A stretch of 64,000 nt of DNA, from NCBI GenBank assembly GCA_021904315.1, contig CM038919.1, positions 1-64,000 of the forward strand, given 5' to 3'. This document shows, in pieces, positions 1 through 64,000 of this stretch (the first letter of the stretch is position 1; every line of letters starts with the position of its first letter). The position numbers and the translations under genes are program-made. The notes below the pieces were generated by a model. It was not told where the DNA came from. It worked only from the letters and a program-made list of their open reading frames with translations, and searched no databases. Origin of the DNA: Sphagnum magellanicum. Lineage: Eukaryota; Streptophyta; Sphagnopsida; Sphagnales; Sphagnaceae.

Positions 1-467
1 ACCCTAAACCCTAAACCCTAAACCCTAAACCCTAAACCCTAAAACCCTAAACCCTAAAACCCTAAACCCTAACCCTAAAACCCTAAACCCTAAACCCTAA
101 ACCCTAAACCCTAAACCGAAACCCTAACACCCTCTAAAACCCTAAAAACCCTAAACCCCAAAACCCTAAACCCTAACCACCTACTAACCCTAACACCGAA
201 CCCTAAACCTAAAAAACCCTAAACCCCTAAACCCTAAACCCTAAACCCAACCCTAAACCCTAAAAACCCAAAACTCTAAAACCCTAAACCCTAAACCCTA
301 AACCCTAAACCTAAACCATAAACCCTAAACCCTAACACCCTAAACCCTAACCCTACCCTAAACCCTAAACCCTTAACCCTAAACCTAAAACCCTACCCTA
401 AAACCCTATAACCCCTAAACCCTAAACCCTAAACCTAACCCTACCCAACCCTAAACCCTAAACCAAT
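1..467. repeat. Telomere, degenerate CCCTAAA tract
   Basis: The window opens directly in head-to-tail CCCTAAA, the C-rich strand of the plant-type TTTAGGG telomere, so the left edge is a chromosome end or very near it. Many units are variants (CCCTAAAA, CCTAAA, CCCTAA, CCCCAAA), increasingly so inward, as expected of the proximal telomere where old variants persist. The tract stops at about 467, where unique sequence begins. Confidence 0.97.
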
Positions 468-634
468 CGGAATAAATCCAACTCGCTACAAAGTCGTCGT
501 CCATCATCACCATCTCTGGTGGACAGTAACCTCAACCCTGATCGTCTGAAATTGCGACTATTCAAGGCATCTGCTGGTCATTTGCTCCCGCAAGTGCTCC
601 ATCAAATCCTGTAACCTGCTAACTACTGCCTCAG

Positions 635-1585
635 CTACGCATCGTACGCATAGTAGCTGGCTTTGCACAACATCTGCCTGTGTATCACTGAAAGAATCTC
701 ATGGCATAGTACGTGGTAAACCTTGACCTTAACTATATGTCGTTCAAGGATAGGTCTAAAGTCCAAAGACCCATAGCCTGCCTCATTGCACATCTCATGC
801 ACAGTGCCCGCCCTGAACCTTCGCGCCTTGCATTGCACTTCACTAAACTTGTAAAGCTGCAATCCACTTGTAGGAAATTGCACCCCATAATCAAACATAT
901 TCTTCTGTGTTGGAACAGAAGAACCCATCTCTGCATGATATCGCTGTATGAAGCGATCAATCATGGGCTCCGCATCTGGAATCTCCCACTTCATCCCAAA
1001 AAATGAAACCCGACATACTCTTGCACCTAAAGAGTGCAGAGCATCTGACATGGCCGCAATAGGAACATTGACTTGATTTCGTGATAGTGTTAAACTATCC
1101 GAACTACAAGTCAATGTGATACCAAAACCCCGGCGCAATGTACCCACCAAATCACCCTTGAATGCAGCCCTCTCCACCTCATCATTCCCGGCATACACCT
1201 TGACCACTATGGGGTCAGAAATCACGTGGAGCCAATCATCAAACTCGGGAAGATCTCTCACCGGCACCTTACGATTCGCCGGGCGAGCCATAATCCCAAA
1301 CAACGCCGGTAAATCCCTGGTAAGCATCATAAAACAAGCTGCATCAAGATCTATAAAATCTGGATCATTCACATCAGGATGCTCTAGTAAATCAGTGCAG
1401 GGTCCACTAAGAGGAGGAAACTGAATTAGTGGACCACGTATTGCGCTACTAGAGGGTGTACGAGGGTACAAACGCCTCAAAGTAGGAGTTGGGTGGCGTG
1501 AAATAATTGCTGCACGCGTATCTGCCAAAATACGCTCTGCAAGACGAGTGATAATATCAACAGGAGGCATATTGTAAAAAGCCAA
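635..1585 (-). CDS. Unrecognised 316-aa protein next to the telomere
   Basis: An uninterrupted 316-codon ORF begins only about 165 bp inward of the telomere and is read toward the chromosome end. Its base composition is visibly richer in G+C than the flanking repeats and its length is far beyond chance, so it is probably a real coding region or a very recent relic. I do not recognise the family. It looks soluble, with no signal peptide or membrane segment; the N-terminal third has a Pro/Ser/Arg-rich stretch, the middle is mixed alpha/beta-like, and Cys and His are scattered without a clear zinc-finger spacing. The start codon sits at the edge of a 7-bp tandem array, so the true N-terminus may have been lost. 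It could belong to the same subtelomeric element as the helicase at 12.6 kb, but nothing in the sequence proves that. Confidence 0.5.
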   Translation of the reverse strand: MAFYNMPPVDIITRLAERILADTRAAIISRHPTPTLRRLYPRTPSSSAIRGPLIQFPPLSGPCTDLLEHPDVNDPDFIDLDAACFMMLTRDLPALFGIMARPANRKVPVRDLPEFDDWLHVISDPIVVKVYAGNDEVERAAFKGDLVGTLRRGFGITLTCSSDSLTLSRNQVNVPIAAMSDALHSLGARVCRVSFFGMKWEIPDAEPMIDRFIQRYHAEMGSSVPTQKNMFDYGVQFPTSGLQLYKFSEVQCKARRFRAGTVHEMCNEAGYGSLDFRPILERHIVKVKVYHVLCHEILSVIHRQMLCKASYYAYDA

Positions 1586-1790
1586 ATCTCAAATCTCAAA
1601 TCTCAAATCGCAAATCGCAAATCTCAAATCCCAAATCGCAAATCTCAAATCTCAAATCCCAAATCTCAAATCTCAAATCTCTAAACAAAACTCAACTTTA
1701 CCAAATCTCTAAACAAAACTCAACTTTACCAAATCGCAAATCTCAAATCTCAAATGCCAAAAGTTTACCAAAAAAACAAAACTCAACTTT
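1581..1790. repeat. 7-bp tandem array (CAAATCT-type)
   Basis: Consecutive CAAATCT units with variants CAAATCG and CAAATCC, interrupted by two copies of a longer motif containing AACAAAACTCAACTTTACC. The unit has the telomere unit's length but not its sequence. Confidence 0.9.
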
Positions 1791-1794
1791 ACCA

Positions 1795-1970
1795 ACTACT
1801 TTTAACAACTACTTTAACAACTACTTTTAACAACTACTTTAACAACTACTTTTAACAACTACTTTAACAACTACTTTTAATAACTACTTTAACAACTACT
1901 TTAACAACTACTATAACAACTACTTTTCAACTACTTTTTAACAACTATATTTGTTCAACTACATTTTAAC
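1795..1970. repeat. 12-13-bp tandem array (AACAACTACTTT)
   Basis: Head-to-tail AACAACTACTTT or AACAACTACTTTT units, often alternating in a higher-order pair of about 25 bp, degrading toward 1970. Confidence 0.9.
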
Positions 1971-2275
1971 AATTATATACCCGGAGTCGGTAAACCCGGT
2001 TGACACAAAGCCGGAGTCGATAAACCCGGTTAACATCAAGCCGGATTTGGTAAACCCGGTTGACACAAAGGATTTGGTAAACACGGTTTTTGTACACCCG
2101 GACTTGATAAACCCCATTGACACAAACCCGGATTTGGTAACCCGGTTTTCATATGCCCGAAGTCGGTAAACCCGGTTGACACAAAGCCGGATTTGGTAAA
2201 CAACGGTTTTCGTACACCCGGACTTGGTAAACCCCATTGACACAAACCTGGATTTCGTAAACCGATTTTCATAAA
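1971..2275. repeat. About 30-bp tandem array
   Basis: Roughly ten diverged units built on the core GGTAAACCCGGTTGACACAA, with alternating halves such as AAGCCGGATTTGGTAAAC and CCCATTGACACAAACC. The ORFs that cross it on both strands are repeat artefacts. Confidence 0.88.
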
Positions 2276-2945
2276 CTTGGCATAACTCCATAAATTTGGC
2301 AAAACTAACACATAACTTTATTTTTATGGCAAAACTTGGCACACTCCATAAATTTGGCAAAACTAACACATAACTTTATATTTTTCGCAAAACTTGGCAT
2401 AACTCCATAAATTTGGCAAAACTAACACATAACTTTATATTTTTGGAAAAACTTCATATAATTCCATATTTTTGGCAAAACTTCATATAATTCCATATTT
2501 TTGGCAAAACTAACACATAACTTTATATTTTTGGCAAAACTTCATATAATTTCATATTTTTGGCAAAACCTCACATATTTCCATATTTTTGGCAAAACTT
2601 GGCGTAACTCCATAAATTTGGCAAAACTAACACATAACTTTATTTTTATGGCAAAACTTGGCACACTCCATAAATTTGGCAAAACTAACACATAACTTTA
2701 TATTTTTGGCAAAACCTCATATAATTCCATATTTTTGGCAAAACTTCACATATTTCCATATTTTTGGCAAAACTAACACATAACTTTATATTTTTGGCAA
2801 AACTTCATATAATTCCATATTTTTGGCAAAACTTCATATAATTCTATATTTTCGACAAAACTTCGCATAATTCCATATTTTCGGCAAAACTTCACATAAT
2901 TCCATATTTTTGGCAAAACTTCACATACTTACATAAATTTGGCAA
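2276..2945. repeat. 29-30-bp satellite array, block 1
   Basis: About 22 units sharing GGCAAAACT followed by one of three tails (TCATATAATTCCATA, AACACATAACTTTATA, TGGCATAACTCCATAAA). Mixing of three variant units in irregular order indicates repeated unequal exchange. The same family recurs at 4431-5275. Confidence 0.92.
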
Positions 2946-3591
2946 AACTAGATCCAACTACATATTCTTGGGTTTTTTGTATCCCCACGCACTTAATGAA
3001 TTGCATTATCCAAACTTTCAAATTTTGTGAAACACAGGGAAAGTCAACCAGAATCTGAAAAGTCAAACCCCCCCATATCTTCCAAATGGTGATAGTGTAA
3101 GCAAAATTTTTTACATCATTGGATTCAGAACATTTGAAAATGGGGGGGTAGGTCATCTCCACATATCTAAAAAATAACCGCAATTAGGTCAAAATGCCCA
3201 TCAAACACAAAAACATCAAATCTCCTATATCTTGCAAACTTGACACTTTTAAGCAAAAATAACTCCACCACTAGCTTTAAAACACTTGAAAATGGGGGGG
3301 TAGGTCACTTCAAAACTTTCAACATGTATCATAATTAACTCTTTATGCCCTCATCTATCCGGCCCCCCTGAAATTTCACACCCCCCATATCTTCCAAATG
3401 GTGATAGATTAAGCGAATTTTATTGCACCATTGGCTTCAGAACCCTTGAAAATGGGGGGGTAGGTCACCTCAAAACTCAAAAAAAAAAACCCAATTTTGG
3501 TGGGAACACCCATGTAACCCTAAACCCTAAACCCTAAAACCCTAAACCCTAAAACCCTAAACCCTAAACCCTAAACCCTAAACCCTAAACT
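2946..3591. repeat. Telomere-linked composite subtelomeric unit A
   Basis: Three sub-repeats of about 150-160 bp, each carrying a CCCCCATATCTTCCAAATGG-type motif and closing with ACTTGAAAATGGGGGGGTAG, followed by the end block CCAATTTTGGTGGGAACACC. The unit then runs directly into an interstitial CCCTAAA tract at about 3516-3590. Confidence 0.9.
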
Positions 3592-3800
3592 TAACATATT
3601 TCCATAATTTTGCCAAAACTTCGCAAAACTTCACACAACTCCATAAATTTGGTAAACTAAGACTTAATTCTATATGTTCCGCAAAATTTGACATAACTCC
3701 ATATTTTAGGCGAAACTTCACATAAATTTCACCCTAAACCCTAAACCTTAAAACTTCACATAATACTACATAAATTTGGCAAAACCTTGATAAAATTACT
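3592..3800. repeat. Degenerate spacer of 29-bp-type units
   Basis: Diverged GGCAAAACT-type units with a short CCCTAAACC insertion near 3732. No gene is visible. Confidence 0.7.
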
Positions 3801-4430
3801 TATGCACTTTCTTAGGTTTTGAAATCCTTAAGCAACAACATAAACTGCATTGTCCAAACCCTTAAATGTTGTGACAGACAAGAAAAGTCAACCAAGGACT
3901 GGGAAAGTCAAACCCCCCCATATCTTCCAAATGGTGATAGTGTAGAGGAATTTTTTTACATCATTGGATTTAGAACACTTAAAATGGGGGGGGTAGGTCA
4001 CCTCCAAATATATAAAAAAAATCGCAATCAGGTCAAAATGCCCATGAAACACAAAAACCCCAAATCCCCTATATCTTGCAAACCTGACACTTTTAACCAA
4101 AAATAACTCCACCACTAGCTTTGAAACACTAGAAAATGGGGGGGTAGGTCACCTCAAAACTTTCAACATGTATCATAATTAACCCTTTATGCCCTCATCT
4201 ATCCGGCCCCCCTGAAATTTCACACCCCCCATATCTTTCAAATGGTGATGCTCTAGAAGAATTTTATTGCACCATTGGCTTCAGAACCCTTGAAAATGGG
4301 GGGGTAGGTCACTTCAAAACCTCAAAAAAAAAACCCAATTTTGGTGGGAACACCCATGTAACCCTAAAACCCTAAACCCTAAACCCTAAACCCTAAAACC
4401 CTAAAACCCTAAACCCTAAACCCTAAACCT
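3801..4430. repeat. Telomere-linked composite subtelomeric unit B
   Basis: A second copy of the composite unit seen at 2946-3591, in the same orientation and sub-repeat order, again ending in the block CCAATTTTGGTGGGAACACC and an interstitial CCCTAAA tract (about 4360-4428). Confidence 0.9.
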
Positions 4431-5275
4431 TGGCATAACTCCATAAATTTGGCAAAACTAACACATAACTTTATATTTTTCGCAAAACTTGGCATAACTC
4501 CATAAATTTGGCAAAACTAACACATAACTTTATATTTTTCGCAAAACTTGGCATAACTCCATAAATTTGGCAAAACTAACACATAACTTTATATTTTTGG
4601 CAAAACTTCATATAATTCCATATTTTTGGCAAAACTTCACATATTTCCATATTTTTGGCAAAACTAAAACAACTTTATATTTTTGGCAAAACTTGCCATA
4701 ACTCCATAAATTTGGCAAAACTAACACATAATTTTATATTTTTCGCAAAACTTCATATAATTCCATATTTTTGGCAAAACTAACACATAACTTTATATTT
4801 TTGGCAAAACTTCAGATAATTTCATATTTTTGGCAAAACTTCACATATTTCCATATTTTTGGCAAAACTTGGCGTAACTCCATAAATTTGGCAAAACTAA
4901 CACATAACTTTATATTTTTGGCAAAACTTCATATAATTCCATATTTTTGGCAAAACTAACACATAACTTTATATTTTTGGCAAAACTTGGCATAACTCCA
5001 TAAATTTGGCAAAACTTCATATAATTCCATAATTTTGGCAAAACTAAGACATTACTTTATATTTTTGGCAAAACTAAGACATACTTTATATTTTTGGCAA
5101 AACTAAGACATAACTTTATATTTTTGGCAAAACTAAGACATAACTTTATATTTTTGGCAAAACTTGGCATAACTCCATAAATTTGGAAAAACTAACACAT
5201 AACTTTATATAACCCCTAAACTTTAAACCCTATATTTTTGCCAAAACTTGAAATAATTTTATATTTTTGGCAAGG
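4431..5275. repeat. 29-30-bp satellite array, block 2
   Basis: Same satellite as 2276-2945, about 28 units, with locally homogenised runs (for example several consecutive GGCAAAACTAAGACATA units near 5040-5160) that show recent local amplification. Confidence 0.92.
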
Positions 5276-6308
5276 GTTTAGGGTAGAATACACAATGTGA
5301 TAACGTGGTGTACTAGTTTTACAAAAACGCCAACATCAACATCCCAGCCTTTGAAAATAAAGGGGCAAGCCCTGGAAACCTTGAAATTCTGTGCACATAC
5401 AGGAAAAGTCAACCAAGAACTGCAAAAGTCAAACACCCCTATATCTTCCAAATGGTGATAGATTAGGGAAATTTTTTTGCACCATCTTGTTTAAAACACT
5501 TGAAAATGGGGGGGGTACGTCACCTCCAAATCCCTAAAAAAAACCAAAATTAAGTCAAAATGCTCATGTAACCCAAAGACCCCAAATCTTCTATATCTTG
5601 CAAACCCTACACATTTTGCCAAAACTAACTTCACCATTAGCTTCAAAACACTTGAAAATGGGGGGGTACGTTACCTTGAAAGTTTCAAATTGTTTAATAA
5701 TTAACCCTTCATGCCCTCATCTATCCGGCCCCCCTGAAATTTCATACCCCCCATATCTTTCAAATGATGATAGATTAGGGAAATATTATTACACCATTGG
5801 CTTCAAAACACTTGAAAATGGGGGGGTAGGTCACATCAAAACCCCAAAAAAAAAACCCAATTTTGGTGGGAACACCCATGTAACCCTAAACAAAAGTCAC
5901 AATTGGGTCCAAATGCCCATGTAACCCAAAAACCCCAAATCTTCAATATCTTTCAGACCCTACATTTTTAGGCAAAAATAACTTCACTAATAGCTTTAAA
6001 ACACTTGAAAATGGGGGGGTAGGTCACTTCAAAACTTTGAACACATATCATAATTAACCCTTTATGCCCTCATCTATCCGGCCCCCCTAAAATTTCATAC
6101 CCCCTATATCTTTCAAATGGTGAACAATTATGGTGGGATTTTTACACCATTGGATTCACAACCCTTGAAAATGGGGGGGTAGGTCACATCAAAACCCCAA
6201 AAAAAAAACCCAATTTTGGTGGGAACACCCATGTAACCCTAAACCCTAAACCTAAACCCTAAAACCCTAAAACCCTAAAACCCTAAACCTAAACCCTAAA
6301 CCCTAAAC
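5276..6308. repeat. Telomere-linked composite subtelomeric units C and D
   Basis: Two further composite copies. Unit C (about 5380-5890) joins unit D after only one CCCTAAAC, and unit D ends in a long interstitial telomere tract (about 6231-6308). Each keeps the GGGGGGGTAG(G/C)TCAC sub-repeat ends and the GGTGGGAACACCCATGTAACC terminal block. Confidence 0.9.
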
Positions 6309-8035
6309 GAGACGATTGTTATCGTGGTTGTCTCCATTTTTTTATGTATGATTCAGGGTTTAGTCTACATCACAAAAGTTGAAAACAAATAATTTATGAA
6401 TCATCACTTCTAGCTCCATATTTTTATGAACATCCTTTAATAGTTTTTTTTTAATGTAACAATTTCATAAAAATGACTCCATCTTTCTATGAACAACTTT
6501 TTATAGGGATGTTCTAACTATATATTTGATGAAGAAAATCTAAACTGAGAAAAAGTGAAATTTGCGAGTTTTGTCACCAAATTTTGGGGGAAAAAGGAAA
6601 AAGAAAGAAATCCCAAGAATTCTATGTTAGGTGCCCGTAGTTAGGAAACAATATAGAAGAGTGCTTAAATTGTTCCACTTTCATATCTTGTTTATAGCCC
6701 AATTTGGCTAAATCTTTGTTGTGGAGGATCACCACTTCAACTGCACCACTAATCACACCATTGAAATAAAAACTATCCTACATAAAAATAAAAATAAAAG
6801 GATCAAAGAAACCAAAAAAGATGGAAAAGAAACATTTTCCTCTATTTTTGGATTTTATCTTTTTTTTTTTTGATGAAAAAAGTTCCTTTGATTCACTAAT
6901 GTCAGTGATTGACCCATAAGGTGACATTTGATTGGGTCCTTTTAATTTACACTATTTTAGTACCTTGGACAGCTTCAGGGGAAGGAACTTTCTTCCTTTA
7001 CAATATATGATAATCAAGTGAGTTCGGTGAGCTTTGCATCGGCCTACTGAGCACCTTTTTGCCCCCACCCACCAACCAATGTGCCATATGTGCACATTAC
7101 ACAAACACCAACCATCTGCAAGCATCGACCTACTTGCCTTTGACCTATCGATCCCCGACACACTTGTTCCTACCAACCGCCCATGAAGTGATTTTGATTT
7201 TGCATAAGACTTTCAACTGGGCACAATCTTATCCAGTCAATGGGGGGCAAAAGTTGATGTGACGTGTCAACTTTTCATTGGCAATGATGTCAACATTCCA
7301 ACAAATTGCATTGGTTCCGCCATCATATTTGGCATTCATTCTGACTTCAAGTCCCTTTCGACTGCAAGCAAATCAACCGAGGCCTGGTATAGAAAATAAT
7401 ACCAATACAGGCCATGTATCGGCGACCAAAAATAATCTACCCCATATTGGGGTTATATATTGACGATGGACGTGATCCAGGGCATTGGGAAAATGAAAAT
7501 GATCTGCACAATTGGTGTTTTTCTAGGCAGTTAAAAATGATCTCAATAATGTATGGATGACCAAAAATAATCCACGTCATCCATGCCTTACCAAAAAAGG
7601 ATCCACCACCCTATGGAATGAATATAAATCATCTCTTTCGTCCACGGGTGATCGAAAATGATCCACGACATCCATGAATGTTTCGAAATGATCTACCCCA
7701 TCCATAAACGATTTAAAAAAATGATGAATGTTCTTTGGGAAAGTGATTGTACATGATGTCCGCCATTCATATGTTAGAATTGTTACCAAGATTGCAATCC
7801 GACTCAAATTACCTTTTGAGTAGGCTCTCAGAATGTTGGATTTGCGAATGTTCAGATAAGTGCACAATATCGAGGATCCACGTACTCCGTGTTAGGCTTT
7901 AAATAACGCTTTGTTGAATTCTTTCCTTTCATTAAAGATTTTGTTTGTTGCTTGTTGGTGGACTTGTTGGTGCATCTGTTGATTGCGGTCAAATTTCTAT
8001 TTGAGCGGTCATGAAAAAATCAAGTACCCCATTTC
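6309..8035. other. AT-rich subtelomeric DNA without a recognised gene
   Basis: No coding region is convincing here. The segment at about 6950-7460 is less AT-rich than its surroundings. At about 7440-7740 there are degenerate units of roughly 40 bp around AATGATCCACG and CATCCATGAATG. Confidence 0.6.
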
Positions 8036-8039
8036 CATT

Positions 8040-8870
8040 TTTTTTGGAGCAGGAGTATTATATGACTCCTGCCCACCAAGGATGTTCATCGCTTGATTAA
8101 ACATGAAAAAAAATTCATGCCATATAAAATTTACCCTTTTTTTTTCCTGGGCTTTAATGACCCAATGCCCACTGGTGCACCAGTCACAAATCTCGTTTTA
8201 AGGTTCAAAGTGGACAAACTTTTCCCCCGCAGAAATTAAAGAATAGCTCGGAGAAAATGGATAAAACATATTTATTAAATTGAAAGTCTTTACCATCAAA
8301 GAGGTATTTAATATGGATTTGTATGGAACAATTTAAGCTGTATCACAAAATTAATCAAGAATTATTTTTTACAGTCTGCTTTATTGGACCCCTCAAATGT
8401 TTGGTATATACATGTGGACCACCCAAGGATTTTTGTTTGTTTGTTCATGTTTTGTGAATACATTTAATAGGGTATAAATATTTAATGCTCTGTAAGGACG
8501 TGTTTTGTTTTAGGATCGTAATCATTTGCATTTTTTTAAAGCAAGAGTATTGTATGACTCCCGCCCACCAAGGATGTTCATTGCTTGATTAAAGGAGAAA
8601 AAAAGTTCCCGCCATATAAAATTTCCCCTTTTTTTTCCTGGGCTTGAATGACCCAACACCCACCGGTGCACCAACCACAAATCTCATTTTAGGGTTCAGG
8701 GTTTAGGATTAACTTTTCTCCTGGGGAAATTAAAAAATAGCTTGGAGAAAATGGATAAAATACACTTGTCAAATTGAAAATCTTTACCATCAAAGAGGTA
8801 TTTAATATGAATTTGTATGGAACGACTTAAGCCATATCACAAAATAAATCAAGAATTATTTTTTACGGCG
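8040..8870. repeat. Tandem duplication, period about 492 bp
   Basis: The motif AGTATTRTATGACTCCYGCC and its next ~320 bp occur at about 8051 and again at about 8543, with closely matching downstream text (AAAATGGATAAAA, GAGGTATTTAATATG, CAAGAATTATTTTTTACRG). Divergence is moderate. No gene seen. Confidence 0.8.
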
Positions 8871-9082
8871 ACCTACTAATAGCTAGGGTTGTTTTGCCCA
8901 AAGGATCATTATGGCAATGGCGTATGGCATATGTAAAGTATGTGATCGTGTTGAGTCATGGTTGATTTTAATTAGTAAATATCTTGGGACATTTTTGGTA
9001 AACTGTACTAAAGTTTCACGCTTGCACAAAGTTTCATATATCACAGATCCTTTTAATTTATAAGCATTAATTATAACAAAGC

Positions 9083-11770
9083 TTTGTTGGGATGGAGGAC
9101 GAATTAAAGGTTTATTGAACAATGAGAACAAGAATCAGATTTATTTCCCTCCAAAAACACAAAAGATAAATTGGCCATAAATCATACATGTCCATAAATG
9201 TTATGTGATGGCTCACGATTTTGAACCCGCCCCCCCCAAAAACAATTTCCATATGCTTCTCTAACCTCTCCCAATGGCCCTTGTAAGCCTTCGAGTTCGC
9301 GATTTGTTTTTTGTAAAATTTTCTACGAAATTGTGTCAATGGTGACTTTTTGATGGGTAGTCAAAAGTCAAATATAATGCCAACGAAACTATTTAAACTA
9401 CACACAAAAACGTAAAATGATTCAAACTATGTTAGGAGAAGTTATACTATAATTGAGTACGTTGAAAAAAAAGGAAAATGAAGCTAATTAACGAGCCATC
9501 GAGTGAGCTTGCATTGAGAGTTTTTTAAAAAATTTAGTGGAGTGGTAGGAAGACCCGAATTGGACTAAAATTTTTGTGACTTTCTACCGTAAAAAGTAAA
9601 TAATCTTTTTTAATTACAATGTGTGATATGACATGATACAGAAAAATGACGTGTGATAACACCATGGGGAAAACGTTATACGGGTCAGTCTATGTAACAT
9701 GTAAAAATTATAAAATATGTTTCATATATGGTGCACAGGATTTTTGTACAGGCCACATTAAATACTTAAAATTACGTTCAACATTTTCCCAAACGTATTC
9801 AAAAAGGTGGCACCCATATTGCAATGAATACATAATCGTATCAAATCTAACACAAAGTAATCTACCTTTTTACAAAATTAGATTCCATTTATCCAAATAA
9901 ATAACATATATGTGCATGGACAATAATAAAAAGGTTGTGCAACATCATGCAAAAGCCAAAGTACACTTCATTGAAGCATGGATCAATTTCCTCAAACATA
10001 ATGAAATTGGAACAGGACATGTGATAAACAAAGGGGGGGGGCGGGGGTTAGACATTCATTTTTTCTCAATTTTCTTATGTGTGCAAGAGGAATATGTCAT
10101 ATAAAATCCCACGATTTGGAAAACCAAAAGCTGTTTTGTATGTGTAATATAGAGGTGTATAACACCAAGATCTTGTTCCTCGGGTGAACAACACAACATA
10201 TATCTCCATGTAAAATTCACCGATCCATTTTGGAATCTTTTACACATGGTTAGCCCAACATCCAAACCGTGAACGTTTAAATTGTCATTTTTTGCATATG
10301 TTATGTTGGGAGGGGGCACTGCATCACAAACATCGCATTTTCAACTCTGCACGCAAGATTTGTTGGGATGGAGGATGAATTAATGTTTATTGAATGACAG
10401 GAACAAAAATATCATCTGTTTCCCACTAAATATACAAAAGATAAATTGGCCATGAATCAAACATGTCCGCAAATGTTATGTGATTGCATATTTGATGGAT
10501 CCTCTTATTACAACACTTTCCTTGAACCTTTAAAAATAATGTTCACGGGGTCGCCACATTCGCCCCCCCGCCCCTAAATTTCCCTACCTCGCCGAATGGC
10601 CCTTGTAAGCCCTTTACTTCAATGTTTATTTTAAAAACGGTTCTACAAAATTACTTCAATGGCGACATTTTCACGAGTGGTCAAAAGCCAAATATAATGC
10701 AAACACAACTATTTAGACTATGTACAAAAAACACAAAACGATGCAAACCACGTTGCTATAATTGAGTAGAGTGAAAGAGAAGGAAAGCGGAACCACTCAA
10801 CAAGGCACCGAATGGGCTCGCCTGGAAAATCTCTTGAAAAATTTAGTGGAGTGGTAGGACAAAGGGACTTCAAGCCCAAATTTGCCCACTATTTGCCATC
10901 AAATTTTTTTTGTTTTAATCATAATGTGTGATATGCCCTATTATAAAAAAATGACATGTGGTAGCACCATGGGGAAATGTTATACGGGTCAATTTATGCA
11001 ACATGCAAAAATTATAAAATATGCTACATATATGGTACACAAGATTTTTGTGCAGCCTGCATTAAATACCTGAAACTATGTTCAACATTTTCCTAACCGT
11101 ATTCGAAGAGTTGGCACCCATATTGTAATGAATACCTAATCGCATCAAATCCAACACAAAGTAATTTACCTTTTTACAAAAATTGGATTCCATTTATAAA
11201 AATAAATAGCATATATGCATGGATGGCAATAAAAAGGCTGCGCAACGTGCTACGAAGGCCAAAGTACATTTAACCACGTCATTTATCAATTCCTTCAAAC
11301 ATGATGAAATTGGAGTAGGGCACAGAATAAATGTACGGGGATGGAGATTTATTTTTTCCAATTTTCTGGTGTGTGCAGCAGGAGTTTGTTTTGCAAAATC
11401 TCGTGATTTGGAAAACCAGAAGCTGTTGTGCGTGTGTAGCATAGCGCTTCACATCACCGAACTCTTATCCCTAAGGTGAGCGACCTAACATGTAGCTCCA
11501 CGTAAAATTTAGAGATGCATCTTATAATCTTTTATGCAAGGTTGGCCCATCGTTCAAATTACAGACTTTTGAATTGCGAAATCTTGTGATTTTGGAAAAC
11601 CAAAAGCTATTGTGTTTGTGCAGTATAGCGATGTACATCACCAAACTCTTGTTCTTAAGGTGAGCAACCTAACATATAGCTCCATGTAAAATTCAGAGAT
11701 GCATCTTGAAATCTCTTACGCAAGGTTGGCCTATCATTCAAATTGTGAAGTTTTGAATTGTCATTTTTTG
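9083..11770. repeat. 1.28-kb tandem duplication with extra tail copies
   Basis: TTTGTTGGGATGGAGGA starts a block at 9083 and again at 10359, an offset of 1276 bp; landmarks shared along both copies include AAGATAAATTGGCCAT, AGTGGAGTGGTAGGA, GTGTGATATG and GGAAAACCARAAGCTGTT. The last ~183 bp of the second copy is itself repeated (about 11392 and 11575). Copies are clearly diverged with indels. ORFs in this block are shadows. Confidence 0.85.
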
Positions 11771-12570
11771 TGTATGTTATGTTGGCAGGAGGCATTGTAG
11801 CACAAACATCCTAAGTTCAACTCCACACACATGCCAACTTGTTTGAGCACAATGAGCGAGTGCAGGTATCAAAACCTCAACCTATACCAACATCTGCATT
11901 TCTTTCCCTCCCAAAATTTCATTTGTTGTCGTTGTCATCGTGGCTTTGAAGTGTAGTGAAAAATCATTAGGAATACAAAATTCTTTTGTGAATCATGCAG
12001 CATGTTGCAAATTTCAACTTGTTCTCATAGATACAATTATGAGATCACAACAAAATTTGTATGACTGCCCCTGATATCTTTGCAGTATTTTTTGATGGTT
12101 CAAAGACGTTATTAGTGTTGGCAAAACGAATGTTTGTCTACGCAATACCAAATTAACGTAATGTGCAAACATTAGTTCATGATATATTGGTTTACATAGC
12201 TCCAAACATTTGAAGTGTGTGCATTGGGAGTTTGTCGCATGGATGGAATCTATGTTGTTTTCATCTTTCAACTCCAGCACACCCATGTTTCGCAGGGGCT
12301 ACGAGGCGGAGGGAACACGATGGTTAGATCACATCGCAGATTTGACTCCATATATGTGCAAACCTATTCTAGCAATGTGACCAAGTATCCGCATCTACCG
12401 AACATATTTGTTTTGTTGTATGCATGAATTTGAACATTGTCATTTTGCGTAGATGTTGTGTTGGGGAAAATCGCTCACACCAAAAATTCAATTTCGTTTG
12501 TCTGCAGGGTTAAGGTCGATTCGACAAAGCCCGAGTTATTGATATATTGACCTTCTATTATCAGTTGCAG
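11771..12570. other. Leader region upstream of the helicase locus
   Basis: No gene is recognised. The stretch at about 12420-12470 (GTCATTTTGCGTAGATGTTG and following) resembles the tail of the 1.28-kb duplicated block, so the helicase appears to be preceded by a further diverged copy of that block. Confidence 0.5.
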
Positions 12571-12605
12571 CTTTGTTGTGTTCACAAACACTTATATATT
12601 GGCAT

Positions 12606-15583
12606 ATGGTATTCATGGCTAACTTCGAATGCCCCGAGTGCAACATTTTTTTTTCCGCCTCTCATCAACGTGATGGACATCGCCGATTGGTGCATCAATC
12701 CACTTGTAAGGTTCGCACTGCCATTAGTCGAATTACTGTCCACCGATCCATTGAAGGCAAATTTCCTCGCCCCGTTGATTGCTGCACAAGGGCATTTGAA
12801 CGCAGCGATAAGCTCCAGTGCCATTTCAAAGTGCAACATGTGGAACAAAACAATTCAGCCCTCAATGAGCTCCATGATGACAATGTGCAAAAGGTGATGT
12901 CGATGGGCATGTTAATTCAGCCACCCGTCGAACAAACACCGGAGTTGCTCCGTGATGTTGGCCTTGTTGTTCTCAACATCGTGGATGGCATTCGTCTACT
13001 GTTGTGCAAGGTTTGTGATGTATGTTTGGAGCCGAAGCCTTGCCAAGTGCATAACCACCTATTGGGGCACGACAATCATAGAGCTCCCAAACGGCATCGC
13101 AACGGTGGCCAACATCGTGTGATTACGATCCCACCTCTCACAGATTTTGCACCGTTGTTTGATGAGATTGAATTCACCCAATTGCAAGACCCTCGCCTTG
13201 AAAGGTATACCACATCTCCACCGCAGGAGCTTTTACCTGTGGTCCTAGGTATCATGGTCATCAATGGATATAGATGCAAGGCGGATGGATGTGCGTACTA
13301 TTCCGCTTCCAAGAGGACCATCGCCAATCATCGCCTAGCCAACCATTTTTTCTTACCAGCTAATGCTAGTTACCAACCGTGCCAAGTGCAGCACCTTTTT
13401 AGAAAGGTCGGGCACACTGCCTATTTTGGTGTCGACCACCAAAATATGGAGCTTGTGGGTGACCCGATGGGGCTCCAACTTAAGGAGCAAGTGTGTGCTT
13501 CGTTAGAGGCCCACGAATGTTCGGTATTGAATGTGGCACCAAATCCATCCATTCGTGAGTTAAGTCCATGGCTCAGGGTGTCTCGTTGGCACGCACTAGC
13601 TGTCAACCACATCATTCCAGCTTGTTACAACTCGATGGGAGCCCCCTCGATCCACCTCCCTCAGGTACTTCGACTGTTGAGATTCCGATGATTATTGACC
13701 GACCCAACACCCAGTGTCCGTTGCAATCTGATTGCGCGTCTCTCCTCGCATCGTTCATGTATTCGGTCCCACAGACTCCCGCTCAACCGGCCATCCCGCC
13801 TCCACCTCGAGATCAAACACACGAAGTGCGTGCTTTACGAGCTCTTCGTCGATTTAGCCATGAACAATGGACATGCAAGGAACAAGGCCTGGCTGTGACA
13901 TTAGTGTTGGAAAATAGACTTGACTTATTGGTGGTCATGCCCACTAGACATGGCAAATCAGCCGCGTTCATGATTCCACCCATGGTCACTGGTCGCACCA
14001 TCATCGTGGTGGTACCTCTCAGCATCCTTGTCAGCGAACACGAAGTTGATGCGAGTCGAGCTAGCTTACGATACGCAACCTATGGCACGGACACGATTAC
14101 GTTTGATGATCCTCCGTCCATCTTGTTCGTATCAGTGGAACGGGCAGCAACTCCCAGGTTTGTGGAACTCGCACATACATTGAACCATTTGCAAAAGCTT
14201 CATTGTGTTGTTGTGGATGATGCGCATTTGCTTTTGTCCGATTTCAGACCGGTCATGAAGCGCCTATTGCCGTTGTGGGCCGTGGGGTGCCAACTTGTCG
14301 CATTGACAGCCTCTTTGTCCCCCTCTCAAGAGACCGACCTTAAGATCCTGATGTCCACGTCACTCACCGTCATCCGGATGTCCACAGTGCGCCCGTTGAT
14401 TGGATATGTCGTCGATGAAGTGGTTGATGTCAATGATGAAATCATTCGACAACTTGTTGAATGGGATTGCGATGTGTCTTCCGAGACGGATAGGGCAATT
14501 GTATATTGCTTGACACGACAGTCTGTCGAACGTGTGGCATCGATCGCCAATAACGTGGCATGCGTCAGGACCGCCCATCTTCATGCCCATCTGGATGAAA
14601 ACGCTAAGAAAGCGCAATTACAATCATGGCTTTCGGGCGAAGCTCGGGTTATGGTGGCCACCGGGGTCATTGGGTGTGGGTACAACTACTCTCGGTCAGG
14701 CTGGTCATTCACCGTGGATCTTTTAGGTCTTTTGCTGCTCTGCACCAAGAGTCGGGCCGACTTGCTCGCGACGGTAAACCTGGTATTAGCAGAGTGATTT
14801 CTAGTGCAAAATCTAGAGCTGAAGCTTTGCACATCGATTCATCGTTCGTTGAACCCAATGCTTGGATCACGGACACGAAGAATTGTCGACGACACAACCT
14901 TCATTTGGCTGTGGATGGTCAATCACAACGGTGCAACCTAATTCCAACAACACAATCGTGCGACAATTGTGTACGACAATCGAGGGCGGTGTCACTAGAA
15001 CCCCCCCACCATTGCCGATGCTTAGGGTGCGAGCGACAGTGCTCACCTCCTTCATGAACGAGATTGTACATCCTTGAAGAATTTTCGTCGATTTGCGACT
15101 CCTGATGAACCCAATTGTCTCATGTGCAGTGTTTACGGCAATGCTAGAAACTTGTGTCACCCCAGTAAAAATTGTCCGTTGTTGCTGGATGGTTGTCGAT
15201 GCTTCAAATGTTTGGGATCGCATCCTAGGTCGGATTGCCCTAATTCCATTCCCCGGTCACCTGACAGTTGTCCCAAGTGCCACCTTTTGCACAACGGGCA
15301 AGCGTTAGGCAATGTCCAATTGCACGAAGGAAGGTACGGTGTTGATTGCCCGGGTCAAATTCGGGGTGAACGATACTGCATTCTTCTTTGGGCCATTTGG
15401 CGTCGCAACTCGTCAGACATGCACAAGGCCATGCCGGAATTGAAAGACATCACTCGCGATGAAAAATTGGCTCGATGGATGGGACTGAAGGCCTTGGGAC
15501 GATCTATCACCAACTTCACACGATTGGTAGATGCGTGCATTCGAATGCTGGAGCAAGACAATCATAGAAAAATACAATTCTAG
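12606..15583 (+). pseudogene. Telomere-linked RecQ-like helicase with OrsD-type zinc fingers (frame-broken)
   Basis: Four adjoining open segments (12606-13650, 13640-14690, 14690-15000, 15026-15583) read as one protein of about 980 residues with three frame changes. The N-terminal part has C2H2-type fingers: CPEC with H-x4-H at about 12627-12690, CKVC with H-x3-H, and CKADGC with H-x4-H near 13270-13340, spaced as in fungal OrsD/DUF3505 proteins. The middle has superfamily-2 helicase motifs: FSHEQW as a Q/0-like motif, TRHGKS (motif I), VVDDAH (motif II), ALTASL (III), ARVMVATG (V) and QESGRLARDG (VI, in the shifted frame), most like RecQ. The tail is Cys-rich (CLMC, CFKCLGSH with a following Cys, CPKC). 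ATG at 12606 or 12615 is the likely start. This order matches fungal telomere-linked helicases, and it lies 12.6 kb from the telomere. Family assignment is by motif only. Confidence 0.8.
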
Positions 15584-15819
15584 GATTAAACCCATATGTC
15601 CAAGGACTGTCGGCTGTGTTGTATTACTTATGCCTCCTTTCGTTGTGGTTGACATCTTCGTGCAAGTTTTTTAGGGCTGCAACAGCAACGAATGGAAGGC
15701 GGTGTGCAAGAAAGGCTGGCATCAGAATCACTAGAGCTTGATGAAGTTGCACTACAGTAAGGGTCACTAACGACTTCATCCTCCTCCGCATAGACTTGTA
15801 CGTGTCGCTCAAAGCTATA

Positions 15820-16233
15820 TTATGCTTGTTTCCTTGGTATTTTACCCCTCCCTAGCTCCGTTTTCATCTCCTGCTCTGTTGTATTCCATAGCAGCTCCTC
15901 CCACTCCTTACTAGTTTTGGTTCTAGGGCTTGCATCCGCTAGTACCCCCTTTTGTGGGTATACTTCCAAGTCTACTGCAGGTTGTAGATTGTTTGGATTC
16001 AGTTTTCTGAACTGACATTTTTCTTTGCTCCATCCACTCTCTGTCAATTCCTCTTTCGCGGTGCATTGCCTTACACACATTGTGAAGATTGTTTCGGAGG
16101 TGTGAAGATTGCCGTCGCATATTGTAAAGCTCCGTGTACGATTTGTACAGGTTCGGGTTTTGTTCGATTTGTGTCTTGCTGTTTTCAACCAATGTTCCCC
16201 CCTGGGGTAATAATAGAACAAGTGGTCGAGCAT
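15820..16233 (-). CDS. Possible hypothetical ORF, 137 aa
   Basis: An open frame whose C-terminal half is charged (KEELTESGWSKEKCQF, KTSKEWEELLW) and does not look like random AT-rich DNA. I recognise no domain. It overlaps another minus-strand frame, and no splice pattern could be settled, so it may be an exon of a decayed gene or chance. Confidence 0.2.
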   Translation of the reverse strand: MLDHLFYYYPRGEHWLKTARHKSNKTRTCTNRTRSFTICDGNLHTSETIFTMCVRQCTAKEELTESGWSKEKCQFRKLNPNNLQPAVDLEVYPQKGVLADASPRTKTSKEWEELLWNTTEQEMKTELGRGKIPRKQA

Positions 16234-16239
16234 GAAGGA

Positions 16240-17940
16240 GCTTCACCGAACTATGGTGTCCAATGCGGTGCGGAGAGTATTGAAGATCAGTCATGTCTAT
16301 GTTCGTGTTGTGTGGTTTCTTGGAATGGGGGACGTCCACGGAAAAGTCACATAGTAGGTATATTGTTAATTTCGACGGTTTTCCCATTTCCCATGAGAAA
16401 TGAACGCTGTGCTCCAGCGTCGATGGCTCCCAACTCCTGGCGGTTTGAGGGTTTCCTATTGGTTTTCGACTATGACTACTATGGAGTCTACATTTTCGCA
16501 GCCGATAACCATCTCCTTGGCATGTGACCGGCTTGCAAGCAACTTTATTTTCCAGGGCATCTACAAAACCACAATTGGTGGTATTGTGTTACATGGACTC
16601 CTAACCTCATGTTTTCTTGTTGGTTGTGCATTGATTGTTTCTTGAACAATTGGAATTTGGTGGATCAGTTCAGCAAACTGCTTTCCAGTATCACTTGAAG
16701 TTTTAGTTTTGAAAGTTCCTGAAATCACATTCTAAAACGGAGTCCTACATGTTGTTGCTCAAGGACCTTGAACCGTTTGAAGGTTTGTCTTTTGCAGATT
16801 GCCTTTGCATCAACTGGATTCAAACTCTATGCGTCCAATTTATGAGGTACAAAGCATAAGATTTTTTTGTCGAAGAGATAACAGTGTTGTTGAAATTCTA
16901 TGGCAATTTTTCAGCATGTCATTTGTCGTTGGCTATTCTTTCTTATGGTGCTTCCAGACTCAGGAATTTCAAGTATTGTTCTTGACGATGCAAGATTTTG
17001 GATGTTGGCCTCCATTTCTTTCTGTGTACCATTGTCTGAACATGGGTCTTGCCTAGGGTCTAAAGATTTGTGTTATTTTGATCATATGAGAGTAGTTCTT
17101 TGTTTAAGACTCGACTAATGTGTACTAATCATATCAGCAAATCCAATCACTTAATGGGCAAAAACCAGATGAATAGAATATTATGTATTGTTTTCTCACC
17201 ACCTTTCATGTTTTTCCCAAATAATGTGTAGAGTCTGACTTCTAGGGTGGTACTGTATGTGTGTCTAAGGCTAGGCGACAGAGTCTACAAATTGACTCTC
17301 TATTGTTTGATTGGGAATTCAGAGAAGAGCTCAACAATGTGCAACAATGTATGATGTTTGTAACTGCACGAGTTTGTCAGGGATTTTTTCCCCTTGTGTG
17401 AATGAACGGAAAATGCATGCGTGACAGCAACACCGCCATTTGTATGGCAGCTCCCACCATGCTGTTTTTTCACCTATCAATATTTGAAGAGGAGTGCAAA
17501 GCTATTAGATCTTGAGAGCAACAACGCTCTTCTTCTATGTCATGAGAGCCACTTATTCAAGGAGCGAGGATTTTTGGATTCCTCTCAGCTTTTAAAAATA
17601 GAGCGAAATGGCAATTTGCCAATGGATGAGACTACTAAGACTCTTGGTATCACTGAGTGTTACCATATCATGGATTTATGTACAACGACAAGAAGCCATC
17701 TTGATGATCATGGCTGCTAGTTCTGTGAGTTCTTTCTACCTTGCTGACTGGACCATTGTGATACTAATCTATTTCCAAAAGTTTTGGTTCAAATAGCCCA
17801 TTCTATTACATTTGTAAACCAATTGGTGGCATCTCCTCTCAGCAAGTCTCCAATACTTTTTGGTGCTATGATCTAGACTTTGGTTACTGTGCAATATTTT
17901 GAATGTGGAATTTTGATGGCAAAGTCATTGGCCGGTACAT
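16240..17940. other. Region between helicase and hydrolase pseudogenes
   Basis: Several plus-strand frames of 60-150 codons exist but no domain is recognised. A frame at 17421-17720 (containing SAKLLDLESNNALLLCHES) could be an upstream exon remnant of the hydrolase pseudogene. Otherwise nothing is seen. Confidence 0.3.
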
Positions 17941-17943
17941 TAG

Positions 17944-18941
17944 TTGTGGCCACCTTGTGAAGACAAGCGAAGTGTTGAAATGGATGTGGTCTTATTTCGT
18001 GGGCTCCAATTAACTACAAATGACAATGGTGATGCCTGGAGGGGTCATGCCTGGAGGGGCATAGGGACACAACGAGGTCATGATGATGTATGTTGGCCTG
18101 AAGAATGGCTACCAATTGATTTGTGGGAAGTTGTGCGCATTTTTTCAGTTTCATACAATGCACATGTACTAGAAAGCTCCCCTCTTGGTCATGTATCACA
18201 TGTTGCGAATAATGTATACCAAACTCTCATCAATCCTAAGTACAAGTCACCTTTCTTTGATTGTCACAATGTCATGTTTGGGCAAATATAGTGGTTTCAC
18301 TCACAAATATATCAAGCAACTAAAATTTGTGGATTTAAGATTTTGTTGCTCAATCATTGGGTCATCTCTCAATTGTATAGAAAATTTGTACACTTATCAA
18401 TGATAGAATATCGGCCAACTATAGATGGTGTTTCAACACTTCCTGAAACTGAACATATCACAATAATGTATGGTGCAGGGTGAATGGAATCATCCTTATT
18501 GCTGAAATATGCTATGTTTTTAGAGATTGGTGTTAAAAAGCTTGGTTTTGAAAGTGGAAAGGGCCTTGACTTTCTAAAATCTGACAATGTCACGAGGACA
18601 GCTAAAGTGCAGGAATGTGCAACAATTCTTTTGAGCAATGTCAGAGGTGTGCATTCGATGATATATTTCAGTCACACATAAATATAGACTTAACTAATAT
18701 GAAACGTAGAAGTCGATTAGATATTTCCTCGAAGTTCAGTATAGCAAATGAATATGTTTTGTGCGGGTATAAATGGCATCATCCTATTGTGTTAATTGGC
18801 CATAGTTTTGGAGGGTTGGGGTCGAAGAGCTTGGTTGTAAAATTGAAGAGGAAATCAACCATCAGAAATCGTATTAATTCCAAGCTTGCATGTACTTGTT
18901 CATTGTTAGTCGTTCAATGCCTCTTACGAAACCGAGGATAG
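17944..18941 (+). pseudogene. SERAC1-like alpha/beta-hydrolase pseudogene, rearranged
   Basis: The first segment (17944-18240) reads DVVLFRGLQLTTN, then CWPEEWLPIDL, then RIFSVSYNAHVLESSPLGHV, the characteristic start of the SERAC1-like lipase/esterase domain common in some plant multigene families. A later segment in another frame (about 18770-18860) has HPIVLIGHSFGG, the GxSxG nucleophile elbow, followed by SKSLVVKLKR. A fragment normally found after the elbow, ECATILLSNVRGV, lies before it (about 18610-18660), so the order is scrambled or two copies are merged. A 15-bp direct duplication around TGCCTGGAGGGG (18030-18060) adds to the damage. No continuous frame remains. In intact members the domain is an esterase-like module, in some plants fused to other domains. 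Confidence 0.65.
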
Positions 18942-20640
18942 GATAGAAGAATAGAAGAAAATGCATTGGCACAAATTGAAAAAAATAGGGGAAAAAATAT
19001 AAATGATAAAAAAAAAAAAAAAACAAAGCAAAGAAGAGATAAAATTGGGAAATATGGCCCAAAAAAAAAATCCAGTAAGAAGAGGAAAAAAATAATATAA
19101 AAAAGGAGAGAAAAAGGAAACCCCCCCCCCCCTCCTTAAAATATAAAGAAATGTAAAACTAGGAAATATAATAAAGATCAAAATAAAAAACATTGAGTAA
19201 GAAGAAGAAAAGAATAATATGAAAAGTAACAATTAAAGAAAATAGAAAAATTAAAATTAAAATAAAAGAATGGAGGATGGAAACAAGGGGGGGAAATGCC
19301 CATCTAAGAGGACTTCACGGCCTATTAGGTATATGGTAATGATGACATTTGGTGGGAAAAATAAAAAAATAAAAAAATCAAGGCCCATGAGTGGTTAGTA
19401 TTTTGAAAATGGCTACTTTTAACCACTGGCCCCACCTTCTCCCATTATGAATTTGTAAAAAAAAATCAACCCCCTCCCCTTCCTTAACCATTCAACACCC
19501 TAAAAAAAGATTTAAAAATAAAATAAACCCCCCCCCCCCCCTCCCATCCCCCTTCAACATATTTTTTTGAAAAAAATCCTGACCCTCCTACCCACTCAAC
19601 AATGAAAAAAAAAAAATTCGAAAAAAACATGGGCCTTTCCCTTCCTCCTTCCACATGTCAAATGAAGGAGAAAAATAAAACATAAACTTGAACCCCCCCC
19701 CCCTCCCCCTCAATAGTAAAAGAATTAAAAAATAAATAAATCAAGGCACACCCCTTCCCCCTGAACAATGAATATAACTAATAAAACAATTCCTCTCGCC
19801 CTTCTCAATAGTAAAAAGTAATTTATGAAAGTTACAAGCAATAAAAAAAGTAACATGTACATTGCCACGTATTGGATATCAAAGTTTAGCTTAGTTTAAT
19901 TAAGTTTATATTATTTTAGCTTAGATTTAATTAATTAAACCAACCCTAACCCCCCCCCCCCCCCCTTATGAACTTGTAAAAAAAAAAAAACCCTTTCATC
20001 CCTTTTCAACATAGAAAAAAAAAACTCCCTCCCATCCCCCTTTAACATATTAAAAAAAAAACCCTTGACCCCCTGTCCCTAGCCACTCCATGATGAAAAA
20101 AAAATAAAAATTAAAATCATCCCTTTCCCTTCCTCCTTCCACATGTCAAATGAAGGCCAAAAAAAAATTTACCTCCACCCCCCTCCCCCTCAACAGTAAA
20201 AAAAAGAAAAAAAAAAATTAACGTGCACTTTTAAACCCTAAACCCTTTCCTCCGTCCCATAATGATTTTGGAACCCTAAATTACGCCTTCCCCTCTCTAG
20301 CCTCTCCACAACGAAAAAAAACATTTCCAAAATAAAAATGTACCCCTTTCCCCCCTCTTCCTTTCACCTTTTCATATATCTAGGGGGAAAAAAAACATTA
20401 ACCTCCACCCCCCCTCCCCCTCAATAGAATAAATAAATAAATAAATAAAAATCAAGGTGCACCCTTTCCCCCCTCGCACAATGAATACAATATAAACCCT
20501 GGCCCTTCTCAACAGTAAAAAGTAATTTAAGAAAGTTACAAACAGTAAAAAAAGTAACAAAAAGTAACAAACTTTACCCCTGTTTTAGCAGTAAAAAGTA
20601 ATTTATAAAATTTACGAGCAGTAAAAAAAGTAACAAAAAG
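18942..20640. repeat. C/A-rich, G-poor low-complexity tract with diverged tandem units
   Basis: Strong strand asymmetry: long A and C runs with few G or T on the plus strand, including C runs of 10-15. From about 19430 onward at least three diverged units (roughly 19430-19860, 19955-20215, 20225-20560) share CCTTCCTCCTTCCACATGTC, CCCTCCCCCTCAAYAGTAAA and AAAAAGTAATTTA. Poly-Lys or poly-Phe ORFs here are composition artefacts. Confidence 0.85.
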
Positions 20641-20647
20641 TGAAAAA

Positions 20648-20883
20648 GGTCAACAAAAAAAGCCCCGCACCGCGCTAAAACAGCCCCGCACCACGCTCCC
20701 TTTTTGGTGGTCAAACAGCCCCCAGCCCCGCGCATTGCGAACGTAGTGCGCAGATCATATGTATAGGTCAACAAAAAAAGCCCCGCACCGCGTTAAAACA
20801 GCCCCGCACCACGCTCCCTTTTTGGTGGTCAAACAGCCCCCAGCCCCGCGCACTACGAGCGTAGTGCGCAGATCATATGTATA
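20648..20883. repeat. 118-bp GC-rich tandem pair
   Basis: Two near-identical copies, starting at 20648 and 20766, of a unit with GCCCCGCACCGCG, CCCCGCACCACGCTCCC, a GGTGGTC stretch and GTAGTGCGCAGATCATATG. It abuts the inverted composite unit. A diverged inverted relative is at about 61090-61250. Confidence 0.93.
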
Positions 20884-21505
20884 GGGTTAATTATTAATGA
20901 GTTTGAAAGTTTCAAGGTGACATACCCCCCCATTTTCATGTGTTCTGAAGCTAATGGTGGTGTTATTTTTGCTTAAAAGTGTAAGGTTTGGAAGATATTG
21001 AAGATTTGGGGTTTTGGGGTTACAGGGGCATTTTGGCCTAATTTTGAATTTTTTTTAGGGATTTGGAGGCGACCTACCCCCCATTTTCAAGTGTTTTGAA
21101 TCAAATGGTGCAAAAATATTTCCCTAATCTATCACCATTTGAAAGATATGGGGGGTTTGACTTTTGAGTCCCTAGTTGACTTTTCCTGTGCTGTCACATA
21201 ATTTGAATGTTTGGACATGGTTTAGGGTTTAGGGTTTAGGGGTGTTCCCACCAAAATTGGGTTTTTTTTTAGGGTTTTGAAGTGACCTACCACCATAATC
21301 TATCACCATTTGAAAGATATGGGGGGTATGAAATTTCAGGGGGGCCGGATAGATGAGGGCATAAAGGGTTAATTATGATACATGTTGAAAGTTTTGAGGT
21401 GACCTACCCCCCCATTTTCAAGTGTTTTGAAGCTAGTGGTGGAGTTTTTTTGCCTAAAAGTGTAGGGTTTGGAAGATATTGAAGATTTGGGGTTTTTGGG
21501 TTACA
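20884..21505. repeat. Inverted copy of the telomere-linked composite unit
   Basis: The composite unit of 2.9-6.3 kb appears here in opposite orientation: GTGACCTACCCCCCCATTTTC, GGGGGGCCGGATAGATGAGG and GGTGTTCCCACCAAAATTGG follow a TTTAGGG tract (about 21221-21243). The unit boundary again coincides with telomere repeats. Confidence 0.9.
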
Positions 21506-22818
21506 TGCAATATTTAGGTTGTCTAAAGTATTAAATAACTTTGATAAAACATTAATAACATTGACAAAAACTATAAAATCTTGTGTGAACACTTGTCAAA
21601 TTTTTCACAAATCAAAATTATTTGTTTGAAAATACATAAGTATGCCATGTGAATAAATCCCATAAGGTTGAAAATAATTCAAAAAACATTAATTTCATAT
21701 GGGTAGTTGCATATTTTGTATTGGTAAAAGGATGTTCAAAGAGTATAATCCCAATATATTTCCTCCATGGTGAAAGTTGTTGTCATAATAACATCACGTC
21801 ATTTTTAATTACAAAATCAATGTGACTTCACTTATTCAATTAGTTATTTTCAGTAATAAATATTCATTGTGATTGATTTTTAGTTGCCAAATGTAGTTGC
21901 AAAATGCAATTTTTCTATTAATGATAATAGTTTAGGTTTTTCTTTTCCATTTTCTTACAATTGGAGCATTTAAGACCCTTCACCCAATTTAGTGTTTTCC
22001 TTGGCATGGCAATGAAAGAATCGTTATCATTTTTCATGTCATTCCACCCCCTCACTGATGTGTTGTACAAAATAATCACTTGATTTTGGTGCCAAAAAAT
22101 GAAAAGGACATGATGAATGGAAAAGAAGAACACATGAAAAAAATAAACATACATGTTTTGTAGAATTTTCAACCTTGTTATTCAACATTTGCAAAAGAAT
22201 TGGAAAAGATCTAGCCATGATAACACGAATGTCCAAGATGTGTGTTTACACCTTCCTATGGATAAACACCTCCCCTCCCATAAATAAAACTCCAAAAAAA
22301 TACTTGGGACAAAGTTCAATAATCACACATTATGGCATCTTGCCACATGGCATGCCATGTTAGCATCACAAAATCATGAATTGTATTTATTCACTAAAAA
22401 GTTGCAATTTTTTAAAAATATAACTATATATATATATATAATATTTGCATTAAAAATCATCAAGTTGTCATATCAACTACAATTGCAAAACCATGGCACC
22501 ACAATGTCTTTTGCAACTATGGTCATTAACATGACCATGTAGTTACAATTGTAGTTGACAAAAACATTAATCATTTTGTTAACTAGTCATAAAACCCAAA
22601 ATGTGTTGTAGTGTCCTAAGCACTTTGCAAAGGAAGGCCAAAGGTTTTGCATAGAGGGCCATATGTGTGCTCTCAAAAGTTCCAACCAAGGAGCACAAAG
22701 ATCCCAAAAACGCATGTTGTAATGTTCGCACCATCTCCAATCCTCAGAATAACATCTTCAGTGGTGATAGATAATAGTATTGTCCACTTTGCTTGCAACC
22801 CACCTTTGTTTGACATAC
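21505..22818. repeat. Segmental duplication, copy 1
   Basis: About 1.31 kb matching 48236-49795 in the same orientation, from CAATATTTAGGTTGTCTAAAG to CAACCCACCTTTG. Both copies retain a minus-strand frame including NDSFIAMPRK and GLKCSNCKKMEKKN, and another with DGVNIAACVFGIFVLVGG at the far end, neither of which I recognise. Likely an old transposon or a duplicated block. This copy lacks the 241-bp insertion of copy 2. Confidence 0.88.
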
Positions 22819-23595
22819 AACACAACTATCACCCAAAATAAAAAAAGACACAACCAACATATGTTCACTACAAATAGACTCCGTTTTCATTACAAAAAAT
22901 TAATACATCAAAATTTGTTGTTAAAACTTAATTATGCCAACATAAAGTCGATTGTAAGAAATACTTAAGGCTCTCCTTTGAAATAAGATTCAATAAAAGA
23001 TTTAAAAAGGTAGTCTTGTTTATACATTGATTATTTATGTACTTTGTGAAATGTATAATGAAACTTGATGGCAAGTAAAGGTTGACAAGCCTACAATGTT
23101 TAGCTGATCTTTTTTGGATGATTAGCCACATTGGGACTAAGTCACAACCTAGACTCCTAAGAGAGCAATGATGGGAAATTTTGGACAAAGGTCGAAAGCA
23201 AAAAAAATCAATTAGACAAACCAATCAAAGATCAAGCAATTACATAAGTTCTATGGCTACATAAATTATTGATGATATTCCTAAAACTGAAGGAAAATAA
23301 AATGGTAGAAATGATATTTTGAAATTGTTTAATTCATAATATGGTTAAGTGGCTCCCATAGAAGGTTTCAAGGAAAGCTGGAAGAGTAAGAGTGCAACAT
23401 TGTAACTTGCCAAGTATAGTAAACCTTCAAAAAAAAAGGCACTTGTATGATTAAATAGGAACCAACTTAATTTGCATAACAAATCAAGGTCCAAAGATGA
23501 GATTCTTGCAAGTAGTTGATTGGTTTTCCTCAACAGTTATCATGGTTTTCGACCATTTTATTTATGCCATTTGACTCATAGGATTAGGTTGCAAA
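22819..23595. other. AT-rich DNA, nothing recognised
   Basis: No domain or repeat structure was recognised. Open frames here are short and lack coding character. Confidence 0.5.
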
Positions 23596-23599
23596 ATTA

Positions 23600-23700
23600 C
23601 AAGTGTAGTTCGACCCCGAGGAATTAATGGTTTTTTCCAATCAATTGAGGTTCCGCCCTCACCACCCCCATGAGGATGATCTATGGGATTCATGGAGCAA
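23600..23700 (-). pseudogene. rpl2: Nuclear plastid DNA fragment: rpl2 3' part
   Basis: Reading the minus strand gives [14 protein letters not shown], then IDWKKP and PRGRTTL. Plastid ribosomal protein L2 carries [13 protein letters not shown] and IGRKKP near its C-terminus; the mitochondrial form differs after GGGEGR. The fragment is short and degraded (Gly-to-Asp, Arg-to-Trp changes) and lacks the final residues. A possible preceding piece lies near 23810. It is a plastid DNA insertion, not an expressed gene. Confidence 0.7.
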
Positions 23701-23994
23701 AGCATGTAATTTTCATAATTACATTATTTTTTGAAAACATTCTACTAGTTGAGTTGACAACTTCCACTTTCGACCAAAATTATAGGCAACTTTATGGATT
23801 CTAACTTATTAGATGGCCTTTCCATCCACTCATGTTTTAGTTAGATTATTAGTGGCATTAGATAACTCAAAGGGGGAAAAAGAAACACGGTATTACACAT
23901 GTTTAATCAATTTTAAGTAATACAATTATTACCATAACAAATTTTAAAGGAAATACAAAAACTTGGTCTTCTTCACATTCATTCTGGGTGTAAA

Positions 23995-24140
23995 GGATTT
24001 CATTGTTTAACCAATTATGCTACTCAAGCAACATCTACTCCTTACGGAATCTTAGGTGTCAAAGTATGGGTTTCATGTTTTTAACACGAAAAAAGGGACA
24101 AGTTGTGTTATATCCACAATGTACAAGATTTCATAAATAA
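23995..24140 (+). pseudogene. rps3-rpl16: Nuclear mitochondrial DNA fragment: rps3 end and rpl16 start
   Basis: The plus strand reads [15 protein letters not shown] followed by a stop, the C-terminus of plant mitochondrial ribosomal protein S3, then after a short gap GQVVLYPQCTRFHK and a stop, resembling the N-terminus of mitochondrial L16 beginning at a GTG. The rps3-rpl16 order is that of plant mitochondrial DNA. Upstream rps3 sequence is degraded. A better preserved, inverted copy lies at 44105-44345. Confidence 0.8.
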
Positions 24141-27100
24141 AAGTCTAATTTGAATGACCAAATATAACATCACATTTTACTCTAAATAAGGTACAACCCA
24201 ACTACGAAATACATTAGCATATGTCATAATCACACGCGAATGAATTCTTATTGGTGTAACTATTCACTTCTAATAAACATTTTAAGTTATCCTTTCGATT
24301 CATATAACCATCAAAATTATTATAATTTAAATATTCATAAGGTTGGGTCAACATTCAACCTTTGTTTTGTGTATTTGCCTCCCACCAAACCATATTTGCA
24401 AGTTTATTTGAAAATTGTTCTCCGCGCCCACTAACATTCAAAGAGTATAATATTTGGTCTCAAGTCTTTCAATAAAAGTCATATACTCCCCTTGGTGGAT
24501 CTTTAGATGGCATTTTCTATAGATAGAAATTTTTTTTCTATTTTATTGAGTTGTGATCTTAATAAAACCTTTCAAGGTAAAACTTTCAACTTTAAATTGA
24601 TATGTCTTACAAAATGTGCTTTCATATTTTCCATGATTTCACAAACAAAACACAAATCATCTAAAAAGAGAAATAAGAGAAAATATAATTCCCAATACAA
24701 GTTTAATATTTGTTGCCTTTTTACTTCCCCTATAAAAAGTGATGCCAAATTAGTATAATCTATATTGTAGGAGTAACCTTCAATATTGCCCTCAACTAGC
24801 TAGGTAATACTAGTCTATTTGTAGATAGTTTTTAATGTCAAATGTGCATATTTTCTTAATTTGAATTCATAGTTTTCATCAACCATTTTCGGTTTGAATA
24901 GAGGCTCAACGAACATTTTGATCCTTTCTTGTATTATCTTATCAACGGGGAAAGGTTTTTTTTTTAAATGCATCTTCCCCTTAATTTTTGGAATGAATTT
25001 TCTTCAAATCAATTGCAACTAAAAAGGTTTGTCCTTGAATAAGAAATATCATACCCTTAACTGTTGAAAGTGAAATTGTTGATTCCCAAAATCACGTTCC
25101 CATATTTGGATTTGATTTTGTGATATGTAGTTTTGTAGATATTTAAGTCAAATAAACTGTAATATTTATAATTCCACCGTAAGTCAATTTTCTATGACCT
25201 CTAATAAGTTTCTCCTTAAATTTTTCAACGTCCCTTGCAAGTGGCCAAGATTCCAACAAAATATAAGCTTTGGTCCCTTTTGGTAAAAAAATTTTAAATT
25301 GTTATTAAGTATTAAAACACCTTCGTCCCTAAACACCATTACAAAAGTGGGGTGCAGTTCATTAACCTAAATCACTATGGGACCTTAAAAATGAAATAAG
25401 TTCATTGCATTTTACTAATATCACCTTGAGGAAAGTTATTTCACTATAAAAATGTTCAAATTCATTCAAAATCTAATGAAAACCAAAATGAGATGCATTT
25501 TGATGTAGTGGAAGAAGGCAAAACAAGCTTCTTTTTAACTCCTTTTTTGGTATTCCAACAATTTCACCACTATTGTAATTATTTTTTTGCTAATGTTAGG
25601 CGATACCCCATTTCAAAAGGTGACAAGGCCAGGCTTGTTAGATTTGAAGTCATATGTCATAAGTTGTGGTGCTAATATATTTATTATTTTAATGTTGTTA
25701 TTGGACATTACAGGCCGAACATTTTTCTTCCGTATATTGTTTACATTGAAAAGAGGAATGTGTACCTCTAGCAATTTAAAGAATGAAACCATAGGCCTCT
25801 TAAGTAAAAGAACCTTCTTAGTGTATGAGTTTGACTTCAACTCTCCATTTTTACATTTTTTATAATGCATTTTTTTTCTTAAAGAAGAACGCGGGGGAAT
25901 CAAAACATATTATTAACAAATAACAAATGATGATAACATTATGGGTAGACAAAAATACATTCAGAGCACAACCAAATTGGCAATGGCAATGTGTTTAAAC
26001 AAATCAAATCTAGTTCACATACTAAATAAGTTAAATTGACCTATGTTAATTTTGCGTTATTAATGTCCATAAGTTCATATTAATTTTGTAAAATACAACT
26101 AAATGTGTTAGTACAATGGTTGAAGACTTAAACCCCAAAGTGGAAGTGATGGGTTCAAATCATTTCCTTGGAACCTATGCTATAGCTAGGCCATCTTGGT
26201 TAAATTAAGTAACCTAATGTAGGCTACTTAGGTTAAGATGTATAGGCTATTAACTAAGCTTAATTATATAGTCCTAATGGGGGAAAAAAAGGTTTTTTTT
26301 ATTTAGTCATGGAATTATTGGTAATCATGGCACGATGTGAGAAAAACAAATCCATGATTACCCATTCAAAAAAAAATTAAAAGATCTTTAAGGCACACCA
26401 CGATTATTAGAAAAATTTGTGATTACCCACCAATTATTTTTTTAGTGAAACATGTGACTATTGAAAATGACCAAAAAATATTTCACTAAAAATTTCATAA
26501 TCAACTAGTCATTTTTTTTACTTAAAGCAAAATAAATTATCAATGAGTGGATTTGGTCTTATTTCATTTAAAACCTAGTGAAATGTCATAATCAACTAGT
26601 CATTTTTAAACTTAAAGCGAAATAAATTATCAATGAGTGAATTTGGTTTTATTTCATTAAAAACCTAATGAATTTGAATAGTTACAAAAAACAAGATTTC
26701 TTGTTATTCAATTATTCATTCAAATTCATAAAGCATAAGTTATAATCAATTAAAGGGGCAGGAATGAAATTGGTAATTCCACTGCTAACCACAAAATTAT
26801 AAATCAAAGGCATAAAACAAGCTCTAATGAGACATGCCACACATTGTTAAAAAGACCTTTTCAAGAACTATAAGATGTTGTCTTCGTACTTTTAAAACAT
26901 GCTTGAAATGATGGACACATGAGCGTTTAAAAATTGGAATAACTAAAATCCTAATTTTGGGATTGCCATTTGGGAGTCCTAGAGAAAATGATATTTGGAT
27001 ATAGTTCCCATGGAGTATTATAGGGAGTGGTGCCTCCTCCCAAAGGTGTGGGTTGAATGAAACTTGTGTTTGAAGTTGTCCTTAATAAGTTTGCTACACC

Positions 27101-28295
27101 AATTACGTTCAACTTGCACCAATTACCTTTTTTATTCGGTTGTGTAAGTTGAACTCAATTTGAATTCTTGCTTATGAATTCGTCATAATTTCATCTCGAA
27201 GCTTCAACATGCCTTTTTATTCGTAAAGTGTTGTGAGCTAAAGAACATGTTTCATTTCCTTTTTGTGTTATTTTCATTTTAGCACCCACATTTGGGTCTT
27301 TCAAAAAGTTTGAAAGTTATGTCATTTGTGGTATCTGACATATGCAACTAGAATGATTGTAAGCTAAGGTGGCTCACTTTTTGCGTTGAATGAAGTTTTT
27401 TGTAGAATGTTGTGCATTTGCATCCAAATTACAACCTACAAAATCATTTATATATGAAATTTTTTATTGGGTTCATATTGTCAACAAATTAAAAAAACAT
27501 AAATTTGCACCCAAAAAATTCAACTTATGCACACTAACCTTGCCAAAATGAACTTACAAAGTTGAAAATATGGATAATGGATGTAACATGTACATCCATA
27601 TATGAACAATTCTTCGTGTGTTTTGAGGTTGAAATATCGTATAGGGATTTAATATATGTGATATCATACTACAAGGAATCTAGATTTTTTTTAAATGTCA
27701 AAAAATGATGACCCACAAAAAGTTATGGACTTTGAATGGCTTGAAATGGGTATGTATTATATCATATCATATTCAAATTTTTTTCAACGTTTAGATTTGA
27801 GGATTTTCTAAAATGATTCTTTTCATATGGACTTTCTCCATTACATTTTGATGTTTTTAAGGATTTCCAAACATGACATTTACTAGGTCAAATATTTTGA
27901 TATAGGTTTTGACATAAGTTTATAGAGTTTTTTAAGTGGGTGAACATTTAATAATCACATATTGTGATAATAAAATTTTAGAAATTAACAACCATGTCCA
28001 TCTGAATTCATAATTTTTTTGATAATGATTAGTAAGGAGGGATCCTATGCTAAAAATGAACCACCTTAACTTGCAACTGCCTGCCATGTTGTGTTCCATC
28101 CTTCTATGAATGTGGCTGACCTTTCAACTTGAATTTTTGTTTTCCAAAACTACTAAATTGTTTCCACCATTGATTTTTTCAACCTCTTTTCTTTCGCTAA
28201 GTCATTAGCATTCCTTCTTTTTCTAGGTAATTTGTCATTGAACATTTATTCTTTAGTCATTTTACTTCTTATGGTGACATCAATGTCACCAGATT
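24141..28295. other. AT-rich intergenic DNA, degraded repeats
   Basis: No intact gene. A minus-strand frame at 25903-25613 (KKVLLLKRPMVSFFK, VHIPLFNVNN) and its flanks may be part of a decayed mobile element but was not identified. A duplicated stretch of about 85 bp (AATCAACTAGTCATTTTT and CAATGAGTGRATTTGGT) occurs at about 26500 and 26590. Confidence 0.45.
26095..26180 (+). mobile_element. Possible tRNA-derived SINE head
   Basis: TTAGTACAATGGTTGAAG resembles an RNA polymerase III A box (TRGCNNARYNGG), and GGGTTCAAATC about 35 bp downstream resembles a B box (GGTTCRANNC). The spacing fits a tRNA-like promoter, but the flanking acceptor-stem pairing of a working tRNA is not visible, so a SINE relic is the better guess. 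No poly(A) tail or target duplication was confirmed. Confidence 0.35.
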
Positions 28296-28299
28296 CATT

Positions 28300-29060
28300 T
28301 CTAGAGTGACCATCTTCACATCAGTAATAAGTTTTGCTCTTTTTTTTTTGAAAAATTCCTTTGAAATGTCGTTTGCATTTATGAAAAATTTGGATAATTT
28401 GTCATATTTTGTCCATTCAGACCACAAATATGACATGCATAAGAAAAACCTCTTTGTGTCCTTTGATTTTGTGGAGCTACTTATATAGCTACCACTATAA
28501 GTTCCTCCTTCTTCTTACATGTCTCCACATTGTGATTATTCATTCCATAGTTGGTGCAATACTTGTTCATCTTTCTTATAGAACTTTATGCTTTTGCTAG
28601 TGTTGCAAGTTTACTAATTTGAGGTATTGAGAGTGCATTTTTAGCAATTAACATTCATTTTTCACACAATAATGCAAAAACCTCTTTGTGTTGTTATAAT
28701 GTTGCATGTTTCATCCTTGTAGTTGCAATTCAAATATATGATTATAACTTGTTGGAAACATAATCATTTAAAAAAATGTTTATGGTTGGTATTTGTAAAC
28801 CATGAACTAACTTTTGGGTCCTTTCATAATAAATTTCAACTGATTTTAATGATCTCTTCTATGTATATCTATTCATCATTCTAAATGTTTCTATGATGCT
28901 TACAAAATGTTTATATGAATTTTTAAAAATACAATTAAATTTTTTTAACATGTTATTATGACACCAGTATGATGTTGTATCCCTTAACATATACCTAAAT
29001 GCATTAATTATGTACTCCCCAGAGGTTTTTCCATTCACCTTCATTGCGAAATTGAACATT
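28300..29060 (-). mobile_element. Ty3/gypsy-like gag remnant with two zinc knuckles
   Basis: On the minus strand an upstream part (29059-28859) contains FAMKVNGKTSGEYI and FRYMLRDTTSYWCHN, like the gag core of plant retrotransposons. Downstream are two decayed CCHC knuckles: YCTNYGMNNHNVETC (about 28545-28500) and CHICGLNGQNMTNY (about 28430-28390). In each, conserved Cys or His codons are changed in ways explained by C-to-T or G-to-A transitions. Stops interrupt the frame throughout. No LTRs were found. Confidence 0.6.
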
Positions 29061-31835
29061 TTGATATGAGCATTTAGATCAACATTTTTTTATAATTTGG
29101 ATATTTCAGAGGTACCTTATTTAGTATACCAGAATGATTGTTTTTTATGTTCGTGATTCCTATAGCTCTTGTAAATGACATTGGAAATCCCTTCCTTGAT
29201 TACCATTTCTTAGTGGGAACTAGTTGGTTTACCTTTGTTAAATTGGGTTGTCTTTGAGCTCCAACAACTTCTAATGCTACCATTCTTGGTGTAATTGTGG
29301 TAATTCTCACTCACCCTACTCCCATTGGGTTTGTCACCATTAGAATCCAATGTCATGTAAAATGTGGATGTAATTATATCATTTCTAACTTGTTCCTTAT
29401 ATGATTTGATTGATGAATCGGTCTACTTCCCAATCCTACTTAACCTCTTAGCTCCACGTTTCATAATTTATTTTATAAGATAGGGTTTTTTGTTCTTATA
29501 TCTATGGTAGCTCTATAGATCTTTTTGCAAAATTTTGTAACTCCACATGTTTGGTAATGTTTTCTTATATGAAAAGGTACAAAAAGACAATCCATAATTG
29601 CACAAAAAAAATCTTTCATCTTCACAAAAAACACAAATGTTGGAAAATAATCTCACCATCTTTGGATATATAGACTCATGTTGTCTATGTTGGCTCCTCA
29701 CCTTGAAACAATCGATTTTGGATTTTTGTGGTGTGAGCAAGATTGTGATATTTCATCCAACACATTGACCTATGCTTCTTCATACACATTTGGCATTGGG
29801 TAATTTCCTTTAATCTCCTCAAGTACATTGGTGTTGGCAATATCTTCCACCTTTTAATCATCTATTGGTTCCTGGTATTCAAAAGATGCAAATTCATACA
29901 TAAAATTTAACTATGTACTCCTTAGATTATCTTTCCTTTTAAACTTGAAGAATCTTTTGGATGATCAGGTTTTATTTCATTCCATGTATTTTTTTATCCC
30001 AACGATTTTGCACCACATATGGTGGTTGAAAAATACATTGCACCCATTCATTTAAAACTTTAGACCATACCTCTTTCCTTAGAAGTTATCTTTTGTAATT
30101 AGGTCTCCTCTGTAAACCACCAATCAAGACCTCCTGCCTAACCATATTTGGTGGTTGAAATGGCTTGTAAACAATAAGTCTTTCTTTCATCCTAAAATCC
30201 ACCTTTCCAAAATCAAATTTTGATATGGGGTTTCGTAAGCCTTTACACACTCCCTTTCATTTTCATGATTTTCATTCTAGTTTATGTAATAACTTGACAA
30301 TTTGTTTCCTTTTCCAATTATTGTTTCAAATTTCAATTAATCATACAATTAATCTTGTTTTCCAACCCATACTCCTTCAAACCTATGTGAAAGATTTTGA
30401 CTGAAATGTTCATATCAAAATGTTCAAAAAAGCCATCAAGATAAACACAAAAACCAACAAAGTGAACAATATTAACTTGTTTGGTTTTACATTGAAAGAT
30501 AGTATTTTAAAGTGCCATAAGGTGAAAATTTTGTTCCATCATCTAAATTGCACCTTTGAAGAACTAGAATAAACTTTCTAGTAAACAATTTTCCAAATGG
30601 TGAATAATGACGAGGAGGTTTACATGTAATTTTGAAATAGAAAACAACAAATTACTGAACGAATGAAGGTTTATTATGAACAATTGTTAAAGTTAGTCAA
30701 TTATTTACAAGTTAAAATAATTAATGTGTTTAAAGTAGGATTATAAAAATACCTAAAATTATTGTAGTTGGTATTAAAAAAATACCTTAATAAAATGCAA
30801 AAACTCCAGTGTGGTTTGTTAAGAGAGTGGACCCTTGAGTTTAAAATACAATGTTTCAATAACCACATCTCAAGCCAATGCAATTATTAATGCAATGGTA
30901 CTTGTAGCAGTCAAACCAACTTTTCATTGTGAAAAAACATGTCATATAATAAAAACCTATCAAAGAATAAAAACACTTGTCATGTCAACAACCATAGCTA
31001 AATCTATAAAACTTGTAATAGGAGTCACAATGCAACATGTTAAACCAATAAGACATTTATTAAATATTCTTGTATTATTTGTTCATGTTTAAGACATAGT
31101 CTAAAGATTGCCTTAGGAAAGTTGAGATGCAAAACATATGTTTAAAAATAAATTGGTTATGACCACTTCAACAATATCAACAACTTTTCAATGTGGTACA
31201 TGTTATCCAAAGCTAAACTTTAAGATACAAATTTTGAAACATTGAAACCAATGAAAACCTGTCATGGATGCCAATATCCATACACATTATGTCGTTTACA
31301 TCATGCTTGCATTAGCATAGTTCACTATTTATTAATTATAAGTTTATTATAAATAAATTTTTAGATAATTCCTAATCAACTCTCAGTTAATTATAGTTCA
31401 TTTTTAGTCAACTCATAATTAAAGTCTTAATTAAATATTAATTAACTCATAAAATTTCCAATTAAATCTCAATTAATTTTTAATTAATTCATAATTTAAA
31501 ATGTTTTCAAGAAGTTTCCTTAATCAATGCACACATGAAAAACTTTCATAGAAACATCTTTGAGCTAAGTCCCCCCATGGGTATAAATAAAAATAAAACC
31601 TCTCATTACTTTTAGTTTGTTCAACACTAGTCTGAAATACAATCTTGCCTCATAATTTTATCTTATTTTGTTTTGTTCACAGTTTAAAGCTTTAACATTA
31701 TGAAAATATGATTTCACATTTGTTTAGCACATCTTATGTTATTGTTCGTGTCCTTTGTGTTCATGTCTTTGAGTTGCATATCTTATCTTGTTTTTTTTTG
31801 GGTTAAACTGTGACTTGTTTTTCCATCCATTGCTT
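29061..31835. other. AT-rich intergenic DNA
   Basis: No recognised gene. The flank at 29060-30300 may extend the gag remnant. At about 31320-31500 there is a very AT-rich stretch of short imperfect repeats (TTAATTAACTCATAA-type). Confidence 0.45.
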
Positions 31836-31839
31836 TTGT

Positions 31840-32425
31840 AATTTTTTGCACCCGTGACAAAACTAAAGGAGTTACTAATTGGCAAAGGAAAGACCGAATG
31901 TGAAATTCATATATGGAGGTAGTTAGACAAATATAGAATAAACTTAAAGTGTTTGACAAATCTATTATTCCAAATGGGTTCTTACAATCAATTCCAGCTG
32001 GGTTATTGACAACAATCAATAATAATGAATTGATCATAACAAATAAACCTGCTAAGGTACCCTTCACAACTTGTTCCAACAAAATTATTATCCAGAAAAG
32101 CTGAAAGTACAAAGCTAACCTTGGAATGGATTGTTAAGGATATGAACAAGTATAACAAATATTTAATACCAAGTATGTCATTAATGTTAGACAATTGTTG
32201 TGAGTTATACCTGAGATCAAACAATACATCTTGTGTCTAGTTGAAACTTTCCAACAAAGAATAATTGAATCGGTGTTAATCAAACTTACAGTGGCTGCAA
32301 TGGCCATCAATCATCAAATGGTGATTATACAAGTTTAGGTTGGATGGAGCATTATTAAAAACGTATTTTTGAATAGAGGATCTAGAGTTAACATCATTAC
32401 AAAAAATTATGAGTGTAGTTAGGTT
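31840..32425 (+). mobile_element. Ty3/gypsy-like pol fragment, aspartic protease region
   Basis: The plus strand reads ESTKLTLEWIVKDMNKYNK at about 32110-32165 and VGWSIIKNVFLNRGSRVNII at about 32338-32400. The latter matches the retrotransposon protease region, where the active site is DGGS or DxGS; here it reads NRGS, so the catalytic Asp is lost. Several stops interrupt it. It lies opposite in orientation to the gag remnant at 28.3-29.1 kb and so belongs to another insertion. Confidence 0.5.
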
Positions 32426-32452
32426 TGTCTAAACTCTAAACCCTAAACCCAT
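32426..32452. repeat. Short interstitial telomere-like tract
   Basis: TCTAAACCCTAAACCCATAA sits at the end of the protease fragment: about two and a half telomere units, possibly a break-repair scar. Confidence 0.6.
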
Positions 32453-32499
32453 AAAAAGGTCAGTGCTAGGGAGTTTGGAACATTTTCAGTTTATATTGT

Positions 32500-33400
32500 A
32501 CATTCAATGAAGCAACATTAAAGAAAGAGGGGTAACCTGCTTCCAAGATACTTTCAGTAGCCTGCAAGCTAGAACAATTATCTTCACCTATGAGGAGGGT
32601 GCATCCTGATGCAATAAGCAGTGTATCACACCTCGCCCCTTTATTCATAGTGTGGGAGACATTGCTGCCGATCTTCCTTTCACTACAATTGAACAACAGC
32701 TCATGCAGAAAGGAATGTCAGCTATAGTAGTGAAATGAGCAAAAGAGACCTGTAAAGATGGATGCAATGTGGAATGATATGTTCACCTTGGATACTGGAT
32801 GAAGCTGTGTCTGAGGTCCTTCATGGCTGCCGACAACATCAGAGGGAGTTCTGAATCATCTGCCTGAATTAAAAACCTCTGTATCATGGCACCATTTCCT
32901 TCAAATGGCAGTGTAGGCTTTCCCATCAGAGGTATCTTTCCACACTGCTCAGGAAAGAGTACCTTTGTTAGGTCATGCTGACTTTGTGGAAGTTCAGGCA
33001 GTTGTGGGGGCAGCATGTACTCCATCAAGTCTTGAGAAAAATCTTTATAATCTGCTAAAAATTGAATACAAATAAAACAAAAAAATTGGTCAAGAATTGA
33101 GGAGATGGGATAAAATACCATACAAAAACACTGCAAAAATGACCTAAGGAGGATGAGATATGGGAGTTTTTTTAACTTTACACAATCCAAGGAACCTAAC
33201 AGACCAAGAAAAATCAACCAAGCAAGGATTTCCTTCACCAACTTGTTGTACCAAGCTGTTGTGGTGTCCAGATTTCATGAGCAGAAGTTTCCACTGTCCC
33301 AGCTGGAGTTCTTGATAGGGCAACATACTTGAAGATTGAACGAACGCCTTGCCAAATGCCTTGACAACTATCTCCACCACACCAGGTCCGCTACAGTTCT
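32500..33400 (-). pseudogene. CRN-like REase-kinase paralog, truncated
   Basis: Segments on the minus strand align with the intact gene at 34606-36267: KLLLMKSGHHNSLVQQV (about 33280-33235), LPQSQHDLTKVLFPEQCGKI with FLIQADDSELPL (about 33000-32850), and a final part with DTLLIASGCTLLIGED (about 32640-32575). A plausible GTGAAG donor near 33240 and a TTTTTAG acceptor near 33053 suggest an intron absent from the intact paralog. The motif PD...ExK of the intact gene is CD...ExN here, so the nuclease site is lost; an in-frame stop precedes this part and the kinase region is missing. A non-functional duplicate. Confidence 0.7.
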
Positions 33401-33857
33401 TCCTCGATAGGGTGGGAGTTATATACTACAGAACAACTGCAAGTGTTGCCCACAAACCAGCTAAAAGTCCTTGTTCTGTGATATGAGAATGACAGAAGCA
33501 CAATTTCTTTGGCGAATAGTGAAGAGCTGGTTTTGAGTTGTTCAGCAGAACTTCAGATGCCCCCATCAACACAACAGACTTTTCTCTGTCATGAAAGAGC
33601 TAACTTAAACCATGCATCCAAGACAGCCAGTTCAAATTATTCAAGGCAGCATTGACCATGAAAACAAAGAAACTGCCATACTTGTCCTGCACTAGTTTTC
33701 AGCTGTTTCAAGAAGATTAGGACAAGGTTTAAAGAAATGCCCTTAAGCTGATTCCTCCACAACAGCTCAAAGCTGAACTTGAACAAGGATAATATATGCA
33801 CATTTTGCAAGTCGTGACAAATCAAACAATTAGTTGATCATCCTTCCTCTTAGGCGG

Positions 33858-33900
<43 letters not shown>

Positions 33901-34004
33901 TCCAAAGCTACAGTTGTTCACATCCCCTGTTCCTATCTCTCCTTACTGCCACCTAAGAAATGATTTTAAATGCTCCAAACATCAGGTTGGTCTTTGCACT
34001 TCCT
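33401..34004. other. Spacer with (AG)n microsatellite
   Basis: Holds an (AG)n microsatellite of about 19 units at 33860-33897. No additional gene is recognised; the upstream exon(s) of the truncated paralog may lie here. Confidence 0.5.
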
Positions 34005-34634
34005 CTCCTTCAACAGTCCCTACCCAATTAGCAATGGCATCACAAATCCAATCACCATATCCTAATTCCTCTCCTTCAAGTGTCCCTGCCCAATTAGCAA
34101 TGGCATCACAAATCCAATCACCATATCCTAAGAAACATGAAACACAGGTAGCCAACCAGTTCCAGGACATAAGGTATCTCACCTACAGAACGGGATCTGA
34201 CAGCCATTCCTCTCCTTCAAGTGTCCCTGCCCAATTAGCAATGGCATCACAAATCCAATCACCATATCCTAAGAAACATGAAACACAGGTAGCCAACCAG
34301 TTCCAGGACATAAGGTATCTCACCTACAGAACGGGATCTGACAGCCATTCCTCTCCTTCAAGTGTCCCTGCCCAATTAGCAATGGCATCACAAATCCAAT
34401 CACCATATCCTAAGAAACATGAAACACAGGTAGCCAACCAGTTCCAGGACATAAGGTATCTCACCTACAGAACGGGATCTGACAGCCATTCCTCTCCTTC
34501 AAGTGTCCCTGCCCAATTAGCAATGGCATCACAAATCCAATCACCATATCCTAAGAAACATGAAACACAGGTAGCCAACCAGTTCCAGGACATAAGGTAT
34601 CTCACCTACAGAACGGGATCTGACAGCCAAGGAT
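34005..34634. repeat. 141-bp minisatellite at the 3' end of the CRN-like gene
   Basis: Four near-identical 141-bp units start at 34071, 34212, 34353 and 34494, preceded by a 66-bp partial unit at 34005. On the minus strand each carries codons matching the C-terminus of the adjacent gene (WLSDPVL and TAG), immediately followed by GTGAGA, a donor-like site, then 55 bp later TTTCTTAG, an acceptor-like site. The unit is therefore a duplicated exon-end plus candidate mini-intron. The 279-codon plus-strand frame through the array exists because 141 is a multiple of three. Confidence 0.95.
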
Positions 34635-36267
34635 CACTCAATGCCATCACTGCAGTGCATTCCTTAGATCTAAGCTTCCTGATAAACTGCAGAGCAGATT
34701 CTGAAATCTCAGTCATCCAATGCACATCCTTTTCCAGAAGTCTGCCAAGCTGATACATATCTGACATGGGCGTGTACAAGTTGCCCTCCAACATCTCAAT
34801 GCTCCACTCTCTGAAATACTGAAATCCTTCTGGCAATCGGAAAGGATAAGCTGCTACTGTTTCCAGGTCAATTAGCATGAACTGCTCCTGTGATACCTGC
34901 ACAACATTAGGGAGTCGGACATCCCTGTGAACGAGGCCTGCCTCATGGAGGACAGACAGTGCTTCACACACATTCTTCGCCATCGTCCTGATACTTTGCT
35001 CAGACCTCAAAATGGGTGCGTGTCCAAGAGGACTTATCTCGACTGTGTAGGTTCCTGTGCGACTTATGTAGTCGTCTGATTTTTTGCCCATTAATTGTGG
35101 AAGGGAGTGACATCTTTCTCCAGCTTTGTAAGCCCGCAGTATCACATCCAATCCAGTCATCATTTCCCCACAAAAACTTTTAAAGTTCTTGATGGACTTC
35201 TTAACCCTATCAGGGAAGAAACATAGTGTCCTGTCTCCTACAATATCCTCAGTGAACATAGCATGGCGGCCTGGTACCTGCGGGACTGAGTCTATCATTT
35301 TCTTAATTAACTGATATGCGTAGCCAATGCTTAGCAGATACTGGCAGCGATCAACATCAGTTGACAGGTCAAGCGTTGGACCAACTCTTGTCACCACGCC
35401 ACTCTTGCCAATGAAAAGCCACTGGAATGCTGAGCCTGCCGCTATGTACCCCAGAATGAATTGTAACTCTCTGTAAAACATGGTGGAAAGTGGTCTCACC
35501 TTTGCTGCAAGATCAGCTTCAGCATCAGAAAGGCTGGAAAGCTTGTCTTCACCAATAAGGAAGGTGCATTCAGATGCGGTAAGAAGGGTATCAGGTCTTG
35601 ACCTTTTTTTCGTAGAGCTGGAACGACTACCAGCTGTCGTTTCATTAGAATTGAAAAAGAACTGGTAGGTGAATTTAGACGGGCTATAGGACCTGCACAG
35701 GTCAAAGATATTCCGCAGGAAGGATCCCATGAGAAATGATACATCCATCTCTGACACTACAGGGCCGAAAGAGACTCTCAGAGCGAATGTCAACCCAATA
35801 GGTACAGCCGAATCATCTGCTTCCATCAGAAAGCTCTCTGTCACATCAGGATTCTGCATCAACCTCTCATAATACATCCTCCTAACTACAGGAAGCTTTC
35901 CATGCTTCTCAGGAAACAATGCATTTGCAAGGTCATAGGCAAGTTGTGGGAGTGTGGTTAGCCCTGGCATCAGCATATGCTTGATCCATTCTCCAGAGCG
36001 ATCCTGCAGCAAGGCAATGCTATTTTGTCCAGATTGCATGAGCAGGAGCTCCTTCTCTCGCAGCTGTTCTTTCTCCTTCATCAAATGATCTTCCTTCTTC
36101 ATCAAAAGTTCTAGCCACTGGGCTTTCTCCCTCATCAAATGATCTTCCCTGTTCCACAAGTGTGCCCTCTCAGCCTCAGGCATCTCCTCTTGCAAGCGCT
36201 TCCTAAGCTCTTCCAACTCCCCCTGCACTTTCAGTATCCTGTCTTGCACCTCCAGGATGGTTGTCAT
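34606..36267 (-). CDS. CRN-like protein: coiled coil, PD-(D/E)xK nuclease and kinase-like domain
   Basis: An uninterrupted 553-residue frame from ATG at 36267. Order: charged Leu/Glu/Lys coiled coil (residues about 5-80, e.g. KKEDHLMKEKEQLREKELLL); a conserved linker; a restriction-endonuclease-like module with PD at 225-226 and E-D-K at 240-242 (RPDT, then LIGEDK); and a C-terminal kinase-like domain with HRDVRLPN (catalytic loop, 447-454) and LIDLE (467-471) where kinases have DFG. The nuclease-kinase pairing and the HRDxRxPN/LIDxE style match Crinkler-type (CRN) proteins known from oomycetes, fungi and also plants; this is recognition by motif. The glycine loop is not obvious, so kinase activity is uncertain. 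The frame stays open upstream of 36267, but that part looks intronic; see the next entry. A decayed paralog lies 1.2 kb downstream. Confidence 0.7.
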   Translation of the reverse strand: MTTILEVQDRILKVQGELEELRKRLQEEMPEAERAHLWNREDHLMREKAQWLELLMKKEDHLMKEKEQLREKELLLMQSGQNSIALLQDRSGEWIKHMLMPGLTTLPQLAYDLANALFPEKHGKLPVVRRMYYERLMQNPDVTESFLMEADDSAVPIGLTFALRVSFGPVVSEMDVSFLMGSFLRNIFDLCRSYSPSKFTYQFFFNSNETTAGSRSSSTKKRSRPDTLLTASECTFLIGEDKLSSLSDAEADLAAKVRPLSTMFYRELQFILGYIAAGSAFQWLFIGKSGVVTRVGPTLDLSTDVDRCQYLLSIGYAYQLIKKMIDSVPQVPGRHAMFTEDIVGDRTLCFFPDRVKKSIKNFKSFCGEMMTGLDVILRAYKAGERCHSLPQLMGKKSDDYISRTGTYTVEISPLGHAPILRSEQSIRTMAKNVCEALSVLHEAGLVHRDVRLPNVVQVSQEQFMLIDLETVAAYPFRLPEGFQYFREWSIEMLEGNLYTPMSDMYQLGRLLEKDVHWMTEISESALQFIRKLRSKECTAVMALSDPWLSDPVL

Positions 36268-37560
36268 CCTGCCAGCAAAGGTACATAACCATAACCATAA
36301 CTCACAAAGCAGCATCAACATACTCATATACAAAACCAAAAAAACACAGAACAATTGCAAGGGCTGGAAAAAAACCAGCGCAAAGCAAAGCAAAAGCACA
36401 TGATGCACATGATGTGCTTTTGCATTCAATTTCAACTACATGACGTTGTTGGTGGTGGTGATGGCAGAAAGATACCTTGTGCAACTCGGTCTACACAATG
36501 CAACACAACCCCTGTCTCCTCCAAAGCTTTCTTTGCTGCTCGAACAACAAAGCGCTCACACCTGACACCCGTCAAGAAAGAAATGCTGCTACTGCAGGAG
36601 CACTGCGAAAGAGAACAGGTAACAAACTATCTCAGCAGCAGCAGAAGATTGTTTCAACCTGACTCTTGCCAACCGAGACAAAGAAAAAAGCAAACAAAAC
36701 AAAACAGCAATCCCACAACCCTAATCCTCGGCAGGACGTATTCGGCCAGAAAAACTTGGTGTTTTCATCTTCTTCCTGAAGCCTCGGAGAAGCGTCTGAC
36801 GCCGTTTGTTTCTTCTCCTTCAACTCTTCGCTCGGCTTTTTGTTTATCTATAAACTTCTCAAGCCTGGAAGGCAGGAAGGGGGAGGAGGCCTTGGCATCA
36901 CGAGAAGGAGAAAAGTATGCAATCGACGGGGGTGCAATAGAAGGCAACGGGGCAATAGCAGCGTCGGCCGCAACTAGTCTTGTGATAGAAGACGAAGAAG
37001 TAGAAACAAAGAAGAAGAAGAAACAAGACCTGGTTTTCGACTCTGCTGCTCCTGCTGGTGGTTCACGGAGCCTTTGGAAAACTGATAAAAAAGAGCAGCA
37101 CGGCGGTCCCTCCCTCAAGGATCGTTTTGTGTCCGGCAGTTGCTGCTCACCGTTTGCGGATGCGACCGAATCGTAACAACCACAGTAGTTTTTTTCCCGC
37201 AAAAAGAAACCGGAAAGGCAGGGGAGTTTGGAAATGCGTAAGCTACTCACTCCCCGCGAGGGAGGGACTGGAACCCTACCTGTAGCAACCACGAAGAAGA
37301 CGACGGAATGCGCATAGTACTACCTCTTCTTCTTCTTCTTCTTCTTCTTGACCTCTGAACATCTGCAAAGAAGCTCTTATTCTTTTCTCTTGTCGAAATC
37401 AATCTGCAGAAAGAAGGATTTGCTGAAGCGATCAAGAAAGAGTCTAAGACTTTTTCCGAGCATCTGTTCTTGGACAAAGCATGAAACCCTAGACTACAAA
37501 CATACAGTGGTTTGTCAGAGATCTTAGAGAGGCAACAAACAGGTGCCAGTCTTTTCAATT
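36268..37560 (-). other. GC-richer 5' region of the CRN-like gene with candidate exon
   Basis: Composition is richer in G+C than the flanks, as for exons or promoter. On the minus strand a candidate exon at 36602-36476 is bordered by TTTCGCAG and AAG/GTATCT and reads VRCERFVVRAAKKALEETGV; joined to an acceptor at GTGCAAG near 36243 it would enter the CRN-like frame. A (CTT)n microsatellite is at 37324-37349, and AAACCCTAG (telo-box-like) is at 37484-37492 on the plus strand. Long frames on both strands at 36355-37292 conflict, so none is called. Confidence 0.4.
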
Positions 37561-40500
37561 ACTTCTCCACAACAAGAAAGGGTGTAAGTCATACTCAAAA
37601 TAAGCTTTGGGAAGTGAACTAGTTCTTTAGTATTTTTTAAAGAAAACCCATTTCAAACCTGCAAAAAAGATATCAAATGCATTTAAAAAATACTTGACCA
37701 GTTTTTTAGAATCTCAAATATATATATCAAACAATATCTATGGGATATTCAAATTAGTTTTCATAATCCGCATTAACGTTTTTCAAACCTAATTAAAAGC
37801 TTTCAAAAACTTAGGATAGTTAATTTATATACCTTTAAACATTCAATTTATAGCCCTATCAACTACCCTATCAACTCCAAAACCAACATAATAATGTCCA
37901 AAGATTTGAAGTTCCACATCACAAATTGTTTTACCACATCACCAACATTGACCTCTTTAATTTGAGACCCTATATTTTCCTCATTTCTTGTTTCTTTTTG
38001 GTGATTTTCATGGTTGCAAGTGCATGAAGTGGGTCTTTACAATATCTCTTTGAATTCCAAAGGCAATTCAAAGAAATGTCCAAAAGTTTAAATAAAATAT
38101 AAATTAAATGTTCAATCATCAGCCCGTCTACCCTTTGCTTTGACATGCCCACCTAATTGGCAATTAGGAAAGCTAGATCCATTAGATGTAGCTTACTTTC
38201 CTTTCCAACTTCAATTGCAATTTTCATTCTACATGCACACATGAATGGTGCTTATTAGTGTCCTACATTATTTTTGGTCCTTTTTGAAACATCCAATAAA
38301 AATAAAAATTGGTTACATTCATATAATAATGAACTAATATAAAACTTGGTCGAAACAAACCATTGTAGTTAATACCTTTTGGTCCTTTTGTTGCACATGA
38401 CAAGCTTTTTGATAATACACATATGTACCAGACCTTTTTGGCAAAGGTTTTGTTCTAACTAGTAACATTTTTAAAAACACAAATTTACAACTAGTAAAAA
38501 CCAAAACAAAACAAAAATGTTCAAGAACTTGCATCCACAATCATATTCAATGGACCACTAAAACAATGCCATCTTACGTTCATTACACCTCCCATGCACC
38601 TACGTTCAATTAGGTTTTCTTTTTCCAAATGTTGTGATGTCGTTACACCTCGTAAACCTCAAGAAAAATATTGCCAACATCATTCCACAAAGGGGGGTTA
38701 AATTGCATCAACTGAAGGAAAATAAATATTGCATTGGTATTGTTGAAGCAAAAGTGGGAATGAGAAATACAAATTGAATTCAAGGATTAAAGGGGCTTCA
38801 ACAAACAAAAAAATGCATGTACTATGCATAATTTCCTTGCCTCATGATCGGGTCACCAAAATGAATACCTTTTGTTTGGTACTTTTCATACCAAAGATAT
38901 GGCAACAAAAACATACTTTGTGAACTGATAACCATACATCTTCTCTAAGCTTCAGGGCAAGAGTTCATGGAGTGGCAATAGTTAAATGGAAGGTTAAAAA
39001 AAATGAAAATCCAATGCCCCTTGTATAGAGGGGAGAAACAACAAAAGTTTTCTAATAATACTTGTATGTGTTAAAACAAGGTTTACATAAAAACAATAAA
39101 CAACTTGATATGTTGTAATGTGACCGTTCGATAACAATCTCTATCCCATTCCCTCTCAACTCAAGAGATGGCAAAGGTACCTACAATGGAGATACTTTCC
39201 AACACTGAATAAGAGGATTGTCTAAAGAATCAAACTAGTCAAATGTTATGATAAAATAGTGTGGCTCTATGCAACTTGTCACATAAGATGCCCAAATGAA
39301 ACTCATTAAGGGTATTTATCTTCTTTCATCAATTATACTAGCTTATAGGCAAGCTAATGATAACTTTTGACATTGATACTTTGATCTCAGCGATCAAAGA
39401 TAGCTAGTTCTTATAGAAGGACTGAACTTCACATAGGTCGAAGATAATTAGGCTAATTCACAAAAACCCTTGTAACCTAAAATTGATCAATAATGGATGG
39501 GATGATTTAAAGTATCCTTAACTTTGGCACACAATTTTTCGTTTTAGAGGATGTGGATGTGAGCAATGAGGGTCCACGGGAGGATTTTTGTTTATATAGT
39601 CATGCTTTGTTTGTTGTGTTTATATTTTTTAAGTTTTTGAAAACAATAACATTGTTGTTGAATTACATGGTGGTGCTTGTTCTAACATCAAATCTCGGTG
39701 TGTGGTGTGTGTTGTTGAGTTTTGTATGTTGTGAAGTTTTGCTTTTGATGGAAAAGGGTAATGGAGAGCTAGTGGTTGGTTTTATGAATGTGGTGGCGAT
39801 GGGAATGCGGATTTGGTGGTGAATTTAAAGAGAATGTTGTGGAACTAAGGAAGCAAATCTTCCTAAGAGAAAAAGAAAGTTTTGTGTGTTTTGTGTTCTC
39901 CATCTATTGCTTTTAGAATTACAGGTAAAATACATGTCTCTAAAGGAGATTAGAACGCAATTTAAAACTAATAAGGTTCATTAATTTTACTTTCATTGTG
40001 TCACTAGAACCTAAATTTTTTGGACAATGCTCATAATAAAACATTTAATGTGGAGGTGAGGAAATGATGAAACTTTCTAGGGAATGTGGAATAGACTAAA
40101 ATATTGGTTAAATGTTGGGGTATTTAAGAAAAGTGCTTATGATTTGTCAAGGATCTATCACTTGTTTGTTTACAAATTGTGACAATACTTGTGTCTTGTC
40201 TTTTCAAAACAAGGATGTTGTGAATGTTATGGTTGAAGAAATTGTTTTGGGAAGTTGGGGACATAAACATCTAGCATCACCAAATTGAGTTTCTGAAAAA
40301 AGGATGTGTAAGTTCTACCATGTAATTAAATCTCTAGGGTTAGTGTTTAGAACAAGTGAGTAGGAAAGGTTCAATATGTTCTAAGTCAATTTTCAAAAAA
40401 AAAACTCCATGAAGGATCTTATCATCAACACTTAATGTATTGACTTATTTAGGGCTACAAGTTTAGAAAACACCTAGAACTTGGAATCTGTTTGTGTTTT

Positions 40501-41450
40501 AATCCATTTGTGCACAAGGATTTTGTTTGTGTTTTCATTTTGTATATGTAAGCGCTCATTATTTTTGGATTTTCTACTAGTTTTTTTGGTTACTGACCAA
40601 TTATAGAAAGGAAATTAGCATGTGCAAGCAGGTTCAAGCAAGATAAAATGGACCGAAAAAATAGGTATCACAATGCAAAAATTGGGGTTTACCTATAAAT
40701 CAACTCCGATTCATTTATTCAAGTAAACAATGTAATTTTTTTTGTGTAGTCCATTTCAATTATTGTTGCTATTGATTTCCAAATTTGAAATGAAGTATTT
40801 ATGTTTTTCCCGGTACCTATAACGGGGTAATTACAAGCTAGAGTGAACCAATTTTTGACAAGAGGTGTTTTTAATAATAGTTTTTAAAATTTATTTTAAT
40901 TGTGACAACAATGTCACATTGTTGAATCACGCCCATGTTTGAAGTTTTAAAATGATCTTTTTAAAAAGTCATTATTGGTTGCTTATTAATATGTCCTCTC
41001 AAGACACAATTTTTGTGAAAAATGTTTCAAAATTTTACAAAATTCATGTTGGAAATGACTTCATTGTTTTCTTTAAATTTTGGTGCTCTTAACATTGCCC
41101 CAAACTTTCATGCCATTTTGAAATGGTTTGGATACCTCTATTTTGAATTATTTGTAACATTTATCAATTTTGGAAATTGATAAATGGACTAAACATTACA
41201 AACCATGATTATGGTGGGTCCATTTATAAGTTTTTTATGCATTGTTGCATAGAAGGTCAAACACATTAAAAGTCTCCCATTTGGTGCAAAACATTAACTT
41301 TTGAATAATAAAAATATTCAACCTAACTAGATTATGTAAAAATTATTTGAATTCTTTTTCATAAAGTTCAAAAAAACATGTGACATGGGACACATCATCA
41401 TTTAAGGGGTGTAGAAAAATTTGACGTGTTGCATAAAATATACATCAAGA
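37561..41450. other. AT-rich intergenic DNA, nothing recognised
   Basis: No domain, splice-supported frame or clear tandem structure was recognised in this 3.9-kb stretch. Short frames such as the one at 39553-39822 are hydrophobic by composition. Confidence 0.5.
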
Positions 41451-41456
41451 CTTTTA

Positions 41457-42500
41457 TCCTCTTATTACCATTCCTAAATTAACCTTCTATTTGGTGTAGG
41501 TAGAACGAATATTAAAGCTAGCAAAAACAAGTCTTCTCAAATTGTTGGTATGTTTATAGCCCAAAATTACTTTGTTTAATCTAATACATATAGGTGGATT
41601 TTGAGTTAATTGACATCTATTATTGCCATTCCTAAGTTATTTTGGTAATACAATGGAATGAATTAAATGAAGGTTAGCAAAGACAAGTCCTCTCAATATT
41701 TTGCTATGCTTATTGCCCAAGATGTTGTTTAATAGAAGTGCAAGGTTTGCAAGTAAATGGCCAAAAATGCAATATGCAGACCTTTATCGCTCTCTTTCAA
41801 TTTTAAAAAATTGCAGTTATTTTCACATAGATATTGGCAAAATAAACAATGCATGTCTTCTTATACAAATTGGTTTTTTTGCCCTTTATGTAGAACCTTG
41901 AATATGCTTGAGTTGTCATCTCTGAATTTCACAATTACATTAATGTTTCGAAAGAAAATTGGCAAATAAAATACCACATGTACATATACATTGTCCTTCT
42001 AGCCCTTTGTGAATCACCATCTCTAAGTTTTATACAATTAAATCAATGTCACAAAAGAATTAACAAATAAATTGGTGCACCTATATGTATTTAATGTCCT
42101 TTTGACCCTTTGTACAAAACTAGAGCTTGAACATGCAAAAATAGTTGCATTATTTAAATATATTTTACAAGTACATTAATTTTCACATAGGAATGGGTTG
42201 GACTAAATTGTTGCAAGTTCTTATAAATTATTTATAAATTGCCTTTTGTTCAAAACCTTGGAAATGCATGAATTGCCATCTTTGAGTTTTTTTCAATTGC
42301 AGTATCACATACAAATCGACAAATAAAATGTTGCAAGTACTTTTGCTATCTTGTCCTTTCCGCATACTCTTTAATCTTCATGCATGTGATTTGGTGTTTC
42401 AAAGTTTGAAACAAATTATGTAGTAAGTTTCATGAGAGAAATTGGCACACAAATTATTGCAAGTACTTATACATTGTTCCTATTACCCTTTTAAATGGCA
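41457..42500. repeat. Diverged satellite, units of about 120-165 bp
   Basis: Recurring text in the same order: GACAAGTCYTCTCAA, then ATTGGCAAATAAAAT-type, TTGCAAGTACTTATACATT, TGTCCTTNTAGCCCTTTGT, AACCTTGRAAATGCATGA, GCCATCTYTGAGTTT. Six or so units are discernible with heavy divergence. No gene. Confidence 0.7.
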
Positions 42501-42708
42501 AATTATGTATTTTTTAGGACCCACCTTCTAGAACCATGACCCATTTTAGTGGATTAATTTATTTTCCTATATGTTGGAATGTTGAATCAAATGTCTATTA
42601 TGAACTATTTGTCATCTTATGTGTTGGCTAAAATAACAACGATTATGACAAGTGTCAAATAAAAAGCCGTGGTTAACTCTGTGCCAACAAGCACAATAAG
42701 ACTTGAGA

Positions 42709-42731
42709 GGGGGGGGGGGGGGGGGGGGGGG
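42709..42731. repeat. G homopolymer, 23 bp
   Basis: An uninterrupted run of 23 G following ACTTGAGA. Runs this long are prone to length error in assembly and can fold as G-quadruplex. Confidence 0.95.
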
Positions 42732-43664
42732 TAGTGTTATTCGAAATGATTAGTCATAAAGGGCACATAGCTACATTATCCTTATTTGCATTTGATTTTA
42801 AGAAACCACATCCCCTTTCCCCATACTACTTCCACTTTGTGCCTTCTATAAACTTCATCAAAGTCACATTAACCTATTGGCTTATAATGGAAAGCACATG
42901 GGCTAACAATTCAAACTCATTTATAAAATACCTGAAATGTCTTGTTTATGAATCATTGGGAAATGCATTAACATAAAATTGGCTTGCACTTTACTTAAGT
43001 AGTATTTTTTTTGGTTTATTGGGTGTAGCATGATTTTTTTGGGTATTTTTTCAGCCTTTTCTATGTAGAGTGCAATTTATTTAACTTATTTTCCTTTCCA
43101 ATTTTTATTGAGATGGTTAATGATGTCCAAGCATGGGCGCAATGTGGCCTTATCCTTTTATGTTTGATTTATTATAAGACAAAAGACAAAAAGATCTCGA
43201 AGTAATTCCATTTCTTTTGGTAGATGTGGCTTTCAAACACTTGAATTGACTTGGATTATGTTAAAATAAATAGAAGTGAGATGACGAACAATTAATGGTT
43301 ATGCTTGTTGCAGTGGAAAAATATGGATACGTGTCTTTCCCAACAAACATATAACTATGCAACCTACATAAATACATATGGGTTTAAGAAAAAGGTCCCG
43401 AAAATATTTGGTATTTGTTGTTAAACCAAATAGAATACTTTATGAAATATGTGGAGTACCAAAAACTGTTGCTAAAGCAACCATGAAAATAGCTACATGC
43501 AAAATGCCTATACATACTCAATTTGTTACTTTTTATATCCGATACAAATATGAATGATGGGTAGAGACAAATGTTGGATAAGGACAAATAATAAATAAGG
43601 AAAACTCCCTAAAACGATAGGAAAGAATTATTATATAAATGAGATTAATAATATCCCTTGCCTG

Positions 43665-43666
<2 letters not shown>
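42732..43666. other. AT-rich DNA between two homopolymers
   Basis: About 0.94 kb without a recognised gene, bounded by a G23 run on the left and a C43 run on the right. Confidence 0.5.

Positions 43667-43709
<43 letters not shown>
43667..43709. repeat. C homopolymer, 43 bp
   Basis: An uninterrupted run of 43 C followed by eight T. It is exceptional in length for genomic DNA, and the true length may be uncertain. Confidence 0.95.
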
Positions 43710-44104
43710 TTTTTTTAATTTTCCTTCCTATGAATGGGGGTCCAATAAATAAAGTGGAAAAATCATTCAAACTCAAACTTACTTGAATGTAATAGATATA
43801 GTGGGGCTCGAAAATTGATGTGTATTTGAATATTAGGAGTTAATAATATGAAATATGCACATATGGTGATGTCATTATTGTCGTGGTTAAGGAAGTCCTT
43901 CAAACCACTTTCTTTTTTCGAAAATCAACCTAGCAAAAAAGGCTAAGGAGTTATGTTCTATAGGATCCTCAGAGAGCATACACTCTAAGAACAATTCAAG
44001 GTAAACAACCATCTTAAGGAAACTCAAACTACTCCCACCCGTACCCAACTTATAAGACTTCAAAGATTGGTCTCGCCATTAAAACCCAGGACCATGCCTC
44101 TCTT

Positions 44105-44345
44105 CTTTTTGCCTTTTGCCTAGGATATTTACGAAATCTTGTACATTTTGGATATAACACAACTTCTCCCTTTTTTCGTGTTAAGAATATGAAACCCACA
44201 CTTTAACACCTAAGATTCCATAAGGAATAGATGCTTGTGCTTTCGCATAAGCAATTCGATCAAAAAATACATGTAAAGATGTTTCACTGTATTTTTTACA
44301 TTCAATTTTAGCTATTTCTGCACCATTTAATTGACATGATCAACA
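44105..44345 (-). pseudogene. rps3-rpl16: Nuclear mitochondrial DNA fragment, second rps3-rpl16 copy
   Basis: The minus strand reads [20 protein letters not shown], then [16 protein letters not shown] and [11 protein letters not shown] followed by a stop, which is the C-terminus of plant mitochondrial S3. About 25 bp further a GTG begins VLYPKCTRFRKYP, like the start of mitochondrial L16, before homology is lost. The frame is cleaner and longer than in the copy at 23995-24140. The two differ at several sites, so they are not one very recent duplicate. Confidence 0.88.
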
Positions 44346-44758
44346 AATACGGATCCCTTTCACATTTTGGCATCTTTCAATTTGTTGAAATGTAGATCTA
44401 CAAATTTGTCAAAATGATTTTTTTTGTTTTAGTTTCCAAGATATTTCTTAAGCAATTAAAAAACACTTTGATAGACATAGGTTATTTTTACTAACCTAAT
44501 TGAGGTATTAGTCTTTGTTTGATTTTATAAGAAAGATTGTATTTTTTCCCAATAATAATAACAATTGAAGAAATAATGAACTTTCCTCCATCAAAATTCC
44601 TCTTATGTACATGGGTGTTACTTTGGCCAGAAGAGCCTTTTAGGAGGTGAAAGCGAACAAAACATGTTGTTCATAGTACAAATAATATGTCTTTGCATTT
44701 TGGTTGGACTCATGGCATAAATAAAGTGGTTTTTTACTCAAAATACCATTGGTGGAAA

Positions 44759-44999
44759 CACTACTAGAAAACGTGTGGACAAACCACTATAGCCAACCAC
44801 CCAATTCAACTTTGGGTGGTCTTCACAAGATACATGATTTTGTTGAGTGGACAAATCCCATTAGAAATTCACCAAATTGGTCATGTGGTGGGAGGCAATG
44901 GTGGTTTAAGAATTTTTTGCTTGAAATGCATTCAAACATCATTGAAAATTTTCCATTCCACCTTTTCAAACTAGTTGGGTGGTTTTTCCTAGTGGTCAT
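44759..44999. mobile_element. Possible small CACTA-like terminal-repeat element
   Basis: The left edge reads CACTACTAGAAAACGTGTGG, like plant CACTA transposon termini. About 240 bp away the sequence GGTTTTTCCTAGTGGTC is an imperfect inverted match. No 3-bp target duplication fits, and the interior holds no transposase, so this would be at best a degraded non-autonomous copy. Confidence 0.3.
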
Positions 45000-45033
45000 T
45001 CTAGGCATTGTCCACAAGGTTAACCACCTTACA

Positions 45034-45480
45034 AGGTAGGTAGGTAGGTAGGTAATATAGTTAAGTTATACTTAAATTAAGGTAATCAATTTATACTTAG
45101 CTAGGTTAGGTAATATAAGATATGTACTTAAAATACGTCTATTATATCTTATAATGTGGTAAGGTATATCATAATTTATACATATAAGGTAAATATGTGT
45201 ACCGAGTCTAAATACTAGTATATGATTTCTTATGTATTTACTTTGGTTTATGATGATTTATATTTACGTTAAGGTAGGTTAGGCCTACATAATTACACGT
45301 AGCTATCCGAAATATAACCTAAATTATACACACATGGTCTATACATACATAGGCTATATGTATTTAATTTATATGTACCTAACATCTACATACCTACTCT
45401 ATACATACCTAGCCTGACATATAATATACATTATATAAATACCTTACCTTACCTTGCCTATACCCTACATATACCACCAA
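45034..45480. repeat. TAGG tetranucleotide repeat and derived simple sequence
   Basis: A perfect (TAGG)n stretch at about 45036-45053 grades into diverged TA-rich text with many TAGGTA, ACCTA and CTACATA words up to about 45480. Smaller islands of the same simple sequence occur at about 48100-48190, 51590-51620 and 54710-54780. Confidence 0.75.
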
Positions 45481-45652
45481 GCCAAAACTTCACATTTATA
45501 CTGGGACAAATATGGCTAGTGACCATTTTCTAGTTATACAGTCATATATGCCATGTTTTTGTGCCTAGTTCTATTATTGTAACATTGGATATGACTACAT
45601 GATTAAAAAATTTTGTGTATAAGACTATGTGATTAAAAATCTTCTTCATGAA

Positions 45653-46473
45653 TGTCACAACCCCATTTTGGCCAAGTGTGGGGGTGAAGCCCAACACTTG
45701 GAAAAGTTGGAGGTTTGGAGTCCTCCGGGATTCCCGAATGTTTAGAGCTCGACAACAAGGCCCAAAACACCTCGCATTGGAGTGTTTTTGGTGTCATTGG
45801 AAAGTTCTTGAAACGTAGATATCGAAAATGGCCTCGCATTGGCAATTCACGCATTTGCAGCCCAAGTTAGGGGCAAAAGAAGGGCCGGGAGTCAAACTGG
45901 CAGTTTGACTCCCGACCACTAAAAGTTGAGAATCGACCTCTTCCCGACGTCGTCTTGGGGAGTGCAACATAGCGTTGAAAAGCTCTCGACAAGAGCTACA
46001 ACATTGATTTGGGATTCGTCCCGATCCGAGTTTGGGGCGAGGAGCTATGGCCGTTCAAAGTTCTGGTAGTCCAACTGGAACACTTTCGGGACTCCATTTC
46101 GGGAGTCCCAACAAAATGTGCCATTCGGATGTAGCCTCCGTGACCAGCCGCAGAGAATACTATATGGGGGAAGGTGGTGGCTTCCCCCGAGTCCGGGCCG
46201 TGGTGAGTCTTGTGTGTCTAAGTGCCTGTGGCAAGTCCCAACACCAAAGGGTGTCCTGAATGCTAAACTAACTTCTTGTGGTTGGTTTTTGGATGCAAAT
46301 TCACACGAGATAAGTTAGTCCCTCTTCCTAGTCTAATCCTTGGGCTCCCAACTCGACCCTCTACCCCTTTCTAGAGTTGGAAGCCGGGAGCGTGCTACCA
46401 AGTCTCAACTTTCCGCAACTTGACTTTGTGAAACCCTTAAATGGGTTTCACCCCGTGACTTGGGAACACGTCA
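45653..46473. mobile_element. Solo LTR, 821 bp, with ATGAA target-site duplication
   Basis: Starts TGTCACAACCCCATTTTGG and ends GGGAACACGTCA, the TG...CA ends of an LTR. It is bordered by an exact 5-bp direct repeat ATGAA (45648-45652 and 46474-46478), the expected target duplication. G+C content is much higher than the flanking AT-rich DNA. No internal gag-pol adjoins it, so it is a solo LTR left by recombination between two LTRs. The TGTCAC start is common in plant LTR retrotransposons. Confidence 0.8.
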
Positions 46474-46478
46474 ATGAA

Positions 46479-48235
46479 CACCACATAATTATTTAATAAT
46501 ATGCAATTTGAAACATTAAAAGCTTATGAATTAAAAGGGAAAATAACTAGAAAGTAGACCTATGTATACACTTAATAATCATATTATAAGTTTGTAGATG
46601 ATCAAACACATAATTAATGCACAAATAAATGATTAATATTTTATAATTTGGAGGAAATTTGTTTTAAAAAAGATTCCCAAAAAATCGAAAACAATGCTAA
46701 AGTTTTTGAAACCATAAAATTAAATTAAAAATTGATGCCTATAATACAATTATCATGTCGAGCCATTGGGAACGCAGTGAATCAAAAAGATTATGTTCTC
46801 TAACTAGGTATAAAGTAGCCATCCAGACTAGGTATCATGCGGAGGGGCCATTGGGAATGCAATGAATCAAAAAGACTATTGGGGGACCAGATCGGATCGA
46901 TGAGAATCTTCATCCAATGCAGATGAATGGAACTCCCAATATAGTTGTTAATTAGCCCTAGGCTTGCAGTCGTCCATAGGGTTCTAATTGTTGGAATTGT
47001 AGGGTAAAAAAATCTTTAGAAAAAGTTCAACAATAATCGTAAGGTACTTTTTGGGGAAGATTTTTAATTTGTCTTGATCTCTCTAACAAATCATTTAATG
47101 TGGAAGGTGGGAATGAGTTCAAGTACATTTAGGAACTCCTTTATTTTTTGGGTTTGCAAATTGGGAGTGAAGAATCAAGGTTTTTGTTTTCAATTTTGTG
47201 AGGTAGGTCGACTAGCAATAATCCACAAGAGGATTTAGCCAAATTTGCATAGGGGTCACATATAAAAGTAGATTTTTTTCAAACTCCACTATCTACTGAG
47301 GATGTACAAGAACTGTGAAATGAATTGTTGCAATATTTTAATTCATCAGTGATACCCCTAGCAATGATTTTTTTGGTGGCAGAGGAAATATTTAGTCACA
47401 ATCTTTGAAAAACATTTGCAACATAAGGCTATTTTTATTTTCAAGAATTAAATCTAATTTTCATTATTTCGATTACTATAGCTAGAATTTTAACAACCAA
47501 ATTAAAATAAGATTTAGGATTTCACTGTAATTTTAGTGATTTAATTCTTTTAATTCTCAATATTTCAATTAGCATAATTTTCAAAAATTTCAGTACTATA
47601 ATCTTAAGTAATTGAATTTATGGAGTTATAATAAATCAACCAATAAAAACACAAGTTGTGTAATTACATTGAAGAATCTAGATTTTTGATGTAGATAATT
47701 ACTTGATAGGAAATTAATTGAGATATCTAAATTTTATATTAATTGGTACTTAGTTTTAAAAAACCTAAAATCAATTCGAAACACAAAACATGTTGGAGAA
47801 TCCCTTTGAAAATGTGTGGTTGAAAAAAATAAATTCAAGTAACCTATAACCAAAAGATTAAACCCATATGGTTTAGAAATTAATTCCATCTCACAAATTA
47901 TATGATGCAATGTGCCTCCTCTTGTTATTTACATTAAAATACATGTGCCAACATGGTGTGCATTAAAAAATGAACAACCTTAAAAAAAAAACATGAAATA
48001 AAAAAATTTACATGGTTATTTTTCTATTAATTCAACTACCTTCCTATTTACCTAAGCTGGCTAAATTAAATAAGTAGGGGGTCATCCTTACCTACCCACT
48101 AAGTAGGTTTAGATAGGTAGGTAACTAGGTATTTGACTAGGTGGCTAGGTCAATTAAATGGGCAAGACTTACTTACCTATCTACCTACCCATATATTAAC
48201 TTTCATTCATTTTCACATTTCAATAATTTTACCAC
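46479..48235. other. AT-rich DNA with a short direct duplication
   Basis: GCCATTGGGAAYGCARTGAA followed by TCAAAAAGAYTAT occurs at about 46765 and 46848 (83-bp offset), probably debris of another element. No gene is recognised in the rest. Confidence 0.5.
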
Positions 48236-49795
48236 ATGGCAATATCTAAGTTGTCTAAAGTATTAAATAACTTCACCAAAACATTAAATAAAATTGACAA
48301 AAACTATAAAATCTTGTGTGAACATTTGTCAAAATTATTTGACTGAAAATACATAAGTATGCCATGTGAATTAATCCCATAAGGTTGAAAATAATTCAAA
48401 AAACATTAGTTTCATATGGGTAGTTGCATATTTTGTATTGGTAAAAGGATGTTCAAAGAGTATAATTCCAGGACATCTCCTCCACGGTGAAAGTTGTTGT
48501 CATAATAACATCATGTCATTTCTAATTACAAAATTAATGTGACTTCACTTATTCAATTAGTTGTTTTTAGTAATAAATATTCAATGTGATTGATTTTTAG
48601 TTGCCAAATGTATTCGCAAAATGCAATTTTTCTATTAATGATAATAGTTTAGGTTTTTCTTTTCCATTTTTTTACAATTGGAGCATTTAAGACCCTTCAC
48701 CCAATTTAGTATTTTCCTTGGCATGGCAATGAAAGAATCGTTGTTATTTTTCATGTCATTCGACCCCCTCAATGATGTGTTGTACAAAATAATCACTTGA
48801 TTTTGGTGCCAAAAATTGAAAAAAGACCTTATGAATGCACAAGAAGAACACATGAAAAAAATAAACATACATGCTTTGTAGAATTTTCAATCTTGTTATT
48901 CAACATTTGCGAAAGAATTGGAAATGATCTAGCCATGATTTAACACTAATGTCCAAGATGTCTGTTTACACATTCCTATGGATAAACATCATTTTGGTTA
49001 TTTCCCTTCCCATAAATAAAACTTCAAAAAAATACTTGGGAAAAAATTCAATAATCACACATTATGGCATCTTGCCACCTGGCATGCCATGTTAGCATCA
49101 CAAAATCATGAATTGTAATCACTAAAAAGTTGGAAAAGCCAATACAATTTACTTATTTAATTTAAAATGGTTATATATATAACACATATTTGCATTAAAA
49201 ATCATCAAGTTGTCATATTAACTACAATTGCAAAACCATGGCACCACAATGTCTTTTGCAACTAGTTGATCCCTTTTGGGACCTGGAGTGGAGGTAGGCC
49301 TAGCGCCCAATATTATGAAGGTATTAATATTTTTAATGGCAAATTTAATTAAGAAATTTTCATATAATTATGACAGAATAATTCAAATGTTGTGAAAGAA
49401 AGGCAACAAGAAAAAAAAATCTTTACTTTGAAAGTGTTTGAAATGATGCCACATGGCACCTTAAAATTTCAGATTGCATTTTGAGCCTTCAAGCCTACCT
49501 CCACTAACTATGGTCATTAACATGACCATGTAGTTACAATTGTAATTGAAAAAAACATTAGTCATTTTGTTAACCGGTAATAAAACCCAAAATGTATTGT
49601 AGTGTCCTAAGCCCTCTGCAAAGGGAGGCCAAAGGTTTTGCATAGAGGGCCATATGTGTACTCTCAAGAGTTCCACCAACGAGCACAAAGATCCCAAAAA
49701 CGCATGCTGCAATGTTCACACCATCTCCAATCCCCACTTTTCGGTGGTGATAGATAATAGTATTGTCCACTTTGCTTACAACCCACCTTTGTTTA
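48236..49795. repeat. Segmental duplication, copy 2
   Basis: Matches 21505-22818 in the same orientation, including CATAAGGTTGAAAATAATTC, GCATATTTTGTATTGGTAAA and CTTGCCACNTGGCATGCCATG. It is longer by the 241-bp insertion at 49265-49505 plus a 5-bp target duplication; once those are removed the lengths agree closely. Confidence 0.88.
49265..49505. mobile_element. 241-bp MITE-like insertion with AACTA target-site duplication
   Basis: The undisturbed paralog at about 22510 reads GCAACTATGGTC. Here AACTA (49260-49264) is followed by 241 bp and then AACTA again (49506-49510). The element ends in AAGCCTACCTCCACT, and AGTGGAGGTAGGCC begins 22 bp inside the left end, giving an inverted repeat of about 13 bp. 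It has no coding capacity. The 5-bp duplication and inverted repeat suggest a non-autonomous DNA transposon; the family is not known. Confidence 0.75.
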
Positions 49796-51075
49796 ACTTT
49801 TCTTTTAAAATTTCCTGTATCGTTTTAAAAAATTATTTCTATCTCATTCATTTTTTGTTTCTGTTTTTTTCCAGTTTTTTTGTTGGTTTTCTTAATACTG
49901 GTTTTTTGGGGTTTTTAAATTTTTGTTTTCTTGGATTGTTTCCCTTTGGTTTTTTAATTTCTTTTTGTTTATTTCTGTACTGTAAAAAAAATTTCTGGTT
50001 TTTATATTTCTGGTTTTCTTTATCGTTTTATTTATCATTTTGATTTTCTGTCATTATTATTTCTATATTGTTTCTTCTTCTTTTTGTTGGTTTTCTTAAT
50101 ATATATTGTTTGGAGTCTTATTTAAACCTTTATTTAAGGAACCAATAAAAACACTACCAAAAAGGAAGACTAGTAACTTTGCTAAAACCAGTAATTCCAT
50201 AACTCATAATAATAGTAGCAAGGCCATTATGGGCAAGATCAACACCAACTCTTGCACTAATAGAAACAACAAGGGCATGATCAATAATAAAAGAAAAACT
50301 ACAACAATAGATTCCATGGGATAACTTGGCTAGTGTGCATTCAAATAGTGTCTCAGACGTCTCCAAATTTCAAAGGAGATCATGAATCACGATGGTTTCC
50401 AAAGTGCAAGTGTAACCTTTTTCTGGACACATCCAACACATTTTGGAATCATTGAAATAAAAAATAAATGAGAGAGATATATGGCCCCTTGAAACTAGGG
50501 GTCCTAACTTGGGTCACATATCTACCTACCTGAGTTAATTAAATTAGGTTATGTTAAATAAGTAATAAGTAGGAAAGTAATTAATCTAACTACATACATA
50601 ATAGGTGGGTTTGTTGTTAGGCTCTCTAGGAGGTGCTTACAACCCAAAAAAGTAAGGGCCTGCAACCTAGTTAAGCTAAGTAGGGACCTACAACTTAACA
50701 TACGTGAAACACATTTTTTCATATACCCTTACATATTCATATATAGGCCATTACTATGCCTTATCAATTTTAGGGGTTTTAAGTGTACTTCGTAGGTCCA
50801 TTCCAAAGTATGGATTGTGATGTGTTTCACAACTATAAGTTATTTGTTCATCAATTTGCATTAATCCCTCCTTTTTTTGGTTTGTGCAAATTAATTTCAT
50901 ATTGAGTTCAACTTAACAAACTCATCCTAATCCCATCCTCAAACTCTCACACCTATTTATTTTTATGAGAACTAAAAATCGCATAATTCCATTGCAAAAC
51001 CAAAAATCAGCATGATTCTTTTCATTACAAGCCCAAAACATGCATATCAAAGACCCAGAGTGCGTGGGCACCACC
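49796..51075. other. T-rich tract and AT-rich intergenic DNA
   Basis: About 49800-50110 is strongly T-rich on the plus strand (TTTTTTGTTGGTTTTC recurring at both ends). The rest has no recognised gene. Confidence 0.5.
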
Positions 51076-51079
51076 AGAG

Positions 51080-51740
51080 GCGACTGTGAACCGGCACCCA
51101 CCATCGCACCATGAAGAATGAATGGTAAGTGGTCAGGAAACAGTTTTCTGTTGGGTTCTAGTTGCTTGGCTAACCATGGTGGTTAGCTCAGTTGCTCTTT
51201 TTTTTCTACCTACCTACTGACAACCCACAAGCAGGTTGTTAGAAGGTAGGTAGTAAAAACAACCCTCACCTATGTATAAACCATCTATTTACTTAGTAAT
51301 TCACCTATTTTTCTACCAATCCACCTATATATGAGACCTATTTCCTATAGAATTGGTTACCAAGGTGAAACCAAAGATTAACTGGCCGCAATGAACCAGC
51401 ACCCACCAGTGCATCACGAAGGATGAATGACAAATGGTCTGAAAAAAAATTTCTGTTGTGTTCCAGTTCCTTAGCTAACCATGGTGGTTGTGTTTTTTTT
51501 ACTATCTACCTACTGACAACCCACAAACAGATTACTAGTAGGTAGATAATAAAAACCAGCCCTTACATATATATAAACCATCTACTTACCTAGTAGTTGC
51601 CTATTTTCCTACCTACCTACCTCTGTATGAAACCTATTTCCTACAGAATTGGTTACCAAGGTGAAACCAAATATTAACTCAGTTGAGGTTCATCCCGTGG
51701 ATGGTGCACTGGTGGGTGCTGGTTCATTGTGGCCATATTA
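51080..51740. repeat. Tandem duplication, about 305 bp, with inverted partial copy
   Basis: GAACCRGCACCCACCAKYGC occurs at 51088 and 51393 with matching downstream text (GCTAACCATGGTGGTTG, CTACCTACTGACAACCCACA, TATAAACCATCTA). At about 51690-51735 part of the unit recurs in reverse (GGTGCACTGGTGGGTGCTGG). A weaker relative is at about 55460-55560. Confidence 0.75.
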
Positions 51741-51970
51741 TCTCAGTTGAGATTCATCCACAACTGAGTTAGAACAGGCATCCAATGGATGACACATCTT
51801 GGACAGCTGATACTTTTGTACTGCACGTTTTGGGCTTGTTATGGGGCACTCGGCAGACATAAGCCAGTGGGGGCTGCAAAAAAACCTCTTTTGCTCAAGA
51901 GGGCGATTGTTGAGGGGTTGGCCCAAGTACTAGTGGTAATGCAAAACCCTGATAAAAGGTGTTCGGGATT

Positions 51971-52008
51971 AAACCCTAGTCAAGTACCCTAAATTTTCTA
52001 AACCCTAG
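51971..52008 (+). promoter_or_regulatory. Two telo-box motifs upstream of APC13
   Basis: AAACCCTAG occurs at 51971-51979 and again at 52000-52008, ending 76 bp before the APC13 start codon. Telo-boxes (AAACCCTA) are known in promoters and 5' leaders of plant genes expressed in dividing cells. Their function here is inferred from position. Confidence 0.5.
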
Positions 52009-52083
52009 AAGAGGGACTTTTGTGCGGAAGGACGACGAAGCGAAAACAGACGTTGCACTGTGCGATTGCGTGTTTGTATCATT

Positions 52084-53122
52084 ATGGCGGAGCTTTTCCC
52101 AGGCATCTTGTTGGACATTGTGGATGACGAATGGCTCGTCGACAAGCTGCCTCACGATGGTACGTGTATTGTGCGTCCTCTTCTCTCATCGACTTTTAAA
52201 CTGAACCCCACTTGCAACGCACTTCTTGTGGTGGTTGTGTTTATATGCAAGTCCGTGATAGCTGTTTTTGTGATGTGCTACTGGGGTTTAGTGTTGTGAT
52301 TTATAGGAGAGGGAATAAAAGATGTTAACACTTTTTTGTCTTTGTCAAAATTGAATTTGCCAAAAAAAATTGACTCAATATTTTTTCTCGTGTTCTTCTT
52401 CACAGTGTTTGTTTTGGTTTCTTTTGCTGGAAAACAACCTGTCTGCAGGTGGTGATGGGTTTGTCGAGATCGTGGCATAGGAACTTCCAAGAAAAAGCAA
52501 TTCGTACTACTTGTTGATTTGCTTTTGACAGGGTTGGGTTGTTTTCTTAAACTTTGTGATTGTTGGTTGCACAGACATCCCGTTTCCCCCTGGCGTGGCT
52601 CCTCCAGCTGATGAGATTGACGAATCAAGTACACGACTACAATCCCTTCTTTCGAGAGACCCTTATATCTTTATATTTCGCACAACACACACACAACCCG
52701 CCTGTGCAATTTTGAGTTCTTCATTTCTATGTTCATCTCACAAAACTGTGATCCTAGAGCTGTGAATGTTCTCGGTGCAAGAGAGAGAAAAGACAAGCTG
52801 TAAGGCCCTAGTAGTAGTATTAGATAACGTTCAGGTCCTCACCACAGTCAGTATTCAAGAAGCAAGGTCTGACAACCATGCACCAGATTACATTTATGGC
52901 TTAAGATTCTCCCAGAAACTAGTGGTCCGATGAATTGGTTGCTTGCCAGTTTCTCATTCAGCAATAGTTTTAGTCATCAGTATTTGTTGGATGCTATATT
53001 ATCTATATCAGGGAATGATTGTGTGCTCTGATGTCAAAATGGATTTCTGTGTGGCAGATCAAGAACAGCAACTCGCAAACCAGGACAAGTGGACAGAATT
53101 GGGATTACATACCATTCAATAA
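52084..53122 (+). CDS. APC13: Anaphase-promoting complex subunit 13 (APC13/BONSAI), three exons
   Basis: Exons 52084-52159, 52575-52628 and 53058-53122 join into a 64-residue protein, about the length of Arabidopsis APC13. Splice sites are GATG/GTACGT, TTGCACAG, A/GTACAC and GTGTGGCAG; both junctions are phase 1. The protein reads MAELFPGILLDIVDDEWL at the start, PHDDIPFPPG across the first junction, and ESNQEQQ then WTELGLHT at the end, matching the family's DIVD(E/D)xW, (D)DDxPxPP and C-terminal W-x-(D/E)-L features. APC13 is a small structural subunit of the APC/C ubiquitin ligase, stabilising the TPR-subunit lobe, so it acts in mitotic progression in the nucleus. A further GT donor 6 bp after the stop suggests a spliced 3' UTR. 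Two telo-boxes lie upstream. It is intact and probably expressed. Confidence 0.9.
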
Positions 53123-56100
53123 ACACAGGTATACTGCAAATATGTCATGTCAGTGATCTCAGAGCACCATGCATGGACCAAAAGCTGGTTCTGCCAAACT
53201 CAAGCACAAACAATTCCTGAACAGTATTCAAGTCTGCATTTCAGGTGGTTGGCAGTGAACTTTGTAGTACAGCTTTCATCACAAATACCGCATTCAACAT
53301 ACACTGGAGAACCTATTTCATAGGATCAGCTGATTCTGTGAATAGGTTGTAGTTTTACATACATCCTAAGCTTGCAGTAGACTTCTGGAAATGCTTCATT
53401 GCACTTGTCAGTACTCTAAATGTTTGTGCAATTCACTGAAATGAGTACAAATGTCAGCATTACAATGTAGCCTAGTGGTTTGTTGCAGAACACTATGACC
53501 TGGAACTTGGCCTGTCACTCTCTGACAAGGGCGACGTAAGAACACCTGGCAAAGCATGTGATTGCTCAAATTCAGATCCTAACCGTAGTAGAGAAATAAG
53601 CTAGAAGAATTCTCCTTAATCGAGATTTACTGTCAAATGTTGAACTGGGAGATTACATGAACTAAACTAACTTTGACTTATTGTGGACAAGTTATTGCAG
53701 ATTTTTCAAATTTAAAAAAAAATTCGTATCCAATAAAACTAGTTGTGGTATTAGAATCACTTAAATGGAGGAGGTGCTTGTTTATCAAGAATGTGGGATA
53801 GAAATAATGGGTCATAGGGATCCTGTTTCTTAGGATAATTAAGTTTTTAAGTTCATTTCATTCCATTTTATTTTTCTTTTTATTTTTTTAATTTTTGAAT
53901 TTGCTTATATTTTTATTTTTAAATATAATTTTCATTTTCATTTTCACTTGTATTTGTGATTTTTTATTTGTGTAGTTATAACCAAATTGATAAACATTTG
54001 AAAAATTGAGCAACACAATGAGTTATTAATGTTAAATTGAAATTTGGTTGCTTGTTGTTTATGAGATGGCATTCAATGAACAGCAAGCTACCTATGAGAA
54101 GACCCAGGTAACTTATTTGGTTTTTTTAGGATGTGCGTTTGCTTGACATTGAGTTAATCCCATTCCTTATGTTTGTCAAACTTGTATCTAAACTATAGAA
54201 CCACCTGCAGGATGTCCAAAAATTGTTACATCTGTCTTTCAAGGGAATGCTAAAGCACCCAAACAAGCATGCAAGCTTAATATTTCAAAATCTCTTCTTT
54301 TAAGATTTAAATTTGAATTGTTTTAGGTCATTTTTTTAGATCTCACTTTTAGATTTTGCAAATTCTTTTGTCTTTTATTTTTAACAATTTGCACCTTATT
54401 CATGATGTTTTTCATTTTGGAAAAGATGCAATTGGTGATTGAATACATTAAATTTATTTCCACATACTTAGTCTACAATTTTAATCTTATAAATTATATA
54501 AGTAAGAAAGGATGATTTTCACATATTACACACTATAATTATTTAAAATGCATGTGCCATTTGGGATGAATCATTCAAAAAGTCTCATCCCCAACAAAAT
54601 GATTGGATCCTTATTAAATGTTTAAAAACTTGGCTGTACTTATCTAGCCTATGATTAAATTGCCTGGGCATATCTAGTCGAGGCTTTCCTAATTGCCTCC
54701 TAAGCTTATTTACTTACCTACCTACTCTAAGCCTATTACCTACTCACTTAAGTAGGCATACCTATCTAGCTAGTTATGATTACATAATGACCTATTCAAC
54801 AATGATGCTAGCATGTGACAGATTTCAATTTGCATATGTAAAAATCTTGGACCATTAAAAAAAAGAATTGGATAAGAGAATTAGTTTAAAATTCAAAAAA
54901 ATTCAAATTCAAATAACTTTGTCACATGATAGTTAACAACTAGTCCCCATTCTAGTTGCAAATTAGGTCGTTGCAAATCATTGTTAACATGACAAGGGGT
55001 GTGCAAATGATTAATAGATGAAAGCATAATATTAGTTGATTGTATATTTCATCTTTCGGACTATGCTAACATCACGTCATTGTTAGCATTGTGATTAGTT
55101 ATTGAGTGGGAGTAAAGGAATTTTTAATTGTATGAATTATTTAAGATTATTTTCTAGTTACAAATTAAATTTAAAAATGTTAGTTTTCTCCTTAGTGACA
55201 AGATGAATTGAAAACGTAGAAGAAAGGGAGATATCAATGGAGAAATATGAGAAGAATGAAGAGGATGGGGAGAAGAGTGTACAAATCAGAAGAACATTTT
55301 TTAAAAAAGAGATGAGAAATGTGTACTTGTTGAGTGCATGTGCTTACATGAACTAACTTAATTAATAGTTTAGGTGTTAAGGTAAAGACCCATTTAGCCA
55401 TTACAATTAGTAAGTAGGTGTTAGGATTTTTAACATTGTCTACCATACCTCTTGGTGTGGATGGACCATTATAATTGTGCTCACCTCGATGGTTAGTTGC
55501 AATGAGAAAAAAGTTTCTTATTGGGTGTTGAAATGGTGCATTGGTGAGTGTTTGGATGTGATATTGAACCACCTTAGCACCACCCAGGGTATCTACATCC
55601 CAATCTTGATACCACTGTAGTTGAAAATTGTGTGTGTTTGTCTCTTTAACCCATGGGCGAGTAAAAAAATTTATTTTTTCCCCTTTCTCAAGAACTGGGC
55701 TGATTCTCCTAAAGAATTGTAAGAACCGGGCCTGGTGGGTCTCTGAAAAAAAGATGAGAACCGCCCAACACAGGTGTACACTATACAAAACCGCCTAGAA
55801 ACTCAAGTCTACATTCCTTCAAGTTCGAAGAAGATGACAATTACATCAAGATATGATCCCCAGTGAGTTATAAGAATGTAAACAGCACAATGGAAGCAGC
55901 CTTCTGACACGACGTGTAGCCCATTTGTCTATGTACCATTCACGTAAATTGAAACATACTACCTGAATGGTAGAGTTTGTATATTTTCAGACATTTTCAA
56001 AAGCCTCTCAAATGAATTCAATTGAAAAATACTACTTAAATGGTAAGAGTTTGGGAGGCTTTTAATTCTGGTAACTTCTGAATTTCATAGCAGTGTGTCC

Positions 56101-56495
56101 CCCAGGTTTGCCAATTCAATCATAAAAAATATTCCATCTAGCAGCAGCTTCAGACATCAGCAGTCGAGTCCTCACAAAGAGGAAGCAACAATAAACCTTA
56201 AAAAATCATCAAAGTTTTACTTTCAAGATACACAGTTCAAATAATGTGGTCAGAAAACCACGCAATCAACAAGGTCACAGATGGACAAGATCATGTCTAC
56301 CCACTTGGGGATCCTCAATGTAGACTGGATTTTACTAAATTCCAAGAGCACCCACCACCTGCCTGTTACTAGAGTACCACCTGTTACATGTTGCAGTATA
56401 TTTTGTAATATTGACACGGTATCTGATTCAGTTTTTGCACTAACAAGTAGTTCTTCAAGATTATCAACGGGTCCAAAGACTTTTGTGTTACACAA
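53123..56495. other. APC13 downstream region and AT-rich intergenic DNA
   Basis: 53123-53640 has ordinary composition and may hold 3' UTR exons; a segment at about 53490-53536 is bounded by TTGCAG and GTAAGA and could be one. From 53.7 to 55.2 kb the DNA is AT-rich with no gene. A minus-strand frame at 55234-55788 overlaps repeat-related sequence and is not called. Confidence 0.45.
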
Positions 56496-56501
56496 TAAAC
56501 A

Positions 56502-57567
56502 TCAATGACGATGGTCATGTTTGTGATGATGCTTCTCATGCTTCTCATGCTTCTCAGCTTTGTGCATTTTGTGAGCCTCGTGATGCTCATATAGCGCATA
56601 CCCACCAAGTCCCAGAGTTGCTGCCTCAGCAGTTTGTGCTTCCATGTGATGTCTCTGAGCATCCGCAGGATCCACTTTCTCTTCATGTTTTTCGTACTGT
56701 TGCAAAAAGAAAAGAAAAGACCAGTAATCTGTCAGAAACTATTGATCAATCGACTGAGAAGAAGATCACACAAAATCCTTGACCTAATTAACGTGTCTTT
56801 CCATTAGGCAGCTGTGATGAGAGTTACACTCCGAATTGAAAGTCACTGACATAAGGCATTGTTTCTTGCTGTGAGGACACACTGTTTCCATTGGAGAGTC
56901 GCAAATGCATTAAAACTATCTAATTAATCATGTATAACTAGGAAGTCTGGGAACTATGTTCTTATGAAAAAAAGGAGAAATTTGACTGTATGGTGAATCG
57001 GAATTAGACCCAGCTTTCATAGCTCTTGCAATTGCTCAATGTTTGACCGGTAGCGCTAGGAGTTGGCTGTGAGCACAACTAGTTCAAAAAACATAATGGA
57101 AAGCTACTATGATCATTGCAGCCTAATTAAAAGATGCCCTTAGTCTACATTTAGTGCTTTCAAAGGAGCAGAGTACTGCACTCTTGGAAACAAGAGAATG
57201 TGCCATTGGGCCGCGAATCTTTTTGTCGATGAGAAGAAGAATTGCAGATTTTTAGTAAGGATGATAAACTCACAGCAGCAAAAGTCGCAGTTCCCAAAGC
57301 TCCCATTTCAGCCCTATGTTCATTCTGTTTATGCCTGTGTTCTTCCGCCTGCAGATTCTGATACTGCTGATCTGGGTACGTGCCCGGAGCACCACCCAAC
57401 CCTTGAACCGGCTGCATCATCATCTGTGAATTTCTGCCATAGTACGGCCCTGGGGCCGGGTAGTAAGGGCCGGCTGGGGGTGCAGCTCCATAGCCAGGCG
57501 CGAGAGGGTAGTAAGCTGGAGCACCGGCAGCTTGTCTTTGCTGACGAAGGTTATGAAGGCGTGACAT
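56502..57567 (-). CDS. ASR-type (ABA/WDS) stress protein, two exons
   Basis: Exon 1 (57567-57274, 98 codons) and exon 2 (56696-56502) join at GCTGCT/GTGAGT and TTTGCAACAG in phase 0 to give 162 residues. Residues 15-70 are Pro/Tyr/Gly/Ala-rich (YYPLAPGYGAAPPAGPYY). The ABA/WDS core follows: EEHRHKQNEHRAEMGALG, then across the intron FAAYEKHEEKVDPADAQRHH, and ATLGLGGYALYEHHE. The tail is His/Lys-rich, ending KHEKHEKHHHKHDHRH. Known ASR proteins are small hydrophilic, disordered, zinc-binding proteins induced by ABA, drought or ripening, acting as chaperones and DNA-binding regulators; typical lengths are 100-150, so the N-terminal Pro/Tyr-rich extension is unusual. Arabidopsis lacks this family. 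No clear ABRE (ACGTGG) was seen close upstream. The frame is intact. Confidence 0.88.
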
Positions 57568-59195
57568 CGTCGATGCTCACGATTTATCCACTCTAGAATC
57601 ACAAGTAGTTTTGCTGAATCTCTCCTCATATTTGTGCTGTGAGAACCAGTTAAGGTTTGAGTCAAATTACAATTAGTATGTTCTTTTTAATATTTCCTAT
57701 CTTTTCTTTTAAAGAATTACCTACTCCATGTATCAGGAAATTTAAAGTATGAACACAGCTTCCAAGTCATGTACCCTAGACAAGCACTTTAGGGGAATCC
57801 AGACAATGAGAATGTGGTGCACTCATCCAAGAGCTATGTTGCATGTATATGCTACCAATTGCTGAAACTGTCAATTTCCAAAAGACACCATGCTCAAGCT
57901 TTGGACACCTAATCTGGAGGCCAAATTGGATATGAGTTATATTAGAGATAGTTGAGGTCCTGAGTTAGATTGACTGAGAAGGATACTTGCAGGGTTTTCC
58001 AGTGATTGGCCTTGGTAGCACTCCATACTTTGGGTAAGCAAAGAAGTTCAACTGTCAATGTTGGATGGGGGATCCAGAGATTGTTGCTGCCAGTGAAGAC
58101 AAAGGATAAACAAATTTTGGATTGTGTGATAAAGAAAGCCCACACCTTAAAGCATCATGTCAATGTGATGCTTGGTTTAGTGGCACACTTCCAAGTGCTT
58201 TGTCAAGTTTTTTGGCATGCTCCCATGCTCACTATGTTTTGACCAGTGTAGCAATATTATAGTGGGAAGGAGTTTGGGATTGGCCTCCCTTAGCAAGTGT
58301 AGGTTTCAAAGTCAAGGAATATCATAATTCAGTCCATACGGGATATGCAGTTGCAGAACCTTATAAATATGTTCAGTCATAAAGATCACAGTAGACTAGC
58401 AAATTTATATCAAAATCCTTTGAAGGTTGAATTCTTTTTGGGTACTGTCCTTGCCAGCATGAGTTGGAGGTAGTGGTTGAGGAGGTGCATGCACTGCCTA
58501 TGGGGATTCTCCTTCCTGCACCAAGGGCCAATTGAGCAACTTCTAGAAGAAGTGTAGGTATAATGTGAACTACAACTTATAGCCCATAGTTGAATTGTTC
58601 CTGTTGACCAGATAATGTGTTCTATAGGATGCAACAACCATTCAATGCATAAGGCACTTATAATAGTTTGAAATGCATGTGTGTAGCCCTTACCAATCTC
58701 CCTGACAAATGATGTGAGCCATATTTGTCAACTACTTGCAGTGAACAAGTATCTTTTCTACTGAACACACTGTTGGAAGTGGTGTAATCTTCTAAATTCC
58801 ATATCCATGTCTATGAATTAGCTTATGTACGTGAACTTTGAAAGCTATCTAGGAAAGGAAATATCATCATTAATGATTCAAATCACAGAAATTCACTCTG
58901 GTTTTAATCTCTTTGAAATGCACAGCCAAGAAGATTTTACTTGAGGCCATATGGTATGGCACTGTGTTTTGCTGTCAGTGCTGCATTATTGCATGCCACA
59001 GGTCTTGGAAAAAGAAGGTGAGCCAGTCCCTTTCTTGTAGTGAAGATTGCTTGCAACTTTAATCTATGTAAAAATTTCAGATTGGAATGTTTTCAGTCAG
59101 TCCTGTATGAAACAGAAGCCTCAGGAACCTTGTGACTGCTTCTAGGAGTAAATGGAACTTGGTGGTGTTTTTTGTTGTTTAGGGCTTTTTTCTTT
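57568..59195. other. ASR upstream region, no further gene recognised
   Basis: Probably holds the ASR promoter and 5' UTR. A minus-strand frame at 58637-58410 has no recognised domain. Confidence 0.45.
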
Positions 59196-59198
59196 TTG

Positions 59199-59671
59199 AG
59201 AGAGAGAGAGAGAGAAAGAGAGTTCTGGGCAACTTTCTGTGCAGTGTTGTTGATTGAAAAATAATGGAAAACTTTTCTGTTGATGATGCCTGCCCATCAG
59301 AGTCAATTGCTTACCATCAAAGTTTTTTGTTGTTTTGTTTGTTATGTTTTTGAGTGGAGAAGGTTGGAGGTAAAGAGGAGGGGCATTCAATCATCTTGGA
59401 CCAACACCACCACCACCATTTTTCTTCCCCATCCAATTGTCTGCTCATGTTTCTCCAGAGCCATGACAGCCAAATGCATGGGGGTTTGTATCCTTCATTA
59501 GATGTGGCCTTGAGCAACATGAGTCCTCCTCCTCTGGGTTCTTCACATGAGTTTGTGGATGGAGGAGCTAACGAGCAGCCTTCTTCTTTAGGTCAAAATT
59601 TGTTATTTAGGTCCCTATGTTATTGTTTTATGTATGCTTCTTTATCTATGACATGGGTTCAGGTGCTTTGA
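59199..59671 (+). other. Possible 5' exon with (GA)n leader
   Basis: A (GA)n microsatellite at about 59199-59222, common in plant 5' leaders, precedes ATGs at 59263 (MENFSVDDACPSESIAYHQ) and 59354. The latter frame (105 codons) has DQHHHHHFSSPSNC, PSLDVALSNMSPPPLGSS and a possible donor after SSL. Composition looks coding-like, but no family is recognised and downstream exons could not be assigned. Confidence 0.3.
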
Positions 59672-61060
59672 CTATGCAATGTGTGTGAAGCCTACTTTGC
59701 TAAAGACCTCAACAAGATTGGGTATTGTGACTCCAACCTTTTCTGCATGTACTGTCTTTCTGAAATTCCTTGGGGATGTAGCAAACATAACAGCAGCTAT
59801 AAGGAGATGATGTAGAGAGAGGGTTAAGTTTCTTAAGGAATGGGTGGTAGATTTTTGCGAATGGACACACTTGCATTGCTACTGTCACTCGTAAACGTTC
59901 GAGCTAGTGCAGAGGAATCCTTTTGTGTTCCATATTGTTCACAAAAAGCTTTCAACTTCTTAAGTTGTTACATTTAAAAACAATTATATGTCTTATGGTG
60001 TTTTGTATCTACAAAAACTATTGGAAGTCCAAAGTTTAAGAATTTGTTTATGAGCTCAATGCACATGCTCATTTTTTGAATGTGACACTTTTGATAAAAC
60101 TCTCAACCCTTTGTCTTGTTACTCTTAGTATTCATGATGAAGTATTCTTTTAATTCAACAAGCAAGCTATTTGGGATCATGGTGAGTGAAGAAAATCTGC
60201 TGCAACCAATTGTGTGGTGCTTACTGTTGCTCTACTGCAGCAGCTAGACTTCAAGAGAGTCAAGTTAAGATTGAATTACAGTCTTTATTTATTTCTCCTT
60301 CAATTGCTGGTTGGTTTCCTAGCTCCGTGGTGGTGATCAGTTGCTTAAACCAGCAGAAGTTTGAAATCTTGCAGTACATAGACATGGATCAACACAAGGA
60401 AAAGGCTCCAAAGATCTTTCGGTGTAATTGTAACAAAGTTGGTAGTAGTAGCTAACTAGTGATCATCGGTGGGTGCAACTTTTTCTTCTCCCTGATCATC
60501 ATTGACCCTAGCATTGGTCTAATCATCTGCAACAACCCCAAGAGAGTCGGTGAACTTCCATAACCCAGTGATGCAGATTAGTCATCCAACTCTAGTCTAG
60601 CACCTCCAAATCACATGAGATTATGAAGATCATGATGGATGTCTTTCTCTTGGAATTTTCTTCTGGTTTTGGTGCTTGTCCTTAATCAATGTAAATTCCT
60701 AAACCTTTTAGATTTTGTAGATCGTTCTTAAATTTTTTGTCACCACTTGCTAATTCTCATCTGCTCACAACTCACCTTTAAAGTCTACACCAAAAGTACA
60801 TAGGTCAATGTTCAAAGAAAAAACATGTTCATTCTTTCAAATGATTTTAGCATTGTAGAATAAAGATTTCACTCATCTTCTTTAGAGACAAAGAATTCCA
60901 ATGTTCTTGCATCATAATTTAAAGAAGTCATAAAAGAATGAAACCTTCAGAATGAAAGAAAAACCCATTAAAATTAACAAATTAGTATCCAACACTTCCC
61001 CCTTTTTCTTTCTGGATCAAGAAACCACAAAATTTGTCGAGGACAAACACCCAACCCTAA
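59672..61060. other. Intergenic or unassigned genic DNA
   Basis: Moderate composition. A frame at 60186-60455 and a stretch at about 59690-59810 read open but have no recognised domain. A short CCCTAACCCTTT occurs near 61056. Confidence 0.35.
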
Positions 61061-61089
61061 CCCTTTACCTATGATCTGGTCCCTACGCC

Positions 61090-61255
61090 CATAACGACAC
61101 AGGCTTCAAGCGGTTTGACCACAAAAAGCCAGTGTAGTGCTAGACTTTTTTAGTGCAGTGCCATGCTTTTTTTTTCGACCTTTTTCACTTTTTGTTATTT
61201 TTTTATTGCTTGTTAACTATTTTTTTACTATTGAAGGGGGCTAGGGGAGTTAAAT
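61090..61255. repeat. Diverged inverted copy of the 20.5-20.9 kb repeat family
   Basis: The complement reads CAATAGTAAAAAAATAG, AAATAACAAAAAGTGAAAA, AGGTCGAAAAAAAAAGC and GCACTGCACTAAAAAAG, matching the text at 20590-20690 (AGTAAAAAAAGTAAC, AAAAAGTGAAAAAGGTC, GCACCGCGCTAAAACAG) with loss of G+C. It is a dispersed repeat. Confidence 0.7.
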
Positions 61256-61259
61256 TGCT

Positions 61260-62780
61260 AGTGATCAACTAATTGAATAGAAAAAAGGTATTAACTGATT
61301 ATGTAACACAATAAATTATTTATTAATTGTTACACTCCTGAAATTTTAATTATAAATTATTAAGATTCTAAATTACTAATTTAATAGTAGATATGAAATC
61401 AGTTTTAATAAAGATTCATAGCAATTAATTAGAAAATTAAGTATTAAACCAAAATAATGTATTATGATTTTTGAAAATTTTTAGTAAAAATTAAATCATT
61501 TTTAATTAATCGTTAATAGTAACCAAACAATTTAATATGTGAAGAATTTGTTATTTATCATTCATCAGCTGATTAAATATTTACTAATTAGTAGACATTA
61601 ACTATTAACCACAACTCTTAATTAACTACCTAAATCAAATTCTTGAAATATTTCAGAACTAATCATATATTTCAAAATCGTTTAATAAGGAACAATTAGA
61701 TAATCATTATCTAAATAATAATTCAGAATAATTAATTATTTCATAGTAACTGAATATTGAATAACAAAATATTGACAAATCATTGATTGATAAATATTAA
61801 ATATGGATAATTTGTTTATAAACTTATTCATTTTTTATGGAAATTAAGTAATTTTAAATTAACGAAAAATTATTTCATATTTCTTAATAATCAATTGATT
61901 AATATGAATAATTCACAAACACCAATTAATTTTTTCGTATCAATTTACGATTTAATATCTAATTAATTATATTTTCTTGAAATAACTAATTGATTACTTA
62001 ATTAGTTGGTATTAGTTAAAATATAATTAAATGATTAAATATAATTATTAGTTCATACTTTGTATTGACTAATGATTATTTGAAAATAATAGTTTATCAA
62101 TAATCAATGCTTGTGTAATACAATGATTATATCATATTAACATGATTTCGCTACTATAATTTAATCATATCTTAGTAAAGATGACATATTTTAAATGAAC
62201 CATACCAAAAAAAAATGATATATTTTCAATCCAATATGCGTATGACATGGTCAAATATATGTTTAATATACTTTGAATACAAACTAAATATCTTAACATA
62301 CCATGAATAAAGTGAAATATGCTTAATATACTTGGAATATAATTTAAATGCACTCTAATATGTTAAATAGGCTTAATAGATGTTTAATACACCCTGAATA
62401 AAAGGTATACAATATGTTTTTAATGTAGTGCACAAAACCATAGTGTACATAAAATATATATACACACCATAGTAAGTAACCAAATTGCAATTAATTTTGG
62501 AACTAAATGAACATACGAGCTTATTCATGGATGAAAAATCCAAAAAACTAGTCAATATGGAAGGATGTGTAATTTAATAGTCACAACATAATCACAAAAA
62601 TAGTAATAAAGTTTAAAAGATGGTGACAAATTGTAAAATTGATAAAACAAAGTCACAAAGGATAGGTGTTTGCATGTAATCATATGTAGTTGTAAATTGA
62701 ATTGTTGCATATCACAAGATTTCTTTTAATGTTTCCACCATTGAGATAAAAAAAACCAACTCATGGGAAAGGTATTGTTA
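61260..62780. other. Extremely AT-rich block
   Basis: About 1.5 kb dominated by TAATTAATT, AATTAAAT and TTTAATAT words with almost no G or C. No gene is visible. Such blocks can act as matrix-attachment regions, but nothing here proves that. Confidence 0.7.
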
Positions 62781-62781
62781 A

Positions 62782-63859
62782 TTATTTTTTTATGGCATTC
62801 AAGTCATCAAATGTTGGACCATCAACTGTAGTGTGAGGATCACAATATAACATGTAAAATTCATGTTGTGCTAACTTGATGTTCTCCATAGAGTCACACA
62901 CGAAAATATTTTTACCTTGTGTAGTTTTGATAAGCATATGCACACATTCAAGTAATGGTACAATGTCATGTAGCCCCAAAATCAGTTCAACCTCACACAT
63001 TGCATTCAAATTCCTCAAAGCATGATCACTCATGGAACTTTAACATGCATCTTGACAATGAAAGGACAATATTCAACATATACCCATTTTGTTGGAGAAA
63101 ATGTGGAGATTATCAAGTTTTGAATTTTCATAAACATTTCATAAGTTTGATATTTGGAATAAACTTCACATGTGTTCATAATTTATCATGGGATGTCCAT
63201 GGGTTAATAGGTGATAAATGGAAAGAAACTACACATATTTTTGTTTTATTTTGAGAGGACATCAATTTGGAGTTGGTCCAAGATAGAAAGGCACTTAACA
63301 ACAAAAAAATCACATTCATTATTGCCATGAACTGAGTTTTTATTAAAGTAATGAGAACTAGCATCCACACCTAGCATAAAAACTATACCTTTTGGACACC
63401 CAACATGCTTAAGTAAGTTATCCAACTTTGGTGCAAACAATTTTTCTTTCCTTTTAATAGATGTGCAAATCTTGCAAGTAATGTGTTGCACCAACCCCTT
63501 CTCATCAACAATAGATTTTGCCCATTCAAACGGGTAGTCCAAGCATCTTGAAACTTTCATGAGCTATCATAGAACTTTCGTTTTTTCGATGGAATTTGAT
63601 TGCACATATCTTTACAAACTAAATAAGAAACAACAATACTTGGTGATCTTTCCATGGGTGAAACATCACCAAGTTGGGCAAAAAACAATGGATTGTTTTT
63701 ACCTTTAAAGGCTGATGAAACAAGGAACAAAAGTCGAATTAAAAATTCTGGGTAATTTGCAAAGGGGCCATGGTGTCTTAACCCTACAACTAACACAAGA
63801 TTAGGATTAACAAAACAGAAGCCCATAATTGAAACGTAACCACATTGCAAATTGTACAT
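62782..63859 (-). pseudogene. hAT-like transposase remnant (zinc finger 862/KIAA1586-like)
   Basis: Read on the minus strand, segments follow in order but in different frames: WAKSIVDEKGLVQHITCKIC and APKLDNLLKHVGCPKG (about 63520-63385), then after further pieces a frame at 63033-62782 with LRNLNAMCEVELILGLHDIV, PLLECVHMLIK and ICD-like VCDSMENIKLAQHEF. This matches hAT-like proteins in which a CxxC...PKxDxLxKHxGxxK finger precedes a long domain with LLCDxxxxLGLxxxxPLLE. Stops and frameshifts separate the parts, so it is inactive. It belongs to a mobile element of which terminal repeats were not found. Confidence 0.5.
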
Positions 63860-64000
63860 AAAAGTTGATCAACATATTATTTAAAAATGGACTTGGATTA
63901 TAAATTTACAACCCTAATGTGAAAGTAACATGCAATGGGCATTGGACAAATTCTAATTTAATTCAATGCAATCAGCAAATAGTTATAACCTCATGCAAAT

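Follow-up and report, generated by a model that had tools for sequence, protein, structure and literature searches.

The question raised by the locus at 12606..15583, in the 64,000-nucleotide stretch of Sphagnum magellanicum DNA analysed here (the window), is whether a plant carries its own branch of the telomere-linked helicases (TLHs), and in what state. The explanation that we favour, with a probability of roughly 0.78, is that the locus represents a TLH-type gene copy in a Sphagnum subtelomere that has decayed and lost an internal part, and that it belongs to a branch of the TLH family found in plants.

To place the locus on its chromosome, the repeats around it were mapped. The window begins with a degenerate telomere-type array at 1-464 (64.4 copies of the unit CCCTAAA on the + strand according to TRF, with 79% matches), which holds 40 exact copies of CCCTAAA and none of TTTAGGG, and a + strand CCCTAAA array in this position is oriented as expected at a left chromosome end. 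The TLH-type gene starts about 12.1 kb from it, and a TTTAGGG-type array is present near the gene, where a first-pass annotation of the letters had reported a telomere. Telomere repeats also occur farther inside, in three interstitial blocks (3516..3590, 4360..4429, and 6235..6308) that terminate copies of a repeated telomere-associated module of ~0.5 kb, at 3012-3590, 3856-4429, and 5734-6308, respectively. Another copy of the module lies at 5376-5891, and an inverted copy with short TTTAGGG stretches was found at 20880..21507. Since modules are located on both flanks of the TLH-type pseudogene, it lies within the domain that they bound. Passages of a study of three Sphagnum isolates describe TTTAGGG telomeres with a mean TRF of ~1.35-1.86 kb, and in those passages the presence of interstitial telomere repeats in Sphagnum is left undecided (PMC10856949).

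Several other features of the window were recorded. A 29-bp satellite accompanies the telomere-associated modules, at 2273-2950 and 4434-5273. An open frame of 316 aa adjoins the telomere array on the - strand (635-1585), has no Pfam match at E <= 0.1, and is present in a single copy within the 64-kb window. Farther inside, a 609-aa frame (34606-36435, - strand) has a partial protein-kinase match (PF00069, E 7.8e-9), and its end is overlapped by a perfect 141-bp tandem array (34065-34629). Positions 21503-22000 and 48234-48717 share a repeat of ~500 bp with 90.8% identity, likely a dispersed one. Rfam and tRNA scans of the 64-kb window returned no match.

The reading frame of the TLH-type locus is broken four times, giving five pieces, all on the + strand, and the small breaks may be real or assembly errors. 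Piece 1 (12606..13622), which is 77% identical to the Sphagnum balticum protein P0005 in tblastn, contains C2H2-type fingers and an OrsD region; the OrsD match (PF12013; 12990..13346) reached 37.0 bits (E 5.4e-9) with a gathering score of 26.6, which bears out the annotated combination of OrsD-like region and C2H2 fingers. Piece 2 (13622..14689) carries helicase motifs I-V, with motifs I and II altered, and is 84% identical to P0003 and 90% identical to P0001 over 312 residues; its Pfam matches are DEAD (13883-14326, E 1.6e-13) and Helicase_C (14474-14692, E 5.5e-7). Piece 3 (14692..15006), in another frame, contains helicase motif VI and a zinc-ligand-like stretch, CRR...CDNC (87% to P0001), and is followed, again with a change of frame, by the short piece 4 (15003..15062; 95% to P0001 over 20 residues). 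Piece 5 (15059..15583; 93% to P0001) includes the stop codon and the expected Cys-rich tail, which spans about 15.07-15.58 kb. Four ORFs were covered by the Pfam scan of the locus, and the OrsD, DEAD, and Helicase_C matches fall in two of them.

In addition to the frame changes, the locus carries substitutions at positions that its relatives conserve. Motif I reads MPTRHGK, with Arg for Gly, and motif II reads DDAH, whereas all four relatives compared (P0001-P0004) have MPTGHGK and DEAH. In the second finger, Arg has taken the place of the first Cys, which P0005 keeps. A full set of RecQ-like motifs had been annotated; the motifs are all in position, but with broken frames and altered motifs I and II the set is positional only and does not describe a working enzyme. 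The locus is a pseudogene, and cannot be working. It has also lost its middle, at a junction with a change of frame (13605..13640, + strand). Residue 101 of the relative P0121 ends at 13622, and residue 109 of P0003 starts there; because residues 1-92 of P0003 correspond to residues 589-680 of P0121, ~595 residues that relatives have between OrsD and helicase are gone from the window copy. In-frame stops are absent from the best-aligned piece of each frame, so the decay looks young; two alignments that cross frame changes contain one stop each. The window contains one copy of the TLH-type gene.

When the joined conceptual protein was searched, 883 proteins were found at E <= 0.001 among 8,000 scored, and the best 120 were examined. 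The best matches were moss-type rather than fungal: the first six (P0001-P0006) share 77-87% identity with the query over 25-61% of its length, and the best match of each piece is 77-95% identical (P0005, P0003, P0001). A moss name is attached only to P0005, an 'unnamed protein product [Sphagnum balticum]' encoded on a sequence of 19,399,783 bases; P0001-P0004 and P0006, which come from JGI, ENA or NCBI, are termed moss-type by similarity. Their clusters contain 112 member sequences for P0001, 25 for P0121, and 16 each for P0005 and P0006, so that moss-type sequences are common, although cluster sizes do not give the copy number per genome. No intact full-length moss-type protein was among the matches listed, and in the moss-type relatives OrsD and helicase were observed on different proteins rather than together. 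Pfam detected OrsD above its cut-off in both P0005 and P0006 (38.5 and 41.7 bits). As far as these relatives indicate, zinc fingers and OrsD were probably followed in the parent protein by a central domain, then by a RecQ-like helicase, and finally by a Cys-rich tail, like in fungal TLHs.

To compare this arrangement with that of fungal proteins, a fungal-type set of 118 rows (P0122-P0239) was drawn from a search in which 483 proteins passed and 120 were listed. The query was a composite in which a consensus sequence served as part of the bait, and the rows are real proteins sampled towards that bait. Organism names accompany 20 of the 118 rows, 19 of them fungi and one (P0160) a plant, and two rows are named telomere-linked helicase 1. 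An alignment from OrsD to the tail was obtained for seven moss-type rows together with 14 from the fungal-type set. We then used a TLH profile made from 54 full-length fungal-type proteins, with moss-type rows left out and E-values given for a database size of 5.8 billion. It matched the central regions of P0121 (74.7 bits, E 8.1e-16), P0006 (69.6 bits, E 2.9e-14), and P0004 (48.5 bits, E 6.4e-8), and none of 18 reversed or shuffled decoys scored above 5 bits. The TLH-type central region is thus present in these three relatives, and it is absent from the window copy. In the OrsD region the same profile gave only 5.6 bits for P0005 and 9.5 bits for P0006. Over the helicase part, the window copy and P0001-P0004 scored 146-171 bits, overlapping the 127-179 bits of 20 RecQ rows; accordingly, it is OrsD, the central region, and the domain order that place these proteins among the TLHs. 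Domain order and the shared central region support the view that the moss-type relatives, which are co-linear with fungal TLHs, are of the same family. The annotated kinship with fungal TLHs therefore holds for the relatives in these two respects, while the window copy is dead and lacks the centre.

The helicase part would also be consistent with an ordinary eukaryotic RecQ pseudogene that lies near a telomere by chance: the closest solved structures to the P0004 helicase are RecQ5, bacterial RecQ, and BLM, and helicase scores, as noted above, fail to separate TLH from RecQ. The remaining domains argue against this, and we consider it highly improbable. Next to the helicase piece lies one with finger and OrsD sequence, the relatives possess the TLH-type central region, and no Pfam match to RQC, HRDC or the RecQ zinc-binding domain was obtained, although nearly all listed RecQ rows have these. 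The outcome that the first-pass annotation had named as fatal to its proposal, an ordinary plant RecQ without OrsD, was therefore not what we found. An ordinary RecQ gene was likewise rejected on domain content. Among GTDB genomes, 66 loci with 25-33% identity were taken from the listing as ordinary bacterial RecQ, and four scans of viral contigs (with P0004, A2, P0007, and P0001) found no TLH relative.

The position of the moss-type helicases was examined in a tree of 69 rows, in which the fungal-type rows were the first with a helicase stretch of >250 residues, minus one dropped for length. The tree is unrooted and has long branches. Five moss-type rows formed one clade (100/98), 45 fungal-type rows formed another, which includes P0160, and 18 RecQ rows, labelled bacterial since the names given are all bacterial, formed a third, so that moss-type, fungal-type, and RecQ rows are three separate groups. 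An unrooted, long-branched tree indicates that the moss-type rows do not fall within the fungal-type rows sampled, and does not indicate their origin. These relationships support a separate deep branch for the moss-type family. One ENA protein, P0007, joined the moss-type clade (100/99) on a long branch, and its provenance may offer a clue to where the family came from.

A deep moss-type branch also makes recent contamination unlikely. If a fungal contaminant or a chimeric contig had recently brought a fungal subtelomere gene into the plant assembly, a protein of an otherwise fungal type would be explained, and there is an apparent instance of just such an event: P0160, 'RecQ helicase L2' of Tanacetum cinerariifolium, groups inside the fungal-type TLHs beside P0159, and probably stems from a fungal contaminant in a plant assembly. 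For the present locus we consider contamination very improbable. The pieces are 77-95% identical to moss-type proteins, whereas seven fungal-type proteins are only 27-30% identical over the main helicase piece, and the moss-type clade stands apart from the fungal-type rows. Moreover, with a GC3 of 0.50-0.52 the pieces match the kinase-like ORF of 609 aa elsewhere in the window (0.50), the relative P0005 sits on a 19.4-Mb S. balticum sequence, and repeats with telomere-type blocks flank the gene on both sides.

The central region that the window copy has lost was examined in its relatives, using an alignment (A1) of 75 rows with residues numbered after P0121. Near-invariant positions are Arg511-x2-Glu514, Tyr-His-Lys545-Gly, Tyr-Arg634, His660, and Tyr669. 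In its column the first Arg makes up 72 of 73 letters (P0004 has Cys there), and Lys and the second Arg each make up 73 of 73; for His the count is 71 of 72, and for Tyr it is 72 of 72. This order, R..K..R..H-x8-Y, which is common to fungal-type and moss-type rows, is the order of the catalytic residues of tyrosine recombinases, and the step of nine residues from His to Tyr is like that of XerD, for which positions were checked. The R-K-R-H/W-Y pattern was matched by 113 of 118 fungal-type rows, some of them picked with a bait that already held the recombinase pattern, as well as by P0121 and P0004, and by none of 113 other rows, mostly RecQ. P0006, P0003, P0005, and P0001, in which the region is incompletely covered, did not match. 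When the conserved columns were permuted, the full signature appeared in 163 of 200,000 trials, and without the Glu in 1,053 of 50,000, the spacing windows having been fixed after the data were seen.

Profile comparisons gave a less uniform answer. In global hhalign, a joint profile of 71 rows scored 17.7 against 16 known recombinases, compared with at most 12.1 in 100 shuffles, and the score for a control region from these proteins was 3.1; the joint alignment has a probability of 5% and leaves the second Arg box unmatched. Profiles of the fungal-type rows only (11.1) and moss rows only (4.1) were near or below the best joint-profile shuffle, and local hhalign with the joint profile gave 19.8, versus 19.9 in shuffles. 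HMMER searches with the TLH domain against the 16 known recombinases reached at most 1.1 bits, compared with 3.4 for decoys, and those in the other direction reached 6.7, compared with 6.0. A Pfam scan of 10 central-region rows matched no recombinase family and gave weak matches only (e.g., HTH_62 in 2 of 10, best E 0.057), a PDB profile search with the central region found no recombinase, and no report of a recombinase in TLHs was found in a literature search judged partly by title.

The residue pattern and the profile results pull in different directions, and we give about even odds that the central region is a tyrosine-recombinase-like domain. That it is instead a DNA-binding or structural domain specific to TLHs, with recombinase-like residues that arose by chance, seems to us only a little less probable than an even bet. 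Such a domain would account for the lack of support for a recombinase from Pfam, the PDB profile search, HMMER with decoys, and local hhalign, and also for the low single-group scores and the incomplete joint alignment in global hhalign. It accounts less well for the near-invariant Arg, Lys, Arg, His, and Tyr columns with the XerD spacing, the rarity of the signature among column permutations, and the margin of the joint global score over every shuffle.

Fungal TLHs, which lie in recombining subtelomeric repeats, are thought to aid the copying or exchange of chromosome-end DNA, and by analogy the moss-type family may act in the same way. The fingers of the moss-type protein would bind end-proximal DNA, its helicase would unwind that DNA, and the central region, whose residue pattern is like that of tyrosine recombinases, may cleave the DNA and join it again. 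We infer family activity of this kind, as we do the recombinase reading and a spread of the family with chromosome ends, and we hypothesize linkage of the moss-type family to ends from one copy, the one ~12.1 kb from the array. On a broader and rather doubtful proposal, the TLHs of fungi and moss would be fusions of a tyrosine recombinase with a RecQ helicase, ancient mobile elements of chromosome ends with a lineage in land plants, and the locus described here would be the wreck of one that has lost its recombinase.

A moss mobile element with recombinase and helicase could also be dispersed, with no preference for telomeres, and the window copy could then be near an end by chance. The recombinase-like residues of the central region, the large protein clusters (e.g., the 112 members of P0001), and the death of the window copy, which is common for transposon copies, are all as expected for such an element. 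On the other side, the sole copy that was placed sits between modules with telomere repeats, although this is one copy only, and the fungal relatives are described as end-linked in passages of three papers (PMC10532341, PMC12857005, PMC5576322). We regard dispersal without telomere preference as rather less likely, and retain a subtelomeric TLH-type pseudogene as the preferred explanation.

Among known systems, those nearest to the moss-type family are the fungal TLHs with OrsD, including Pyrenophora P0136 and P0186 (both named telomere-linked helicase 1), UTASa/UTASb of U. maydis, and tlh of F. oxysporum. In the full-length fungal-type proteins compared, OrsD, the central region, the RecQ-like helicase, CRR...CDxC, and the Cys-rich tail come in the same order, and nearness to telomere repeats is a further point in common. 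In contrast, the family described here is in a moss host with TTTAGGG telomeres and forms a separate deep branch, and the window copy is dead and has no centre. Ordinary RecQ proteins (RecQ5, BLM, bacterial RecQ) are alike in the helicase core; they differ in that moss-type proteins have fingers and OrsD ahead of the helicase and show none of the three accessory RecQ matches in Pfam. Tyrosine recombinases (XerD, Cre, lambda Int) resemble the relatives' central region in residue order, whereas a clear profile-level match is lacking, the HxxR box has not retained its His, and the window copy has lost the region. Cryptons belong among the tyrosine recombinases, and the Y' element of S. cerevisiae has a helicase gene within a subtelomeric repeat.

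Passages of published work describe further fungal cases. In Colletotrichum higginsianum, DHX_G198, DHX-chim_G203, and DTX-chim_G199 are end-adjacent elements in which telomere repeats are embedded and which encode a helicase and a DUF3505 (= OrsD) domain; they are single full-length copies, found at all 24 subtelomeres, unlike the one broken moss copy 12 kb inside (PMC5576322). Similar passages place fungal TLHs, or helicase elements that carry OrsD/DUF3505, close to chromosome ends (PMC10532341), and fungal TLHs at or near such ends (PMC12857005), report that fission yeast can do without its tlh genes (PMC8466458), and state for subtelomeric RecQ helicases that nothing beyond the helicase core was found (PMC7473861). 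The literature search, mostly judged short of full text, found no plant TLH, and the main text of the Sphagnum genome paper contains none of the terms telomer, horizontal, helicase, fungal or fungi (PMC9946827).

In the literature found, TLH genes have so far been described from fungi. A plant branch of the family, if true, would mean that helicase elements linked to chromosome ends are not confined to fungi, and a component of moss subtelomeres could then be named. Should the central domain prove to be a recombinase, the way in which TLHs spread between chromosome ends would become directly testable.
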